64,000 bases of DNA, from assembly GCF_012911975.1 (NCBI RefSeq), contig NZ_SMDQ01000008.1, forward strand, positions 1 to 64,000, in the 5' to 3' direction. The translations under genes were made by a program, and so were the position numbers. Positions 1 through 64,000 of this stretch are shown in pieces (the first letter of the stretch is position 1; the number at the start of each line of letters is the position of its first letter). Under the pieces are notes generated by a model. The model was not told the origin of the DNA. It ran no database searches and was given only the letters and a program-made list of their open reading frames with translations. The stretch is from Nodosilinea sp. P-1105. GTDB lineage: Bacteria; Cyanobacteriota; Cyanobacteriia; Phormidesmidales; Phormidesmidaceae.

Positions 1-49
1 AGGTCATTGGGCTTACCTTTGGTAGTTAGTTCATTAGATCCTGTTTTGA

Positions 50-235
50 CCTCTGACACAAACTAATTTACAGTCCCGTCGGCGCATTGCCAGGGGCCTT
101 TATCGCACCGCGAAGGGCTGCCTCATCAATGCTGACGTGAACGGTAGCTACAATATCTTGCGCAAAGCATTCCCGGATAACGGGATAGAGGCTGTCGTAG
201 TTCAGCCAATCAGGATTACACCTGGTAAAGGATAA
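50..235 (+). pseudogene. TnpB (IS200/IS605-type) C-terminal remnant
   Basis: The frame ending at the stop at 233-235 reads RGLYRTAKGCLINADVNGSY followed by NILRKAFP. This is the typical C-terminal signature of IS605-family TnpB (RuvC-like RNA-guided nuclease) proteins, ending about 20 residues later. The frame is closed by a stop at 47-49, and the preceding bases do not encode TnpB in any frame. About 55 codons survive, so the gene is a decayed insertion-sequence relic. A small hairpin (cggg/cccg near 295-310) follows, but no intact right end can be defined. There is no evidence of an active element. Confidence 0.75.
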
Positions 236-342
236 ATGGCAACATTTTCCGAACTATTCCTTACAAAAGCCTTATCAAATTTGCCACCGTTGATCGGGTT
301 TCAGCCCGTACCATAGAGCAGTGCGGCCTAAAGACAGAGTCT

Positions 343-1245
343 ATGAGTATTTTGGAAGCCATTATCTTGGGCATTGTCCAAGGTGCCTTCATGTTTATCC
401 CGGTGAGCTCCACCAGCCATCTAGCCTTGACCCAACACTGGCTGATTGAGCGTGGTTCAGCCCTGCCTCCCCCCGAGTCAGGGGAAATGATTCTCTTTAA
501 CCTGGTGGTGCATGTGGGTACCCTGGTGTCTATTTTGCTGGTGTTTCATGAAGGGGTAAGCCGATTTCTGGGGTCAATGGGGCAATGGTTAGGGCAGCGG
601 CTGTCGCCGCAAAAGCCGACAACCCTGGCCACAGACTTAGGCCTGGAAAGCGAATTGTCTCCGGCCCTGGCTTGGCCGTTCTATCGTCGGCTGGGGCTGT
701 TAGGCGGGCTCTCTGTGCTGGTGACGGCCCTGATGGGGTTTAGCTTGAAATCACAATTTGAGCTGATTTTTGCCACTCCCCTGGCCATGAGTCTGACCCT
801 GACCATTACCGGCATATTGCTGTGGGTGTCAGACCAACTGAAGCATCAAAAGAAAACCTTAGAGAATTTTTCCCCCCTAGGGGCAAGTGTGGTGGGGTTT
901 GCCCAGGGGCTTTCCCTGATTCCGGGGCTGAGCCGTAGTGGTATGACGATCTCCTTTGCCTTGTTTACTGGGCTGCAGCGTCCCCAGGCGGCTGAGTTCA
1001 GCTTTTTAATTGCCTTCCCCACCATCCTGGGGGCCACCCTGGTGCAAAGCATTGAGGTTTTGCGGCATGGGCCGCTAGTGGGCACCAACTGGCTGACCAT
1101 GTTAGTTGGGTTTGTGACCGCCGCGATCGTTGGTGCGATCGCCCTAAAGCTGGTTTTAATCGTATTTTACCAGGCCCGAATGCGGTACTTTGCCTACTAT
1201 GTTTGGGTGTTGGCCCTGATTGTGGCCATCAGGGTGCTGGTGTAA
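343..1245 (+). CDS. uppP: Undecaprenyl-diphosphate phosphatase (UppP/BacA) family, atypical active site
   Basis: A 300-residue polytopic inner-membrane protein with both UppP signatures: an N-terminal SS-x-x-H block (residues 20-27, PVSSTSHL) and a second block around residues 195-205 (PGLSRSGMT) with the catalytic Arg. The family dephosphorylates undecaprenyl pyrophosphate to recycle the carrier lipid for peptidoglycan and glycans. Against E. coli UppP, Glu17 is Gln13 here and Glu21 is Met17, so the (E/Q)xxxE motif lacks its second acid. The Ser, His and Arg residues remain. It is probably a paralogue subgroup rather than a broken gene, because the rest is intact. Its 3' end overlaps the convergent ureidoglycolate lyase gene by 17 bp. 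Whether it hydrolyses the usual substrate is uncertain. Confidence 0.85.
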   Translation: MSILEAIILGIVQGAFMFIPVSSTSHLALTQHWLIERGSALPPPESGEMILFNLVVHVGTLVSILLVFHEGVSRFLGSMGQWLGQRLSPQKPTTLATDLGLESELSPALAWPFYRRLGLLGGLSVLVTALMGFSLKSQFELIFATPLAMSLTLTITGILLWVSDQLKHQKKTLENFSPLGASVVGFAQGLSLIPGLSRSGMTISFALFTGLQRPQAAEFSFLIAFPTILGATLVQSIEVLRHGPLVGTNWLTMLVGFVTAAIVGAIALKLVLIVFYQARMRYFAYYVWVLALIVAIRVLV

Positions 1246-1744
1246 TCGCAAACTCTAGCCCAAAGGTTTGGGCTAAATGGCAGGTTTGGTGATCGGTCAT
1301 ATTGGTGTCGCTCAGCTCCAGGTTGTAAAAGTGCACTTGGTCATGGCCGAAGTAAGGGCCAGCATGCCAGGTGCCCACCGCCAAATTGACAAAGCAATGA
1401 CCGGGAATGTGAAACGCCTGGATGGTGGCTGGGTCGGGGGTAGCGGCTGGCCCTGGGGGGGCTACGGCCAGCCACCAGTCTTTGCCTCCTAACGCCCCTA
1501 AACACTGAGTACAGCGACGATGACGGGTAATGGTCCGAAACCGCTGCCCCCGATGGGTGAGGGTCATAATGTAAAACCTGGGGGTACCGGCATCCAGCAC
1601 CAATTGGGCATCATTGGCCCCAAAGGCTTGGCCATCTGGGCTGGGAAAAATCACCTGCCCAAAGGGGGCAAAGCCCTCAGGGGTAATTGGCCGAGCGATG
1701 AGAGTCTTGAGGGTAATAGCCGTATCCATATCAGAGGTAGACAT
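1229..1744 (-). CDS. Ureidoglycolate lyase (AllA-type)
   Basis: A 171-residue protein of the AllA family. It opens with PITPEGFAPFGQVI and carries the central ITRHRRCTQCLGALGG-type block and a downstream LAVAPP segment typical of the cupin-fold family. AllA releases glyoxylate and urea from ureidoglycolate in purine/allantoin degradation. No other purine catabolic gene is nearby, so its role here rests on the family only. The first codons (MSTSDMDTA) precede the conserved start of the domain by about 15 residues; Met6 is an alternative start. The gene is convergent with, and overlaps, uppP. Confidence 0.85.
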   Translation of the reverse strand: MSTSDMDTAITLKTLIARPITPEGFAPFGQVIFPSPDGQAFGANDAQLVLDAGTPRFYIMTLTHRGQRFRTITRHRRCTQCLGALGGKDWWLAVAPPGPAATPDPATIQAFHIPGHCFVNLAVGTWHAGPYFGHDQVHFYNLELSDTNMTDHQTCHLAQTFGLEFAITPAP

Positions 1745-1851
1745 AACTGGTGGTCCATCAAGTTAAAGATGGCAAGCTGTCAGGGTTTACGGTCTACGGC
1801 TGGCCTTAACTCGCAGGTCGCAGACCCCATCATTATCAGATTGGCTGAGCA

Positions 1852-2625
1852 CTAGAACATATCCTTTTTACCGCGCAACCGGGCAAAGGTTTGGACCGGG
1901 GTCTGCCCCTTAACCGCTTGCTGCAGGGCCGGTTGGTCCCAACGTAGAAAGGGGTTTGTCTGTTTTTCTAAGCCTAACTCAGACGGTACAGTGGGTTGTT
2001 GCTGGGCTCGGGCCGCCTGCACCGCCTGCAGTCGCTGGTTTAGGTCCGGGTTGCCGCCATCCACAGTCATGGCAAACTTGAGGTTGTTGAGGGTGTACTC
2101 ATGGGCGCACCACACCCGAGTTTGATCGGGCAACTGCCGCAATTGCTCCAGGGAGGTCACCATCTGCTGGGGGGTGCCCTCAAATAGGCGGCCACAACCG
2201 CCAGCAAACAGGGTGTCGCCACAAAACAATTCACCCCATGGGTCAGTATCGGTGGGCGGAAAATAGTAGGCAATGTGAGCCCGGGTGTGCCCTGGCACAA
2301 ATAAAACCTCCGCCTGGCGATCGCCAAAGCTGACCCAATCTCCAGCGTTTAGAAAGACAGTTTGACCTGGGATGCGCCCGTGGTCTTCAGCGCTGCCATA
2401 GACGGCTGCCTCAGGAAATTGGGCCAGTAGGGTACGGTTGCCGCCCACATGGTCACTATGATGATGGGTGTTAAAGATGACCCTGAGGTTAGCGCCCAAG
2501 GACGTCAGGTGTTGTAGCACCGGAGTAGCGTCCCCAGGGTCAACCACCGCAGCGGTGCCTCGATCGCGATCGTGCAGTACAAAGATATAGTTATCGTGAA
2601 AAGCGTTAAGTCGGTAAATATCCAT
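1852..2625 (-). CDS. gloB: Hydroxyacylglutathione hydrolase (glyoxalase II)
   Basis: Metallo-beta-lactamase-fold hydrolase with the metal-binding motif THHHSDH, a later GHTRAH block and the C-terminal HAGH domain ending in LRGKKDMF. It hydrolyses S-D-lactoylglutathione to D-lactate and glutathione in methylglyoxal detoxification in the cytosol. The frame is open to an ATG at 2661, but family members begin MxIYRL.AF.DNYIF, which matches the ATG at 2625 ([15 protein letters not shown], 257 residues). The upstream residues are therefore probably not translated. It has no obvious operon partner. Confidence 0.93.
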
Positions 2626-2960
2626 AACCATGGCAAACCTGACGTTGCCAAATGCCCTCAATTGACTTGCGGTATACGTCTAGCTTAAAACACCCTCAAA
2701 CCCGAGTAGGGTACCTAGCGCCAAAGGCGCGGCTCTGCCCCAGGCGATTTCAGTAGTACCACCGTAGCAGACGGCTCCTTAACCCATGTTTAATGCAGAT
2801 TCATCGAATCTTTAAGGGATGAACCCTTTGGTAATTCAGGAATTGGGCATGATTAAGGCAGAGTCCAAGGTGTTTTGTAGTTGTTGATACATCACACTTA
2901 ATGCTGCCCAATTGCCCTAAGTAAGCTCTTTTCATCCCTTGCCCATAAGGATTTACAGCC

Positions 2961-3218
2961 GTGGTTTCATCATTTGCCCACCATACCCCTTGGCACCGGA
3001 AACCGTCGCCCCAGCCCTCTCCGGTTCAAGCTCAATTTCCTCAGACCATCGAGTCTTTAGTCACCACTGCCCTTGACCAAGGCACCCTAACCCGTCGCGA
3101 TCACTTAACCTTGACCGCCGCCATGCTCAGTAATCCGGTACTCACCACAACGGACCGCCAGCAGATTAACCAACTATTCGATGCCATTCGCATGGGGCGA
3201 GTCAACGTGACAGATTAA
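2961..3218 (+). CDS. Small conserved cyanobacterial protein of unknown function
   Basis: An 85-residue protein with a variable, proline-rich N-terminus and a conserved-looking C-terminal half: LVTTALDQGTLTRRDHLTL, then an LxxPVLTTTDRQQINQLFDAI stretch ending in MGRVNV. I recognise this pattern from small hypothetical proteins common in cyanobacteria, with two helices and an acidic linker. The start used is GTG at 2961, with no ATG available upstream in frame; a later start is possible. No function is known to me. It precedes the ammonium transporter by about 100 bp on the same strand. Confidence 0.6.
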   Translation: MVSSFAHHTPWHRKPSPQPSPVQAQFPQTIESLVTTALDQGTLTRRDHLTLTAAMLSNPVLTTTDRQQINQLFDAIRMGRVNVTD

Positions 3219-3316
3219 CCTGAATGTTGGGTTTAGGTGACTGGTTTTAGGGTGCAGGCTTCGTCCTGGACCTTGCCTTCCAGCGGCTTAAACTTTTGCG
3301 TCGTTGACAAGAATTC

Positions 3317-4807
3317 GTGCCACTCTATGGGGTTATAGCTGACCGCTTTGGAGTACACGCTGTGGGAACGATACGACAATCAAGACTAAGGACAAGACTA
3401 AAGAAACTATATGGGCTCCGGCTCAGCCCCTGGCTAGCGTTAGGGGGGCTTGGGGTCCTAAGTTCTAGCGCCCTAGCCCAAGGACCAGGACTCGAAACGA
3501 CCGACCTACAAGTGGCGATCGACACCCTGTGGGTGTTGGTTGCAGGCTTTCTGGTATTTTTCATGAACGCCGGTTTCTGTATGTTAGAAACCGGCTTTTG
3601 CCGTAGCAAAAACGCCGTTAACCTACTGGCCAAAAACCTGATTGTATTTGGCCTATCCACAGTAGCGTTCTGGGTGCTGGGCTTTGGTCTGATGTTTGGC
3701 GATGGCACCCCCCTGATGGGGTTGTCTGGCTTTTGGCTACAAGGGTTGGATAACAGTCCCGCCACTGGGGCAGCCTACAATGGCGTCTTTACGGCCCTAG
3801 ACTGGGCTGGAGTCCCCCTAGAAGCCAAGTTTTTCTTTCAACTGGCGTTTGCAGGGACCGCCGCCACCATTGTGTCAGGGGCCGTAGCCGAGCGCATCAA
3901 GTTTCTCGCTTTCTTTATCTTCAGCCTATTGCTGGTGGGCCTGTCTTACCCCATTACCGGTCACTGGATCTGGGGAGATGGGGTGTTAGCGAATCTAGGG
4001 TTCTATGACTTTGCTGGCTCTACCGTGGTGCATTCTGTGGGGGGGTGGGCGGCCCTGGTGGGGGCTGTCTTGCTCGGTCCTCGGCTAGGTCGGTATCAAA
4101 CCCGCCCCGTGGCCATGCCGGGCCACAACCTCAGCATTTCCGCCCTGGGCTGTTTAATTTTGTGGTTAGGGTGGTTTGGGTTTAACCCTGGCTCTACCAT
4201 GGCCGCTGATCCCTTTGCCATTAGCCACATTGTGCTAACCACCAACCTGGCCGCCGCCATGGGGGGCTTGGCGGCTACCGTAACCGCCTGGATTTATTTA
4301 TCCAAGCCAGACCTATCGATGATCATCAATGGGGTTTTGGCGGGCCTGGTGGGGATCACGGCGAGTTGTGCCTATGTGAACTTAGGCAGTGCGGCCATTA
4401 TTGGCACCGTAGCTGGGGTAATTGTGGTGTTTTCGGTGACGCTGCTGGATCGGCTCAAAATTGATGACCCGGTGGGGGCTGTTTCTGTGCACCTGGTGTG
4501 CGGCATTTGGGGCACCCTAGCCTTAGGTCTGTTTAGTGTTGCCCCAGGAACTTTCCCCTGGTATGGCCCAGGAGAGGGTCCCTTAGCTGGAGCCTTCATG
4601 GGAGGTGGCGTGCAGCAGGGGCTAATTCAATTACTCGGCATTGTCGCCGTAGGCGTATTTACTAGCCTGTTTAGCCTAGTGAGTTGGCTGTTAATTCGGG
4701 CCATAGTTGGAATTCGGGTGTCCCAGGCCGAGGAAATGCAAGGACTAGATCTGGGGGAACACGCCATGGAAGCTTACCCCGAGTTTGGGGGTAACCAGCG
4801 GCGTTGA
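3317..4807 (+). CDS. amt: Ammonium transporter (Amt family)
   Basis: A 496-residue polytopic membrane protein with the Amt hallmark [20 protein letters not shown] near residue 85 and about 11 predicted transmembrane segments. The twin pore histidines are visible as [13 protein letters not shown] and [11 protein letters not shown] signal-peptide-like segment ending ALAQG precedes the first transmembrane helix, as in other cyanobacterial Amt1 proteins. It imports ammonium for the GS-GOGAT cycle. The start is uncertain: GTG 3317 is used, but a GTG about 15 codons further in would still precede the signal peptide. In many cyanobacteria amt genes are NtcA-activated, yet I found no GTA-N8-TAC box directly upstream. 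Confidence 0.93.
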
Positions 4808-4817
4808 CCCGTATTGA

Positions 4818-6116
4818 CTACGCTAGCAAATCAAGTACAGCCTTTGGCTGCAACTTGTGCTTAAACCACACGACCTGAGCTGGGACCTTGGCAATGTCAA
4901 CCCCAGCTTTTTCTAAATTCAACCGTTCGGACACCGCCAAAATCAAATTATCCCGTTCGGATTTGTGCACCTGGGCAAACTTTTTACGCAGGTATTCTGG
5001 TCGCCAGTAGCCGACAATTTCCAGCAGGTACTCGCGCCCGTCGGGGTGTACCAGGCGAAAGTCGGGAATCATCACACTGCCGGGCAGGGGCACCAGGTCC
5101 ACCTCCCGTTCTAGCCGCCAGGGGGTTTTGTCCGTAGGCCAGCGGTTGACGAAGGATTCTTCGATCATGCTGTCGTAGGTCTTGCCAGGGGGATAGTGGG
5201 TGACCAGGCCGCAGCGGCTGTCAAGGCTGAATTGGCGAGTTTTAACCTGCTGGCTGTAGCTGTCTTTCATCTGTAGAGTGGCGGTCAGTCGCCAGCGGCT
5301 GACATGTAGGATGGCAGGAATTAGCTTGGCGATATCGACCCCATAGCGGGTGCTAGGTTGGAACAGGCTGGCGGGGCCATCGATGGTGATGGTAAAGCCC
5401 TGGTCGGCGTCCCCTTCGATGTAGGTCATCAGCCGAAACAGCTTCAGGTAGCGGAACATTAGCTTGTACTCGCCGGGGTCGTTGCGGTACAGGTGCATCA
5501 CCAGGTCGCTGGCTTTATAGAACACCCCCTGGGTCTGGGAGAGGTTATAGCGGTGGATCAGGGCTTCGGGGGTGGGAGCCTCGAACTCGATCAAAATGCG
5601 ATTGTCGGGCAGGTCGGCATAGAGACCCTGGCGGATGTGGTCGGGGGTAATGGCGCGATCGCATTCCTGGCTTAACTGCTGACTCAAGGTGGCCAGGTGT
5701 CCTTGGGCCGCCGTGGGGGATGGGGCCACCTGGGCGGCCTGGGAAAACACCCGTCGCCGCAATTTTATGGGTTCCAGGGGACTAACCACCTCAAAGCTGG
5801 CAAAGCTGTTACGCAAAATGTGGGCCAACCCCCGCTTAATTCGGTAGTTGGTATCTTCCCCTTCCAGCTCTTGCAGGTGGCGGTTCAGCTCTCCCTGGGG
5901 GTGGCCCACCTGGGACTGAAATAGCTGGATCAAATCCGCTGCTATGTCTAAATAGGTGGTATTCAGGGGCAGCCGCTTGGGCTGAATCGCCTCCCCCTGA
6001 TAGCGATAGATCAACAGGTCACTGGGTAGCGTAGGTGAGTCCTCCTCGGCTTGGGGCTTGCTTGTAAGCCAATCATAGTATTGGCAACCCCCACTCAAAA
6101 CATCAGAACCTTTCAT
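4818..6116 (-). CDS. DUF790 / Bax1-like nuclease family protein
   Basis: The family start (LPSDLLIYRYQG, then a helical RNA/DNA-binding-like region) is followed by the C-terminal nuclease-like motif PDFRL...LLEIVGYW.PEYLRKK. This is a PD-(D/E)xK-type signature of the Bax1 family, known in archaea as the nuclease partner of XPB helicase. No XPB helicase gene is visible in the window. The frame stays open to 6221, but the upstream residues are encoded by a dispersed repeat (about 6117-6273) and are probably not protein. ATG 6116 or TTG 6098 are the best starts; the conserved domain begins near 6024. The gene is convergent with amt, 10 bp away. Confidence 0.8.
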   Translation of the reverse strand: MKGSDVLSGGCQYYDWLTSKPQAEEDSPTLPSDLLIYRYQGEAIQPKRLPLNTTYLDIAADLIQLFQSQVGHPQGELNRHLQELEGEDTNYRIKRGLAHILRNSFASFEVVSPLEPIKLRRRVFSQAAQVAPSPTAAQGHLATLSQQLSQECDRAITPDHIRQGLYADLPDNRILIEFEAPTPEALIHRYNLSQTQGVFYKASDLVMHLYRNDPGEYKLMFRYLKLFRLMTYIEGDADQGFTITIDGPASLFQPSTRYGVDIAKLIPAILHVSRWRLTATLQMKDSYSQQVKTRQFSLDSRCGLVTHYPPGKTYDSMIEESFVNRWPTDKTPWRLEREVDLVPLPGSVMIPDFRLVHPDGREYLLEIVGYWRPEYLRKKFAQVHKSERDNLILAVSERLNLEKAGVDIAKVPAQVVWFKHKLQPKAVLDLLA

Positions 6117-6273
6117 CCCCTCCCACGGAGGGGTGCCCGGAGGGCGGGGTGGGTTCTTCGGGCTTGCTTGACCCACCCCTACCCCTCCAAAGGAGGGGAT
6201 TTCGGACCTTGATGCCACCAAATCTCTACATCTGCTAATCTGCTACCCCTAAATTCAAGACTTGACGCTGCAC
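6117..6273. repeat. Dispersed GC-rich palindromic repeat at 5' end of DUF790 gene
   Basis: Imperfect inverted repeat. The left arm begins atcccctcccacggagg, and the right arm ends acccctccaaaggagggga. It continues into a tail ending ttgacgctgcactag. The same tail, with small changes, occurs at 58156-58234, and the core (cccacccctacccctccNNaggaggggat) recurs at about 17743-17768, 36614-36712, 57972-58163 and 62520-62551. It occupies the region where the DUF790 start codon would be expected. Confidence 0.7.
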
Positions 6274-6398
6274 TAGTGAGCCCAAAAAAACTCTCCTTTG
6301 CCGCCTAAAATGTATCGTGGGTCAGCCCTGGTCTGATAAAATCCTTTTCCGCTATTGATCACGATGGGCTAGACCGACATTTACGGGGTAATCAGGGT

Positions 6399-7688
6399 AT
6401 GAATTCGCTTGGACGACACATTTTGGTCGAGTTCTTCGGCTGTTCCGCAGACATTCTCAACGACGTGCCGCTGATCGAAAGCAGCATGGTGACCGCTGCG
6501 GCCGATGCTGGGGCTACGGTCATTAGTTCCGTATTCCACCACTTTTCCCCGTTTGGGGTGTCGGGGGTGGTGGTGATACAAGAAAGTCACCTGGCGATTC
6601 ACACCTGGCCCGAGTACCGCTATGCAGCGGTGGATCTGTTCACCTGCGGCGATACGGTTAACCCCTGGATCTCCTTCGACAAGCTGAAGGCCGCCTTCCA
6701 TGCTGACTATGGTTCGGCCCTAGAGCTCAACCGTGGCCAGCTCGAACTGTTTGAGCGCATCGACATTGACCTCGGGGAACTGCGGGATGAGGCCACCAAC
6801 AAGCTGATTACCCCCAAACAAAGCCGCAGCGTCTGGTTTACCGACAAAAACGACGACATTGCCCTGTCCATTCGCCACAAAGGCGATCGCGTCTTCCGCG
6901 AAAAATCCCCTTACCAAACCGTAGAAATTTTCGACACCTTTGCCTACGGCAAAATGCTGACCATCGACAACATGGTGATGTGCAGCGAAAAGGATGAAAA
7001 CGCTTATCACGAGATGATCATCCATGTGCCGATGCTGCTCAATCCCAGCTTCAAAGATGTGCTGGTGATCGGTGGTGGCGATGGCGGCAGCGTGCGGGAG
7101 ATTTTGCGCCACCCCCAGGTCGAACAGGTCACCATGGTGGAAATTGATGAGGTGGTGGTGCGCGCTTCTCGGGAACACCTGCCCTCCCTGTCTGAGGCCC
7201 TCGATGATCCCAAGCTGGACCTGCGCATCGAAGACGGCATCGCCTTTGTGGCCAATGCTGCCGATGCCAGTTACGACCTGATTGTAATTGATTCCTCTGA
7301 CCCGGTAGGGCCATCAGAGGGGCTATTTAGCACCGAGTTTTACCAGCAGGTCTACCGCTGCCTGAGGCCGGGTGGGGCGATCGCCGCCCAGAGCGAGTCT
7401 CCCCGGTTTAACCAGCGGGCGTTTGTGGATATCCATCGCTGCTTACAGGGAATTTTTGGGGCAGATAGTGTCCATTGCTATCTAGCCTTTATCCCCACCT
7501 ACCCGACCGGCATGTGGAGCTTCAACTACGCCACCAAGGGGGCCGCCCACCCCATAGAGGGCCTGGATGCAGATCGATCCGCCGCCTTTGCCGCTCAGCA
7601 CAACTTGCAGTACTACAATGTCGGCATGCATCAGGCCGCTTTTGCCTTGCCCACCTTTGTGCAAAGGATGTTGAAACAGAACGACTAA
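6399..7688 (+). CDS. speDE: Fused S-adenosylmethionine decarboxylase-spermidine synthase
   Basis: A 429-residue fusion. Residues 1-125 are a prokaryotic class 1b AdoMet decarboxylase: [11 protein letters not shown] and the self-cleavage site E62-S63 in [12 protein letters not shown], where Ser63 becomes the pyruvoyl group. Residues 145-425 are a spermidine synthase: an N-terminal beta domain ([10 protein letters not shown]), [14 protein letters not shown] for dcSAM binding, MVEIDE, and [13 protein letters not shown] with the catalytic Asp. One polypeptide thus makes decarboxylated AdoMet and transfers its aminopropyl group to putrescine. The arginase-superfamily gene that follows on the same strand may supply putrescine from agmatine. 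Separate speD and speE genes are the commoner arrangement, though such fusions are known in bacteria. Confidence 0.92.
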
Positions 7689-7835
7689 GGGGCATCGCCA
7701 ATCAAGTTGTCTTAGAGCGCTGATGTTAGAGCCATGAAGTCCTGCTCACTGGCTCTAGAACATCCATATAAAGTGCCAAAATCCCAGCCTTGCTCTGGGC
7801 TACTGGCTGTCCAACAACGGTTCTCCCCCACGTCT

Positions 7836-8894
7836 ATGATTGTTGGCAAAGATACCCTAGAAACCTTTAATCCCAGTGGGGTTGGCCTGGATAATGGCAA
7901 CCTCTACGGCTTGCCCTGCGACTACGACACCGCCAACATGATTATCTTTGGCATCCCCTGGGAAGCTACCGTGTCCTACCACACTGGCACCGCCCAGGGG
8001 CCGCGGCGGGTGCTAGAAGCCTCCCCCCAGTTAGATCTGTACGATCGCGATAACCCCGATGGTTGGCGACAGGGGATCTTTATGCCCCCGCTTCCAGAGC
8101 ATTTGTATGAGTTAAATCAAGCGGTGCGGGAGTCGGCCAATCGGGTGATTCAGGCCACAGAGGAGGGCATTGCGATCGCCTCCCAGCCCTTATTACAAGC
8201 AGACCTTGACTGGGTAAACCACGGCTGCGAACAAATGACCGGCTGGCTCTATGCCCAGGCCACCACCGCTCTAAATCAGGGAAAACGAGTGGGAATCATC
8301 GGCGGCGACCACAGCGTCCCCCTGGGCTACCTGCAAGCCCTCGCCGAACGCTACACCGACTTTGGCGTCCTGCACATTGACGCCCATGCCGATCTGCGCC
8401 AGGCCTACCAGGGCTTTCTCTATTCCCACGCCTCAATTATGTACAACCTGCTGGGCTTGCCCCAGATTAGCAAGCTCGTGCAGGTGGGCATCCGCGACCT
8501 GTGCCATGACGAAGTAGCATTGATCGAGCAGTCCAAAGGGCGAATCATTACCCATTACGACACTGTTCTGAAAGAAAACACCTATGGGGGTATTGCCTGG
8601 ATGCAGCAGTGCGAAGCGATCGTGGCAGCGTTGCCCCAGCAGGTCTATATCAGCTTTGATGTGGATGGTCTTGACCCCAAGCTATGCCCCCACACGGGCA
8701 CCCCGGTACCCGGAGGCCTGGAATTAGAAGAAGTATTTTGCCTGTTACGTCAGGTGGTGCGTAGTGGACGTCAGATTATTGGGTTCGATCTGTCAGAAGT
8801 AGGCGATGGCGAGTGGGATGGCAATGTGGGCGCCAGGGCGGTCTACAAGCTCTACTGTTTAATGGACCTAACAACTGGTCAGTCAAAAAAATAG
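7836..8894 (+). CDS. Ureohydrolase (agmatinase or guanidine hydrolase-like)
   Basis: Arginase-superfamily enzyme with all metal-binding motifs: GGDHSVPLGY, HIDAHADLR and SFDVDGLDPKLCPHTGTP. It has a long N-terminal segment (FNPSGVGLDNGNLYGLP...VSYHTGTAQGPR...QLDLYD), which distinguishes it from short agmatinases. Agmatinase would convert agmatine to putrescine plus urea, fitting the upstream SpeD-SpeE fusion. However, long cyanobacterial members with such N-termini include the Ni-dependent guanidine hydrolase GdmH. ATG 7836 (352 residues, MIVGKDTLETF) is favoured, because the extra 34 codons back to 7734 look unrelated to the family. Ni-insertion chaperone genes are absent nearby. Confidence 0.88.
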   Translation: MIVGKDTLETFNPSGVGLDNGNLYGLPCDYDTANMIIFGIPWEATVSYHTGTAQGPRRVLEASPQLDLYDRDNPDGWRQGIFMPPLPEHLYELNQAVRESANRVIQATEEGIAIASQPLLQADLDWVNHGCEQMTGWLYAQATTALNQGKRVGIIGGDHSVPLGYLQALAERYTDFGVLHIDAHADLRQAYQGFLYSHASIMYNLLGLPQISKLVQVGIRDLCHDEVALIEQSKGRIITHYDTVLKENTYGGIAWMQQCEAIVAALPQQVYISFDVDGLDPKLCPHTGTPVPGGLELEEVFCLLRQVVRSGRQIIGFDLSEVGDGEWDGNVGARAVYKLYCLMDLTTGQSKK

Positions 8895-8984
8895 TGACGG
8901 GAGATGTGACTTACGGTTCACGGTACGCAGTTTAAGGCCAGCCGTAGGCCTTGCACCGTAGACCATGAACCGCAGACCCTGCGT

Positions 8985-9524
8985 TTAGTAAGCCAGCAGA
9001 TCACCTAACACCCAACCGACCTGGTCAGTCATAGCGCCGCTGGCAGGTCTGACCTTGTACCAAACCCCATCACTCTGCCACTGCTCGGCCAAGATCAACA
9101 CCTCAGCCCCGCGGCGCAACTGATACGCCATAGCATAGTTTTGACCTGGGCCTATCCGTACGTTGGCCAAGCTGGCGTTGACTGTAGCCCGGCGGGCATT
9201 TTGGTCTTCAATCGTTACAATGGTGGCCACCCTGGACATGTTGTCGTATTGACACCGGACATTGTAAGTTTGTCCACCTCGGGTCACACTCATAATCACG
9301 TCAGCCCCGATCATCCGGCCACCGCTACCAGTTACCGAGTGGCTTTCTACCACACGATTAAAGGTGAGTCCCTGTCGTCCGGCCTGCTGTTGGCAGGTCT
9401 CTCGGGCGCGACCAAGTTGGAACTCTTCATCACCTACGTCAGTACCAGCTTGGGCTGCTGGAAGCACCGCCATACTGGCTAATGCGGAAAGAGTAATGAT
9501 CTTGCTAAATGTGCAAACACTCAC
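8985..9524 (-). CDS. Secreted SH3-like domain protein
   Basis: A signal peptide (SKIITLSALASMAVLPAAQA) is followed by a cysteine-containing domain (ETCQQQAG...YNVRCQYDN) and a C-terminal bacterial SH3 domain (residues ~110-175: VNASLANVRIGPGQNYAMAYQLRRG ending in GWVLGDLLAY). SH3 domains of this type often bind cell-wall peptides. The start is GTG at 9524, because gaggagg lies 8 nt upstream; an ATG at 9560 would put that Shine-Dalgarno inside the gene. It is divergent from the small secreted protein at 9891, which shares its N-terminal domain pattern. Function unknown. Confidence 0.8.
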   Translation of the reverse strand: MSVCTFSKIITLSALASMAVLPAAQAGTDVGDEEFQLGRARETCQQQAGRQGLTFNRVVESHSVTGSGGRMIGADVIMSVTRGGQTYNVRCQYDNMSRVATIVTIEDQNARRATVNASLANVRIGPGQNYAMAYQLRRGAEVLILAEQWQSDGVWYKVRPASGAMTDQVGWVLGDLLAY

Positions 9525-9890
9525 AGGTATCCGTTCCTCCTCATAAATAACTGAAAGCATGGTACTTCAAATACCAGCGCAGGTATAGTATCGAACAAAT
9601 ATCTGAAAATCATATGGTCAGACATGTAGAGCCAAATAAGCTCTGAAGTCACTTACTGGCCCTAGGAATAAATCAAAAGAGAAACTTAAAATCGCCTTAG
9701 ACAATCGAAGGTTTAACGATAGGATAAGGTCGATCAATCAATCATCTACCTGTACCAAGACAGCTTAGATGCTTGCGATTCGAGCCCTACCATCGTTAAT
9801 TTTGTGCGCTGACTTGAGCCATACCTCGGTACAGCGTAGTCTGTTCCCTGTCTGTGTTTAATTAATTTGACTATTTTGAGGAGAATGATT
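9525..9890. other. Intergenic region between two divergent secreted-protein genes
   Basis: This 366-bp region should hold both promoters. The only clear sites are the two Shine-Dalgarno sequences at its edges. It is more AT-rich than the flanking genes. I see no RNA gene, repeat or recognisable operator in it. Confidence 0.4.
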
Positions 9891-10241
9891 ATGAGCCCAG
9901 TAAAAGCAATGACCAAAGCTGCAGCGATCGCCGCAGTAACCGCCGCCAGTTTGCTTCCCTGGTCCACCGCCCAAGCAGAGCCCGTAGCCCATGACAACCC
10001 TAGTCTGCAAGCGTGTCAAGCTAGCCTCAAGCCCAGAGTCCAGAGAGAGTATGCCAATGTGGATCAGGTGCAGTGGCTGACAGATACCGCCACCGAGAGC
10101 TTCGTCTCCAACGCCGAAACCCGCTACCAGGGTCGTGGCCAATTTAGGCAAACCGACGGCTGGCATACGTTTAGCTATAACTGCGTGTTTAACAACCGCA
10201 CTGGCTCCATTAGCAGCCTCACCTACAGCATCATCAACTAG
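9891..10241 (+). CDS. Small secreted cysteine-pair protein of unknown function
   Basis: A 116-residue protein with a signal peptide (MSPVKAMTKAAAIAAVTAAS...AQA) and a mature part carrying two cysteines (LQACQ and SYNCVFNN), which may form one disulfide. The tail NNRTGSISSLTYSI resembles the YDNMSRVATI segment after the second cysteine in the divergent SH3 protein, so the two may share one small extracytoplasmic domain. ATG 9891 is chosen because a gaggag Shine-Dalgarno precedes it; an in-frame ATG at 9885 and the opening at 9867 lack one. No named family is recognised. Confidence 0.7.
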   Translation: MSPVKAMTKAAAIAAVTAASLLPWSTAQAEPVAHDNPSLQACQASLKPRVQREYANVDQVQWLTDTATESFVSNAETRYQGRGQFRQTDGWHTFSYNCVFNNRTGSISSLTYSIIN

Positions 10242-10380
10242 ATCGACCCTGGGGACTTGAGGTGGCGGGGAAGGTCTATATTTCAGTGTTAACTGGCCCA
10301 TTCTGTGGCACCCTGGGAAATGGTTGTCGCAACTGCACTTAACCGACTTTCTCCGCACTGGTAACCATAGAGCTACGGCT

Positions 10381-11610
10381 ATGCAAACGCTTCCTAATCC
10401 CGTCTCCCAGGGTTCATCGACCACCGACGTTGCCCCCATCGATACCACCATCCACCGCCGCCAAACTCGGCCAGTGCCAGTGGGCAATGTCACCATTGGA
10501 GGTGGCCACCCGGTGGTAGTTCAGTCGATGATTAATGAAGACACCCTGGATATTAAGGGGTCCGCTGCGGCCATTCGTCGCCTGCATGAGCTAGGCTGCG
10601 AAATTGTCCGGGTTACCGTTCCCAGCATGGCCCATGCCAAGGCCCTGGCGGACATTCGCAAAATTTTAGAAGACACCTATCAGCCCGTTCCCCTGGTGGC
10701 CGATGTGCACCACAACGGCATGAAGATCGCCCTAGAGGTGGCCAAGCATGTGGATAAAGTGCGGATTAATCCTGGCCTGTACGTGTTTGAAAAACCCCAG
10801 ACCGGCCGCACCGACTATTCCCAAAGTGAGTTTGAGGAGATTGGCGCTAAAATTCGCAGCACCCTGGAACCCCTGGTGGTATCTCTGCGGGATCAGGGCA
10901 AAGCTATGCGCATTGGCGTCAACCACGGCTCTTTGGCCGAACGGATGCTGTTTACCTACGGCGATACCCCCGAAGGCATGGTGGAGTCGGCCCTGGAATT
11001 TATCCGCATTTGCGAATCCCTAGACTTTCGCAATCTGGTGATTTCGTTGAAAGCCTCTCGGGTGCCGGTGATGATTGCCGCCTATCGGCTGATGGTGCAG
11101 CGGATGGATCAACTGGGCATGGACTACCCCCTGCACCTGGGGGTGACCGAAGCTGGCGACGGCGAGTATGGCCGGATTAAATCCACTGCAGGCATTGGTA
11201 CCTTGCTAGCCCAGGGCATTGGCGACACGATCCGGGTTTCCCTGACCGAGGCCCCAGAGAAAGAAATCCCCGTGTGCTACAGCATTTTGCAGGCCCTGGG
11301 TCTACGCAAAACCATGGTGGAATATGTGGCCTGTCCCTCCTGTGGCCGCACCCTGTTTAACCTGGAGGACGTGCTGCACGAAGTGCGGGAAGCGACAAAG
11401 CATCTGACCGGGCTAGACATCGCGGTGATGGGCTGCATCGTCAATGGGCCGGGGGAAATGGCCGATGCCGACTACGGCTATGTGGGTAAGACGCCGGGCT
11501 ATATCTCCCTCTACCGGGGCCGGGAAGAAATTAAAAAAGTGCCGGAAGCCAACGGAGTTGAAGAACTGATCAACCTGATCAAAGCCGATGATCGCTGGGT
11601 GGATCCCTAA
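10381..11610 (+). CDS. ispG: 4-hydroxy-3-methylbut-2-en-1-yl diphosphate synthase (ferredoxin)
   Basis: A 409-residue IspG/GcpE of the MEP isoprenoid pathway; it reductively opens MEcPP to HMBPP using a [4Fe-4S] cluster. The TIM-barrel start is [17 protein letters not shown]. The C-terminal cluster-binding cysteines are visible in CPSCGR and in [11 protein letters not shown], with the usual spacing. Met at 10381 (MQTLPNPV) fits the family; an in-frame TTG at 10324 would add 19 unrelated residues. In cyanobacteria the electron donor is ferredoxin. The gene stands alone. Confidence 0.95.
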
Positions 11611-11703
11611 AGGCCGCCCCAGGTCACCCGCCTGATAGGGGATGCTACTCCCCAAAGGCCCGCGATAGGATCATCCTAGATGACATCCCTACAGGAGGTT
11701 TCC

Positions 11704-12375
11704 ATGACCCAGTCCAAGCGTTCCTGGGACTTCGGTCGCTTTGTTCAAACCCTGGATTTTTTCGACTCTATTCCAGTTGTTAGTTGGGTACAAGCTATGA
11801 TGTCTGGTTCCCAGGCCCCTCAGCCTCCCCAGGTACAAGATGGCGTGCTGTTTGACTTTAGCCAGGCCGACCCTGAGCAGGTGGCAATTTGGGGTGCTCT
11901 TGATGACGTGGTCATGGGGGGGGTGAGTGACAGTGGCTTCCAGGCCGGGGACGGGGCTGCCCGGTTCACGGGGACAGTCTCCACTGAAAATTCTGGCGGT
12001 TTTGCCTCGATCCGCACCCGCAACTTTGACCCACCCCTGAACCTAGCCACCTACCGGGGTATCGAACTGCGGGTGCAGGGGGATGGTCAGCGGTATAAGT
12101 TCTTTCTGCGCGATCGCGATGGCTGGGATGCGATCGCCTATGGTTATTCCTTTGACACCACCCCTAATGAGTGGGTCACGGTGCAGATTCCGTTCACCGA
12201 GTTAACGCCAGTCTTTCGGGCCAAGACCCAGCCGGAGGCTCAACCTTTGGACCCTGGTAATATTCGCTCGTTGCAGCTGATGCTCAGCAAGTTTGAGTAT
12301 GACAAAGCCCTGAATCCCCACTTTACCCCTGGCCCGTTTTGCCTGGTGGTGCAGACGATTGCGGCCTTTCGCTAG
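11704..12375 (+). CDS. CIA30 family protein
   Basis: About 223 residues. The domain (roughly 45-220) matches the CIA30 family (complex I intermediate-associated protein 30 fold, galactose-binding-like): LDDVVMGGVSDSGF, FTGTVSTENSGGFASIRT, then GIELRVQGDGQRYKFFLRD and LQLMLSKFEYD. Plant and cyanobacterial relatives are linked to assembly or stability of photosynthetic or respiratory complexes, but the molecular role is unclear. ATG 11704 is preceded by aggagg at 11693-11698; an in-frame ATG at 11680 would place this signal inside the coding region. Confidence 0.82.
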   Translation: MTQSKRSWDFGRFVQTLDFFDSIPVVSWVQAMMSGSQAPQPPQVQDGVLFDFSQADPEQVAIWGALDDVVMGGVSDSGFQAGDGAARFTGTVSTENSGGFASIRTRNFDPPLNLATYRGIELRVQGDGQRYKFFLRDRDGWDAIAYGYSFDTTPNEWVTVQIPFTELTPVFRAKTQPEAQPLDPGNIRSLQLMLSKFEYDKALNPHFTPGPFCLVVQTIAAFR

Positions 12376-12390
12376 AGAGGTAGATGGGTG

Positions 12391-12516
12391 GATGGGTGGT
12401 AGACGCGGAGCGGCTTCCCGCAGGGTAGGGTGGATGGGTGGTAGACGCGGAGCGGCTTCCCGCAGGGTAGGGTGGATGGGTGGTAGACGCGGAGCGGCTT
12501 CCCGCAGGGTAGGGTG
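12391..12516. repeat. Three tandem copies of a 42-bp repeat
   Basis: The unit contains gatgggtggtagacgcggag then cggcttcccgcagggtaggg. Copies are exactly 42 bp apart (agacgcggag at 12401, 12443 and 12485). It is followed by g/a-rich simple sequence (gaaggtgggg repeats) to about 12585. Because 42 is a multiple of three, the array is open in one frame, but this low-complexity reading (repeating RRGAASRRVGWMGG) has no support as a protein. A single copy of the core is at 26435-26462. Confidence 0.85.
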
Positions 12517-13240
12517 GATGGGTGGATGGGTAGAAGAGGTGGGGAAGGTGGGGAAGGTGGGGGAGATGGGGAAGGTGGGAGAATTTTGAATTGTGTAGGG
12601 CTTTGACCTTCCTGAAGGGGATTTTGAATGCGTAACGTAGATCAGGCGGTTTAGGAATAAAGTATAGTCCGTACGTAGCAGCGGAACGAATGTTAGACAG
12701 TTTTCGTTCTTCTCTTTTCTTTTTTCGTTCTTTAGAAGATCCGTAGGGGCGGACCTATGTGTCCGCCCTTGAGGGGAATGGGGAAGGTGGGGTGTCGATG
12801 CGATCGCGGCTTCCCGCAGGGTGGGGGAGAGGATTCTGGGTTGGCGGCTTACGGTACAAGGTACACGGTACGTCCCCTCCTGGAAGGCCTGTGCTGTATA
12901 GCCTGCGGCATGGCTTCGCTAGCGCGTAGCGGCCCCGGAGGGGCAACTTGCCGAAGTAGGCAGGGGTGGGTTAACCTCACGGCTTGCCGTACACCCGCAA
13001 CCCGAAACCCAAAACCCCTACAACTTCTGAGATTATTTGTTGCAAAACTTAAAGTGCTGTCAGATCTCCCAAAAGCCCTGATAAACTAGCACTCAGCGAT
13101 TTGAATAACCTCTCCAGATTCTGCCTTGAGCAGATAGGGCCTAGGCCCGAGGCTTTATGGCTCATAGTCCTGTGTGAATGGCTTATAGCCGTGTGTAATA
13201 GGACTAGACACATCTAAATCAACCGCGCAATCACGAACTC
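12517..13240. other. Repeat-rich intergenic region upstream of acsF
   Basis: No gene is credible here. It holds a gtaggggcggacctatgtgt repeat (12744-12771), a reversed copy of the repeat carrying gcggcatggcttcgctagcg (about 12880-12975; forward copies at 36614-36712 and 57972-58163), and a 21-bp imperfect tandem just before acsF (about 13157-13198: atggctcatagtcctgtgtg then atggcttatagccgtgtgta). The last lies within 45-85 bp of the acsF start and could include promoter elements. Confidence 0.6.
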
Positions 13241-14317
13241 ATGGTAGATTCCCTTAAAAAGCCTGAATTTCAAGAAATCCGACCGGGGGTGAAAACTCCA
13301 GCTAAAGACACCATTCTGACGCCTCGGTTTTACACCACCGACTTCGACGAGATGGCCGCTATGGACATCTCCATCAACGAAGATGAGTTGATGGCCATTC
13401 TAGAAGAATTCCGGGCTGACTATAACCGCCATCACTTTGTGCGGGATGAGTCCTTTGATCAGTCCTGGGACAGCATGAGTGGTGAGACCCGTCGCCTGTT
13501 TGTGGAGTTTCTAGAGCGCTCTTGTACAGCCGAGTTTTCTGGGTTCTTACTCTATAAAGAGCTGGGTCGGCGGCTTAAGGGCAAAAGCCCGGTGCTGGCC
13601 GAGTGCTTTAATCTCATGTCCCGAGATGAAGCCCGCCATGCTGGCTTCCTCAACAAGGCCATGTCAGACTTCAACTTGCAGCTTGATCTGGGCTTTTTGA
13701 CCAAGAGCAAAAAGTACACCTTCTTCAAGCCCAAATTCATCTTCTACGCCACCTACCTGTCCGAAAAAATCGGTTACTGGCGCTATATCACCATCTATCG
13801 TCACCTCGAATCTCATCCAGAAAACGAGATTTATCCCATCTTCCGATTCTTTGAAAACTGGTGCCAGGATGAAAACCGCCACGGCGATTTCTTCTCGGCC
13901 TTGATGAAAGCTCAGCCTGAGATCCTGAATGATTGGAAGGCCAAGCTGTGGTGCCGGTTCTTCCTGCTGTCGGTGTTTGCCACCATGTACTTGAATGACC
14001 TACAGCGGAGTGGTTTCTATGCCTCTTTGGGGCTCAATGCTCGGGACTATGACATCCATGTGATTGAAAAAACCAATGAAACCGCTGGACGAGTCTTTCC
14101 AGTGATTTTGAACGTCGATCACCCCGACTTCTTTAAGGGCTTGGATGTGGCTGCCGCTGCTAATGCCAAGATGGCCGCTGTGGCTGAGTCTAACCAACCC
14201 AAGGTTATACAGCAGTTGCGGAAGCTGCCCCATGTGGCCGCCATCGGCTGGCAGATGGTGAAGCTTTATTTCATGAAGCCCATCGATATGACCACCGCCC
14301 ATGGCCAGGTTCGCTAG
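13241..14317 (+). CDS. acsF: Mg-protoporphyrin IX monomethyl ester (oxidative) cyclase
   Basis: A 358-residue aerobic cyclase (AcsF/ChlA/CHL27), a diiron enzyme forming the fifth ring of chlorophyll. Diiron ligands are visible in the two ferritin-like repeats: [14 protein letters not shown] with [10 protein letters not shown], and [15 protein letters not shown]. Length and ends ([14 protein letters not shown] near the start, YFMKPIDM near the end) match the cyanobacterial family. The ATG at 13241 gives the usual N-terminus [11 protein letters not shown] strong intrinsic terminator lies 55 bp downstream, suggesting monocistronic transcription. Confidence 0.96.
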
Positions 14318-14372
14318 GTAAGTCGCCTGCCCTGCCAAGCGTTGATTTAAGTGCTATCCTCGTTTCCCCCAG

Positions 14373-14404
14373 CGGCTTTGTTCTTTGAGCAAAGCCGTTT
14401 TTTT
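14373..14404 (+). terminator. Intrinsic terminator of acsF
   Basis: Stem cggctttg/caaagccg (14373-14380 with 14390-14397), a 9-nt loop and a run of seven T. It lies 55 bp after the acsF stop. It also shows that the next gene cannot start at the in-frame GTG at 14351, because that start would read through this hairpin. Confidence 0.9.
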
Positions 14405-14419
14405 CAAACTGTTCGAGTT

Positions 14420-15604
14420 ATGGATGGTAATGTGCTGAACCCACTGCATTGGCTGGTGCTTCCCCTGGCCGACAACGGCTTGGGCCAGGGCGATCGCGTC
14501 TTTGGGCTCAAGCTCTGGTTGGCCACAATTTTGGTTGTGGGCCTGCCCCTGGGGCCGCAGCCAGGGCTGGCCCAGGACATAGCTCCTCAGGACATAGCTC
14601 CTCAGGACACCATGGCCCAGAATACCCAGGCCCCGACTTTCTGGAGTCAAGCCTTTACCGTGGACCCCTCCCCTGCCCTGGAGGGGCTGACGTTTGATCA
14701 CCCGCCGCTGCAACGCTCCCAGGTCGATTTTTTTGTTGCCGAGTCTCCACCGTTTGATCATGCCCTAACCACCTCCCCCCCTGAACGACTCCAGACCCAG
14801 GGTTGTTCCCTTGTTGAAAAGGAATATGGCCTGTACGGATTTTGGCCCCCAAACCCCCAACTTTGGGGGCTTCAGATCCCCCCAGAATTGGGGGGCGGGG
14901 GGGCAAAGTCGCACCGTGGGCTTTTCTCCCATGACCATGAAACAGCCCCCCCTGAACAACTCCAGACGGGAGGGCATCAACCCGCGATCGCCCAGCAGTC
15001 AGCCCCAGACCTCGATCTCGACCCCGCCATCATTGAGGGCAGTCCTGTGCTGCAGCGGTGGTTACAGGGGCCGCCAGACATTACCCATGAGATTCGGCAC
15101 CAGCCCAGCTTTCGGCCCCGATTGCGGGTTGGCTATGCCCACTTCCCATCTACGGATGGCATTGGCGGCATTGCCCTGGGGGTTGACGATCTGTTTGTAT
15201 GGCCCGGCACAGGGCTAACCCTCAGCGGCAGCTACAGTCGCGGTGGGGGCGGACGGCGGCAAGACTACGGCGCTGAAGCCCGATATTACCTGCTACCCCT
15301 GGGGGGCTATGTCAACCTGGCTCCAACGGTGGGCTACCGTGCTCTCACCACCCCGGCCTACAACACCGACGGCATCAGCCTGGGGCTACGCCTGATGCTG
15401 GTACCCTCCCGGGGCGGGGCAGCGGACTTAGCCATTAGCCACCAGTGGGTTGCCGTCGGCGGCGATCGCGAAGTAGGCGTCACCCAATTTAGCTTGGGCT
15501 ATGCGGTCACCCGCCAACTGCGCCTGGGCACCGACCTGCAGTTCCAAAACTCCCAGTTCGGCCAGGATAGCCGCCTGGGCCTCTCCTTAGAGTGGCTGCT
15601 GTGA
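14420..15604 (+). CDS. Secreted/outer-membrane beta-barrel-like protein with in-frame MITE insertion
   Basis: About 394 residues. A hydrophobic N-terminus (LWLATILVVGLPLG) with a possible cleavage site (GLAQD) is followed by a low-complexity linker with a direct repeat (DIAPQDIAPQD). The C-terminal 160 residues have alternating, Gly/aromatic-rich strands (RLRVGYAHF, LTLSGSYSRGGG, LGLRLMLVPS, LGLSLEWLL), suggesting a small outer-membrane barrel; no named family is recognised. Residues ~127-183 are encoded by a 153-bp mobile element plus its 18-bp duplication (171 bp, exactly 57 codons). ATG 14420 follows the acsF terminator. The stop lies within the first of four 21-bp tandem repeats. Confidence 0.65.
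   Translation: MDGNVLNPLHWLVLPLADNGLGQGDRVFGLKLWLATILVVGLPLGPQPGLAQDIAPQDIAPQDTMAQNTQAPTFWSQAFTVDPSPALEGLTFDHPPLQRSQVDFFVAESPPFDHALTTSPPERLQTQGCSLVEKEYGLYGFWPPNPQLWGLQIPPELGGGGAKSHRGLFSHDHETAPPEQLQTGGHQPAIAQQSAPDLDLDPAIIEGSPVLQRWLQGPPDITHEIRHQPSFRPRLRVGYAHFPSTDGIGGIALGVDDLFVWPGTGLTLSGSYSRGGGGRRQDYGAEARYYLLPLGGYVNLAPTVGYRALTTPAYNTDGISLGLRLMLVPSRGGAADLAISHQWVAVGGDREVGVTQFSLGYAVTRQLRLGTDLQFQNSQFGQDSRLGLSLEWLL
14780..14968. mobile_element. MITE-like element, copy 1, with 18-bp flanking direct repeat
   Basis: The element proper spans 14798-14950 (153 bp). The left end is cagggttgttcccttgttg, and the right end reads as its imperfect inverse (…accatgaaacagcccc). It is flanked by cctgaacgactccagacc (14780-14797) and cctgaacaactccagacg (14951-14968), 16 of 18 identical, interpreted as a target-site duplication. 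It is internally rich in short C-run/G-run inverted repeats. No transposase is encoded. The second copy, in opposite orientation, is at 32662-32850. Confidence 0.75.
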
Positions 15605-15673
15605 TTTACAGAGTGGCTGTTGTGACTTACAGAGTGGCTGTTGTGACTTACAGAGTGGCTGCTGTAATCTATC
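15590..15673. repeat. Four tandem copies of a 21-bp repeat across a stop codon
   Basis: The unit gagtggctgYtgtgaYttaca begins at 15590, 15611, 15632 and 15653 with few changes; the fourth copy is most diverged. The first copy carries the last codons and TGA of the outer-membrane-like protein; the last runs to within a few bases of the aroG-type gene end. Confidence 0.85.
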
Positions 15674-16739
15674 CCAAACTTGCCGCCTGCAGGGAGGGTT
15701 CTACGGCACTGGCCAGCTGGCGGAGGAGTTGGGCGGTGGTGTCAAAGTCCACACAGGCGTCGGTAATGCTTTGGCCGTAGGCCAGATCCCGCAAGTCTTT
15801 AGGAATGGACTGATTACCGGCCTTCAGGTGGCTTTCAATCATCACCCCCAGAATATGACGAGCACCACTCTGTACCTGGGTGGCCACATCGTCTAGCACC
15901 GTCACCTGACGGTTGTGGTCTTTGTTGGCATTGGCATGGCTACAATCCACCATCATCCGTGGATTCAGGTTGAGCTTCGCCATTTCTTCCGCGGCTTTGG
16001 CCACGTGGTCTTGGCTAAAGTTAGGGCCGCCTTTACCCCCCCGCAGCACCAGATGGCAGTCGGGGTTACCGGTGGTCGTGACAATACTGGCCAGACCATG
16101 CTGGTTAATGCCCAGGAAATGGTGGGGTTGACTGGCGGCCAGCATTGCATTCATCGCCGCTTGCAGGCTACCGTCTGTGCTGTTTTTAAAGCCAATGGGC
16201 ATAGATAGCCCTGAAGCCATTTCCCGGTGGGTCTGGCTTTCGGTGGTGCGGGCCCCAATCGCGGTCCAGGCAATCACGTCGGCAATGTACTGGGGAGTGA
16301 CTGGATCCAACAGTTCAGTGGCAGCGGGCAGCCCCAGATGGGCTAAATCCAACAACAGCTTACGGGCCAGGCGCAGCCCAGTGTTGATGTCGTAGCTACC
16401 ATCCAGGTGGGGATCATTGATCAGCCCCTTCCAACCCACATTGGTGCGAGGCTTTTCAAAGTAAACCCGCATCAGAATTTCCAGTTGGCCCGACAGCTCA
16501 TGGCGCAGATTGGCCAACTTTTGACCGTACTCGTAGGCAGCATCAACGTCATGCACCGAGCAGGGGCCGACGATCACCAGCAGGCGGCGATCTTCGTTGT
16601 AGAGAATGTGACGAATGCGATCGCGGGCTTCGGCCACCAGGGCGGCGGCCTCCGAGGTCATGGGGAACTCGTGGTGCAGCAGGGCCGGACTGACCAAAGG
16701 ACGGGTCTCGACAACGTGAAGATCTTGAGTTTGATACAT
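15669..16739 (-). CDS. 3-deoxy-7-phosphoheptulonate synthase (class I, AroG/F/H type)
   Basis: A 356-residue DAHP synthase, the first enzyme of the shikimate pathway, condensing PEP and erythrose-4-phosphate. Visible signatures are VGPCSVHD, RVYFEKPRTNVGWKGL, GARTTESQTHRE, GFKNSTDG, LRGGKGGPNF and VDCSHANANKDH, which hold the PEP/E4P and metal-binding residues. Full length for the type I-alpha family. Which aromatic amino acid inhibits it cannot be read with confidence. The start MYQTQDLHVV is the only reasonable ATG. It is convergent with the outer-membrane-like gene. Confidence 0.94.
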   Translation of the reverse strand: MYQTQDLHVVETRPLVSPALLHHEFPMTSEAAALVAEARDRIRHILYNEDRRLLVIVGPCSVHDVDAAYEYGQKLANLRHELSGQLEILMRVYFEKPRTNVGWKGLINDPHLDGSYDINTGLRLARKLLLDLAHLGLPAATELLDPVTPQYIADVIAWTAIGARTTESQTHREMASGLSMPIGFKNSTDGSLQAAMNAMLAASQPHHFLGINQHGLASIVTTTGNPDCHLVLRGGKGGPNFSQDHVAKAAEEMAKLNLNPRMMVDCSHANANKDHNRQVTVLDDVATQVQSGARHILGVMIESHLKAGNQSIPKDLRDLAYGQSITDACVDFDTTAQLLRQLASAVEPSLQAASLG

Positions 16740-16814
16740 GAACTTGACTCAGTAGCGTGCGATGCAGGGAAACAGCCTATTCAAAATGGTAACTTACCTT
16801 ACCCATTGTACCGG

Positions 16815-17294
16815 TCAGGGTTGCCCCACCAGGGCATCTGCAGGCTGGCCCAGGGCGGGTAGCATTTCTACCTCGGCGTTGTTGTAAAGCACCATCGTGG
16901 TGGACGAGTTTTCTTCAAACCCAATGCGCTGGTAAAAGCCTTGCTGGTGGGTGGTCATCAGGTAAACCCGCTCCACCCGACTCATGTGGGGATGACTCAC
17001 CAAGGTTTCTACCATTTTGCGCCCCAAACCACCCCCCTGGTAGGTGGGATCAATCACCACATCCCAAATGGTGGCTCGAAACACACCATCAGAGGTGGCC
17101 CGGGCAAAACCAATCATCAGTTCCCCATCCCAGGCAGTGACGATGGGGTAGCTGTGGGCGATCGCCACCGCCATGTCCTGTTCAGAGCGATCCTGAGCCC
17201 AAAAGGCAGCGGCACGAAACAGATGAATCACCTGGGCCAGATCAGACGGGGAAAATTGCTCGGCATATTTGAACTGAATGGTACTGCAATCCAT
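16815..17294 (-). CDS. GNAT family N-acetyltransferase
   Basis: About 159 residues with a GNAT fold: a VVIDPTYQGGGLGRKMVETL acetyl-CoA-binding motif A (Q/RxxGxG/A) and a following GFYQRIGFEE segment. It resembles the small cyanobacterial/plastid GNATs related to NSI (nuclear shuttle interacting) acetyltransferases. The substrate could be a protein N-terminus or lysine, or a small amine; the sequence does not decide. ATG 17294 (MDCSTIQFKY) suits the family better than the in-frame start at 17318. It lies 75 bp upstream of the DAHP synthase gene on the same strand, so co-transcription is possible. Confidence 0.8.
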   Translation of the reverse strand: MDCSTIQFKYAEQFSPSDLAQVIHLFRAAAFWAQDRSEQDMAVAIAHSYPIVTAWDGELMIGFARATSDGVFRATIWDVVIDPTYQGGGLGRKMVETLVSHPHMSRVERVYLMTTHQQGFYQRIGFEENSSTTMVLYNNAEVEMLPALGQPADALVGQP

Positions 17295-17588
17295 CAGAAA
17301 CCTATGGCTTCCCGACAAGGGCTATGGGTGAATAGGGCTAAAACAAATCTAAATCCAGACCTGGAATTCTGCTTGTGGGAAAGCGCCAGATTCCAAGCTG
17401 GACTCGGTACAAGACCTGGACAGGTAAACCTGGAATACGCTATCGAGGTAGAGATAAACAACACAGGCTAACGGGCAATGACCAGGCTGTCAAAATTGAA
17501 CCTTTCCCCAAACAGAATAAACAGTTTTTCTGAAATGTGCGATACCAAAACGGAATTTTCCCTGACATTGCCAAGAAACTCTGACATT

Positions 17589-17699
17589 CACTAGAACGCC
17601 GGTACAGATCCCAGGGTTCTGCCCTCGGATACCCCAAAACTCCTGGCTAACTAGCTCAAGAACCCTGGGATCTTGACGTACTGTACCGATGCTCTAGTG
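17589..17699. mobile_element. 111-bp inverted-repeat element (MITE-like)
   Basis: The ends read cactagaacgccggtacag at the left and, inverted, cactagagcatcggtacag at the right. Inside them a second inverted pair, atcccagggttct/agaaccctgggat, gives a nearly continuous hairpin with an unpaired 9-nt block on one side. No coding capacity. The neighbouring sequence (17295-17843) otherwise holds only the short dispersed repeat at 17743-17768 and ccacctg-type simple repeats near 17775-17800. Confidence 0.6.
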
Positions 17700-17843
17700 C
17701 CCGGCGGCATAATCGGCCAACCCGTCCTGTTACCTATTTAACCCACCCCTACCCCTCCCAGGAGGGGATGCCGACACCTGCCACCTGCCACCTGCCACCA
17801 CTAGGGTCTGGCAGAATTCGCAGATTACCTCTAAACCCTTGGG

Positions 17844-18221
17844 CTAAGCTGGCTTTAAGGCCACCCACAGGAGCAAGTTAACCACCCCCACGGTAAACAA
17901 CACAAACTGCCACTGGGTTAGCCGACCAATCGTGATTCCCCCCTGGACACGATGGTTGGTCAGGTTGGTCAGCATGCCGTGGCGATCGCAGAGGGGTACT
18001 TGCTGAATCGCGATCGCTAGCACCCCAATCAACAGGGCTGCCATTAAAGTCGCCAGAACAAAGCAAAGGATCGCCGTCACGATGAAAGGCTGAAGTCCAC
18101 CATCGATCCCCCGCTCAAGCACAATCACACATCCTGTGGCAGCGAATACGTTTAGCCCTACCAGCCACTTACTCCAGTCCTGTAGCGCTTTGATCGCTTT
18201 TTCTTGCTGTTGGGCGTCCAT
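17844..18221 (-). CDS. Small membrane protein of unknown function
   Basis: About 125 residues, starting MDAQQQEKAIKALQDW at ATG 18221. It has three hydrophobic segments (WLVGLNVFAATGCVIVL; FIVTAILCFVLATLMAALLI; FVLFTVGVVNLLLWVAL), with a short polar loop before the last. A short amphipathic N-terminal helix precedes the membrane region. I recognise no family. It stands alone on the minus strand, 53 bp downstream of the Uma2 protein gene; the two may form an operon. Confidence 0.6.
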   Translation of the reverse strand: MDAQQQEKAIKALQDWSKWLVGLNVFAATGCVIVLERGIDGGLQPFIVTAILCFVLATLMAALLIGVLAIAIQQVPLCDRHGMLTNLTNHRVQGGITIGRLTQWQFVLFTVGVVNLLLWVALKPA

Positions 18222-18274
18222 GGCCAATGTCCAGATTCAATAAAAGAGTCGGTGGTTGCCCTATGTGGTTGCCA

Positions 18275-19015
18275 TTAATCGTCTGGGTCAATTGGGTCAA
18301 TTCCCGCTGCCCGGAGTTGGGCTATGAGTCGTTCGGCCCGCTGGCGCTCCTGTTCGGCCCGTTGGCGTTCCTGCTCCACTTGTTCAGCTCCCCACGGTAG
18401 GCGTTGCCCTTGCGGGTCCCACCAGCGCAACCAGTAACCTGTCCGATTTTCACGGCGGCCTTGCCAGACGCCCAAAAATAGTCCCATAGGCGCAATCCAG
18501 TAGCGCTTTTGATCGTTGGGGGATTGCAGGGTGTACTGGCAGGCTTCGTTCAGGGCATATACTTCCAGGCTGCCGCTATCGGGTTCAAAAACGGCATAGT
18601 AGGGAACTTGCAGGATCTGCTCATAGAAAAACCACTTGCCAGGAGGATAGGTGGGCTTGATGGAATACTCACCCCCTTCGGTATCTGACAGAAACTCCAT
18701 CACGACTAAAGGAAAGTCCCCCTGTAACTGGGGGGTATAGCTGCGCTTAATCTGCGATCGCGGTACCCGAATGGCTGGTACGTAACCCCAATCGGGAGCT
18801 TTGACCACCAGTTGCCCATCCAGGGTGGCACAGAGGCCATAGTTCGTCATGGTCAGGGCCTGGGACGGTAATCGCCCAGCCAGTTCTAAACTCTCTGTTA
18901 AAGCGGCAGCCAGGGCAGGCTGATTAATATTATCCACAGGGTCATCATCGAGGACAAAATCATCGGGTAACCGTTCCCAGGTCACCGTCCAGGATGCTGT
19001 TGGAGCTACGGCCAT
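18275..19015 (-). CDS. Uma2 family (DUF820) protein with coiled-coil tail
   Basis: A 246-residue Uma2/DUF820 protein, a restriction-endonuclease-like fold very abundant in cyanobacteria. Fold-specific residues are visible as KAPDWGYVP and PLVVMEFLSD, followed by PPGKWFFYEQIL and YYAVFEPDSG. The C-terminal ~40 residues form a charged coiled coil with repeats (VEQERQRAEQERQRAERL), as in many family members. The biological role of the family is unknown. The start MAVAPTASW is followed directly by the domain. Confidence 0.85.
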   Translation of the reverse strand: MAVAPTASWTVTWERLPDDFVLDDDPVDNINQPALAAALTESLELAGRLPSQALTMTNYGLCATLDGQLVVKAPDWGYVPAIRVPRSQIKRSYTPQLQGDFPLVVMEFLSDTEGGEYSIKPTYPPGKWFFYEQILQVPYYAVFEPDSGSLEVYALNEACQYTLQSPNDQKRYWIAPMGLFLGVWQGRRENRTGYWLRWWDPQGQRLPWGAEQVEQERQRAEQERQRAERLIAQLRAAGIDPIDPDD

Positions 19016-19333
19016 GGCCAGCCTCGTGAATGTTCGGTATGGAGTGTACGGTTCGGAGCCTCAGATTTATAGTTTAGTGCCTTCCCAACCCCAGCGACTT
19101 TAATTAGGAACCCCAGGATAAGAGCGCCAGGCCAGCCCAGGCGGCAATCACCAGCCAGGGGCTGCAGGCACCCAAGGCCCAGGTGATAGGGGTGATAGGA
19201 TAGAAAAGCACTTTTATCTGTTACAGAGCGGTCTTACATAACGGAAGTGCGGACATTGCCCCTTGTGGGGCGGTCTCCCCTTACGATTTACTGAGAAACA
19301 ATATCCCCCTACGTTGACCTGGCTGTTTAATTC
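19016..19333. other. Intergenic region upstream of secA
   Basis: It separates the divergent Uma2 gene and secA and should hold both promoters. It contains a possible 35-codon membrane peptide frame on the minus strand (19104-19211, listed separately). I see no repeat, terminator or RNA gene. Confidence 0.4.
19104..19211 (-). CDS. Possible 35-residue membrane peptide
   Basis: A GTG-initiated frame reads VLFYPITPITWALGACSPW, then a hydrophobic LVIAAWAGLALLSWGS and a stop: one convincing transmembrane helix. There is no Shine-Dalgarno sequence, no ATG, and the window gives no comparative support. It may be chance or a relic of a membrane protein gene. Many genuine cyanobacterial photosystem peptides are of this size, but none is matched. 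Confidence 0.2.
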   Translation of the reverse strand: MLFYPITPITWALGACSPWLVIAAWAGLALLSWGS

Positions 19334-22123
19334 ATGCTGAAGAACCTTCTAGGTGACCCCAACGCCCGCAAGCTCAAGAAATACCGGCCTGACGTGGTCG
19401 AGATCAACCTGCTGGAGGAAGAGATTCAGCAGTTGTCCGATGAGGCCCTGTCGGGTAAAACCGCAGAGTTTCAGCAGCGGCTTGACCAGGGGGAAAGCTT
19501 AGATGACCTCCTACCCGAAGCCTTTGCCGTCGTCCGGGAAGCCTCAAAGCGGGTGTTGGGGATGCGCCACTTTGATGTGCAGCTGATCGGCGGCATGGTG
19601 CTGCACGATGGTCAAATTGCCGAAATGAAGACCGGGGAAGGGAAAACCCTGGTGGCCACCCTGCCCTCTTATCTCAATGCTCTGTCAGGTAAAGGGGCTC
19701 ACGTCGTCACCGTGAACGACTATCTGGCCCGACGAGACGCCGAATGGATGGGCCAGGTGCATCGATTCCTGGGCCTGAGTGTAGGGCTGATCCAGCAGGG
19801 CATGTCCCCGGCAGAGCGACGTAAAAACTACAGCTGCGACATCACCTACGGCACCAACAGCGAATTTGGCTTCGACTACCTGCGCGACAACATGGCCACC
19901 TCCATTGAAGATGTGGTGCAGCGTCCCTTCAACTACTGCGTCATTGACGAGGTGGACTCGATTTTGGTGGACGAGGCCCGCACCCCGCTGATTATCTCGG
20001 GCCAGGTGGAGCGGCCCAGCGAAAAGTACAACCGCGCCGCCGAAGTGGGTCGAGGCTTGAATGCCGAAGACCACTACGAAGTGGACGAAAAGGCCCGCAA
20101 TGTGTTGCTCACCGACGAAGGCTTTATCAGGGCGGAAGAACTGCTGGGGGTGCAGGATCTGTTTGATCCCAAAGATCCCTGGGCCCACTACATCTTTAAT
20201 GCGATTAAGGCCAAGGAGTTATTCACTAAGGACGTCAACTACATCGTCCGTAACGGTGAGATTGTGATTGTGGACGAGTTTACCGGACGGGTGATGCCTG
20301 GTCGCCGTTGGAGTGATGGCCTGCACCAGGCGATTGAAGCCAAAGAGCATGTGGAAATTCAGCCCGAAACCCAGACCCTGGCCAGCATTACCTACCAGAA
20401 TTTCTTTTTGCTGTATCCCAAGCTGTCGGGGATGACTGGCACCGCCAAGACCGAAGAGGCGGAATTCGAGCGGATCTACAATCTGGAAGTGGCGGTGATT
20501 CCCACCAACCGGCCCCTGGCCCGGCGGGACATGTCGGATGTGGTCTACAAAAATGAAGAGGCCAAGTGGAAGGCGGTGGCAGCGGAATGTGCTGAGATGC
20601 ACGAGGCTGGTCGGCCCGTGCTGGTGGGCACCACCAGTGTGGAAAAATCTGAGGTGCTGTCTGCCCTGCTGAGCCAGCGGGGGGTGCCCCACAACCTGCT
20701 GAATGCCAAGCCCGAGAACGTAGAGCGGGAGTCAGAAATTGTGGCCCAGGCGGGGCGCAGTGGGGCGGTGACCATCGCTACCAACATGGCCGGGCGAGGC
20801 ACTGACATTATCTTGGGGGGGAACTCAGACTATATGGCCCGCCTGAAGGTGCGGGAATATCTGATGCCCCGGATTGTCAAACCTGAGGATGAAGACGAGT
20901 TTGGCGTTACCGCTGTACCTGGGGCTAAGGGGCGAGGTCAGGCCCAGGGGTTTGGTTCCGATAAAAAGGTGAAGACCTGGAAAGCCTCGCCAGATATTTT
21001 TCCGATTCAGCTGTCTGCCGATGCGATCGCAAATCTTAAATCTGCTGTAGATCTGGCCGTGTCCACCTATGGCGAGCGTAGTCTGACAGAGCTCCAGGCC
21101 GAAGATAAGCTGGCTGTGGCCGCCGAAAAAGCCCCCACCGAAGATCCGGTGGTGCAAAAGCTGCGGGATGTGTACAACCAGATTCGCCATGAATACGAAC
21201 AGTTCACCAGCGCCGAACACGAAAACGTGATCCAGCGGGGCGGCCTGCATGTGATTGGTACCGAGCGTCACGAGTCACGCCGCATTGATAACCAATTGCG
21301 GGGCCGGGCTGGGCGCCAAGGGGATCCTGGATCCACCAAGTTTTTCCTCAGTCTGCAAGACAACCTGCTGCGGATCTTTGGCGGCGATCGCGTTGCCGGG
21401 CTGATGAACGCCTTCCGGGTCGAAGAAGACATGCCGATTGAATCCGGTATGCTCACCCGCTCTCTAGAAGGGGCCCAGAAGAAAGTAGAGACCTACTACT
21501 ATGACATCCGCAAACAGGTGTTTGAGTACGACGAAGTGATGAATAACCAGCGGCGCGCCATCTACGCCGAGCGGCGGCGGGTGTTGGAAGGGGACCAGCT
21601 CAAGGAGATGGTGATTGGTTACGCCGAGCAAACCATGGACGACATCGTGCAGGCCTACATCAACCCCGAACTGCCTCCGGAAGAGTGGAAACTGCCAGAG
21701 ATGGTAGAGAAAGTCAAAGAGTTTGTCTACCTGCTGTCAGACCTTACTCCCGAACAAATGGAAGACCTGTCCGTGGGGGAAGTGCGCACTTTTTTGCACG
21801 AGCAGGCCCGGATTGCCTACGACATCAAGGAAGCCCAGGTAGACCAAATTAAGCCTGGGCTGATGCGGGAGGCCGAACGCTTCTTCATCCTGCAGCAGAT
21901 CGATAGCCTCTGGCGCGACCACCTGCAACAGATGGATGCCCTGCGGGAAACCGTCGGCCTGCGGGGCTACGGCCAGAAGGACCCCCTGATTGAGTACAAG
22001 AGCGAAGGCTACGAACTCTTCCTGGATATGATGACCGGCATTCGCCGGAATGTGGTGTACACCCTATTCCAGTTCCAGCCCCAGCCCCAAGCCCAGGTAA
22101 AAACTTCCCAAAGCGTCGGCTGA
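19334..22123 (+). CDS. secA: Preprotein translocase ATPase SecA
   Basis: A 929-residue SecA, the motor driving proteins through SecYEG into thylakoid and plasma membranes. Walker A is MKTGEGKTL; Walker B/DEAD is [14 protein letters not shown]; helicase motif VI is the [10 protein letters not shown] region. The cyanobacterial insertion after [16 protein letters not shown] is present. The end ([13 protein letters not shown]) lacks the C-terminal zinc-binding CxCxSG motif of E. coli SecA, normal for cyanobacteria, which lack SecB. ATG 19334 gives the canonical [15 protein letters not shown] start. The Uma2 gene follows after 15 bp. Confidence 0.97.
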
Positions 22124-22138
22124 CATTGGAGTGGTGTC

Positions 22139-22681
22139 ATGTCCCTCACCCTAGAAGACCTGAAAAAATTACAGGCTGACTATCCTGACTACCGGATGGA
22201 ACTGATCAATGGTGAGGTGCAGGTCATGAGTCCATCTGGCTATGAAGCCGATGAAGTCTCCATAGAGTTGGCGGCCCAGTTGCGCAACTGGGTCAGACCT
22301 CGCCAGTTGGGACGGGTCACTGGCTCCAGTGCTGGTTTTGTGCTGCCCAATGCTGACACCCGCGCTCCGGATGTCTCTTTCGTCAAGGCCGAGCGGCTGC
22401 GGCAAAGTCCTCGCTCCTTTGCGGAGCTGACCCCAGACCTGATGGTAGAAGTGAAATCCCCCACAGACAGCGTGACGAAGCTGCGGGCTAAAATTCAGGA
22501 CTTCTTGGCCCTGGGTACCCAGGTGGGGATTTTAATTAATCCTGAAGCGCGCTGGGTAGAGGTCTATCGTCTGGGACGTGGGCCAGAGGTGTTGGTGGAT
22601 GGCGATACCCTGACGGTGGCTGATCTATTGCCGGGGTGGCAGGTGGCCATTAGTGACCTCTGGCCCCTGGTTTTTGACTAG
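22139..22681 (+). CDS. Uma2 family (DUF820) endonuclease-like protein
   Basis: A 180-residue compact Uma2 protein with the complete PD-(D/E)xK-like core: MELINGEVQVMSPSG near the start, APDVSFVKAERL and LMVEVKSPTDS, then GILINPEARWVEVYR. The catalytic-type residues D, E and K are all present. It begins 15 bp after secA and is probably transcribed with it. No stable functional link between Uma2 and secretion is known. Compared with the protein at 18275-19015 it lacks the coiled-coil tail. Confidence 0.85.
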   Translation: MSLTLEDLKKLQADYPDYRMELINGEVQVMSPSGYEADEVSIELAAQLRNWVRPRQLGRVTGSSAGFVLPNADTRAPDVSFVKAERLRQSPRSFAELTPDLMVEVKSPTDSVTKLRAKIQDFLALGTQVGILINPEARWVEVYRLGRGPEVLVDGDTLTVADLLPGWQVAISDLWPLVFD

Positions 22682-22833
22682 GGTCGGCAGGTAAAGAATG
22701 TTATCGACAGCTACCCGTCAAGCTCTATAGTTCGCGACAATAAGACCCGTACCGATGGCTCGACCCGGTGGCGGCCAGTTCAGGGTGTTTCGGCAAACTC
22801 ACGCTGACCACTGCCCCGAAGGAGACTGACGGT

Positions 22834-24360
22834 ATGAAACTGGCTTACTGGATGTATGCCGGCCCTGCCCACATTGGCACCCTGCGCATTGCAAGTTCGT
22901 TTAAGAACGTGCATGCGATTATGCATGCCCCCCTAGGGGACGATTATTTTAATGTCATGCGGTCTATGCTAGAGCGGGAGCGAGACTTTACGCCCGTCAC
23001 AGCCAGTATTGTCGATCGCAACGTTTTAGCTCGGGGCTCCCAAGAAAAAGTCGTGGACAACATCGTTCGCAAAGACAGCGAAGAGCACCCCGACTTGATT
23101 GTGCTCACCCCCACCTGTACCTCCAGTATCTTGCAGGAAGACCTGGAGAACTTTGTGCAGCGGGCCAGCCTGGATGCCAAAGGCGATGTGATGCTGGCCG
23201 ATGTGAACCATTACCGGGTGAACGAGCTGCAAGCCGCCGATCGCACCCTGCAGCAGATTGTGCAGTTTTACATCGAAAAGGCCCGTAAGCAGGGCACCCT
23301 GCCTGAGGGCAAAACCGAAAAACCTTCGGTCAATATCATTGGCCTCACCACCCTGGGGTTCCACAACATCCACGACAATCGGGAACTGCGCACCCTGATG
23401 GCCAACCTGGGCATTGAGGTGAATATGGTGATGCCCGATGGGGCGTCCGTTCACCAGATCAAAGACATGGGTCGGGCCTGGTTTAACCTGGTGCCTTACC
23501 GGGAAGTCGGCCCTGCCACCGCCGAATACCTGAATACTGAGTTAGGTATGCCCTGCGTGGACATCGCTCCCATGGGCATTGTTGACACCGCCCGCTGTAT
23601 TCGCGCCATTCAGGCGGTGCTGAACCAGCAGGGGGCTGAGGTTGACTACGAAGCGTTCATCGACGAGCAAACCCGGTTCGTCAGCCAGGCTGCCTGGTTT
23701 TCTCGCTCCATCGACTGTCAGAACTTGACGGGCAAAAAGGCTGTGGTGTTTGGCGACAATACCCACGCGGCCGCCATCACCAGGGTGCTGGCCCGAGAAA
23801 TGGGCATCCATGTGGTACTGGCAGGCACCTACTGCCAGTACGACGCCGACTGGTTCAAAGACCAGGTGAGTGAGTACTGTGACGAGGTACTGATTAGCGA
23901 TGATAATGGGGCAATCGGCGATCGCATTGCCCAGTTAGAACCCGCCGCCATCTTTGGCACCCAAATGGAACGCCATGTGGGTAAGCGTTTGGATATTCCC
24001 TGTGGCGTCATTGCTGCCCCCATCCATATTCAAAATTTCCCTGTCGGCTACCGCCCCTTTATGGGCTATGAGGGGGCCAATCAAATTGTTGACTTGGTGT
24101 ATAACTCCTTTACCTTAGGCATGGAGGACCACTTGTTGGAGATCTTTGGCGGCCACGACACCAAAGATGTAATTACCAAAACCATGTCCGCTGATGCTGA
24201 CTTGGGTTGGAGCCATGACGGGCTGGCCGAACTCCAAAAAATCCCTGGCTTTGTGCGGGGTAAAGTCAAGCGCAATACCGAGAAATTTGCCCGGGACCAG
24301 GGGATCGATCAGATCACAGCCGAGGTGCTGTACGCCGCTAAAGAAGCTGTCGGGGCTTAA
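22834..24360 (+). CDS. chlB: Light-independent protochlorophyllide reductase subunit B
   Basis: A 508-residue ChlB of the dark-operative protochlorophyllide reductase; with ChlN it forms the nitrogenase-like catalytic component that receives electrons from ChlL. Conserved parts are [32 protein letters not shown] with the cluster Cys, and [13 protein letters not shown]. The C-terminal segment (EVLYAAKEA) is typical. ATG 22834 has an aaggag Shine-Dalgarno at about 22819. The in-frame opening back to 22768 is upstream of it and not part of the family. chlL and chlN are not in the window. Confidence 0.96.
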
Positions 24361-24566
24361 TATGTAATTGACGATGGAGCCCTAAGCCTGGCTGGTAGCC
24401 CAGACCATCTGACAGGATCAGCCTAGCGCCTGATTTCAGGTGCGAGGCTGGGAGCATTAAAATTAGTTGGTTGGCTCATGCTAAAGAGTCACCCGGTTTA
24501 GGGCGGGTCTTGAGAGCTTGGCTTAAGGATTAGCTGGGCTGAAGGATTAAGGAGGGCGGTCTTAGG

Positions 24567-25319
24567 ATGAAAAAAAAGGGGTATGTTCAAGAAATTGACC
24601 GGCTGAATGCCTTGAGGGAGTACAACATTTTAGATACTCCCTCAGAACAAATCTATGATGACATTACGGCCTTGGCCGCCTATATCTGTGATGTGCCCAT
24701 CGCCTTAATTAGCCTAATTGATGCCGATCGCCAGTGGTTTAAGTCAAAAGTGGGGCTGAACGTGCGGGAGACCCCACGGGATATTTCATTTTGTGCCCAT
24801 GCCATCTTGAACCCAGACATCATGGTCGTCAATGATGCCCTTGAGGATGAGCGATTTGCCCAAAATCCCCTGGTCACCTCCGACCCAGGGATTCGTTTTT
24901 ATGCCGGTGTGCCCCTGACAACCCCCAATGGCTATCAACTGGGCACCCTATGTGTAATTGACTATCGGCCTCGGGATCTATCCAATACCCAGAAAAAAAC
25001 CCTGGCCGCATTGGCTCGGCAGGTGGTCATGCAGATGGAGCTGCAGCGGGTCTCAGCCCAGCTGGCCGAGGCATTAGACCAGATCGAGTTGATGGCTGGG
25101 TTAGTCCCCATTTGCTCCTACTGCAAGGGCATCCGCAACGACCAAGGGTATTGGTCGACGGTTGAATCCTTCATGGAACAACATGCCAATGTGGAATTTA
25201 CCCACGGAGTCTGCGATCGCTGTATGCGCCAACATTTCCCAGAGGTGGCCAATATACTGCTTGCCCAAGACGACCCTCTAGGCTACCAAACTGACCCATC
25301 TAGCCAAGAGCCCACTTAG
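24567..25319 (+). CDS. GAF domain protein with C-terminal cysteine-rich motif
   Basis: A 250-residue protein. Residues 15-165 form a GAF domain of the type LREYNILDTPSEQIYDDI, AYICDVPIALISLID and RQWFKSKVGLN, common in cyanobacterial and proteobacterial sensors. The C-terminal part (175-235) has CSYCKGIRNDQGYW, then FTHGVCDRCMRQHFPE, a motif often found after sensor or response-regulator domains. It resembles a Zn or redox site with two CxxC pairs. No kinase or cyclase output is present. A ggaggg Shine-Dalgarno precedes the ATG. Ligand unknown. Confidence 0.8.
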   Translation: MKKKGYVQEIDRLNALREYNILDTPSEQIYDDITALAAYICDVPIALISLIDADRQWFKSKVGLNVRETPRDISFCAHAILNPDIMVVNDALEDERFAQNPLVTSDPGIRFYAGVPLTTPNGYQLGTLCVIDYRPRDLSNTQKKTLAALARQVVMQMELQRVSAQLAEALDQIELMAGLVPICSYCKGIRNDQGYWSTVESFMEQHANVEFTHGVCDRCMRQHFPEVANILLAQDDPLGYQTDPSSQEPT

Positions 25320-25341
25320 GGTATGTCTATGTCAACCAAGC

Positions 25342-25443
25342 CTAGTACTCTGAGGCATAAGTCGACCAACCATTCCTGATACCTGACACCTAGCACCTGA
25401 CACCCTCAGCAACGGTGGTCATATTTCTGCCAGGCAATACTAG
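25342..25443. mobile_element. CTAG-ended inverted-repeat element, copy 1
   Basis: A 102-bp element. The left end is ctagtactctgaggcataag, then tcgaccaacc; the right end is ggtcatatttctgccaggca, then atactag. The inverted ends match at about two thirds of positions over 35 bp. The interior consists of cctgacacc-type repeats. The second copy (36569-36778) is split by another repeat. It lies 3 bp beyond the map stop codon. Confidence 0.6.
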
Positions 25444-25446
25444 CCG

Positions 25447-26253
25447 TTAAGCCACCACCTTGGCTGGCGACAGCGTCAGCACCTCTACCCCTTCCTTGGT
25501 CACCGCCACCGTATGCTCAAACTGGGCTGACAACTGCCGATCCACCGTAATTGCAGTCCAGCCGTCTACCAGAATTTCGGCCTCGTGGCTGCCAATGTTA
25601 ATCATGGGTTCAATGGTGAATACCATGCCGGGGCGCAGCTTCTTACCCTTACCCCGCTGACCGTAGTGGGGAATCTGCGGTGCAGCGTGGAAGATCCGGT
25701 GCACCCCATGGCCCACAAAGTCGCGCACCACCGAGTAGCCCTCTGCTTCAGCATAAGCCTGAATAGCGGCTCCAATGTCGCCGACCCGTGCCCCTGGCTT
25801 CACCGTCTGGATGCCGCGCCACATACATTCTTCTGTGACTTCCACCAACCGTCGAGCAACAGGGGAAGCATCCCCCACCAAAAACGTGCGAGATGTATCG
25901 CCGTGATAGCCATCCAGGATCGGGGTGACGTCGATGTTGATAATGTCGCCATCCCGCAATACATCCTCAGCATTGGGAATGCCGTGGCAGATGACCTCGT
26001 TGATGCTGGTGCAAATGGATTTGGGAAACGGCATCACCGTACCGGCATAGCCCAAGGGAGCGCTGATTGCCCCATGCTTTTGGGTCCACGCTTCGGCCAA
26101 ATCGTTAAGCTCTAGGGTGCTGACGCCTGGCTTGACATAAGGGGTGAGGTAGTCAAGCAATTGAGCCGCCAACTGACAGGCTTTGCGCATTTTTTCTAGT
26201 TCGCGGCTAGAGAGCAGAGTGATGACTTCGGAGGGTTGCTTTTGTTCTTCCAC
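25447..26253 (-). CDS. map: Methionine aminopeptidase type I
   Basis: About 268 residues with the five metal ligands of MetAP: NIDVTPILDGYHGDTSRTF (two Asp), FVGHGVHRIFH (His), FTIEPMI (Glu) and QFEHTVAV (Glu). It removes the initiator Met from nascent proteins. The domain starts at SRELEKMRKACQLAAQLLDYL. The frame remains open to 26583, but that stretch is encoded by gtaggggcggacctgggtgt repeats, and the resulting Pro/Ser/His-rich peptide is not plausible. GTG at 26253 (MEEQKQPSEV) is favoured. Confidence 0.93.
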   Translation of the reverse strand: MEEQKQPSEVITLLSSRELEKMRKACQLAAQLLDYLTPYVKPGVSTLELNDLAEAWTQKHGAISAPLGYAGTVMPFPKSICTSINEVICHGIPNAEDVLRDGDIINIDVTPILDGYHGDTSRTFLVGDASPVARRLVEVTEECMWRGIQTVKPGARVGDIGAAIQAYAEAEGYSVVRDFVGHGVHRIFHAAPQIPHYGQRGKGKKLRPGMVFTIEPMINIGSHEAEILVDGWTAITVDRQLSAQFEHTVAVTKEGVEVLTLSPAKVVA

Positions 26254-26299
26254 GGTGTGCTTGGGTCTGGGTAACGGCTGATGGCGGAGTGCCCTGGAG

Positions 26300-26645
26300 A
26301 TAAGTATAGCAACCTGTTGTAGGTGGGGAGGTGAGGGGTGGATGGGTGAAGAGGTGAAGAGGTGAAGAGGTGGGGAAGGTGGCGTAGGGGCGGACCTGGG
26401 TGTCCGCCCTGGGGGGGAATGGGAAAATGGGGGGTAGACGCGGAGCGGCTTCCCGCAGGGTAGGGTGAGGGCGTAGGGGCGGACCTGGGTGTCCGCCCTG
26501 GGAGGAGAATGGGAAAACGGGTGGATGGGGTGATGGGGGAAGGTGGCGTAGGGGCGGACCTGGGTGTCCGCCCTGGAGGGCATGGGGAATTTTGGATTTT
26601 GGATTCTTCCGTTTGCTGCGCACGGGCTGCGCCCTACGTTCTTCC
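26300..26645. repeat. Cluster of GC-rich dispersed repeats upstream of map
   Basis: It contains three copies of gtaggggcggacctgggtgt followed by ccgccct (about 26385-26411, 26474-26500, 26548-26574), one gacgcggagcggcttcccgc unit (26435-26462), gaggtgaagaggtg simple repeats and a cgcacgggctgcgccctacg block (~26617-26640). The last two recur inverted at 30840-31260. No gene is likely here. Confidence 0.8.
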
Positions 26646-26670
26646 GTTTTTCAGATGCCGGGGGGTCTGC

Positions 26671-27798
26671 TCACTCGTCCCAGAGGCGACGGCGGGCTGG
26701 CCCTTTGAGGCGATCGTGGGTGTCGCGCAGTAGCGTCGGGATATCCAGGTGTTCGGGGCAGCGGGGTAGGCAGTCACCGCAGTCGGTACAGCGATTGGCT
26801 TTGCGGCCTGGGAACCAGTGACCGGCGTTTTCAAACATGCGATAGCGATATTCCCCAAAAGCTTGCATGTCGTAAGCCATAGCCAGATTACGTAACCGCA
26901 GAACTTCCGGGATGTGAATGGCTTCGGGGCAGGGGAGGCAGGCATAGCATTGGGCGCAGCGATCGGAGCCGAGGGTGGTGTCGGCCTGGGTGGTGAGGCG
27001 ATCGAGGGCGGCAGATTCCTCAGCGGTAAGGGGGTGGGTTTGGTTGACTAGGGGGCTGAGGGGGGCCAATTCTGCGGGAATTGCGGGGCCGGTGCTGAGG
27101 GTAGTGATGCGCAGGTCGGCCAGGAGCCAGCGGTAGGTTAGCCCTAGGGGTGAAAAGGGGGCGCAGAGTTCTGCCAACCGTTGGGGTGGACGGTATAACA
27201 TGCCCCCCTTATCGCCAGGGGAAATGATGAAAATGCCCATATCCCGTTGGCTGGCCAGGTCGATGATGGGGGCGTGGCGCTGGAAAAAGTAGTAATAATG
27301 CAGGTTGATGAAGTCAAACTGGTCGGTGGCGATCGCGCCCTCAATCACCTCCCGACTACCGTGGGTTGAAAAGCCCACAGGACCAAGCCGTCCCTCAGCT
27401 TGCAGCTGCCGCACCGGGGCCATGCAGCCCTGGGGATCACTGATCCAGGCCAGGTGTTCTGGGGTATTGATGCCGTGAATCGCCAGGCAAGGAGTGACAT
27501 TCCCCCCTAGCCTGGCCAAAGAGGCTTCTAGTCGCTGGGTCATGGTGGCGGCATCAGGCTGGGGAGGCACCTTGGTGGTAATCACCAGGTCGCTAGGCAC
27601 GTCACCCGTTTCAAGAAAGTCCCCTAACCAATCCTCGCTGCTGCCATAGCCCTGGGCCGTTTCGATGTGGTTAATGCCTAGGGCAAAACCCGCGATTAGG
27701 GTAGATTCAAAGGTGGGGCGATCGCGCAATGCCCGCATCGTTCCTAAAGAGAACACCGACAGCTGCAAACCGGTGCGTCCAAACCGACGATACTGCAT
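26671..27798 (-). CDS. Aldo/keto reductase with C-terminal 4Fe-4S domain
   Basis: A 375-residue protein. Residues 1-270 form an aldo/keto reductase barrel (MQYRRFGRTGLQLSVFSLGT; TTKVPPQP with the catalytic Lys; LAIHGI with His). In the usual DTA..YG motif the Asp is Glu here (HIETAQGYGSSED), while Tyr is kept. Residues 280-365 hold two cysteine clusters, CAQCYACLPCPEA and CTDCGDCLPRCPEH, as in ferredoxin-type reductases. It lies 5 bp downstream of the DUF151 gene, a tight operon. Substrate unknown; such AKR-ferredoxin fusions are common in cyanobacteria. Confidence 0.88.
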   Translation of the reverse strand: MQYRRFGRTGLQLSVFSLGTMRALRDRPTFESTLIAGFALGINHIETAQGYGSSEDWLGDFLETGDVPSDLVITTKVPPQPDAATMTQRLEASLARLGGNVTPCLAIHGINTPEHLAWISDPQGCMAPVRQLQAEGRLGPVGFSTHGSREVIEGAIATDQFDFINLHYYYFFQRHAPIIDLASQRDMGIFIISPGDKGGMLYRPPQRLAELCAPFSPLGLTYRWLLADLRITTLSTGPAIPAELAPLSPLVNQTHPLTAEESAALDRLTTQADTTLGSDRCAQCYACLPCPEAIHIPEVLRLRNLAMAYDMQAFGEYRYRMFENAGHWFPGRKANRCTDCGDCLPRCPEHLDIPTLLRDTHDRLKGPARRRLWDE

Positions 27799-27803
27799 CA
27801 GGC

Positions 27804-28319
27804 CTAGCTTTCGAAGGTATCGTTGCTGGTAGAAGACTGCCCCCGCTGGGCAAAGTCTGACGGATTAATATTTTGCAAAAACTCCTGAAACGCCTGCTTT
27901 TCCGCCTCATCGGCATCGCGATCCACTGGCATAGAGGCCTCAGCCACCACCTCTTCCATCACCCAGATAGGGGCGTCTAGGCGCAGGGCAATGGCGATCG
28001 CGTCGCTAGGGCGAGCATCTAATTCCCGCCGGGTTTCTCCCTTCACTAAAGACAACAGCGCATAGAAGGTATTGTCCTGCAAGGCATGAACCACGACTCG
28101 GTCGAGGCTCATGTCCCATTCGTCAAGTAAGTTAACAAACAGGTCGTGGGTCAGGGGACGAGGAGACGCTTGATTCTCTAAGGCGCTAATAATCGAGTTA
28201 GCTTGCTCACGGCCAATATAAATGGGAAGTTGCCGCCGATCAGTGGTATCCCGCAGTAAAACTACCGGACTTCGAGATACCGCATCAAGGGCAATCCCGG
28301 CGACTTTCATTTCAATCAT
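27804..28319 (-). CDS. Bifunctional nuclease (BFN, DUF151) family protein
   Basis: A 171-residue DUF151 protein, beginning MIEMKVAGIALDAVSRSPVV, with the family block LPIYIGREQANSI and RPSDAIAIALRL. Plant homologues have RNase/DNase activity; in cyanobacteria the function is not established. It is divergent from riboflavin synthase, an arrangement I recall as recurrent in cyanobacteria. It overlaps no other gene and is followed after 5 bp by the Fe-S aldo/keto reductase. The C-terminal ~25 residues (FAQRGQSSTSND) are low-complexity. Confidence 0.88.
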   Translation of the reverse strand: MIEMKVAGIALDAVSRSPVVLLRDTTDRRQLPIYIGREQANSIISALENQASPRPLTHDLFVNLLDEWDMSLDRVVVHALQDNTFYALLSLVKGETRRELDARPSDAIAIALRLDAPIWVMEEVVAEASMPVDRDADEAEKQAFQEFLQNINPSDFAQRGQSSTSNDTFES

Positions 28320-28683
28320 TGACTTGGCCTCTTGGATCCGTTGATTAAGGTGCTCCAGCGTGACTCGTTAATCTAGGGGTACGGCCCCGGGATAGGGTGA
28401 CTGGTGAGATTATCTGGCCGACTGTCAACCGATATTGAATCATCCCTAAGTCTATTATGACGAAGTCATCTATAACGAAGTCATCTATAACGAAGTCATC
28501 GTACCCTAAGCGACCGTGAACAAAACTTGAAGGTGGCCACTTGTACTAGTTTAGTCTGAGCTTATCCAGGAATAGATTGAAAACAATACCCTAAAGAAGA
28601 AAATTATTGATCCTAAGTATGCCCCGATCTGACCGTCTATGGGCAGTGGTTTCCCTGAGAATTTCATTAAGAGTGTTTTAGTC
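28320..28683. other. Intergenic region between DUF151 gene and ribE, with 15-bp tandem repeat
   Basis: It holds a tandem cgaagtcatctataa array (28461-28475, 28476-28490, partial 28491-28500). The rest is AT-rich and should contain two divergent promoters. I see no FMN-riboswitch-like conserved core and no terminator. Confidence 0.5.
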
Positions 28684-29364
28684 ATGTTTACCGGCCTCAT
28701 TCAAGCGATTGGCACCCTCACCCACAGCAGCCCCAACCAACTGACCATTCAGTGGGCGGGGGCTAGCCATCCGGCCATGGCTGACATTGCCCTGGGGGAC
28801 AGCATTGCCGTGAATGGTATCTGTCTCACCGCAGAAACAGTTCTTCCCCAGGGGTTTGTGGCGACCGTTTCTCCAGAAACCCTGGATCGCACGGCCCTAG
28901 GGAAGCTGGCCGACGGTAGCCGGGTTAATCTAGAGTCTTCCCTGCGGGTGGGTAGCAAAATTGGTGGCCACTTTGTCACTGGCCACATTGATGGGCAGGG
29001 GGTCTTAGAAGCCGCCACCGCCACGGATAACGCCTGGACCCTGAGCTTTACGGTGCCCGATCGCCGGGTCGCCCGCTACATTGTGCCCAAGGGCAGTATT
29101 GCGGTGAATGGCATCAGCCTTACCGTGGCCGACTGTAGCCCCAGTGGTGACTGGTTTGCGGTGGCCGTGATCCCTGTCACCTATCGGGAAACTACCCTAC
29201 AGGATCTGCGCCCTGGCCAATCGGTCAACCTGGAAGGGGATGTGCTGGGTAAGTATGTGGAGAAGTTTCTACAGGCAGAACCAGGCCTCAACGGGGCACA
29301 GAGTGAGGGGCCGGGCCGCGACATGATTTCCCCTGACTTTTTAGTGGAGCATGGCTATGGCTAG
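28684..29364 (+). CDS. ribE: Riboflavin synthase alpha subunit
   Basis: A 227-residue protein of two homologous lumazine-binding barrels. The first opens MFTGLIQAIG and contains GDSIAVNGICLT; the second contains VPKGSIAVNGISLTV. The catalytic GHVD/GHIDG region is HFVTGHIDGQG. It dismutates two 6,7-dimethyl-8-ribityllumazine molecules to riboflavin. ATG 28684 is chosen; the frame opens upstream at 28639, but the extra 15 residues are not conserved in the family. It overlaps the convergent glycosyltransferase gene by 4 bp. Confidence 0.95.
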   Translation: MFTGLIQAIGTLTHSSPNQLTIQWAGASHPAMADIALGDSIAVNGICLTAETVLPQGFVATVSPETLDRTALGKLADGSRVNLESSLRVGSKIGGHFVTGHIDGQGVLEAATATDNAWTLSFTVPDRRVARYIVPKGSIAVNGISLTVADCSPSGDWFAVAVIPVTYRETTLQDLRPGQSVNLEGDVLGKYVEKFLQAEPGLNGAQSEGPGRDMISPDFLVEHGYG

Positions 29365-30812
29365 GGCCAGGATGGGATCAGCCAGCGGCGCTGCAGGGCT
29401 TCGGCAGAAAGGGGCAGACCCAGGTATAAGGGGAGCCAAAACCAAAAACTGAGGGCGATCGCCCCCAACACCACCCAGCCCCAAACCCGATAGCGAGGAT
29501 CTAGCCACCAGCGGCTCAGTAGCCAAGCCAGGGCGATCGTGCTGAACACCCCGATCCCCAGGGCGTGGTAGAAAAAAGTGCAGCGGCTGACCAGGGCCCA
29601 GGGCAACCAGTGGGCCGCGTAGTTGACCAAAATAAAGCTAGGGACAGGTGGAGACATGCCCTGAGCCCTGAGCCCCTGAAGCCAGTGATTCTGGGGCCGG
29701 TGATTCTGAGACCGGTACCCCTGAGCCCAGCTGGCCATGACCTTACTGCCATACCCCAGTAGCAGCGCCAGCACCGCTGCCGTCGATAGCCACCACAACA
29801 CCGGGTTACCCAGGGCATGCAGAGTATAGACAGTGCCTGGGATAACCACAGGGTGCAGAATCGTCTCTGGGGGCCAGGGTCCCACCCCCTGGTAAAAGTA
29901 GGCCACAGGCCGTAGCAGCAATGGCCAGGTGTACCAGCTAGAACAATAGGGATGGATGGCATTCCCCCCCTCTAAAGATTGGTGATAGTGCCACAGCTGC
30001 TGGTGTACCTCCAGCAGTGATGTCTGGGTCAACCCTAGGTGGGGCAGCCACAGGAGACCATAGGTGATCAGGGGAACCAGGCCCAGGGCTACCAGATATC
30101 CCCTCCTCTGAGCAACTCGGGATTCAGCCCCAGGTTGCGGCTGCCAGCGGCCCATCCCCAGCAACACCACCGCCAACCAAAACCCAGCAAAATTCCACTT
30201 GACGCTGATGGCTGCCCCCAGACAAACCCCTGCCGCCCCAGTCCAAAGCCACGATGGTCTGGGGTCAAGGGGCGATCGCCGTCCCCGCAGCCAGCAACCC
30301 TGACCCAACAACCCCAGCCATAGCCCAAACAGGTTAATTAACCCCAGCCGTGACTCCACCAGGGTTAACCCTTCCAGGCTCAGGAGCAGGGCTACCATCA
30401 GGCCAAACCCCACCCGCCGCTGGCGGGGATAGGCAGCACTAAGTTGCCACCCCAGCCATGCCCCTACCAGCGGCACCGTCGCCCCCAGAGCAGCGTTTAA
30501 CCAACGAAAACTCAGGGGGCTAATCGCCTGATTCTGGACAGCGATCGTAGGCCAGTTGAGCCAGACCGCAGGCCCCCGACTCAGCCAGATGCCCAGAGCA
30601 ATCAGGTATTTCCCCAGGGGCGGGTGGGCATCAAAGCGAGGCATGTGATCCAGGTAATCCAACGCAAAGGGAACGTAGTAGATTTCGTCAAACACCAGGG
30701 TATGCAGCTGACCCAAGCCCCACAGTCTCAGCCCCAGGGCCAAGCCGCCTATGGCCATCAGACCTAAGCCGAGAGGGTTTAACGTCGATAAGTTCAGTCG
30801 TTGGAAAGCCAC
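29361..30812 (-). CDS. PMT-family (dolichyl-phosphate-mannose-protein-like) glycosyltransferase
   Basis: A polytopic protein (~483 residues) with the GT-C family signature TLVFDEIYYVPFALDYL and HMPRFDAHPPLGKYLIALGIWL (the acidic catalytic and PMT first-loop motifs), then about ten transmembrane helices rich in W and L. It likely transfers a lipid-carried sugar to extracytoplasmic targets. The frame is open to 30878, but the first residues there are read from a dispersed repeat. GTG 30812 (AFQRLNLSTLNPLGLGL) begins just before transmembrane helix 1 and is preferred. Substrate unknown. Confidence 0.85.
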   Translation of the reverse strand: MAFQRLNLSTLNPLGLGLMAIGGLALGLRLWGLGQLHTLVFDEIYYVPFALDYLDHMPRFDAHPPLGKYLIALGIWLSRGPAVWLNWPTIAVQNQAISPLSFRWLNAALGATVPLVGAWLGWQLSAAYPRQRRVGFGLMVALLLSLEGLTLVESRLGLINLFGLWLGLLGQGCWLRGRRSPLDPRPSWLWTGAAGVCLGAAISVKWNFAGFWLAVVLLGMGRWQPQPGAESRVAQRRGYLVALGLVPLITYGLLWLPHLGLTQTSLLEVHQQLWHYHQSLEGGNAIHPYCSSWYTWPLLLRPVAYFYQGVGPWPPETILHPVVIPGTVYTLHALGNPVLWWLSTAAVLALLLGYGSKVMASWAQGYRSQNHRPQNHWLQGLRAQGMSPPVPSFILVNYAAHWLPWALVSRCTFFYHALGIGVFSTIALAWLLSRWWLDPRYRVWGWVVLGAIALSFWFWLPLYLGLPLSAEALQRRWLIPSWP

Positions 30813-31260
30813 AGATGAGAAGGACGAAGAACGAAGAACGAAAGACGAAAAACGTAGGGCGTAGCCCGTGCGCAGCAAAGGGAAGAAGGAATGGCTCAGC
30901 CTGTACGCAGCAGCATGACGAGAAACAATTCAAGATACCCTTCGCAACGGGCAAAATCCAAAATTCCCCCCGGCGGACACACAGGTCCGCCCCTGAAAAA
31001 CGAAAAACGTAGGGCGTAGCCCGTGCGCAGCAAGCGGCAGAATCCAAAATCCAAAATCCAAAATTCCCCCCCTTCCCCACCCATCCACCCATTTTCCCAT
31101 TCCCCCCCAGGGCGGACACCCAGGTCCGCCCCTACGCCACCTCCCCCACCTCTACCCTCCGGAAAGCCGCTCCACCTCTTCACTCCATCCACCCATCACC
31201 CCATCACCCCACCTCCCCACCTCCCCACCTCCCCACCTCCGGATCCACCCCTCCCACAAT
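30813..31260. repeat. Dispersed repeat cluster upstream of the TPR gene
   Basis: It contains two cgtagggcgtagcccgtgcg blocks (about 30853-30872 and 31008-31027), two inverted copies of the cggacct repeat (30968-30993; 31104-31135) and tandem cccacctcccc simple sequence (31190-31245). The same families occur near map in opposite orientation. Frames open across it are artefacts. No gene is visible. Confidence 0.8.
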
Positions 31261-31375
31261 GGACAACCAAAACGGTATTATTAAGGACTGCAAACAACTA
31301 TCACCCCGGTCCAGCCATTAGCGGCTGGACCGGTTACCTCTGAACCCCTCAGCCTAGTTGGCAAGGAGATGTCCT

Positions 31376-32533
31376 GTGAAACGGAGCTACGGTATTGCAA
31401 GTGTTCTGGTTACCCTGCTCAGTGGTTGGGGAACAGCGGCTGTGGCAGCCCCATCAGTTCAGGCCAGCGCGATACCTCAACCTACTGCCGTGGAGGTAAT
31501 GTGGCTAGCCCGAAATGGCTCGTCGAACCTCAGCGAGGCCGATCAGGAAAAAGTTGACGACTTGTTAATTGAAGGTCAAGAACGGGTTGAGGCGAGGGAC
31601 TATGCTGGCGCGATCGCGATCTACGAGCAGGCGGCTGCCATTGATAGCCAAAACCCTCGGCTGTTTTCTGGCATCGGCTATCTGCACATTCAGCAAAGTA
31701 ACTATGGCGAAGCCGCTACGGCCTATCGTCGCGCTATTGCTTTGGATGATCGCAATCTAGCGTTTCGCTATGGGCTGGCCCATAGTCTGTATCGCAACGA
31801 CCAACTGGACGAGGCGGTGCAGGCCTATCGCGACATTTTAGAGATTAACCCTCGGGAAGCCGATGCCCACTTGGGTATCGGTGGCATTCAGCTACAACGC
31901 CAAGACTACGAGGGAGCCCTAGCCACCTATCGGGCCCTGACTCGGATCGCCCCGGGGAATGCCAAGGTCTATGAAGCCCTGGGCACCCTCTATGTTCAGC
32001 AAGAAAACTACGACCAAGCTCTGTCTTACTTACGCCAGGGGCTGCAGGCGAACCCAGGCCAAGGTAGCTTATATGCCAGCATTGCCAATATCTACCTGAT
32101 TCAAGACAACCCAGAAGCCGCCAAAGAAAATCTAGAACGAGCCCTGGCGGCTGAACCGGGCAATGCCCAGGCTCAACATCAAATGGGCTATTTGCTCTAT
32201 CAAGCGGGCGATCGCGACGAAGCTTACCACTATCTGATGCGGGCGGTGCGCCTTGATCCTGACCTGGTGACAGCCCATGCCCTGCTGGGGGGAATGCTGC
32301 TGGAACGGGAGCGTTATCTGCAAGCGGTGATCTCTTATCGGACGGTGGTCAATGCTAGACCCAGCGATCCAGCGGCCTATTACAACCTCGGCTTAGCCCT
32401 TTGGGGCCAGGGGTTCCAAGGACAGGCGGTGACCAACATAGAAACAGCCGCCTATCTGTACGAACGCCAAGGGGATGATGCCGGGGCTGAACGGGCCCGA
32501 GACTTGATCAATTTTTGGGGTATGGAGCGGTAG
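31376..32533 (+). CDS. Secreted TPR repeat protein
   Basis: About 385 residues, with a signal peptide (SYGIASVLVTLLSGWGTAAVAAP) and nine to ten consecutive tetratricopeptide repeats (e.g. ARDYAGAIAIYEQAAAIDSQNP; EGALATYRALTRIAPGNAKVYEALG; DEAYHYLMRAVRLDPDLVTAHALLG). TPR arrays bind protein partners; such periplasmic or lumenal TPR proteins in cyanobacteria often help assemble envelope or photosynthetic complexes. The partner is unknown. Start GTG 31376 is preferred, because aaggag lies 9 nt upstream (31362-31367); the opening at 31358 lacks one. Confidence 0.85.
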   Translation: MKRSYGIASVLVTLLSGWGTAAVAAPSVQASAIPQPTAVEVMWLARNGSSNLSEADQEKVDDLLIEGQERVEARDYAGAIAIYEQAAAIDSQNPRLFSGIGYLHIQQSNYGEAATAYRRAIALDDRNLAFRYGLAHSLYRNDQLDEAVQAYRDILEINPREADAHLGIGGIQLQRQDYEGALATYRALTRIAPGNAKVYEALGTLYVQQENYDQALSYLRQGLQANPGQGSLYASIANIYLIQDNPEAAKENLERALAAEPGNAQAQHQMGYLLYQAGDRDEAYHYLMRAVRLDPDLVTAHALLGGMLLERERYLQAVISYRTVVNARPSDPAAYYNLGLALWGQGFQGQAVTNIETAAYLYERQGDDAGAERARDLINFWGMER

Positions 32534-32661
32534 CCATCTAAACCTACGCTGGTCCGGTCAGTCATAGCGCTGGTCGGACTGGCGCCGTTGTCTGGACAAT
32601 GGTTTCCTCAGCGGTGGGCCACCCACCCTACGATCGTTAAGAGTAGCCTGCATCAGATCCC

Positions 32662-32850
32662 CTTAGTTATTAGGATCTTGTAGGGCTGTTTCATGGTTGT
32701 GAGCAGAAAGCTAGGCCACAGCTTTGCCCCCCGCCCCCTAATTCTGGGGGGATCTGAAGCCCCCAAGTTTGGGAGTTTGGGGGCCAAAGCCTGTACAGGC
32801 AATATTCCTTTTCAACAATGAAACAACCCTGCTTAGTTATTGGGGTCTTG
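32662..32850. mobile_element. MITE-like element, copy 2, with 19-bp flanking direct repeat
   Basis: The element proper is 32681-32831 (151 bp), reversed relative to copy 1. Its ends are tagggctgtttcatggttg and, inverted, cagggttgtttcattgttg (16 of 19 matches). It is flanked by cttagttattaggatcttg (32662-32680) and cttagttattggggtcttg (32832-32850), 17 of 19 identical. The right duplication contains the stop and last codons of exbD; the left duplication repeats them. No transposase is encoded. Confidence 0.78.
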
Positions 32851-33450
32851 GGGGGTTCGAGGGACCTCAAAGGGGCTCTGGGGAGAGGGGGCAGGGTCGC
32901 TAAATGGGTCGCTGGGCTCAAGGGGAAAAGGTTCATCTTCCGGGAAAAAGGGATCCGTTCCTGGAAAATCTTCAAAATCCTCAGGAAAAGGATCGAGGGC
33001 TTCAGGATCCCCCAGGTCCGCATCTCTAGGTAATGTGGCTAAGGCAACCCGATCGCCCCCCACAGACCGCAACAAATCAAGCACGGTAACCACGTCTTCA
33101 TAGCGGGCATCCCGAGAGGCGTACAGCACAATCAGCCCCCCAGGATTGACCTGACTAAATTGCAGCAAGACGTCATAGAGCAGATCCAGGGTTACCGGTT
33201 GCTGATCGAGATAGGTTTGGCCCAGGCTGTCAATGCTGACATAGAGGCGATCGCCAACCGCCCCGTCTACCTGCCCGGGGATGGGCTCGCCGGTCTCTGC
33301 GGCCGGTAAATCTAGCTCAATGGCTTGCTGACGGGTTAAACCCACCGCTGCCAAAATAAAAAAGGTGAGAATACAAAAAATGACGTCAATCAGCGGCACA
33401 ATCTCCAGCCGTACGTCTTCGGACGGGGTTTCAAGTAGATCTACTTTCAT
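32833..33450 (-). CDS. exbD: ExbD/TolR family biopolymer transport protein
   Basis: A 205-residue protein with one N-terminal transmembrane helix carrying the essential Asp in [18 protein letters not shown], and a periplasmic domain ending around residue 140. The last ~60 residues are a Pro/Asp/Glu/Phe-rich tail ([19 protein letters not shown]) absent from standard ExbD. With ExbB it converts proton motive force into motion of an outer-membrane partner; no tonB gene is in the window. Its start overlaps exbB by 4 bp. The last codons and stop lie in one arm of the duplicated target of MITE copy 2. Confidence 0.9.
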
Positions 33451-34202
33451 AGGGAAGACGATTCGGGAGACGACATTGAATCAGAGGGGGTGACGGGTTC
33501 GGCAGTGGGCTCAGCCGGGGCCGGGGGGGGAGCCGTGATTGGCCCAGGCATCACAACACTACCCGGGGTTTCCTGATTTTGGGCCCAGCTTTGACGGTAC
33601 AGCAGCTCTAATTCACTGCCAGCCTGGCGAAACATTTTAGCCTGGCCAAAGATAAACCCTTGAAACAAGCGATAAAATGCCAAAGCGGTAATCGCAATCA
33701 CCAAGCCAGCCGCCGTGCTAATTAACGCCTCAGCAATGCCCAGGGAGGTCCCAGCCGTGGCGTCGCCACTACCTAGGTCGCCAATTTGAATCGAGCCGAG
33801 GGAGTTGATTAGCCCCAATACCGTCCCGAGTAGCCCCAGCAAAGGAGACAGCGCAATTACGGCTTCCAGGATTTTGTCCCCTTTACCCATAGCCGCCAAC
33901 TCTTCGTTGGCGGCCGTTTCTAGGGCCAGCCGAAATACCTCCGGTTCGGGGGATTGTAGCCGCAGGGGAGCCGATAAAAACCGTCCCATGGGCAACATGC
34001 CAGAGCGCACAGCAATGTCAGCGGCAGCGGGCCAGTCGCGACGGGCCGCTTCTATCACCCGGCCAGAGACTTCCCGCTCGCGGGTTAAAATCCGTGACCA
34101 AAACCAGATCCGCTCTAAGATCGTTCCTACCGCTAGGATCGAGAGCAATAGCAGGGGCCACATGGCAATGCCGCCCCGGGCAAATAGCTCAGGTATATTC
34201 AC
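33447..34202 (-). CDS. exbB: ExbB/TolQ/MotA family proton channel protein
   Basis: A 251-residue inner-membrane protein with a first transmembrane helix near residues 12-30 ([23 protein letters not shown]), then two helices containing [17 protein letters not shown] and [23 protein letters not shown], the signature of the MotA/TolQ/ExbB proton channel. A Pro/Ala/Glu-rich C-terminal tail follows. It pairs with the downstream, 4-bp-overlapping exbD to form a proton-driven energiser, probably for TonB-dependent uptake. Confidence 0.92.
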
Positions 34203-34350
34203 AAGATCCTCCTATTACCACAGCAGCTTCGTTGGGTGGGTTGCTCCGACAAAGCATAACAATTGTAGTGAGTTTTAGGGGCTATCGCCTTCTGTGAAGG
34301 AGGGCATTTCTGCCGATACCATAGGAAGCTGAGCTTTAGATAGTTAACCC

Positions 34351-36501
34351 ATGACCTCGATCGCCGCCACCCTGGCTACCGAACTTTCCTTACGCCCGGC
34401 CCAAATTGAAGCTACCCTTGCCCTGTTTGCCGAAGGGGCGACGGTGCCATTTGTGGCCCGCTACCGCAAAGAGCGTACCGGCAACCTGGACGAGGTGCAG
34501 CTGCGGCAGATTGCCGAACGCTACCAGTACCTAACGGAATTGGAGAATCGCCGCCAGACCGTGCTGAGTGAAATCGAGGCCCAGGGCAAACTCACGGCCG
34601 CGCTCAAGTCAGCCATTCTGGCCTGCCAGCACAAGACCGAACTGGAAGACCTTTATTTGCCCTACCGGCCAAAGCGGCGTACCCGAGCCACCATGGCTAA
34701 AGAAAAGGGCCTAGAACCCCTGGCCCAGCAAATCGAGACCCTAAACCAGAGTGGTCAGCGTCGCCCCTTGACCCAGATCGCCCAGGCCTTCGTCAACCCT
34801 GAACAGGGGGTGCAGACCGAGGCGGATGCCCTGGCCGGGGCGGCAGATATTTTGGCGGAGCAGGTGGCGGAACGGGCGGACCTGCGGCGCTATGTGCGCG
34901 ATCAACTCTTAAAGCGGGGGCAGGTGACCGCCCAAGTTAAGAAAGGGCATGCCGAAGGCAGCACTAAGTATGAAATGTACCGTGCTTATCAGACGCCGGT
35001 GCGATCGATCGCCTCCCACAACCTGTTGGCCATCTTGCGGGGAGAGCGGGACGGCGTGCTGAAGGTGGCTCTGGATTTGGAGTCGGAGAGGATTTTGCCC
35101 ACCCTAGAGCAGCGGCTGATCAAAAGTTCGGTGCCAGAGATACGCCAGTTCTATGGAGATCTGATTCAAGACGCCTATCAGCGGTTAATGAAGCCCTCGT
35201 TGACCAGCGAAGTGATGGCCGAGAAAAAGGCCTGGGCCGATGACGTGTCGATTCAGACCTTTGAGGCCAACTTAAAAAATCTGCTGCTGTCGCCCCCGGC
35301 CGGGATGAAACCCACCCTGGGCATTGACCCCGGCTTTCGGACCGGCTGCAAGGTAGCAGCGGTGGATGGCACTGGCAAGTTTCTGGAGTATCAAGCGATC
35401 TTCCCCCACCAGTCGGAGCGGCAGCGGCAACAGGCAGCGACCACCCTAGGGACCATGATTCGCCAGCACCAGATTGAGCTGATTGCCATTGGCAACGGCA
35501 CCGCTAGCCGCGAAACCGATGCCTTTGTGGGGGAAGTCCTGAAAACCGTCTCTCATCCCCCCGTGAAGGTGTTGGTGAACGAATCCGGAGCCTCCATTTA
35601 CTCTGCAAGTGAAGTAGCCGCGGCGGAGTTCCCTGAGCTGGATGTAACGGTGCGGGGGGCGATCAGCATTGCCCGCCGCCTGCAAGACCCCCTGGCGGAA
35701 CTGGTCAAAATTGACCCCAAATCCATTGGGGTGGGCCAGTACCAGCATGACGTAGACCAAAAGCGGCTGAAACAAAAGCTGGACGACACCATCGAAAGCT
35801 GTGTGAACTATGTGGGGGTAGACCTGAATATGGCTTCCCGAGAGCTGTTGACCTATGTGTCGGGCATTACCCCCACGGTGGCCAACAACATTGTGGCCTA
35901 TCGCAACACCCATGGGGCCTTTCGCTCGCGCCAGCAGTTGCTTAAGGTAAAGAAGCTGGGGCCAAAGGCTTTTGAACAGGCGGCGGGTTTTTTGCGCATT
36001 CGGGACGGCCAAAACCCCCTGGACAATACAGCAGTACACCCAGAAAGCTATAGGATTGTCGATGCGATCGCCGCTGATCTGGCTCTCCCCCTGGCCCAAA
36101 TTTCCACAGCCGCCGATCGGCTAAAACAGATAGACATCAAGCGGTACACCACTGAGGCCGCTGGTGAACTGACCTTACAAGATATTCTGCAGGAGTTGGA
36201 AAAGCCCGGTCGCGACCCCCGTGCCCAGTTCACCTATGCCAAATTTCAGGATGGCATCAACGAAATCACTGACCTGAAGCCGGAGATGACCCTAGAAGGG
36301 GTGGTGACCAACGTCACCAACTTTGGCGCCTTTGTGGATGTGGGGGTACACCAGGACGGGTTGGTACATATCTCTCAAATGGCCGATCGCTTTGTCAGCG
36401 ACCCCAACGACATCGTTAAGGTAGGCCAGGTGGTGACGGTACGAGTATTGGAGGTGAATACGCAGTTGAAGCGAATTGGCTTGTCGATGCGTCAGGGCTA
36501 A
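34351..36501 (+). CDS. tex: Tex-family RNA-binding S1 domain protein
   Basis: A 716-residue Tex/YhgF protein. N-terminal helical region (ATVPFVARYRKERTGNLDEV), a YqgF/RuvC-like domain from ~320 (TLGIDPGFRTGCKVAAVD), a HhH pair (NIVAYRNTHGAFRSRQQLLKVKKLG), and a C-terminal S1 domain (residues 645-715: LEGVVTNVTNFGAFVDVG ... VHISQMADRF). It binds nucleic acid and acts in transcription or RNA quality control. Full length for the family, with the usual start MTSIAATLATEL. It is monocistronic; no terminator is obvious downstream. Confidence 0.93.
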   Translation: MTSIAATLATELSLRPAQIEATLALFAEGATVPFVARYRKERTGNLDEVQLRQIAERYQYLTELENRRQTVLSEIEAQGKLTAALKSAILACQHKTELEDLYLPYRPKRRTRATMAKEKGLEPLAQQIETLNQSGQRRPLTQIAQAFVNPEQGVQTEADALAGAADILAEQVAERADLRRYVRDQLLKRGQVTAQVKKGHAEGSTKYEMYRAYQTPVRSIASHNLLAILRGERDGVLKVALDLESERILPTLEQRLIKSSVPEIRQFYGDLIQDAYQRLMKPSLTSEVMAEKKAWADDVSIQTFEANLKNLLLSPPAGMKPTLGIDPGFRTGCKVAAVDGTGKFLEYQAIFPHQSERQRQQAATTLGTMIRQHQIELIAIGNGTASRETDAFVGEVLKTVSHPPVKVLVNESGASIYSASEVAAAEFPELDVTVRGAISIARRLQDPLAELVKIDPKSIGVGQYQHDVDQKRLKQKLDDTIESCVNYVGVDLNMASRELLTYVSGITPTVANNIVAYRNTHGAFRSRQQLLKVKKLGPKAFEQAAGFLRIRDGQNPLDNTAVHPESYRIVDAIAADLALPLAQISTAADRLKQIDIKRYTTEAAGELTLQDILQELEKPGRDPRAQFTYAKFQDGINEITDLKPEMTLEGVVTNVTNFGAFVDVGVHQDGLVHISQMADRFVSDPNDIVKVGQVVTVRVLEVNTQLKRIGLSMRQG

Positions 36502-36568
36502 ACCAACGTCAAGTTCAGACGCGGAATTTTACCGATGGGACAGCGCCAGTTACCGAGCTGCAATGGGT

Positions 36569-36778
36569 CTAGGACTCTGAGGTATTAGTTGACCAACCAC
36601 TCCTGACACCTGAATAACCCATCCCTGCCCACTTCGACAAGTTGCCCCTCCGGGGCCGCTACGCGCTAGCGAAGCCATGCCGCAGGCTATACAGCGCAGG
36701 CCTCCCAGGAGGGGATGCCAACACCCGACACCTGACACCCTCAGCAAAGATGGTCAGATTTCTGCCAGGCAGTACTAG
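36569..36778. mobile_element. CTAG-ended element, copy 2, interrupted by a palindromic repeat
   Basis: The ends are ctaggactctgaggtattag and, at the right, tttctgccaggcagtactag, matching copy 1 (25342-25443). Between about 36614 and 36722 a separate GC-rich repeat is nested (ataacccatccctgccc ... aggaggggatgcc; it includes gctagcgaagccatgccgca, also at 12880-12975 inverted and 57972-58163). The remaining intergenic sequence (36502-36568, 36779-36889) shows nothing else. Confidence 0.65.
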
Positions 36779-36889
36779 ATAGAACAGTAGAGCTGTATCT
36801 AGCCTAAGATATTGATTCCGATCGGCTGAATCCCCTAAGGTGTCAGGAAAAGCCCCTATCTGGGACGAGATGATTGTTGTTTAACCCAT

Positions 36890-37384
36890 ATGACAAAACA
36901 GCTCATTCTTTTTCGCCATGGCAAGTCAGACTGGAGTGCCAGCTACGGCAGAGATCACGATCGCTCTGTAGCAGAACGGGGCGTAAAAGCCGCAAAGGCT
37001 ATGGGCAAACAACTGGCGATCGCAGGCAAAGTCCCGGATTTAGCCATTACCTCCTCTGCGGTCAGGGCTCGGACGACCCTGGACATAGCGATCGAAGCCG
37101 GGCAGTGGTCTTGCCCCACCAACATTACAGATGACCTCTATGAAGCCTCCATAGATCAGGTGCTAGAAGTGATTCATCGGGTGCCTAACCACTACAGTTC
37201 CCTGATGCTAGTGGGGCACGAACCCACCTGGTCTGATGCCGTGTCCTATTTCACCAAAGGGGGGGCGGTACGTATGCCCACAGCAGCGATGGCCTGTTTA
37301 GAGTTTGAGGTAGCGACCTGGCTCCAAGTCGGGTATGGCCGGGGTACGTTACTCTGGCTGCTACCCCCTAAGCTACTCGGTTAG
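36890..37384 (+). CDS. SixA-type phosphohistidine phosphatase (histidine phosphatase)
   Basis: A 164-residue histidine phosphatase superfamily member. The catalytic RHG motif is LFRHGKSDW near residue 10. The second His is in LMLVGHEPTWSDAV, typical of SixA-like enzymes. SixA proteins remove phosphate from phosphohistidine in phosphorelay or PTS proteins; a small-molecule substrate is also possible. Start ATG 36890 (MTKQLILF). It is convergent with the MerR-like gene, 12 bp apart. Confidence 0.87.
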   Translation: MTKQLILFRHGKSDWSASYGRDHDRSVAERGVKAAKAMGKQLAIAGKVPDLAITSSAVRARTTLDIAIEAGQWSCPTNITDDLYEASIDQVLEVIHRVPNHYSSLMLVGHEPTWSDAVSYFTKGGAVRMPTAAMACLEFEVATWLQVGYGRGTLLWLLPPKLLG

Positions 37385-37396
37385 AGGCCTAAGCAA

Positions 37397-37876
37397 TTAC
37401 CGGGATCGCAGCTTTTCTCTAAAGCCATCGATATCTATAACCTTTGCCCCCTTAGTCTCAGATATCACTCCGCTTGAGCTAGCGTCATAGGGGTCAAGGG
37501 GAGCTAACACAAATTGACCCATGGGGCTGTTTCGCTTGCCGGCTAAATAAATCAGTTGTGGCGTGGCATGACTCCCCGGGCAAATCCAGGTGACCCCAGT
37601 CGGACCAATAATCAGGTGTTTATCTCGCAGGCTGCGATCGAAGCCGTGGTCGTCAAAGTACTGGATAATTTTGCGTATGGCTTGAAAGGAGAGATGTTGT
37701 CGCAGCCGACTAATGGCTCTGATTTCTAAAATTTGTTCCCAAGAATAGAGCACGGTGGGCCGCTGGGGTAACCCCGCCCGCTGGGGCACAATAATGCCGG
37801 TCTTTTCTAAATAGGCCAACCGGCCTAAACTACTGCGGGCTAACACAATGGCATGGCGGCGAGGGAACCAGTCCAT
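37397..37876 (-). CDS. MerR-like helix-turn-helix regulator
   Basis: A 159-residue protein. The N-terminal 80 residues look like a MerR-type winged helix (GRLAYLEKTGIIVPQRAG; YSWEQILEIRAISRLRQHLSFQAIRKIIQYF). The remaining residues (LIIGPTGVTWICPGSHATPQLI) form no recognised effector domain. This short MerR-like family is frequent in cyanobacteria. Target and signal are unknown. It stands alone, convergent with the SixA-type gene. Confidence 0.72.
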   Translation of the reverse strand: MDWFPRRHAIVLARSSLGRLAYLEKTGIIVPQRAGLPQRPTVLYSWEQILEIRAISRLRQHLSFQAIRKIIQYFDDHGFDRSLRDKHLIIGPTGVTWICPGSHATPQLIYLAGKRNSPMGQFVLAPLDPYDASSSGVISETKGAKVIDIDGFREKLRSR

Positions 37877-38196
37877 AGCAATGGGCTCCAGACATAAACG
37901 CTATATGTAGGGGCAATTTTTATTACTCTACGCTACAGGAGTGGATCGATCGGGATTGGCGATCACATTTCGCTGAGGCTGAAAACCCTATGACCAAAAA
38001 CAAAACGGGGATCGCCCCAGGAACAGGGATCCTGTTATCTGTCAATTTTTATTAAGGCGCGAGTCGATTGCAGTCTTTCTGTACTACTTAACATCCCACG
38101 GCATCAGTCACCCATCACCTGTCACCCATCACCTGTCACCTAACCCCTGTCACCTAACCCCCTTTGTCAGGGAAGTTATCCTTCTGCCAGGCTAGG
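37877..38196. other. Intergenic region with CACCTGTCACC-type simple repeats
   Basis: The stretch 38107-38161 is a degenerate tandem of cacccatcacctgt / cacctaacccctgt. Further on, ttctgccaggctaggctag (38182-38200) resembles the right end of the CTAG-ended element, so a decayed third copy is possible. No gene is seen. Confidence 0.45.
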
Positions 38197-38454
38197 CTAG
38201 CCCCCACTCACGGGGGGGATCAGCACCACCTCATCGCCATCGTGTAGGGGGGTATCGGCGGCAACAAACTGCAGGTTCAGGCCCAGGCGAGTGCGATCGC
38301 GCCAGGGTGATAGCTGGGGATGATCGGCTAGGGCGCGATCGCGCACAGCCCCTACAGTTGCCCCTTGGGGAAAGCACCACTGTATTTCTGGCACCCCGTA
38401 GGCCTCTTGATAGATGGCAAACAACTTTACGTTTACCGTCAGTGGCTCAGACAT
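38197..38454 (-). CDS. moaD: MoaD/ThiS family sulfur carrier
   Basis: An 85-residue ubiquitin-fold protein ending VLIPPVSGG, the diglycine tail that is adenylated and thiocarboxylated by MoeB. DGDEVVLIPPVSGG is the molybdopterin synthase small-subunit signature. It would supply sulfur for molybdopterin synthesis with MoaE, which is not in the window. ATG 38454 (MSEPLTVNVKLF) is preferred; the in-frame start at 38475 adds seven residues. Confidence 0.85.
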   Translation of the reverse strand: MSEPLTVNVKLFAIYQEAYGVPEIQWCFPQGATVGAVRDRALADHPQLSPWRDRTRLGLNLQFVAADTPLHDGDEVVLIPPVSGG

Positions 38455-38522
38455 AGCTTCAGGGGTTTCCATCACACGACAAATCTACAGGGAATATCTA
38501 GGGTGGGGATGCTGGATTCCCC

Positions 38523-38867
38523 TCAGCGGGGGGCATCGGTCCCCAGTAGACGGGCCACCACCGACTGCAACACCGGGGCAAAAGCCTGTAATACTGGCGA
38601 CAAAATCACCACACTCCCCGCCGTAATGATGATCGTCCGAGCTGTGCCCAGGTTGTCTCGGGTGAACTGAAAAAACCGCTCATCCCAACGCTGCACTTCG
38701 GCTTTCAGGTCCTGCCGGCTCTGCTCCAGCTCGCCCTTTAGATCCTGCCGGCTCTGCTCCAGCTCGCCCTTTAAATCCTGCTGGCTCTGCTCCAGCTCGA
38801 TCCTCAAATGGCTAATCTGTTGGGCGATGTCAGCCAGGGTGGGCTCCTGCTGCGGGGTGTTCGTCAT
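38523..38867 (-). CDS. Coiled-coil membrane protein with 11-residue repeats
   Basis: A 114-residue protein. Residues 15-65 are a charged coiled coil with near-identical 11-residue repeats (LEQSRQDLKGE), encoded by 33-bp DNA repeats. A hydrophobic C-terminal segment (TIIITAGSVVILSPVLQAFAPVL) could be a membrane anchor. It resembles small cyanobacterial coiled-coil proteins annotated as hypothetical; no function is recognised. The number of repeats may vary between strains. Confidence 0.7.
   Translation of the reverse strand: MTNTPQQEPTLADIAQQISHLRIELEQSQQDLKGELEQSRQDLKGELEQSRQDLKAEVQRWDERFFQFTRDNLGTARTIIITAGSVVILSPVLQAFAPVLQSVVARLLGTDAPR
38709..38800. repeat. 33-bp tandem repeat within coiled-coil gene
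   Basis: Near-perfect copies of a 33-bp unit containing ggctctgctccagctcgccc (at about 38717, 38750 and 38783, the last most diverged). Each codes for 11 residues of coiled coil on the minus strand, in frame. Confidence 0.85.
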
Positions 38868-38978
38868 AAATCCTCCAGCGCTAATCTCAATTCTAGAACG
38901 GTTTCACTATCGGTAACGCCGCTTCAGTTCCCGCCAGTTTCGGCCATAGTGAAAACGATCATAGGCTCAGGTAACGCG

Positions 38979-39911
38979 ATGACACCTTCTTCTCTATCCC
39001 CGTTGTATTGGCGTTGGCCCCGCCATTTACCCCTGTGGGGAGTCATTCTAGGGGCAACCCTGACTGCTGGTTGTGCCGATGTGCCAGAGATCGTCTTGAG
39101 GCAAGACGCCGATACCGAGATGGCTGTGCTCAGTGATGCCGCGCCTGCTCAGTCGAGTCCAGTTCCCCCCGCCAATGGAGATTTCCCTGGGCATGACATC
39201 GGTCAGCTGACCCCCCAACTGGTGAAGCGGGCCAGCCTGGAACTGTTGCTAACAGATATTGATGACGCTGTCGAGCAGGTGCAAGCAACGATGCAGGCGG
39301 CCCAGGGCAACCTGCTGACTTTACAGGATCAGCGCTCGGCAGCGGGAGTGGCTCAGCAGGTGTCGATCACCCTGCGGGTTCCCCAAGCAGAACTCGATGC
39401 CACCCTGCAACGGTTGCGTAGCCTGGGCACAGTGCAGCAGCAGTCGATTACCGCCGAAGACGTGTCTAGCCAACAGGTCGACTTAGAGGCCCGCCTGAAA
39501 AACCTGCGTCAAGCCGAAACCGCCCTGCTAGAAATCATGGCACGATCGGGGGAAATTGCCCATGTGCTAGAAGTGGCGCGGGAGCTCAATAGCGTCAGAG
39601 AGTCGATTGAGCGTCTGGCCGCCCAGCAGCAAAACCTGGAACGCCAGGTGGCCTTTGCCCAGATCCAGCTGTTTCTGGCCAGTCCTGTCCCAGCCATGTC
39701 GCCCCTGCGACCGGTTCATGAAACTCTGGATAGCACCTGGCAAATGGCCACCCAATCGGTGCAGGCTTTTACCGTCACTGGCTTAAAAATAGCCCTCTGG
39801 ATTCTGGCCTATAGCCCCTACTGGCTGCTGCTGCTGGCCATGGGTTATGGGGGCTATCGTCTTTGGCAACGTCGTCCGCCCCAGACGTTAGCACCAGAAA
39901 CAGACCACTAG
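38979..39911 (+). CDS. DUF4349 domain lipoprotein
   Basis: About 310 residues. N-terminal signal with lipobox LTAGC ([12 protein letters not shown]), so probably a lipoprotein. The DUF4349 domain ([21 protein letters not shown], a [20 protein letters not shown] strand, [26 protein letters not shown]) spans residues 80-260 with a long coiled coil. A C-terminal transmembrane helix ([19 protein letters not shown]) follows. Function unknown. ATG 38979 gives a proper signal peptide; the frame is open back to 38808 without a signal. Its end overlaps pheT by 4 bp, convergently. Confidence 0.83.
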
Positions 39912-42367
39912 CTGCGAAGGGTAACCCCAAACTGCTTCTCCAGGGTGGTGCGCACCTTTTGATGCACCGGCTCCACCGCATCATCAGTCAGGGTTTTGTC
40001 AGGGGACCGGTAGACCAACCGAAAGGCCAAACTGCGCTGCCCCTGGGGTACCCCTTCTCCCCGGTACTGATCAAATAACGCCACAGACTCCAGCAGTTTA
40101 CCTCCGGCCTTACGCATGGCCGCTTCCAGATCAGCGACAGGGGTTTCCAGGGGAGCGTAAAAGGCTAAGTCGCGATCGCTGGCCGGAAAGGTCGAATAAG
40201 GGACAAACTTCACAGACTTTTGCAATCCTGGCACCAGGCAAGTTTCAAGTACCTCCCAGTTCAGCTGAAACACATACACCTCTGCCGGTAGCTGCCGCTG
40301 TTGTTGCAGTTGGGGATGCAGTTGGCCAAACCGGCCTAGCTCCAGTCGGCCCCGCACCCATAAGGTGGCTGTGCGACCTGGGTGCAAGCGTGGATCACTG
40401 GCATCGGCACGATAATCTACGGTTAACCCCAGCCGCTGAAAGACGCCAGCCAAAATCCCCTTAGCCTCGTACCAAGTGAGGGGCTGTTCTTGGCCACTGG
40501 TGACCCACTGGCTGGACCGTCCGTCTCCGCCGACAATGCCCCCTACCGCTTTAACTTCATGAATATCCTGGTCGTCTTGCCAAAAAATGTGGCCAATTTC
40601 AAAGCCGTTGAGGGGGCCGTTGCCCTGGTTCAGGTTAAATTCGTAGGCCTCAATTAAGCCATCAATCAGATCCTGGCGCAGGGCCGAATACTCGGGAAAC
40701 AGCGGATTAGCCAGGGTCACCTGGCGATCGGACACCGGCTTAGTTAAGGAATAGTGCAACAGCTCCGTTAACCCGGCAGCCCGAAAGGTTTCCCGTACCC
40801 GCCGGCTCAGAGCCGCCTCCACCGACAGGTAGCCCCCCGCCGACTTTTGGGGTAGGGTATCGGCAAAATGATTGTAGCCATACAACCGAGCCACTTCCTC
40901 AATTAAGTCAATCTCCCGTTCCAGGTCACGGTAGCGGTAGGGGGGCACTGTCACCGCCCAAGTCCCGGCCACGTCCCCAGGGATCACCTGGCACCCTAAG
41001 GTTTCTAGCAAAGGCTGAATCCTATCTGCCGGTATGGGTTGGGGCGTATCCCCCAGGTTCACCACCGGCCCCAGCAGCTGGGTTACCCGGTCTAGCCGCA
41101 GGGTGATCACCCGCTCCGGTAGGGCCTCCCCAAGGGGGGTCGTTCCCACCGTCTGAGCCACCACAGTGGCTCCGGCCAAGTCTTGCAGCAGCTGCAACGC
41201 CCGGTTGCACGCCAACGGTAGCTCTGCCGGGTTCACCCCCCGCTCGTAGCGGGCCGAAGCTTCGGTACGTAGCCCTTGATTGCGGGCCGATCGCCGAATC
41301 ACTGCGGCATCAAAATAGGCGGCTTCCAGCACAACAGCTTGGGTATCATCCCCCACTTCCGTCGCCTCTCCCCCCATCACCCCAGCTAGGGCTACAGGCT
41401 GATCATTAGCGGTAATCAGTAGGGTTTCAGGCTGCAGCTGGCGATCTTGGCTGTCGAGGGTCACCAGCGATTCCCCCGGTCGGCCATAGCGGACCCCCAG
41501 GGTCAAACCTTTGTTGCCACTGGCCGCTAGCAGTCGCTCCCGATCAAAGGCATGCAAGGGCTGCCCCCACTCCAGCAGCACGTAGTTGGTGATATCCACC
41601 ACATTGTTGATGGGCCGGGTGCCAGAGGCCTGGAGACGCTGCTGTAACCAAAGGGGGGATGGGGCCAGGGTAATGTTTTCCAGAACAGTGCCTATATAGA
41701 TAGGACAAGCTTTCTCATCCTTGAGCTCGATGGCAAGCGTCGGATGACTAACCGCCAGGGGGGGAGCATCCGTGGCGGGCAATCGCAAGGTAGCCTCAGT
41801 AATGGCTGCTACTTCCCGCGCGATCCCAACCATACTCAAGGCATCAGCTCGATTAGCGGTGGAGGTCACATCTAAAATCACGTCGTCTAGACCCAGCAGG
41901 GGCCGCACATCTTGCCCCGGCTCCAGGGCTTCTGACTCAAAGGCATCGACCTCAAAAATATGGATTCCTTCAGACTCTTTAGCTAACCCTAGCTCCGCCA
42001 AAGAGCAAATCATGCCAGCCGAGGGCACCCCCCGCAACTTACGAGGCTTGATGGTTAAATCGACCACGGGCAAGTAGGTATCGACGGTGGCTACAGCCAC
42101 ATAGGCATCGGCCCGCACATTGGCTGCCCCACAGACAATGGTGGATGGCTGGGCTTGGCCAATGTTGACCTGGCAAACACTGAGTTTATCGGCATCGGGG
42201 TGGGGGGTACGCTCCACTACTCGCCCCACCACTACCCCATCTGCCCAGGTGCGTCGGTCTTCAATGTCCTCTACTTCAAACCCTGCCATGGTCAGGGCAT
42301 CAGCCAAATCTACTGGCGACAGCTGGACGGTAACCAATTCATTCAGCCAGTTCAGGGAAATACGCAT
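39908..42367 (-). CDS. pheT: Phenylalanyl-tRNA synthetase beta subunit
   Basis: An 819-residue beta subunit of the (alpha-beta)2 enzyme. It begins [12 protein letters not shown] with the OB-fold tRNA-binding domain ([20 protein letters not shown]). Then come B3/B4 editing-type domains ([19 protein letters not shown]), B5 and a catalytic-like domain. The C-terminal FDX-ACB anticodon-binding domain is at the end ([13 protein letters not shown]...). Full length. pheS is not in the window, which is common in cyanobacteria. Monocistronic. Confidence 0.96.
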
Positions 42368-42817
42368 AACGAGGACTAGGGTTGACTCGGGTGAATATGG
42401 GGAACGCTATATCTAGCCCAAACATTCTACCCCCTAGCCTCCGCTGTCTGGGAGGTGTCGCGAGGCGGGAGCCAGGGATTTTCTTTGCCAAAAGTCTATT
42501 GATCCTGGCCCCCTTTAGCGTGATCCCCAGCCTTAGACCGTTGACTGGGCTGAGCCAATGATTAAATTCATGGAGTTTTCACATTGACCACAGATTTCCA
42601 TCAGAAGTGTGTATCCCTGCTAATGAATGCTTTAACCCCTCTCTGAAAGAGGGAACAATTAGGCTAAGGTGGCAGTATCTTTTAGGGTAAACCGTAACAA
42701 TGGGCTGTGTTGTTACCCCGATGGGGTTTAGCCTCTGACTGCCCTGGAAACTGGCCGCCTTCCATGAATGCCTAGTCTAAGTTTGGCTAACGTCTGACAC
42801 CCACCCCACTGGGCCGC
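42368..42817. other. Intergenic region upstream of the SpkB-type kinase with structured stretch
   Basis: It separates pheT and the kinase gene (divergent). It carries the inverted-repeat cluster at 42661-42743 (listed separately) and a small hairpin ccctct/agaggg near 42637-42653. I see no tRNA or mobile element in the rest. Confidence 0.45.
42661..42743 (+). promoter_or_regulatory. Candidate structured RNA leader (nested/crossing stems)
   Basis: aggctaa (42661-42667) pairs with ttagcct (42728-42734); ggcagt (42671-42676) pairs with actgcc (42738-42743), crossing the first pair; gtaacaa/ttgttac (42694-42700 with 42710-42716) and cccc/gggg (42716-42719 with 42723-42726) form inner hairpins. 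It lies 75 bp before the kinase start. It may be chance, or an RNA leader or operator array. Confidence 0.3.
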
Positions 42818-44416
42818 ATGAGCTACTGTATCAATCCCGATTGTCCAAAACCTAAAAACCCACCCACAGTAAATCAGTGTCAGGCTTGTGGGTCACCGCT
42901 TTTGTTGCGCGATCGCTATCGGATGATTCGCGCCCTAGGACGAGGTGGTTTTGGGGCTACATTCTTGGCCAGGGACGAGGTCTTACCTGGTAAACCCCCC
43001 TGTGTGATCAAGCAATTATGTCCCTCCACCGAAGCCCCCCAAGTGCTGGATATGGCCCGGGATTTGTTCCAGAGAGAAGCGAAAATTCTCGGCAAAATTG
43101 GCAACCATCCCCAGCTGCCCCGGCTGCTAGACTATTTTGAAATTGAGCAAGAGTTCTTCCTAGTCCAAGAATTCATCAATGGTGCCACCCTACAGCAGGA
43201 AGTTAAGCGGGGCGGACCCTTCACCGAAGCAGGGGTCAAACAGTTCCTGAGCGAAATTTTACCCATGGTGCAGTTCCTGCACGAAAGTCATGTTATCCAC
43301 CGAGACATTAAGCCAGCCAACATCATTCGCCGCCAGCAAGATAAAAAGCTGGTGTTAATTGACTTTGGTGCCGTTAAAGACAAAGTTAGCCCTGTACTGG
43401 CCAACAGTTCCGAACAAACAGCCCTGACCGCCTATGCGATTGGCACCCCAGGCTATGCCCCGCCAGAGCAGATGGCCATGCGCCCAGTCTATGCCAGCGA
43501 TATCTATGCTTTGGGGGTAACCTGCATCTATTTGTTATCGGGCAAGGCACCTAAAGATCTAAACTATGACCCCACCACCGGGGAAATGCTATGGCAAAGC
43601 AAGGTACATGTCAGCGATCACTTTGCTAAGGTCTTGCAAAAAATGCTGGAGATTTCAGTCCGCCATCGCTACCAGGGGATTGAGGCTATCCATCGCGATC
43701 TGGATTTGGAACCCTACTTAGAAGGGCTAGCCCATAATATGGCTTTCCCGGCCCAGGGGGTTTCTCCTCTAAATGGCCATAGTGGCAGCCATGGCTCCGT
43801 CCCTAGCCCCATGTCTCAACTGGGTAGTAGTCATTCTGGCGGTTCCCCCTCCTCTCGCATGGCCGCAGCGATCCGGGCTCGACGGGAGCGAGCCAGCTCT
43901 CAATCTGGACCCACCGGCGGGCATCCCCGGAATGGGTACAGCTCCCTCGCCGGGGCTCAGTCTGCCAAGATGCCCCATCGGATTCATCCCATGACCGCCG
44001 ATGATATTAAGCAAAAGTACACCAAGGGTCGTCGTGATTTTTCGCTGCAAACATTTAAAACACTTGATCTACAGCGTACCTTCTTGGAGGATATCAACTT
44101 TAATCAGTCCAAGTTACCCAACGCTAATTTCCAGGGCGCTGATCTGAGCAAAGCTAACTTTGGCCGGGCTAATCTGAGCCGGACCAGTTTCCGCAATGCC
44201 AAGTTAGTTCGGGCCTATTTCAACTATGCCAACCTGGAAGGGGCTGATATGCGGGGTGCCGACCTTCAGTATGCTTGCCTGTCTAATGCCAACCTGCGGG
44301 GGGCTAACCTATGCGGGGCAGATTTGTCTGGAGCCCTGGTGTCCGATGATCAGTTGGCCCTGGCACGGACAAATTGGTCCACGGTATTGCCCAGTGGTCG
44401 GCGTAGTATTCCCTAA
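42818..44416 (+). CDS. spkB: SpkB-type serine/threonine kinase with pentapeptide repeats
   Basis: A 532-residue protein with the SpkB architecture. An N-terminal cysteine motif (CINPDCPKPKN, NQCQACGSPLL) is followed by a Hanks-type kinase (residues 30-290: GRGGFGATFLARD, CVIKQL, HRDIKPANI, LIDFGAVKD, GTPGYAPPEQ), a Ser/Gly-rich linker, and about 16 pentapeptide repeats at the C-terminus (ADLSKANFGRANL...). In Synechocystis, SpkB is linked to oxidative-stress signalling and needs its Cys motif. ATG 42818 begins MSYCINPDC. Its 3' end is adjacent (1 bp) to the convergent AI-2E-type gene. Confidence 0.92.
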   Translation: MSYCINPDCPKPKNPPTVNQCQACGSPLLLRDRYRMIRALGRGGFGATFLARDEVLPGKPPCVIKQLCPSTEAPQVLDMARDLFQREAKILGKIGNHPQLPRLLDYFEIEQEFFLVQEFINGATLQQEVKRGGPFTEAGVKQFLSEILPMVQFLHESHVIHRDIKPANIIRRQQDKKLVLIDFGAVKDKVSPVLANSSEQTALTAYAIGTPGYAPPEQMAMRPVYASDIYALGVTCIYLLSGKAPKDLNYDPTTGEMLWQSKVHVSDHFAKVLQKMLEISVRHRYQGIEAIHRDLDLEPYLEGLAHNMAFPAQGVSPLNGHSGSHGSVPSPMSQLGSSHSGGSPSSRMAAAIRARRERASSQSGPTGGHPRNGYSSLAGAQSAKMPHRIHPMTADDIKQKYTKGRRDFSLQTFKTLDLQRTFLEDINFNQSKLPNANFQGADLSKANFGRANLSRTSFRNAKLVRAYFNYANLEGADMRGADLQYACLSNANLRGANLCGADLSGALVSDDQLALARTNWSTVLPSGRRSIP

Positions 44417-44417
44417 T

Positions 44418-45587
44418 TTAGGATTGGCCAATTTCCACCGGGGTTTCTTCTCCGGTAGGTAGAACAATCGTTTCAGCGCTATCGCTATCGGCATAGCGTA
44501 GCGACCCTAGGGCCTCTTTAATCACCACCGCTGCGGGTACGGCCACAATCACCCCTAACAATCCACCCACCCTGGCCCCTGACAGAATGGCAATAAACAC
44601 CCAAAAGGGATTCAGCCCGGTGACACTACCCAAGACCCGTGGCGCTAAACCATTTTCCACCAGTTGCTGTATCACCACAGAGGCAATCAGCATCGGGATG
44701 GCAATTTTAATATCCCGCAGTGCCACTAACAGGGTAACGATAATCACCCCCACCGTACCGCCGAAGGGAATCAGGGCAAGTAGTCCTACCATTAACCCAA
44801 ACAAAGAGCCAAAGGGAACATTCAGGAGCCCAAAAATTAACGTTAGGGCTGTACCAAAGCAACTGGCTACAATCAGCTGGCCCAAGAAGTAGTTACGGAA
44901 GCTCTGGCGCAGCGTACTGGAAAAGGGACCCTGAATTGGACCAGGAAGAAGTCCGACGAGGCCTTGCCAGACTTCTTCTCCATGTTGCAGCAAATAGAAG
45001 GTAAGGACGATGGTCAGCACCACATCCAGCAGCTTGCTAGCGGTGAAAAAGGCCACATTGAGGGTAAGATTCAAGGCTTCCCCAGCAATGGATTGAATTT
45101 CTCGCTTGAGGCGATCGCTGGTCTGACTGATCAACCCATCTAGATTCACCGGCCAGCCCCATTCGGCAAACTGGCTGTCTAACATCATCAGCTGGTTTTT
45201 GCCGGAATCAAACCACTCAGGCAACTTTGTCACTAACTGCTGGGCTTGATCGATCACAAAGGGTAAAACAGTCAGGGCTAACCCGGTCACGGCCACCAAA
45301 GTCAGTACCAACACCAATAAGGCGGCTTGGCTACGCTTCAGCCCAGCCTTTTCTAACCGAGCCATGGGGTAACTCAGCAAAAAAGCCAGCAGGGCGGCAA
45401 TCAGCACGGTCACCAAGATGGAGCGAAAATAACCAAAAATGATGGATACGGCCCAAACATTCAGTACCAGCAGTGGGGTAGCTAGCAAGACGACGGTGGA
45501 CTGGGCAATGGGGGTAAGCTTGTCCCACCAACGAGACAGCCAACTCTTGGACACAGGTTTACCAGATGGGGTCATAGACTCAGCCAC
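44418..45587 (-). CDS. AI-2E family transporter (PerM-like permease)
   Basis: A 389-residue polytopic protein of the AI-2 exporter/PerM family: paired N-terminal transmembrane helices (VVLLATPLLVLNVWAVSIIFGYF), a large soluble loop (QAQQLVTKLPEWF...), and later helices with FGLLNVPFGSLFGLMVGLLALIPFGGTVG and the C-terminal PAAVVIKEA. Family substrates range from autoinducer-2 to Na+/H+ or lipids; this copy is undetermined. The start MAESMTPSGKPVSKS may be Met1 or Met5. Confidence 0.9.
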   Translation of the reverse strand: MAESMTPSGKPVSKSWLSRWWDKLTPIAQSTVVLLATPLLVLNVWAVSIIFGYFRSILVTVLIAALLAFLLSYPMARLEKAGLKRSQAALLVLVLTLVAVTGLALTVLPFVIDQAQQLVTKLPEWFDSGKNQLMMLDSQFAEWGWPVNLDGLISQTSDRLKREIQSIAGEALNLTLNVAFFTASKLLDVVLTIVLTFYLLQHGEEVWQGLVGLLPGPIQGPFSSTLRQSFRNYFLGQLIVASCFGTALTLIFGLLNVPFGSLFGLMVGLLALIPFGGTVGVIIVTLLVALRDIKIAIPMLIASVVIQQLVENGLAPRVLGSVTGLNPFWVFIAILSGARVGGLLGVIVAVPAAVVIKEALGSLRYADSDSAETIVLPTGEETPVEIGQS

Positions 45588-45862
45588 AGGGCCATAGAGA
45601 TAGGTAGTGGGTAGGGTGCTTTACACATATGATTCTAGGATGAACCTCTCTCGGCTTTTAGGGTAAACCTCTCTTGGCTAGAGTAAGCTCGATCTGAGAT
45701 GAGGCCAATGGTAGGAAGGCCATCAATTTCTGCCTTTTCTGGAAAATTCAGTGCTTGGATCGGCGGTTATGGGGCTAATATGTAAACAATTTATAACAAT
45801 TGTCGATTAACTCCTATCGCTCTGATTGCTTTTTATTTTTTTATTTTGCTTCATCTTCCTGA

Positions 45863-46594
45863 ATGAGTTCTATGGTTGCCGTTCCCCAGTTCTCCCACTC
45901 TAGTTTCAATCTCAAGCAGGTTCATCCCCAAAAGGTGGTGGTTTTGGGGGATAGCTTGGTGTATGGGTTTGGCGACCCAGAAGGGGGCGGTTGGGTAGAG
46001 CGTCTGCGTCGTCAGGCTATGGTGCCAGGACACCCCGGAGCCGTTTTCTATAACCTGGGTGTCCGAGGTGACGGGGTTAACCAGGTGATGCAGCGACTGC
46101 ACCACGAATTTCGTCAGCGGGGCGAAATTCGCAATCGGGTGCCTGACTTAATTGTCTTGTCGGTGGGGGTGAATGATTCGGCCCGAGTGGGCCGTCCCCT
46201 AGGGCGTAATTACACGAACTATGACGAGTTCCAAGACAAGATTGGGGCTCTAGTCGCCCAAGCGCGTCAACTCTGCCCAGTATTGTTTGTAGGCATGACA
46301 CCGGTAAATGAGTCAGCGATGCCCTTTGCCGAAGTGTTGCATTACTCTCATAGCGAGCAGTGGCGCTATAAAGAGGCCACCCAACTGGCCTGCACCCACT
46401 ACAACATTCCCTATTTGGATGTTCTTAACCTTTGGCTAGGGCGGGGAGATGCCTGGTGGCAGCCCTGCTTGTGTCCGGATGGTTTACACCCGAACGTGGC
46501 CGGTTACCGAGCCTTGCTCAACGATATCCTAGCCTGGGATGCCTTTCAGGCGGCGGTCGATTTACACCCTATCCCTCAGATGGCCTCAAGCTAG
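45863..46594 (+). CDS. SGNH/GDSL-type lipase/esterase
   Basis: A 243-residue GDSL hydrolase without an obvious signal peptide. Catalytic blocks in order are VVVLGDSLVYGFGDPEGGGW (Ser), NLGVRGDG (Gly), VLSVGVNDSAR (Asn) and CPDGLHPNVAGYRAL (Asp-His). It would hydrolyse an ester or acyl substrate of unknown identity. ATG 45863 is used. The AT-rich upstream region carries a gtaaacaatttataacaatt stretch but no identified operator. It is convergent with the diguanylate cyclase gene, 39 bp apart. Confidence 0.88.
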   Translation: MSSMVAVPQFSHSSFNLKQVHPQKVVVLGDSLVYGFGDPEGGGWVERLRRQAMVPGHPGAVFYNLGVRGDGVNQVMQRLHHEFRQRGEIRNRVPDLIVLSVGVNDSARVGRPLGRNYTNYDEFQDKIGALVAQARQLCPVLFVGMTPVNESAMPFAEVLHYSHSEQWRYKEATQLACTHYNIPYLDVLNLWLGRGDAWWQPCLCPDGLHPNVAGYRALLNDILAWDAFQAAVDLHPIPQMASS

Positions 46595-46633
46595 TATCGG
46601 CCAATTTCCATTGGGGCCAATGCTCTGCAAGGC

Positions 46634-49600
46634 TCAATCAGTCAAACAAAAGCGATCTCGGCCTAAGTGTTTGGCCTGATAGAGGGCAGCATCTACCCGG
46701 CTGATGAACCCATAGGGCTGGTCGGTGGTTTGGGGGGAGTAACAACCAACCCCCATACTGATAGTAATGTGGGGGCTAACCTGGGAAAAATCATGGGGTA
46801 TCCCCAGATCGGCAATGTTGTCGCGAATTCGCTGGGCCACCTGAATCGCCCCTGGGGCATCGGTCTCAGGCAACAAAATGGCAAATTCTTCCCCACCGTA
46901 GCGGGCCACTAAATCCTTATCGTGGCGCACAGCTTCGCTGATGGCTTCGGCCACCTGACACAGGCAGCGATCGCCCTGAGGGTGACCATAGTTGTCGTTG
47001 TAGGGTTTGAAAAAGTCGATATCAGCCAGAATCAAGCTGACCGGAGTTTGCTTCAGCTGGGACCGTCGCCAGACTTTGCCCAGCACTTGATCAAACTGGC
47101 GACGGTTGGCAATTTGGGTGAGGCTATCGATGGTAGCCTGGCGGCTTAGCTCAGCATTGACCTGGCGCAGTTGCCGATGTAATTCCGCCTGGCGGGCTTC
47201 GGCCTGTTTTTGATAGGTGAGGTCGGCGTTTACCGCTGACACCCTCACCGGCTGCTGATCTTGGTCGCGCACAATTAGGCCCCGGGTGAGTACCGGTACA
47301 TAGTGCCCCTGCTTATGCTGCAAGCGCGACTCCACTGTGAACACCTCCTGGTGCGACGACAGCGCCTCAGACATAGTTTTTTCGATCCGGGCTGTGTCAT
47401 CTGGGTGCAGCAATTGCCTCCATAGCTCAGGCTGTTGGGGCAGTTCGCTGGGACTGTAGCCCAGCATCGTAAACCAGCGGGGGGAGTAATAAATCGTCCC
47501 CTGCTGCACATCCCAATCCCACCAGCCGTCGTTGGCGGCCCTCAGAGCCAACTGCAACCGCTCTTCGGATGCCGCCAGGGCCTGCTCCGCCCGTACCTGG
47601 GCATCAATATCTTGAATCGAGCCGTATAACCGCAGGCAGGTTTGCCCATCAAATTCCCCTTGCCCCTGGGTGCGTACCCAGCGGGTGCAACTGTTGGCGG
47701 TAATTAATTCCACGGTAATGTCCCAGGGTTGCCCTGTGGCAATGCATCGGTCTACCACCTGGCTAACGGTATCTCGACTAGGTCCTGGCTTATAAAAGGC
47801 GATCGCCTGGTCTAGGGTGGGTTCAAAGTCGGGGCCGACTTCGTGGATGTCGCGGGTAATTCCCGTCCAGGTCAACTGCTGGGTGACCAGGTCTAAGGCC
47901 CAGCCCCCCACCCGGGCCACCCGGTTAGTTTGCTCTAAGAATTCTTTAGTGCGCCGCAGTTCCCGTTCAATCTGCTTGCGATCGCTCAAATCTCGCCCTT
48001 CAGGGATTAGCAACGTTACCTCACCGGTCGGGCCAAACACTGGCCGCAGGGAAAAGTCAATGGTGATCACCTGGTTTGCTTGTCCCTTAATCTCTACCTC
48101 ATAGCGGATAAACTCCCCCTGGGCAGCGGCCGCGATCGCGGCTTGGAGTTGTTGCTGGGCGGCCTGGTGATCTCGCCACCAGGGGGTTTGCCAATAGGGA
48201 CGATTGATCACCTGTTCCCGGGTGGCGCCAATGAACGTCAGGGAGGTTTGGTTGGCTTCCAGCAAGGTGCCGTCGGGGGACAACAAACCAATAAATTGAT
48301 ACATCTGGTGAAAAATTGCCTGAAAGCGCTGCTCGCTTTCCCAAAGCGCCGCCTCTGCCTTAACCCGATCGGTAATGTCCCGCACCAAAATCAGCACTTC
48401 GTCCTGGGTCAAAGGCACAATCCGGTTTTCTTCGTACCGCAGTTCCCCACTCACCTCCAGAACTTGCTCATACTGCTGATATTTGCCGGTATCCAGGGCG
48501 CGCTGCACATAATCCATCCGCTTTTGGGCCTGGGGCAGCGGCAGGATGTCGTACATTGAGCGAGAGTCACAGCCAAAGGTGTTGGGCAGCAGTTTCACCT
48601 CCCCCCCAGAGATCACATCCAGTCCTACCCCCTGCCGATTGACCCGCATGATCAAGTCAGGGATGGCTTCTAGCATCGCCCGTTTGGTCGCTTCGCTATC
48701 TTCTAGGGCCTGTTCTGTGGCCTTACGGGCGGTGATATCTCGCACAATATAGGTGACTTCATCCGCTGCTGAGGGCACCATCCGCCCCTCAAACACCACC
48801 TCTTTGCCGTCAATCGGCAAGGTGTACTGAAATTCTTGGAGGGTTTGGGTGGCTAAGGTGCGGTTAATATGCCCCCTAAACATGTCTGCAATCGGGGGGG
48901 GAAACATTTCGTCTAAGGTGTAGCCGACAATTTGGTCAATGGGGCCGTAGATTAAAGTTGGATTGGCGGCGTGGTAATCCAGATAGGTGCCCTGTTGGTT
49001 GATCCGAAACACTAAATCGGGGATAGCATTAACCAGAACCCGGTGGCGATGTTCACTGGCGGCCAGGGCTTGCTCAGCCGCTTGGCGCTCGGTTTCTTGC
49101 TGCTTCTGTTCACTAATGTCTTGGATCAAGGCAATGTCGGCAATGGGTTGACCTTGCTGATCCCAAAGAACCGATAGCACCGCTCGGCCCCAAAACACCG
49201 TGCCATCCTTGCGGATATAGCGTTTGTCGAGGGTAGCCGATGTCATTTCACGCCGGTAGAGGGCTTGCAGCACTTCGTTAGAAGCCGGTAAATCCTCAGC
49301 CCAGGTGACATCCTGAAACCCCAGACTGAGTAGTTCTGCTTCACTGTACCCCAACATCCGGCAGAAGGCCTGGTTGACCCGCAAAAACTGACCCTCGGGG
49401 CTGGCCTGGTTCACCCCAATGGCCGCCTGGTCTAGAATCGCCCTATTTTTTGCGGCACTGGCCCGCAGGTCGGCTTCCAATGCCTTGAATTTACTGATAT
49501 TAGTGATTGTTCCGTCAATCCGTAGCGCCTGGCCCTCCGGGGTGTAGACCAGACACATGGTGTGGCGCAGCCAGCGGGTTTGCCCATCCGCCAGGCGAAT

Positions 49601-50380
49601 GCGATATTCCAAACTGGCGGTGCCGGTTTGAGGCAGGTGCTGGATGGCCTGCTGCACCTGGGGTTGATCCGCCGGATGGATCAGGGTTAACCAGAGGTTC
49701 GGATCCGCCCGGAAGGCGGCAGCCGGATAGCCATAGATGTGCTCAGTGGCATCATTGCTGTAAAGCACCTGATGGGTGATGGGGTGGATAGACCATACCA
49801 CCCCTTCCACGGAGTTTAAGATACTGTCTAGCCGCTGTTGTTGCTGCTCTAGTTGCGATCGGGTAATGGCCAATTCTTGAGCCCGATCAAGGGCCCGTTG
49901 CTCCAGATCTTGGGCCAGTTGCTGGTACTGGGCTTCGGCTTGCTGGCGATCGGTAATGTCGCGCAAAATCAACCAGTGGCGGTGAGCGGCCCCCTGGGCC
50001 GTAACCGTGAATTCCACCTGACGCCGGGCTCCGTCAGCCCGCTGGATGGTGGTTTTGCCACGCCGTTGACTGAGGGCTGGCAACGATACCCAGTTGGCGG
50101 GATTAACCGCCTTCGGGGGGAACAGATCGAGCACAGAACGACCAACAATTGCCTCGGGCGGTACACCAAAAAGATCCCCTGCGGCTGGGTTCGCGGCTAC
50201 GCAATACCCCTGATCGCTGGTCACCACCATGGCATCTAAGGCCAGGATAAAGGCGGGGCTGTGGTATTGGCCTTGCTCGATGTCGTCTAACCCCAATGAA
50301 CGGTTGGAGACACTGGCAGCAACCCTATTGCGACTGTGGCTGACGTCATCCTCTGTGATCTGACTATCCTGTTGGGTCAT
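46634..50380 (-). CDS. Multi-PAS diguanylate cyclase (degenerate I-site)
   Basis: A 1248-residue protein with seven or eight PAS/PAC units (e.g. DITDRQQAEAQYQQ, PNLWLTLIHPADQPQVQQ, DITARKATEQALEDSEATK) and a C-terminal GGDEF domain with RYGGEEFAILLPETD, so active cyclase residues are intact. The upstream inhibitory I-site, normally RxxD nine residues before GG, reads HDKD here; its Arg is replaced by His, which may weaken product inhibition. No transmembrane segment is evident, so it is probably cytoplasmic. It makes cyclic di-GMP in response to unknown signals. The similar gene at 50557-52704 precedes it, 176 bp upstream. Confidence 0.92.
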   Translation of the reverse strand: MTQQDSQITEDDVSHSRNRVAASVSNRSLGLDDIEQGQYHSPAFILALDAMVVTSDQGYCVAANPAAGDLFGVPPEAIVGRSVLDLFPPKAVNPANWVSLPALSQRRGKTTIQRADGARRQVEFTVTAQGAAHRHWLILRDITDRQQAEAQYQQLAQDLEQRALDRAQELAITRSQLEQQQQRLDSILNSVEGVVWSIHPITHQVLYSNDATEHIYGYPAAAFRADPNLWLTLIHPADQPQVQQAIQHLPQTGTASLEYRIRLADGQTRWLRHTMCLVYTPEGQALRIDGTITNISKFKALEADLRASAAKNRAILDQAAIGVNQASPEGQFLRVNQAFCRMLGYSEAELLSLGFQDVTWAEDLPASNEVLQALYRREMTSATLDKRYIRKDGTVFWGRAVLSVLWDQQGQPIADIALIQDISEQKQQETERQAAEQALAASEHRHRVLVNAIPDLVFRINQQGTYLDYHAANPTLIYGPIDQIVGYTLDEMFPPPIADMFRGHINRTLATQTLQEFQYTLPIDGKEVVFEGRMVPSAADEVTYIVRDITARKATEQALEDSEATKRAMLEAIPDLIMRVNRQGVGLDVISGGEVKLLPNTFGCDSRSMYDILPLPQAQKRMDYVQRALDTGKYQQYEQVLEVSGELRYEENRIVPLTQDEVLILVRDITDRVKAEAALWESEQRFQAIFHQMYQFIGLLSPDGTLLEANQTSLTFIGATREQVINRPYWQTPWWRDHQAAQQQLQAAIAAAAQGEFIRYEVEIKGQANQVITIDFSLRPVFGPTGEVTLLIPEGRDLSDRKQIERELRRTKEFLEQTNRVARVGGWALDLVTQQLTWTGITRDIHEVGPDFEPTLDQAIAFYKPGPSRDTVSQVVDRCIATGQPWDITVELITANSCTRWVRTQGQGEFDGQTCLRLYGSIQDIDAQVRAEQALAASEERLQLALRAANDGWWDWDVQQGTIYYSPRWFTMLGYSPSELPQQPELWRQLLHPDDTARIEKTMSEALSSHQEVFTVESRLQHKQGHYVPVLTRGLIVRDQDQQPVRVSAVNADLTYQKQAEARQAELHRQLRQVNAELSRQATIDSLTQIANRRQFDQVLGKVWRRSQLKQTPVSLILADIDFFKPYNDNYGHPQGDRCLCQVAEAISEAVRHDKDLVARYGGEEFAILLPETDAPGAIQVAQRIRDNIADLGIPHDFSQVSPHITISMGVGCYSPQTTDQPYGFISRVDAALYQAKHLGRDRFCLTD

Positions 50381-50556
50381 TGATCCCAGGCTCCTAGGAC
50401 AGGGTGATGGGATGGTGGGGCAACACGATCCACCACAATAAATGTGAGATAGGGAGACGTAACGGTTACCATCTGGGGCCGTCGCTGCTTGGGGGCAAGG
50501 TTATAACATTTAATGATTTTAGGGTGCCCAGTGTCGGCAGAGTTATATCTAAGGGT

Positions 50557-52704
50557 TTAGGGGGGAGAAGAAGAAGGCAAGCAATAGCGATCGCGCCCTG
50601 CTTGTTTAGCCTGGTAAAGGGCCTGGTCAGCCATGGCCTTGAGCACATCGGGGGACAGGGAGGGGGCAGGGTGCCAACAGGCCAACCCCATACTTAGGGT
50701 AATGTAGGGCTTGATCAGTGACGTTCGGTGGGGAATCTTGGCGGCCTCGATTTCCCGGCGAATGCGCTGGGCGGCCCGGATCACCCCGGCCATGTCGGTG
50801 TTGGGCAAAATTACCGCAAATTCTTCTCCGCCGTAACGGGCTGTCAGGTCTGCCGGTCGCTTGATAGAGCGGGTGATGGCCTGGGCCACCACCACTAAAC
50901 AGTCATCTCCGACCAGGTGGCCATAGGCGTCATTGTATTGTTTGAAATAGTCGATGTCGCAGAAAATTAGCCCCAGGGGGGCCTGCTCGCGGCTGAGGCG
51001 GCGCCATTCTTGCTCAAGATAGTCGTCAAAGTAGCGTCGGTTGGGCAACCCCGTCAACTTATCGTGGGTGGCTAGATGTTGCAGCTCTTGGTTGGCCTGT
51101 TGCAGCTTGTGATATAGCTCCGACTGCTGAATCGCAATCGCCAGGTGGTTAGCTAACTGAGTTAGCATATCGATGTCCGATGGCTGCCACTGTCGGGGGC
51201 GATCGCACTGCTGGCAAGTCAACAAGCCCCACACCCGATCATCCTGGATAATCGGAATAGCCAGATTGGCCCTGACCTGGATCTGCGCCAGGGCGTTGAC
51301 ATAGCAGTCCGCTAATCCCGAGGTGTAAATGTCCGCCGTGATCTGGCAGCGTCCCTGGCGATACTCCGCCATGATCGGGCTATCGCGGTGGAAGCAGTGG
51401 TCCACAATCACCCGTCCCTGAATCGACCCATAGCCCTGGCTGACAGATTCAGCCACGACCCGGCCTCCTTGGGCGACATCCAGGGCATACACTAAAACCC
51501 GCTGGACTTCCAGGATCTGGTGTAACCCTACCACCGCCTGGTTTAAGACATCTTGCAAATCCAGGGATTGAGAAATGCGCTGGGTGACCTGGGCCATCAG
51601 CCGATCTCGCTGGGCCTGGTGCTGAAATTGTCGTTCGGTGCGTTTGCGATCGCAAATATTTTGACCGATGCCAATAATACGACCATCAGACAGACGGATA
51701 TTGGCCCAGGCCACATCAATTGCATCACCTGCAGCGGTGTGGGTTTTGAGATCGCGCCACTGACCGTTGGCCCGTTGAATATGTTCTAGCACCGCCTGGC
51801 GGTAGGCCGGGTCAGGATAGCAGGCGATCATCAGATCCTGCTGCTGCCACTCTGCCAATGACCAACCCAGTTCAGCTTCCATAGCTTGATTAATGTACTC
51901 AATCCGCCCCTGGGCATCAAAAATCGACAGCATCAGGGGAATGTTGTCAAAAACCGCTTGTAGGGTTTCCGCCTGTTTGCACAGGGCCGCTTTAGCCACC
52001 ACGGACTGGGTCACATCCCGCACCAGCACCAACACTTCATCCCCTTGCATGGGCACAATCCGCACTTCTTCGTGCCGCAGGGCGTCTTCGATGGCAATGT
52101 CCTGCTGGTAAATTTGGCGCTGGCCTGTGTCTAAGCATCGCCGCACATACTCAATTCGTAAGTCCCCCAGGGGGGCGGGCAAAAAGTCATAGATTGAACC
52201 ATTACGGCGATCTTTCACCCCTTGCCACATTTGAACATTGCCGCCCGTAATCAAATCAAGGCACATACCCTGGCGATTCATGCGCATCAGTAAATCCGGC
52301 GTGGCTTCGACCATGGCCCGGTGGGTCGAGGCCTGGTGGGCGGTGGTCTGGGCCGCCCAGGTCGACAGATGTCCTTCCACCAGTAGCCCTTGCCCCCCAT
52401 TGCCCAGGGGTAGTCCTGTGCCTGTCCAACCCACAACTTCCGGGTCCTGGTCGTCAAGGACTGTCTCCTGAATGGTGTTCCCCTGGCTCAGCTGGGCCTG
52501 GTACTGGGCCAAACGCTGGGCGAGAAGATTGGGTTGCCGCTGGTTCAACCGATTCAGGTGAGCCGCCAGGGTGGCGTCTGGCCCCAGGGTGGCGGCGGCA
52601 GGGTTGGCCCATAGCAGGGTAAACGGGTCAAGTTGATAGATCCAAATGGGCGTTTGCAGCAGCTGAAACGCCTGATATTCTGCTGGTAGGCCCCCCTTGA
52701 CCAT
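50557..52704 (-). CDS. PAS-GAF diguanylate cyclase
   Basis: A 715-residue protein. Order: PAS-like N-terminus; a second PAS (ATPDLLMRMNRQGMCLDLI); a third PAS (VFDNIPLMLSIFDAQGRIEYIN); a GAF domain (QISQSLDLQDVLNQAV ... WGLLTCQQCDRPRQW), which may bind a chromophore or ligand, but no conserved bilin cysteine is apparent; then GGDEF with RYGGEEFAVILPNTD. The I-site is intact (RPAD nine residues before GG). It synthesises c-di-GMP. It shares the GGDEF and a PAS with the downstream gene and may have arisen by duplication; both are on the minus strand. Confidence 0.92.
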   Translation of the reverse strand: MVKGGLPAEYQAFQLLQTPIWIYQLDPFTLLWANPAAATLGPDATLAAHLNRLNQRQPNLLAQRLAQYQAQLSQGNTIQETVLDDQDPEVVGWTGTGLPLGNGGQGLLVEGHLSTWAAQTTAHQASTHRAMVEATPDLLMRMNRQGMCLDLITGGNVQMWQGVKDRRNGSIYDFLPAPLGDLRIEYVRRCLDTGQRQIYQQDIAIEDALRHEEVRIVPMQGDEVLVLVRDVTQSVVAKAALCKQAETLQAVFDNIPLMLSIFDAQGRIEYINQAMEAELGWSLAEWQQQDLMIACYPDPAYRQAVLEHIQRANGQWRDLKTHTAAGDAIDVAWANIRLSDGRIIGIGQNICDRKRTERQFQHQAQRDRLMAQVTQRISQSLDLQDVLNQAVVGLHQILEVQRVLVYALDVAQGGRVVAESVSQGYGSIQGRVIVDHCFHRDSPIMAEYRQGRCQITADIYTSGLADCYVNALAQIQVRANLAIPIIQDDRVWGLLTCQQCDRPRQWQPSDIDMLTQLANHLAIAIQQSELYHKLQQANQELQHLATHDKLTGLPNRRYFDDYLEQEWRRLSREQAPLGLIFCDIDYFKQYNDAYGHLVGDDCLVVVAQAITRSIKRPADLTARYGGEEFAVILPNTDMAGVIRAAQRIRREIEAAKIPHRTSLIKPYITLSMGLACWHPAPSLSPDVLKAMADQALYQAKQAGRDRYCLPSSSPP

Positions 52705-52930
52705 CGCCTTTCTTAGTTAGTCCTGGCTGCTTGGTAACTGCGATCGCCCCTGACCACGCAAACCCAGCCTAACCCGGTAAACTGGTTAAGCCTGGTTGCT
52801 AAGTCACCTCTATTTTCAGGGTATCCACTTCATCTAGTATGCCCAAGCCGGTCAGGGGCCCATCTTAATTTAACCGCCTAAGCGTCCAGCCTAGGCGTTA
52901 TGTCGTAGTCATTCCCCAGCCCTTTGGCCA

Positions 52931-54100
52931 TCAACGGTGTTGGGCCAGCACCTCAGCCATAGCCTGAAGCAGGGTATCGACATTAGCTCGGTGACTGTTG
53001 TAGCCCATGAGACCAACTCGCCAAACTTTGCCCGCTAAATCCCCGAGTCCGCCGCCAATTTCAATGTTATGGTCCATCAACAATTGACGGCCAACGGCCT
53101 TGGCATCGACCCCATCGGGTACCCGTACCGTGGTTAGGGTGGGCAGACGCCACTCTTGGGCCACATGGCAGGTCAGCCCCAGATCTGCTAAACCGGCCCA
53201 AAAATACTCTGCGGTCTGCTGATGTCGTTGCCAACGGGCTTCTAACCCTTCTACGGCCAGCAGCCTCAAGGCCTCACGTAATGCATAGGTGAGGTTCACG
53301 GGGGCGGTGTGATGATAGACCCGCTCTGGTCCCCAATATTTGCGCAGTAAAGCGGCATCAAGGTACCAGTTGGCCACCGGCTGCCGACGCTGTTCTAGCT
53401 TAGCCACAGCCCTTGGCCCCATGGTAAATGGCGAAATGCCAGGGGCACAGCTCAACCCTTTCTGGCCACAACTGTAGGCCAGGTCCACCTGCCACTCATC
53501 CAGAAAAATCGGCACTCCCCCCAAGCTGGTAACCGTATCGACCACCAGCAGACAATCCTGGGCTCTACAGGCGGCCCCTAAGCCAGCCAGGGGTTGGCAT
53601 ACCCCGGTTGAGGTTTCGGCATGGACAATGGCCAGCACCGCTGGCTGATACTGCTCTAGGGCGGTGGTTAGTTGATCGAGGCTAAAGGCTTCCCCCCAGG
53701 GACGGTGAATGGTGCTGACGTCAGCCCCATAGCGACGGGCCATATCCACCAGCCGATGACCAAAGTAGCCATTGACGGCGACTAAAACGCGATCGCCCGG
53801 TTCAATCGCATTGGCCAGGGTGGCTTCCATCGCCGCTGATCCGGTGCCAGCTACAGCGTAGGTCAACGGGTTTTCAGTTTGCCAGGTATAACGCAGTAGC
53901 CCCTGTACCTCGTCCATGATCGCCAGGTAAGCCGGGTCCAGGTGACCGATAGGCTGGTGGTTCATGGCAGCAATTACCCTGGGGTCAGCATTGGACGGGC
54001 CAGGCCCGAGCAGGCACCGCTGGGGCACCTGGAGCGGTTCTAGCCGCTGTAAACTCCCTGGGTTAATAATGGGGGTACTCGAAGAAACTGTAGTTGCCAT
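52931..54100 (-). CDS. Class V aminotransferase (alanine/serine-glyoxylate type)
   Basis: A 389-residue PLP-dependent enzyme of the AGT family: CLLGPGPSNADPRVIAAMN at the start, TGVCQPLAGLG, VVDTVTSLGGVP, and the PLP lysine in SCGQKGLSCAPG. It probably transaminates glyoxylate with alanine or serine in photorespiration. Start MATTVSSSTP is likely; a non-conserved N-terminal ~25 residues precede the domain. The histidine kinase gene lies 71 bp upstream on the same strand. Confidence 0.92.
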   Translation of the reverse strand: MATTVSSSTPIINPGSLQRLEPLQVPQRCLLGPGPSNADPRVIAAMNHQPIGHLDPAYLAIMDEVQGLLRYTWQTENPLTYAVAGTGSAAMEATLANAIEPGDRVLVAVNGYFGHRLVDMARRYGADVSTIHRPWGEAFSLDQLTTALEQYQPAVLAIVHAETSTGVCQPLAGLGAACRAQDCLLVVDTVTSLGGVPIFLDEWQVDLAYSCGQKGLSCAPGISPFTMGPRAVAKLEQRRQPVANWYLDAALLRKYWGPERVYHHTAPVNLTYALREALRLLAVEGLEARWQRHQQTAEYFWAGLADLGLTCHVAQEWRLPTLTTVRVPDGVDAKAVGRQLLMDHNIEIGGGLGDLAGKVWRVGLMGYNSHRANVDTLLQAMAEVLAQHR

Positions 54101-54171
54101 GGTGATTAGGATCTCTCAACATCCGCAGGTAATGGTGTAGCCATTCTCCTATGGAACCGTAGCCATTGCAT

Positions 54172-55599
54172 CTAAACCGTCCGTAGCCAAACCATAAATA
54201 AGGTGCCTGACCCCTGGGTAAACTCTGCCGGGACAGGGTTGACCCAATGGTCAATTTGTACCGGGCTAATTACCTCGATGTGGCCACCCATCGCTTGCAC
54301 CAGATCCTGTACAATCGCCAGCCCTAGCCCGGTGCCCGGAATATCACTATCCGCCTGTACCCCCCGATAATGACGATCAAAAATATGGGGCTGATCTTCC
54401 AGGGGAATACCCGCCCCCGTATCCCCCACCGCAATACCCTGGTACACCTCGCCGTTAATGGTTTGGACCACCCCAGCGGTCACCCAAATCAGCGACCCTG
54501 GCAAGGCATATTTGACGGCATTATCTAACAAGTTACTAATCACTTCCCGCATCGCCTGAGGATCCAACCAGACATCTGGCAAGTCTGGCGGAATATCTTG
54601 CACTAGTTCCAAATCGCGATCGGGCAGTAGCGCCATGGCTGACTGAACCAGTGGAGTAACCACCTCAGCCATGGAACCTGCCCTTACGGCTAAGGTGCGC
54701 CCCAGGGGATGACTGGGGTCGTTAACCTCCGTTACGACGTTGGCAGGGGGAAAGGTAAGGTCCTCCGGATGACTGGGCAATAGTCCTGCTAAGGGAGGCA
54801 TCGCGCCAGGGGGATGACGGGCCTCGTCCCCCTGGGCGACCGCGTCATCAAAGTGCTCAGCCAGGTCCTGGAGCCGCCGACTTTCTCGCACGATGCTCTC
54901 AGCGATGGATTGATTAGGGTCGTCAGCCCCCATCCGCTTCAGCATCAGCTTGCCAAAGGTTTGCAACGCCGTCAGGGGATTACGAAATTGATGCAACAGA
55001 TCATGGAAGGTGGCTGACTGGTTGGCTTGGGTCAGTTGCTGCTGGCTAAATTGTCGTTGTAGCCACTGTCCTCGCCGATCCATCACACAGGCGATCGCCA
55101 GGGTATTTGCCACCCGCTCCGCCTGCTGGTATTCCGCCTGACTCCAGGGGGAGGCTGGGCGAGTGCTCACAATCACCCCTAAAATCGCGCCTTCGTGGGC
55201 GATGGGCAAGACCAATGGAGTATCATCTAGGGTATCGTCAGCCTCGGGCGACACGTCATCCTCCGGCTTTTTTTGGGGGGGGTGGTCAGCTGATAACGAT
55301 GCTGAGGCCAGTGATCTGGAATCCGTCTCAGATGTTCCTAGCAAATTACTGGCCCCAGATTGGGGGTTCGCTTGGAGCGCCCCATCTGGCCCGGCCATTG
55401 TGGCCAGTATTTCGTTCAAACTAGTCCAGGTGGCTGCTGTATCTGGATAAGCGACCAAGGGAACCAGGGTCGGACTCACTGGGCTGACCGATGGCTCAGC
55501 TAAGTAGACCACCGTAGAGGTTGCCCCCAAGGCCTGGGTCAACAGGAGAACCTGTGACTGGCATAGGGCAATAAACTCTGGACTGGCGGACGCCATCAT
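54172..55599 (-). CDS. Sensor histidine kinase (GAF-like input)
   Basis: A 475-residue protein. Residues 1-190 resemble a divergent GAF domain (LAIACVMDRRGQWLQRQ at its end). The HisKA box is HDLLHQFRNPLTALQTFGKL. The HATPase domain has ISNLLDNAVKYALPG, VGDTGAGI and GTGLGLAIVQDL. No transmembrane segment is visible, so a soluble kinase is likely. The response regulator is not in the window. An acidic linker (residues 100-130, EDDVSPEADDTLDDTP) splits the input region. It may be transcribed with the aminotransferase downstream. Confidence 0.88.
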   Translation of the reverse strand: MMASASPEFIALCQSQVLLLTQALGATSTVVYLAEPSVSPVSPTLVPLVAYPDTAATWTSLNEILATMAGPDGALQANPQSGASNLLGTSETDSRSLASASLSADHPPQKKPEDDVSPEADDTLDDTPLVLPIAHEGAILGVIVSTRPASPWSQAEYQQAERVANTLAIACVMDRRGQWLQRQFSQQQLTQANQSATFHDLLHQFRNPLTALQTFGKLMLKRMGADDPNQSIAESIVRESRRLQDLAEHFDDAVAQGDEARHPPGAMPPLAGLLPSHPEDLTFPPANVVTEVNDPSHPLGRTLAVRAGSMAEVVTPLVQSAMALLPDRDLELVQDIPPDLPDVWLDPQAMREVISNLLDNAVKYALPGSLIWVTAGVVQTINGEVYQGIAVGDTGAGIPLEDQPHIFDRHYRGVQADSDIPGTGLGLAIVQDLVQAMGGHIEVISPVQIDHWVNPVPAEFTQGSGTLFMVWLRTV

Positions 55600-55840
55600 A
55601 GGGGCAACAATGAAGTGTGACGGAAGGAAAATTAAAGTTTTGTCAAATTTCTAACAGTTCTGTTCAAGGATAACCCGGGAAATTATCGCTGTAACCCTTG
55701 CTTAGCAATGATCATACGTAAATAAGGGTAATTTTTAAGAGAAGTTGAAATTCTTATTTTGAGCCTATATACTTGGCCTGGTTAACTATTTTTGTAACCA
55801 AAACTACATCCAAATATCCATAGAGAGGGAGGTAGGCAAC

Positions 55841-56161
55841 TTGGCAAGGAGACGCAAGCGCAAGAGTCGCCGTCGGTTAGAAGGGCGCCGTATCTTAGAG
55901 GCTGTTCCTCAGTATAGTATCGAGAGTGGCAATGAAAAACCTGTAACCGCTGCTCGCAACTTCATTCACTCTGAAGGCATCGCTCCCCCAGCGTTACTGC
56001 TGGTTAAGCGTAACGAGCATACTACCGATAGATACTTTTGGGCTGAAAAAGGTCTGTTCGGTGCTCAGTACGTTGAGGAGAATCACTTTCTTTTCCCCAG
56101 CTTGAGAGTCTTACTGGGTGAGGAAGAGGATGCGGCTGCAGTAGAAGCTGTAACTCGATAA
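55841..56161 (+). CDS. DUF3155 family cyanobacterial protein
   Basis: A 106-residue protein of a family restricted to cyanobacteria: basic N-terminus (MARRRKRKSRRRLEGRRILE), then a conserved core (ALLLVKRNEHTTDRYFWAEK and FGAQYVEENHFLFPSLR). Function unknown. The start codon is TTG at 55841: it gives the family N-terminus, and gggaggt lies 8-13 nt upstream. A perfect hairpin immediately follows the stop, and an intrinsic terminator lies about 200 bp downstream. Confidence 0.9.
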   Translation: MARRRKRKSRRRLEGRRILEAVPQYSIESGNEKPVTAARNFIHSEGIAPPALLLVKRNEHTTDRYFWAEKGLFGAQYVEENHFLFPSLRVLLGEEEDAAAVEAVTR

Positions 56162-56177
56162 CGGTGACTCGATAACG

Positions 56178-56206
56178 GTGATTGAGTCATAGTATGACTC
56201 AATCAC
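56178..56206. promoter_or_regulatory. Perfect 13-bp inverted repeat after the DUF3155 gene
   Basis: gtgattgagtcat-agt-atgactcaatcac forms an uninterrupted 13-bp stem with a 3-nt loop, 17 bp past the stop codon. No U-run follows, so it is not a standard terminator. It could be an mRNA stabiliser, an operator or a processing site. It follows a tandem actcgataacggtg duplication. Confidence 0.6.
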
Positions 56207-56360
56207 AACATCTGGCTGCGCCACATATCTGGCAAACGCCATAGGGCCTGATAAGAGAGTGTTCCAGCTAAAAGCCTATTCAAGGTTTTGATGTAATCAG
56301 CCATATAGGCTGCGCTCAATAGCCTAGATCAGGATGCTTTTTTAGATGGAATGACCCTAA

Positions 56361-56389
56361 GGGGCTAGTCTTAAAGGCTAGCCCTTTTT
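56361..56389 (+). terminator. Intrinsic terminator downstream of DUF3155 gene
   Basis: Stem gggctag/ctagccc (56362-56368 with 56378-56384), a 9-nt loop and five T. The inter-gene stretch from the DUF3155 stop to here shows only the hairpin described separately; no gene is seen. Confidence 0.8.
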
Positions 56390-56463
56390 GATCTGCCGTT
56401 GGCACTAACCAGGGTTGGATTGAGAGGCATGGATGGGTAACAGCTCTTGATCTAGGGTTAACG

Positions 56464-56988
56464 TTATGACTTTCCCAAGGATTTTTGTAGCGCAATTAAC
56501 TCATCGCGATGGGCAATGACAGTGAGTTGGCTGTGTTGCTCTAGGGCGGACAATGACTCTGGACAGACCTGTACGGTGACTTGCTCTTCTCGACCGGCCC
56601 GCTGCCAGTAGTACAGCCCAGCAGCTGGGGCAAGCAAAATTAACCCCATAAAAACTCGTCCATAGAGGGGGAATAGACTTGCCAACACCAGGGCCAAACA
56701 CAACGCTCCTACAGCAGCCAAGGTGGTCAGAAAAATGGCTAAAAACCAACTAGGCCGCACAAAGCCTTGAAGCGCTAGAGTGTTGGCCTCACCATTGACG
56801 TCTTGGGTAGTGTAGGCTCGAGCTTCAAAGTAGGTTCTCAACTCTTGTAACAATAGCTGTGGGGGAGTTTTACGGTGTAAGACCAACGTTTCGGTGCGAT
56901 CTTTGGTGGATGCCCGAATGAAAAAGAATAACCCTACCATCATTAGCAGGGTTAGAAACAGTGTGGAATAGGTAACGGTATTGGTCAC
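56464..56988 (-). CDS. Cofactor assembly of complex C subunit B (CCB2/CCB4-like)
   Basis: About 174 residues with two to four membrane segments: LFLTLLMMVGLFFFIRASTKDRTE at the N-terminus, then RPSWFLAIFLTTLAAVGALCLALVLA and a third helix. It matches the cyanobacterial CCB2/CCB4 family, which helps attach heme ci to cytochrome b6 of the b6f complex. A GTG at 56988 gives the family start. The frame is open to 57069, but the extra 27 residues are not conserved and overlap the padR gene. It lies downstream of padR on the same strand, so they may be co-transcribed. Confidence 0.83.
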   Translation of the reverse strand: MTNTVTYSTLFLTLLMMVGLFFFIRASTKDRTETLVLHRKTPPQLLLQELRTYFEARAYTTQDVNGEANTLALQGFVRPSWFLAIFLTTLAAVGALCLALVLASLFPLYGRVFMGLILLAPAAGLYYWQRAGREEQVTVQVCPESLSALEQHSQLTVIAHRDELIALQKSLGKS

Positions 56989-57031
56989 AACCTTGCTAGT
57001 CCCTAGAGTACTGAGTCTAGGGTACTGCTTC

Positions 57032-57421
57032 TTAGGGTCTAGGGGACCACATGGCAGGGCTGACCTCATAGGCTAGTTTGGTCGAGTCCCCCATGTAGGT
57101 GCACCAAAATTCGGCCAATTCTTCAGCCTGTAGACGCCAGTCGGGGTTAAGCCGATACATGCGCCGGGGGCGACCACGGCCTTCAACTTTCTTCCAGTAT
57201 CCGTCAATCGCGTTTTCGTCTTCTAGAAACTTCAGGGCACCATACAGCACGGTATCGGAGAGCCGGTGGTGGGTATACTGTTGGCTCAAACGCTGAATCA
57301 GCTCGGTGCCGTAGGAGTCTTGCTGCAGCAGTACGGCCAGTACGTAACATACGGCCAATTCCTTGTTCAGGTAGATCGGCGGTGGATCCTCGAAAAACTG
57401 GTATATATCCTCAAATTTCAT
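57032..57421 (-). CDS. PadR family transcriptional regulator
   Basis: A 129-residue PadR-type winged helix: LNKELAVCYVLAVLLQQDSYG, TELIQRLSQQYTHHRLSDTV, LYGALKFLEDENAIDGYWKK and a GRGRPRRMYRLNPD wing. PadR proteins bind promoter palindromes and often act as effector-responsive repressors; this one lacks the long C-terminal dimerisation helix of PadR-s1. It may be related to the cyanobacterial clock period modifier Pex, which also has a PadR fold, but I cannot confirm this. The target may include the ccb gene downstream. Confidence 0.85.
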   Translation of the reverse strand: MKFEDIYQFFEDPPPIYLNKELAVCYVLAVLLQQDSYGTELIQRLSQQYTHHRLSDTVLYGALKFLEDENAIDGYWKKVEGRGRPRRMYRLNPDWRLQAEELAEFWCTYMGDSTKLAYEVSPAMWSPRP

Positions 57422-58423
57422 GGGATCGCTCCAGGTATTTTATAGGTTGATCTGCCTGAACCGGTAAACCAAAACGAACCCTGGACCACTGCTAAACCAG
57501 CCAATGGAGCCATGGTGTTTTGAGGCAAGGATTCATCCAGCTTGTCAACACTGAATGTCGCACCAGGCAGGGGGAGCAAGTCTGACGATGCCAGCCGACT
57601 TAACCCACTCCAACGATGGAGCAGTTAACCGGATAACCAAGGAGTCCAGCCATCAGTTGAGATGGGTGGTCTTGATTGCGGCTTTAGTTTTGGATCCAAA
57701 AGAAAATACTCTTTTAGGATGCCGGTCAGATTTGTAGGTTAATTCTAATCACAGGTGATCCCCACGGGGTTGATGTGGCCCCAGATGGTAACTAACTGCA
57801 AATTTTTTTAGACATTATTAAATATTCGCCGCCAAAGAATTTTCAGTCGACAAAATTCTAACCAGAAAAAATATTGGTTAGTGGTCTGTCAAAGCTAGAA
57901 ATTAGGATAAGTGCTTTGCAAAAGCCTTTTATCTTCAGCGGGGTTGCCTCATCACAGCAGCAAGACTTCCGATCCCCTCCCTAGGAGGGCGAGGTGGGTC
58001 TCTTCGTGTTTGAGTTGACCCACCCCTACCTACTTCGACAGGTTACCCTTCCTTCGACAAGCTCAGGACATCGTCTGGGGTCGCTACGCGCTAGCGAAGC
58101 CATGCCGCAGGTATACAGCACAGGTACTCCGACAAGCTCAGCACAGGCCTCCCAAGGAGGGGATTTCGGACTTAATGATGCCAATTTTCTACAGATGCCA
58201 ACCCTAAAATTAAAACTTGACGCTGCACTAGCACTCTAGGGCGGAAATAAACCTACCACTGATTCCTTTGGAAAGCCTTGATGGGCTTAGGGTTCCCTTT
58301 CTGCCTTCATCCTTCTGACTTCTGCCTTCCAGTACTAGCTGGCCCTAGGGGTTGACAAGCTAGAAATGGGGGAGTCATCCAGGTAGCAAGCAACGGCCAT
58401 TGTTACTGTTGGGGTGGTTAGGG
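57422..58423. other. About 1 kb intergenic region with hairpins and repeat
   Basis: 57422-57780 shows no gene I trust (the 60-codon frame at 57555 has no supporting feature). 57836-57881 holds two adjacent AT-rich hairpins (agaatttt/aaaattct, then ctaacca/tggttag). 57972-58234 is a long copy of the GC-rich dispersed repeat, including the ttgacgctgcactag tail seen at 6258-6273. From 58240 to 58423 there is nothing recognisable apart from ttctgccttccagtactag (about 58321-58339), weakly like a CTAG-element end. Confidence 0.5.
57972..58234. repeat. Long copy of dispersed GC-rich palindromic repeat
   Basis: It begins gatcccctccctaggagg, contains gctagcgaagccatgccgca and ends ttgacgctgcactag. The same modules are at 6117-6273, 12880-12975 (inverted), 36614-36722 and, in short form, 17743-17768 and 62520-62551. 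Modules are present in different combinations, implying a mosaic family. Confidence 0.7.
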
Positions 58424-59818
58424 TTAGGGCCTTAGAATGTCAGGATTTGGGGAGGTTAGGGCTCGGGTGGTGAGGACCACCCGGCCATTTCGCACGGCCA
58501 CAACATCAATATGGAGGGGACCAGCAGTATAGATGTCGCTAGCGGCGATCGCCTGTAGATCAACCGCTTGTCCTGATTGTTTAATCATCTCTAAAAACTG
58601 CAAAAGGGTTTCGGTACGGTTGTCAGCAACCTGCAGGTTGTCCACGACGACACCATCTTGACGGGCCCGAAACTGAGTTGCCACCATCAATAGGTTAAGG
58701 CGTTCAACCAGCTCCTGGTCCCGAAATGGTGGGGAGTCGAGGGCAATGGTGGCCAGCCGCTCGCCCACAGGATACACCTGCTGGTTAGGAGATGCATCAA
58801 TAAAGACCTGGATACAGGGGTCAGCTCCTTGCGTAACACAGGGCTCACCCGTGACGTAGTTAGCCGCTGACAGCAGACGAACCAGGTACTCATCGCCAGT
58901 ACCCAGTCGCTCAATTAACCGTTCGACTTCGCGACTACCAATGAAAATCGCCTGGTGGTCTCGCGTCGTACCGGGAGCTACCGCTTGCAGGACCTGGCGG
59001 TTAGCTTCAAATAAGAACTGGCCCATGTACTCGGTGGCCTGCTCCCGGTTTTCGGCCCGCACAATGCCGGATAGAATTTCTTGGTTACGAGCTAGGGCAA
59101 TATTGCCTAAAAATAGGCCCTGGAATTGGCGCTGTAGATCACTCACCTGGAGCTCTAAGCGCTCTTGCTGAGCCTCTAGATCCGCCAGTCGCTGCTGCCG
59201 CTGGGCAATGTCTTGATCCCGCTGGGCAATGGTTTGGTCGAGCTGGGTAATCTCCTGGTCGCGCTCGGCAATTTGGGCCCGAATGGTTTGCTGCTGCTGC
59301 TGCAACCGGTCTCGTTCGGCCCTCAGGTCGTCGGTGGACTGGCGTAGGCTCTCGGCTTGTTGGGAGACGGTTTGGAGTTGTTCGCGGGTTTGTTGCAGTT
59401 GGGCTTGGGTGAGCTCTTGTTGGGTTACGGCCTGGTCTAGGGATTGATTGATCTCTTGCAAGCGCTCTAGAGCCCGCTGCCGTTCGCGAGTGGCCGACTC
59501 TAGATCATCTTCGACTTCTGTCTGGGTAGCTCGGGCGTCTTCCAAATCTGCTTGAGCGCTGGCTAAGTCCGCTTGAATACGGCCCAATTCAAAAACGCCA
59601 GTGCGCAGTTGGCTGCTCACGCCAAATAATATAGCCAGGGTCGAGGCCGAGATTATACTGCCAGTGGCAATGCTGACGACCGTTGCAGTTTGACGAGGGC
59701 GCAGGTTGAACAAACTCAGCCGAGCTTTACCGACTCGCATGCCAATGCGATCGCCCAGGGTGGCAATCACCCCCCCCAACATCAAAACCGCCAGTATCAG
59801 TACGTACCCAGGAAGCAT
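58424..59818 (-). CDS. DUF3084 domain membrane-anchored coiled-coil protein
   Basis: A 464-residue protein found throughout cyanobacteria. It has two N-terminal transmembrane segments (VLILAVLMLGGVIATLGDRIG; VVSIATGSIISASTLAILFGV). Residues 80-235 form a Gln-rich coiled coil, and the C-terminal DUF3084 region includes LVRLLSAANYVTGEP, QVYPVGERLATIALDSPP and LHIDVVAVRNGRVVLTTR. Function unknown; it may be an envelope- or thylakoid-anchored scaffold. Start MLPGYVLILAVL. ntcA lies 126 bp upstream on the same strand. Confidence 0.9.
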   Translation of the reverse strand: MLPGYVLILAVLMLGGVIATLGDRIGMRVGKARLSLFNLRPRQTATVVSIATGSIISASTLAILFGVSSQLRTGVFELGRIQADLASAQADLEDARATQTEVEDDLESATRERQRALERLQEINQSLDQAVTQQELTQAQLQQTREQLQTVSQQAESLRQSTDDLRAERDRLQQQQQTIRAQIAERDQEITQLDQTIAQRDQDIAQRQQRLADLEAQQERLELQVSDLQRQFQGLFLGNIALARNQEILSGIVRAENREQATEYMGQFLFEANRQVLQAVAPGTTRDHQAIFIGSREVERLIERLGTGDEYLVRLLSAANYVTGEPCVTQGADPCIQVFIDASPNQQVYPVGERLATIALDSPPFRDQELVERLNLLMVATQFRARQDGVVVDNLQVADNRTETLLQFLEMIKQSGQAVDLQAIAASDIYTAGPLHIDVVAVRNGRVVLTTRALTSPNPDILRP

Positions 59819-59944
59819 TCACTAGCCATTACAAAACCTGCATACACTCTACTGTATGGCTTAATCAACAGTGACATGCTTGAGGCCACCTATCCCCAAC
59901 CTTATCTGATACGTCCCAGCTTGAGGAATACGCCCAAGACAGCC

Positions 59945-60616
59945 CTAGGTGAACTGTTGACTCAGATTTACGGGGTCGTGGACGGTGATTTTCTTTTTGT
60001 AGATAGAAATCATACCCTCCTGTCGCAAGTCCCCCAACAGCCGAGTCACCGTTACCCGGGTAGACCCAATCGCTTCGGCTATAGCCTGGTGGGACAGCTT
60101 CAGGTCAATGGTGATGCCGTCTTGGCTGGGCACCCCAAAATCGCGGCAGAGAATCAATAAAAAACTGACTAAGCGGGATCCCATGTCACGGTGGGCCAGG
60201 GTTTCAATCATCATCTCGGTTTGCAAGATACGAGACGATAGGCCTCGAAGCATCAGCAGAGCCAGTTCAGGATTTTCTTCTAAGGCTTGCTCTACCTGTT
60301 CAATCGGTACTGACAACAGTTCAACTGGCGTAAAGGCAACGGAATGATAGAAGCGATCGGAACGGTTCCCAGTAATCAGCGAGAGAACCCCAAAAACACT
60401 ATTCTCACGGAGGAGAGCGACGGTGATTTCTTCGCCAGCCTCATACACCCTGGATAGCTTGACAGCTCCCTTTAATAAAAAGTAGACCCGTTCTGCCGGA
60501 TCCCCAGGGAAGAAAATGGTTTTTCCGCGCTCATAGGACTCAATTACCGGGGGAAATGCCCCACCGGAGAGTTGACGAAACACACTGGCAAGCGGCTTAT
60601 CTTGGGTCACTACCAT
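59945..60616 (-). CDS. ntcA: Global nitrogen regulator NtcA
   Basis: A 223-residue CRP-family regulator of nitrogen control. Cyclic-nucleotide-binding-like domain ([41 protein letters not shown]) that senses 2-oxoglutarate; C-terminal helix-turn-helix [25 protein letters not shown], closely matching NtcA. It activates nitrogen-assimilation genes at GTA-N8-TAC sites. Full length; start [11 protein letters not shown] matching box lies in its own upstream region, consistent with autoregulation known in other cyanobacteria. Confidence 0.97.
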
Positions 60617-60832
60617 AACGTTTTGCTAAGAGCATTACGGGAAATCAACGCTGAGAGCATCACGGGGAATCGATCATTATCAGAACAACGGTCACCGCTG
60701 CATGTCACCAAGGCTCACTGAAAAGCGTGTTTGGACATTAAGCATAAAGCAACTTTGCCAACTTGATGCATTCTGTAATGCGAGCATTCCATGACTTTAG
60801 AACACTTAACCTTAACTACGAGGCTGACGTTT

Positions 60833-60846
60833 GTATAACACACTAC
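60833..60846 (-). promoter_or_regulatory. Putative NtcA-binding site upstream of ntcA
   Basis: gtataacacactac (GTA-N8-TAC) lies 217 bp before the ntcA start codon. On the ntcA-reading strand a taaggt (TA-N3-T) hexamer begins 19 nt beyond it, slightly closer than the usual 22 nt. Such boxes are activating in class II promoters, so positive autoregulation is inferred. Confidence 0.5.
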
Positions 60847-61018
60847 TAGGCTGCGGTCATCCCTCTTTTCTTTTAGCCAAAACAAAATGCAAGCGGGTAT
60901 GACCATAGCCTAGTGCTGGCTAGCAGAACTATGACGACCTGTGCTGAGAGTGTCAGGTTCTAGGTGACAGGATTAGTTGCCGACATTTGCCGCAACACGA
61001 TGTACGCCGTAGCACACT

Positions 61019-61065
61019 GCACTAAAGTAGTGCTTGGTCATACCCGACTTTTTTTGTCGGGTATG
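61019..61065. promoter_or_regulatory. Two adjacent perfect stem-loops upstream of thrC
   Basis: Stem 1 is gcacta-aag-tagtgc (61019-61033). Stem 2 is catacccgac-T7-gtcgggtatg (61039-48, 61056-65), a perfect 10-bp stem with an all-T loop. They lie about 120 bp before thrC. The T7 loop is not positioned as a terminator tail. It could be a leader RNA structure or an operator. Confidence 0.55.
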
Positions 61066-61184
61066 TTTGATCTGATTTTACTCTCCGTGCTAGACTCCGT
61101 TCCATCGTCGGAATCATTGATATTCCAAGACTTTCAAAGTTTTGCTTAAGTTGTTTAGATCTGTAGAGACCCACAGGCCCTGTT

Positions 61185-62489
61185 ATGACCCAGTCCATTG
61201 AACGCCCCACCGTTGCTGCTCAAACGTTTTCTGCCCTGAAATGTCGAGAATGCGGGGAAACCTATGATCTCGGCGCTAAGCACGTCTGTGAAGATGTGTG
61301 CTTTGGCCCGCTAGAAGTTGCCTATGACTATGATGCGATTCGCCAGCGGGTCAGTCGCAGTACGATTCAGGCGGGGCCGTTGTCCATCTGGCGTTATAAG
61401 GACTTTTTGCCGGTCAGTTCGGACAATCCGATTGATGTGGGTACCGGTATGACCCCTTTAGTGCGGGCCAATCGCTTAGCTCGGCGTCTGGGACTGAAAG
61501 AGCTTTACATCAAAAATGACGCAGTCAATATGCCCACCCTGAGCTTTAAGGACCGGGTGGTATCCGTGGCCCTGACCCGGGCAAGGGAGTTGGGCTTTAC
61601 TACGGTGTCCTGTGCCAGTACCGGGAACCTGGCGAATTCTACCGCTGCGATCGCCGCCCATGCTGGTCTAGACTGCTGTGTGTTTATTCCCTCTGACCTG
61701 GAAGCCGGTAAAGTGCTAGGCACTCTGGTATATGGCCCCACGGTAATGGCTGTGCACGGCAACTACGACCAGGTCAACCGTCTGTGTTCTGAAGTGGCCA
61801 ACACTTACGGCTGGGGCTTCGTCAATATCAACCTGCGTCCCTACTATTCTGAGGGCTCCAAGACCCTGGGCTTTGAAGTGGCCGAGCAACTGGGCTGGCG
61901 TCTGCCTGACCACATTGTGGCCCCCTTGGCCTCTGGTTCCCTGTTCACCAAAATTTACAAGGGTTTCCAGGAATTTACCAAAGTGGGCCTGGTAGACGCC
62001 AAAGATGTGCGCTTTAGCGGTGCCCAAGCCGAAGGATGTTCGCCGATCGCCCAAGCCTTCAAAGAGGGTCGCGACTTTGTCACGCCGGTCAAGCCCAACA
62101 CCATCGCCAAGTCCATCGCCATTGGTAATCCCGCTGACGGTATCTATGCCCTCGACATTGCCCGCAAAACCAATGGCAATATTGAATCAGTCACCGATGC
62201 GGAAGTGGTGGACGGCATGAAGCTGCTGGCCGAAACCGAAGGCATCTTTACGGAGACGGCCGGGGGCACCACCATTGCCGTGCTCAAAAAGCTGGCTGAA
62301 GCCGGCAAAATTGACCCGGATGAGTGCACTGTGGCCTACATCACAGGCAACGGCCTCAAGACCCAAGAAGCCGTTCAGGGTTACATCGGCGAACCTCTCG
62401 CCATTGAACCCAAACTAGACAGCTTTGAGCGGGCTCTAGAGCGGGCTCGCACCTTGGATCGGTTGGAATGGCAACAGGTGCTGGTTTAG
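61185..62489 (+). CDS. thrC: Threonine synthase
   Basis: A 434-residue PLP enzyme of the fold-type II family that converts O-phosphohomoserine to threonine. It has a Zn-like N-terminal segment (LKCRECGETYDLGAKHVC), the PLP lysine in PTLSFKDRVV, CASTGNLANSTA for phosphate binding, and EGIFTETAGGTTIA. The sequence is long enough and closed by a stop. A MoaD-like carrier gene follows 144 bp downstream on the same strand, before a terminator, so the two are probably co-transcribed. ATG 61185. Confidence 0.93.
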   Translation: MTQSIERPTVAAQTFSALKCRECGETYDLGAKHVCEDVCFGPLEVAYDYDAIRQRVSRSTIQAGPLSIWRYKDFLPVSSDNPIDVGTGMTPLVRANRLARRLGLKELYIKNDAVNMPTLSFKDRVVSVALTRARELGFTTVSCASTGNLANSTAAIAAHAGLDCCVFIPSDLEAGKVLGTLVYGPTVMAVHGNYDQVNRLCSEVANTYGWGFVNINLRPYYSEGSKTLGFEVAEQLGWRLPDHIVAPLASGSLFTKIYKGFQEFTKVGLVDAKDVRFSGAQAEGCSPIAQAFKEGRDFVTPVKPNTIAKSIAIGNPADGIYALDIARKTNGNIESVTDAEVVDGMKLLAETEGIFTETAGGTTIAVLKKLAEAGKIDPDECTVAYITGNGLKTQEAVQGYIGEPLAIEPKLDSFERALERARTLDRLEWQQVLV

Positions 62490-62519
62490 TAGCTGATACC
62501 CGATACCCGATACCCCAGA

Positions 62520-62551
62520 AACCCACCCCTACCCCTCCCAGGAGGGGATGC
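62520..62551. repeat. Short copy of dispersed GC-rich palindrome
   Basis: acccacccctacccctccca followed by ggaggggatgcc, between thrC and the carrier gene. The core cccctcc/ggagggg forms a small hairpin. Other copies are at 6117-6214, 17743-17768, 36614-36722 and 57972-58163. Confidence 0.65.
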
Positions 62552-62633
62552 CGGTATCCCATACCCAATATCCACCCCCTGCTCTACAATTTCTTCTGCC
62601 TGTCGTTTTTCTCGCTTTACCTATTTCATCAAC

Positions 62634-62909
62634 ATGGCTGTAAAAGTACTGATTCCTACCCCGCTGCAGAAATTCACCAATAACCAGGCCGCCCTAGAAT
62701 GCAAAGGGAATTCCATTGTGGAACTCCTGGATGACTTGGAAACGAACTGTCCTGGTATCAAAGCTCGTCTGTGCGACGATACGGGTGAACTGCGCCGCTT
62801 TATTAACTTCTATGTCAACAGCGAAGATATTCGCTTTTTAGATGGCAAAAACACGGCCCTTAGTGACGGTGATGAAGTGAGTATTGTCCCTGCTGTTGCA
62901 GGGGGTTGA
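62634..62909 (+). CDS. MoaD/ThiS-family sulfur carrier (CysO-like)
   Basis: A 91-residue ubiquitin-fold protein ending SIVPAVAGG, a diglycine tail for thiocarboxylation. Conserved parts are [57 protein letters not shown]. The neighbouring threonine synthase and this pattern point to a CysO-like sulfur carrier rather than molybdopterin MoaD. In mycobacteria CysO delivers sulfide for cysteine synthesis. ATG 62634 (MAVKVLIP). A strong terminator follows 71 bp after the stop. Confidence 0.88.
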
Positions 62910-62980
62910 GGGGCCACCCTACCACCGGTTGGCAGGTGGGCATCACCTTCTTAGATCAACACAATTTAAGCAATTCAAGA

Positions 62981-63007
62981 GCCAGGGAGTTCCCCCTGGC
63001 TTTTTTT
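62981..63007 (+). terminator. Intrinsic terminator of the thrC-carrier operon
   Basis: gccaggg/ccctggc (62981-62987 with 62994-63000), a 6-nt loop and seven T. It lies 71 bp past the MoaD-like stop. Confidence 0.92.
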
Positions 63008-63309
63008 ATGCAGCCCATGTCCTGATTACCATCTTGCCCCCCTGCCTTGGTTAGACCCTCAAGATCACGGGGCCGCAGTCCGGCAGGTAGAAGTTAGCCA
63101 TGACAGAATCTAAAGTTTATGAAAAACCGTTTCCCAGTAACAACGGCCTCAAAGGTAGTCATTAAAATAATCCCTAAGTATTACCAACTAAGCCAGGGTG
63201 CGTGGCTTGGACGCTTCGCCTGGCGGGTTTGCTGGTTCAGCTAACGCGCTAGGTAGTGGTTTAGCTGGCCGCTCCTGACGCTAAGGTGATTAAATTCCTT
63301 TTTTCAGTT
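63008..63309. other. Intergenic region before hypothetical gene
   Basis: It contains no recognisable gene, repeat or terminator. One stretch (about 63192-63232) is rich in ggcttgg/tggcggg motifs but forms no clear structure. The promoter of the following gene is presumably here. Confidence 0.35.
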
Positions 63310-63654
63310 ATGAGTTATAGCTTTGACATTATTGGTATTGCCCCGGTGCTGCAATTTTTTAGCCACCAACAACGGGTTGAAACCAGCCGCGATCGCAGCC
63401 AAGCCTATCTAGGCAGCTACTGCTGTACCCTAGATGGGTTTATCGAGGCCACTGAAATCGTTCATCATAAACCCGACTGGGACTGGGACGCCATTGTCAA
63501 TAAGATGGTGGAGTTTTGGCTAAACCAAGAAGACAACGTCCGCCACTGGAAACAACAATTTGCGTCCACTGAGGGTAGTGACCACCTGGTGGTTGCCCGG
63601 GTAGTCAACTACACCAGCCTACGCCACGAATTTGAGGCTCTATTTGACGATTGA
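63310..63654 (+). CDS. Conserved small hypothetical protein
   Basis: A 114-residue protein with MSYSFDIIGIAPVLQFFSHQQ at its start and CTLDGFIEATEIVHHKPDWDWDAIV in its middle, ending in EFEALFDD. Pattern and length recall a conserved cyanobacterial hypothetical protein; I do not recognise a characterised family. It is soluble and mixed alpha/beta by composition. ATG 63310 is used; the opening at 63286 adds eight unlikely residues. It lies just upstream of nblS, on the same strand. Confidence 0.65.
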   Translation: MSYSFDIIGIAPVLQFFSHQQRVETSRDRSQAYLGSYCCTLDGFIEATEIVHHKPDWDWDAIVNKMVEFWLNQEDNVRHWKQQFASTEGSDHLVVARVVNYTSLRHEFEALFDD

Positions 63655-63853
63655 GGCGGTTCGGAAGCTATGATCACGAAGAACGTGCCAGAATAAGAGT
63701 GTTCTAGCCCATGCTTGATCCAGAATTTTGGTAAACCTTCCTTGCCTTTTGAGCTAGGTACAGGGACCATCCCCTGGTCAAGGTTGAGTTGGAATGTGCT
63801 TAAGGCGATATTCTTAAGGCGACGTTGGTTACTGCTGGCATTTTAAGGCACCG

Positions 63854-64000
63854 TTGATCAGGTTACTCGTTAAAATCCGCGATGTGTTTCTCCGCTGGTG
63901 GGGAGACTTTACCCTGCAGACCCGACTAATGGCGGGGGCAACATTAGTGGTGTCCTTAATTACCAGTGGGCTTACCTTTTGGGCGGTCAACACCATCCAG
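63854..64000 (+). CDS. nblS: NblS/Hik33 sensor histidine kinase (5' end)
   Basis: The frame is open to the window edge (at least 49 codons from TTG 63854; GTG 63884 is an alternative). It reads WWGDFTLQTRLMAGATLVVS, then LITSGLTFWAVNTIQ, closely matching the N-terminal cytoplasmic tail and first transmembrane helix of the membrane kinase NblS (Hik33/DspA), which responds to high light, cold and nutrient stress in cyanobacteria. Only the N-terminus is in the window, so sensor and kinase domains cannot be checked. Confidence 0.85.
   Translation, partial: MIRLLVKIRDVFLRWWGDFTLQTRLMAGATLVVSLITSGLTFWAVNTIQ

What the first reader, a model, noticed from the sequence alone, without database searches (positions are those of the whole stretch)
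14780..14968. MITE with an 18-19 bp target duplication inserted in frame into a barrel-protein gene
A 153-bp element with imperfect 19-bp inverted ends sits inside the coding region at 14420-15604, flanked by an 18-bp direct repeat (16/18 identical). A second copy (32662-32850) has its own, different, 19-bp direct repeat (17/19). Two unrelated flanks that are duplicated to the same length argue for real target-site duplications, much longer than the 2-12 bp of most IS families (the IS1202 group is one exception I know of). Element plus duplication is 171 bp, so exactly 57 codons are added in frame and the host gene stays open. The element does not encode a transposase.
Basis: partly seen in the sequence, partly recalled or inferred. 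Interest (0 to 1): 0.7.

Follow-up and report, generated by a model that had tools for sequence, protein, structure and literature searches.

The report
Mini-transposon with unusually long target duplications
A short mobile element without its own transposase jumped into a cyanobacterial gene and left an 18-19 base copy of its landing site on each side, about twice the usual length; it fits a branch of a common transposon family whose members mostly leave about 19 bases.

Summary
Two elements of ~151-153 bp with CAGGGYTGTTTCAT-type ends are flanked by unrelated 18-19 bp direct repeats that chance does not explain. A third copy, in same-genus G042, has 16/19. The IS1202 hint fails: the ends are those of ISAs1-family insertion sequences. 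Of 120 TIR-paired loci collected, 70 have 8-12 bp duplications, 19 have 15-20 and 31 are unscored. The long ones include exact 19/19 in 5 of 5 fetched copies of each of two genomes. All ten long-duplication transposases in the tree lie in one 14-row clade without short ones: one change, bootstrap 89 / SH-aLRT 86. An intact IS of this clade lies in same-genus G041. A related MITE in G003 shows both lengths among 12 copies. I read the window elements as MITEs of this long-duplication branch. Against it: no such IS was found in the window's draft genome, end similarity alone does not choose the branch, and four of seven both-ended copies in the genus show no long repeat. The 57 in-frame codons look incidental.

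The parts
14420..15604 (+). host gene (394 aa from ATG; N-terminus looks like a signal peptide, then a variable linker and a conserved C-terminal part); barrel identity not confirmed
   Evidence: matches in 26 of 26 genus genomes incl. own; no Pfam or NCBIfam match at 0.01
14780..14797 (+). left arm of target duplication, copy 1 (18 bp; 19 bp if read from 14779)
14798..14950 (+). MITE copy 1 (153 bp; CAGGGTTGTTCCCTTG ... CATGAAACAGCCC); 152 bp if the arms are read as 19
14951..14968 (+). right arm of target duplication, copy 1 (16/18)
14838..14908 (+). G+C-rich palindromic core; the part matched in some other genera of the family
32662..32680 (-). arm of target duplication, copy 2 (19 bp)
32681..32831 (-). 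MITE copy 2 (151 bp; CAGGGTTGTTTCATTGTTG ... CATGAAACAGCCCTA), 84% identical to copy 1
32832..32850 (-). other arm of target duplication, copy 2 (17/19); holds the last codons and stop of the upstream gene
32833..33450 (-). gene whose 3' end was hit by copy 2 (ExbD/TolR-like by recall, not scanned); the element lies just after its stop codon

Best explanation
The elements are MITEs (non-autonomous copies) with ISAs1-type ends. They were moved in trans by a transposase of an ISAs1-family branch whose two strand joinings on the target are about 19 bp apart instead of about 10. Repair of the gaps leaves the 18-19 bp direct repeats. Shown: ends, copies, repeats, and a transposase clade with matching types of ends and ~19-bp repeats, one intact member of which is in a same-genus genome. 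Inferred: that this clade, not another enzyme, moved the window copies, and that active-site spacing in the transpososome sets the stagger. Copy 1 landed in a variable linker and happens to keep the frame; copy 2 landed at a gene's stop codon.
For: Repeats beyond chance at two unrelated sites at the same element boundary, and a third copy in same-genus G042 with 16/19. IS found by an end search encode ISAs1-family transposases: over the cut-off for full-length G003 copies and for L259 and L391. L259, an intact IS with CAGGGTTGTTTC ends, has 18/19. Exact 19/19 in 5 of 5 fetched copies of G324, 5 of 5 of G224, L351 and L321; 20/20 in L357. Lengths over 120 TIR-paired loci: 70 at 8-12, 1 at 15, 18 at 18-20, 31 unscored. 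One clade, one change, UFBoot 89 / SH-aLRT 86. L341/L391 in same-genus G041: ends CAGGGTTGTTTCATGTTG / CAGGGCTGTTTCATGTTA, repeat 15/17; G026, same genus, has 98%-identical pieces at contig ends. The 12 exact 19-mers start C and end G, as do both arms of copy 2.
Against: No IS of this branch was found in the window's draft genome: 0 matches of the L391 protein at E<=1e-8 in G000. The ISAs1 matches there are one decayed copy and two contig-end pieces that were not placed on the tree. By end similarity, short-duplication L399 and L319 (32/38) rank above L341 (31/38, tied with many short ones), so ends do not choose the branch. Four of seven both-ended copies in the genus show no long repeat. Clade support is moderate; 4 of its 14 rows have no scorable repeat, one has 15 bp. 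Further IS with CAGGGTGGTTTCAT ends outside the tree also lack a clean repeat (L311, L356; L331 has reverse-complement flanks). The 15-bp (L335) and 20-bp (L361) arms do not follow the C..G rule. No empty site with a single readable arm was found.
Confidence: 0.74

Rival explanations
1. The stagger is not fixed by the transposase: one ISAs1-type enzyme can join the two ends about one or about two helical turns apart, giving ~10 or ~19 bp for the same element.
For: A single MITE family in G003 has both lengths: 4 of 12 full copies ~18-20 bp, 6 of 12 at 9-11 bp, 2 unclear.
Against: On the tree no row of the long clade has 8-12 bp and no row outside it has 15-20. Movement of the G003 MITE by two transposases explains the mix as well; G003 holds short-branch IS and L311, an IS with long-branch ends.
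Confidence: 0.18
2. The direct repeats predate the elements: they are tandem or palindromic repeats between which the element landed, not duplications it made.
For: Several targets of the long clade are palindromic; in L341 the two arms are different near-perfect palindromes. Inner palindromy of the 12 exact 19-mers is 37 of 96 pairs against 24.6 in shuffles. The G042 arms are G-rich and simple in sequence.
Against: Unrelated, non-palindromic 19-mers are exactly duplicated (e.g. L338, L366, L370). No orthologue locus at either window site holds both arms.
Confidence: 0.06
3. The element belongs to the IS1202 family, known for 16-28 bp duplications.
For: Length of the duplication only.
Against: IS1202 ends are 5'-TGT; these are CAGGG. 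IS with such ends match the NCBIfam ISAs1 model over its cut-off.
Confidence: 0.02

Closest known systems
ISAs1 family insertion sequences (NCBIfam NF033564; Pfam PF13808 + PF01609)
   Same: CAGGG ends; IS with such ends encode ISAs1-family transposases over the curated cut-off
   Different: the window elements encode no transposase; duplication 18-19 bp instead of the 8-12 measured here for the other branches (family range 8-10 bp recalled from ISfinder)
IS1202 family, long-TSD subgroup (PMC10132070, passages read)
   Same: unusually long target duplications (16-28 bp in that paper)
   Different: 5'-TGT ends there, CAGGG here; that paper models the ISAjo2 transposase of the family on Tn7 TnsB
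Rickettsia palindromic elements and other in-frame MITEs (PMC10969869, passages read)
   Same: ~150 bp element inserted in frame in a coding region
   Different: here 1 of 2 window copies is in frame; the other adds 170 bp after a stop codon

Membership tests
MITE | short element with terminal inverted repeats, no transposase, several copies | tested here: met
   13 distinct places in own genome, two with both ends
MITE | target duplications flank complete copies | tested here: inconclusive
   3 of 7 both-ended copies in the genus (two window, G042); not in L047, L048, L059, L064
ISAs1 family | ISAs1-type transposase | tested here: met
   met for candidate parents L259 and L391 (176.6 and 197.8 bits, cut-off 70); the MITE itself encodes none
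ISAs1 family | ends beginning CAGGG/TAGGG with inverted repeats (recalled; also seen in the IS collected here) | tested here: met
ISAs1 family | 8-10 bp target duplication (recalled) | tested here: not met
   18-19 bp in the window; ~19 bp in one clade, 8-12 in the rest. Hence called a variant branch, not a plain member
IS1202 family | outer ends 5'-TGT | tested here: not met
   ends CAGGG; family feature from PMC10132070
IS1202 family | IS1202-type transposase | not testable with these tools
   the MITE has no transposase; candidate parents gave only ISAs1 and a weak IS1380 match in NCBIfam

The most novel reading that the evidence does not exclude
ISAs1-type transpososomes have two discrete target staggers roughly one helical turn apart (8-12 and 18-20 bp, almost nothing between). 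The switch arose once, in a clade seen here in cyanobacteria, without a large change in the spacing of the catalytic motifs, and a MITE can show both depending on the enzyme or conformation that moves it.
Probability: 0.35. Interest if true: 0.72.

Novelty: new variant of a known kind. Interest (0 to 1): 0.55.

Why it matters
Target-duplication length is used as a family trait because it reports how far apart the two active sites sit on target DNA. Neighbouring clades of one family that differ by about one helical turn, with similar catalytic spacing, would let one map what sets the stagger. It also warns that MITE searches that expect a fixed duplication length will miss copies. None of the paper searches run listed a report of 19-bp duplications in ISAs1; the library is open-access only, I read passages of few papers, and ISfinder was not searchable.

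Tried and rejected
IS1202 as parent: rejected on ends. End similarity to choose the parent branch: not decisive. Plasmid collection search with copy 2: no match. Order-level search only repeated the 63 family genomes. Empty sites in G027: element absent at both sites, but the linker (site 1) and the 3' end (site 2) have diverged too far to read one arm. A search for the arms in 25 orthologue loci per site gave only stray matches (three 17-mers with 4 mismatches at site 1; two 19-mers with 5 at site 2). A difference in catalytic spacing between branches was sought by simple motif matching and not found; it failed on 3 rows. Pairing G026 contig ends into one copy was not possible. Papers: passages only of PMC10132070, PMC10969869, PMC8763236, PMC9366434, PMC3281130 and PMC9208149, and one reference entry of PMC9330008; none of what I saw states a 19-bp ISAs1 duplication. 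The rest of the literature was seen as search listings. Rows dropped: 158 TIR-pair rows became 131 after removing identical flanks; the histogram keeps ends matching at 14 of 20 or better (120), and some of its 31 unscored rows are spurious TIR pairs. Tree rows for frameshifted IS are C-terminal fragments.

Full report
What is there. The window is part of a 6.0-Mb, 195-contig draft, G000. G040, in the same genus, has a contig of the same length as a Nodosilinea sp. BSH.14 contig carrying the same IS, so the window is probably from a Nodosilinea-like cyanobacterium (inference). Copy 1 lies at 14798-14950 with 18-bp arms (16/18), or equally 152 bp with 19-bp arms (17/19). Copy 2 lies on the minus strand at 32681-32831 with 19-bp arms (17/19). 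The element matches 13 distinct places of the genome (15 rows, two of them the reverse reading of the palindromic core), and adds two more. Only the two window copies keep both ends (by eye; by motif, which tested 14 of the 15 places and not C1:124641). In the family, 10 of 63 genomes match at E<=1e-6.

Chance and other copies. The flanks of the two window copies score far above random pairs (1 and 2 of 3000 reach them), and >=16/19 at the same geometry occurs at 5 of 200,000 random window positions. Among copies in relatives, four with both ends (L047, L059 in G033; L048, L064 in G032) score at chance level. A fifth, in G042 (L177), has a shorter body and a degraded right end; its flanks match at 16/19, against 0 of 78,961 other pairs of 19-mers in its flanks (the tested pair itself was outside that scan) and 0 of 50,000 random positions in the locus. 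So three of seven both-ended copies in the genus carry the long repeat. The other four may be older or rearranged; they count against a uniform trait.

Orthologues. The host gene has matches in 26 of 26 genus genomes including its own. No locus of the other 25 genomes carries both arms, and none shows the element by a search for its left sub-terminal sequence; two of those loci (G024, G025) end before the linker. In G027 the linker is element-free but diverged. At site 2 the gene is 95% identical in G027 over 198 residues; its 3' flank lacks the element and the pair of arms. No locus of the other 25 genomes carries both arms at site 2; one (G041) ends 21 bases after the match. So nothing shows both arms before insertion, but no clean single-arm empty site was seen either.

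Finding the parent. Their frames match the NCBIfam ISAs1 transposase model: typed 120-residue parts reach 39-53 bits (under the 70-bit cut-off), full-length copies pass it. Most of these G003 copies have clean 10-11 bp duplications. With the ISAs1 model 30 of 60 family genomes match at E<=1e-20. L259 from G016 (same transposase and arms in L309, Leptolyngbya sp. Heron Island J) stood out: 1192 bp, CAGGGTTGTTTC ends, arms CCCGCGGGAGAAGGGGTGG / ..TAG, 18/19.

The long-duplication branch. The L259 transposase led to 25 loci in the named genome collection and to matches in 43 of 388 class genomes at E<=1e-30 (at most five candidates scored per genome). Exact 19/19 arms: 5 of 5 fetched copies in G324, 5 of 5 in G224, L351 and L321 (Nostoc indistinguendum). 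Others: L357 20/20, L361 20 at fixed boundaries, L335 15/15, L340 16/18, L354 15/18, L342 16/20, L341 15/17. No clean repeat in L310, L311, L313, L355, L356 and L359; L331 has reverse-complement flanks. Over 120 TIR-paired loci with fixed boundaries the lengths are 8 (2), 9 (3), 10 (50), 11 (11), 12 (4), 15 (1), 18 (2), 19 (13), 20 (3), unscored 31. Copies within one genome are not independent. In a tree of 52 transposases (29 short, 10 long, 13 unscored) the ten long rows fall in a 14-row clade that holds no short row: one change of state, UFBoot 89 / SH-aLRT 86. Its neighbour in the quick tree is a short-duplication clade (L181, L319, L399).

Targets. The 12 exact 19-mers start with C and end with G; the symmetry of that table is imposed by counting both strands. 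Inner palindromy is 37 of 96 pairs against 24.6 expected; 44 of 20,000 shuffles reach it. Several are hairpin-like. Copy 2's arms obey the C..G rule; the 15-bp L335 and 20-bp L361 arms do not.

A MITE with two lengths. In G003 a ~132-bp MITE with such ends has 12 full copies: L204, L207, L210 11/11; L211 10/11; L214 and L215 8/9; L206, L208, L212, L216 ~18-20 with mismatches (L212 14/18 without gaps); L209 and L213 unclear. A full-length relative in G004 (L205) has no clear repeat. Its right end resembles those of L311, an IS of the same genome with long-branch ends, while short-branch IS are abundant there. Movement by two enzymes is my preferred reading.

Mechanism. By general knowledge of DDE transposases, both ends are joined to opposite strands of the target and the stagger is copied as the duplication. 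I infer that the long branch places its two active sites about two helical turns apart. Catalytic-motif spacings found by simple matching were similar in both branches, so a quaternary difference is likelier than an inserted domain; this is inference.

Limits. The window elements are tied to the long branch by duplication length and family-level ends, not by shared internal sequence or by end similarity alone. An intact IS of the branch exists in same-genus G041 and pieces at 98% identity in G026; none was found in G000. The ISAs1 pieces in G000 are a decayed copy on C118 and two contig-end pieces (C34, C20) not placed on the tree. The 57 in-frame codons hold for copy 1 only.

Novelty. The 8-10 bp range for ISAs1 is recalled. 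Open-library searches listed nothing about 19-bp duplications in this family. I rate it a new variant of a known kind.

Noticed in passing
L276, L302, L319, L399, L263, L351, L355, L357, L359 (IS interiors): Many ISAs1-family transposase genes are split into two overlapping frames at about the same profile position. In 9 of 11 examined the overlap holds a run of 7-8 A just after the second catalytic Asp motif (by eye); L264 has 5 A and L322 no overlap. Looks like programmed frameshifting or transcriptional slippage.
   Followed up: partly
L202 (G000:C118), L200 (C34), L201 (C20): The window's own genome holds only partial ISAs1-family transposase matches: a decayed copy with CAGGGCCATTTCATTCT / CAAGGCTATTTCATTCT ends, and two pieces at contig ends.
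   Followed up: partly
L341/L391 flanks (G041:C370): The two arms of this IS are different near-perfect 19-nt palindromes whose differences are paired (compensatory-looking), as if the hairpin itself were kept.
   Followed up: no
15590-15665: Tandem repeats of ~23-24 bp (acttacagagtggctgttgtg) run from the 3' end of the host gene into the intergenic region (by eye).
   Followed up: no
14573-14610: In-frame 15-bp tandem repeat (CAGGACATAGCTCCT) in the host gene upstream of the element; missing from G027.
   Followed up: no
14838-14908 and family genomes: The G+C-rich palindromic core occurs without the ends in some other genera, so core and ends may have separate histories.
   Followed up: no
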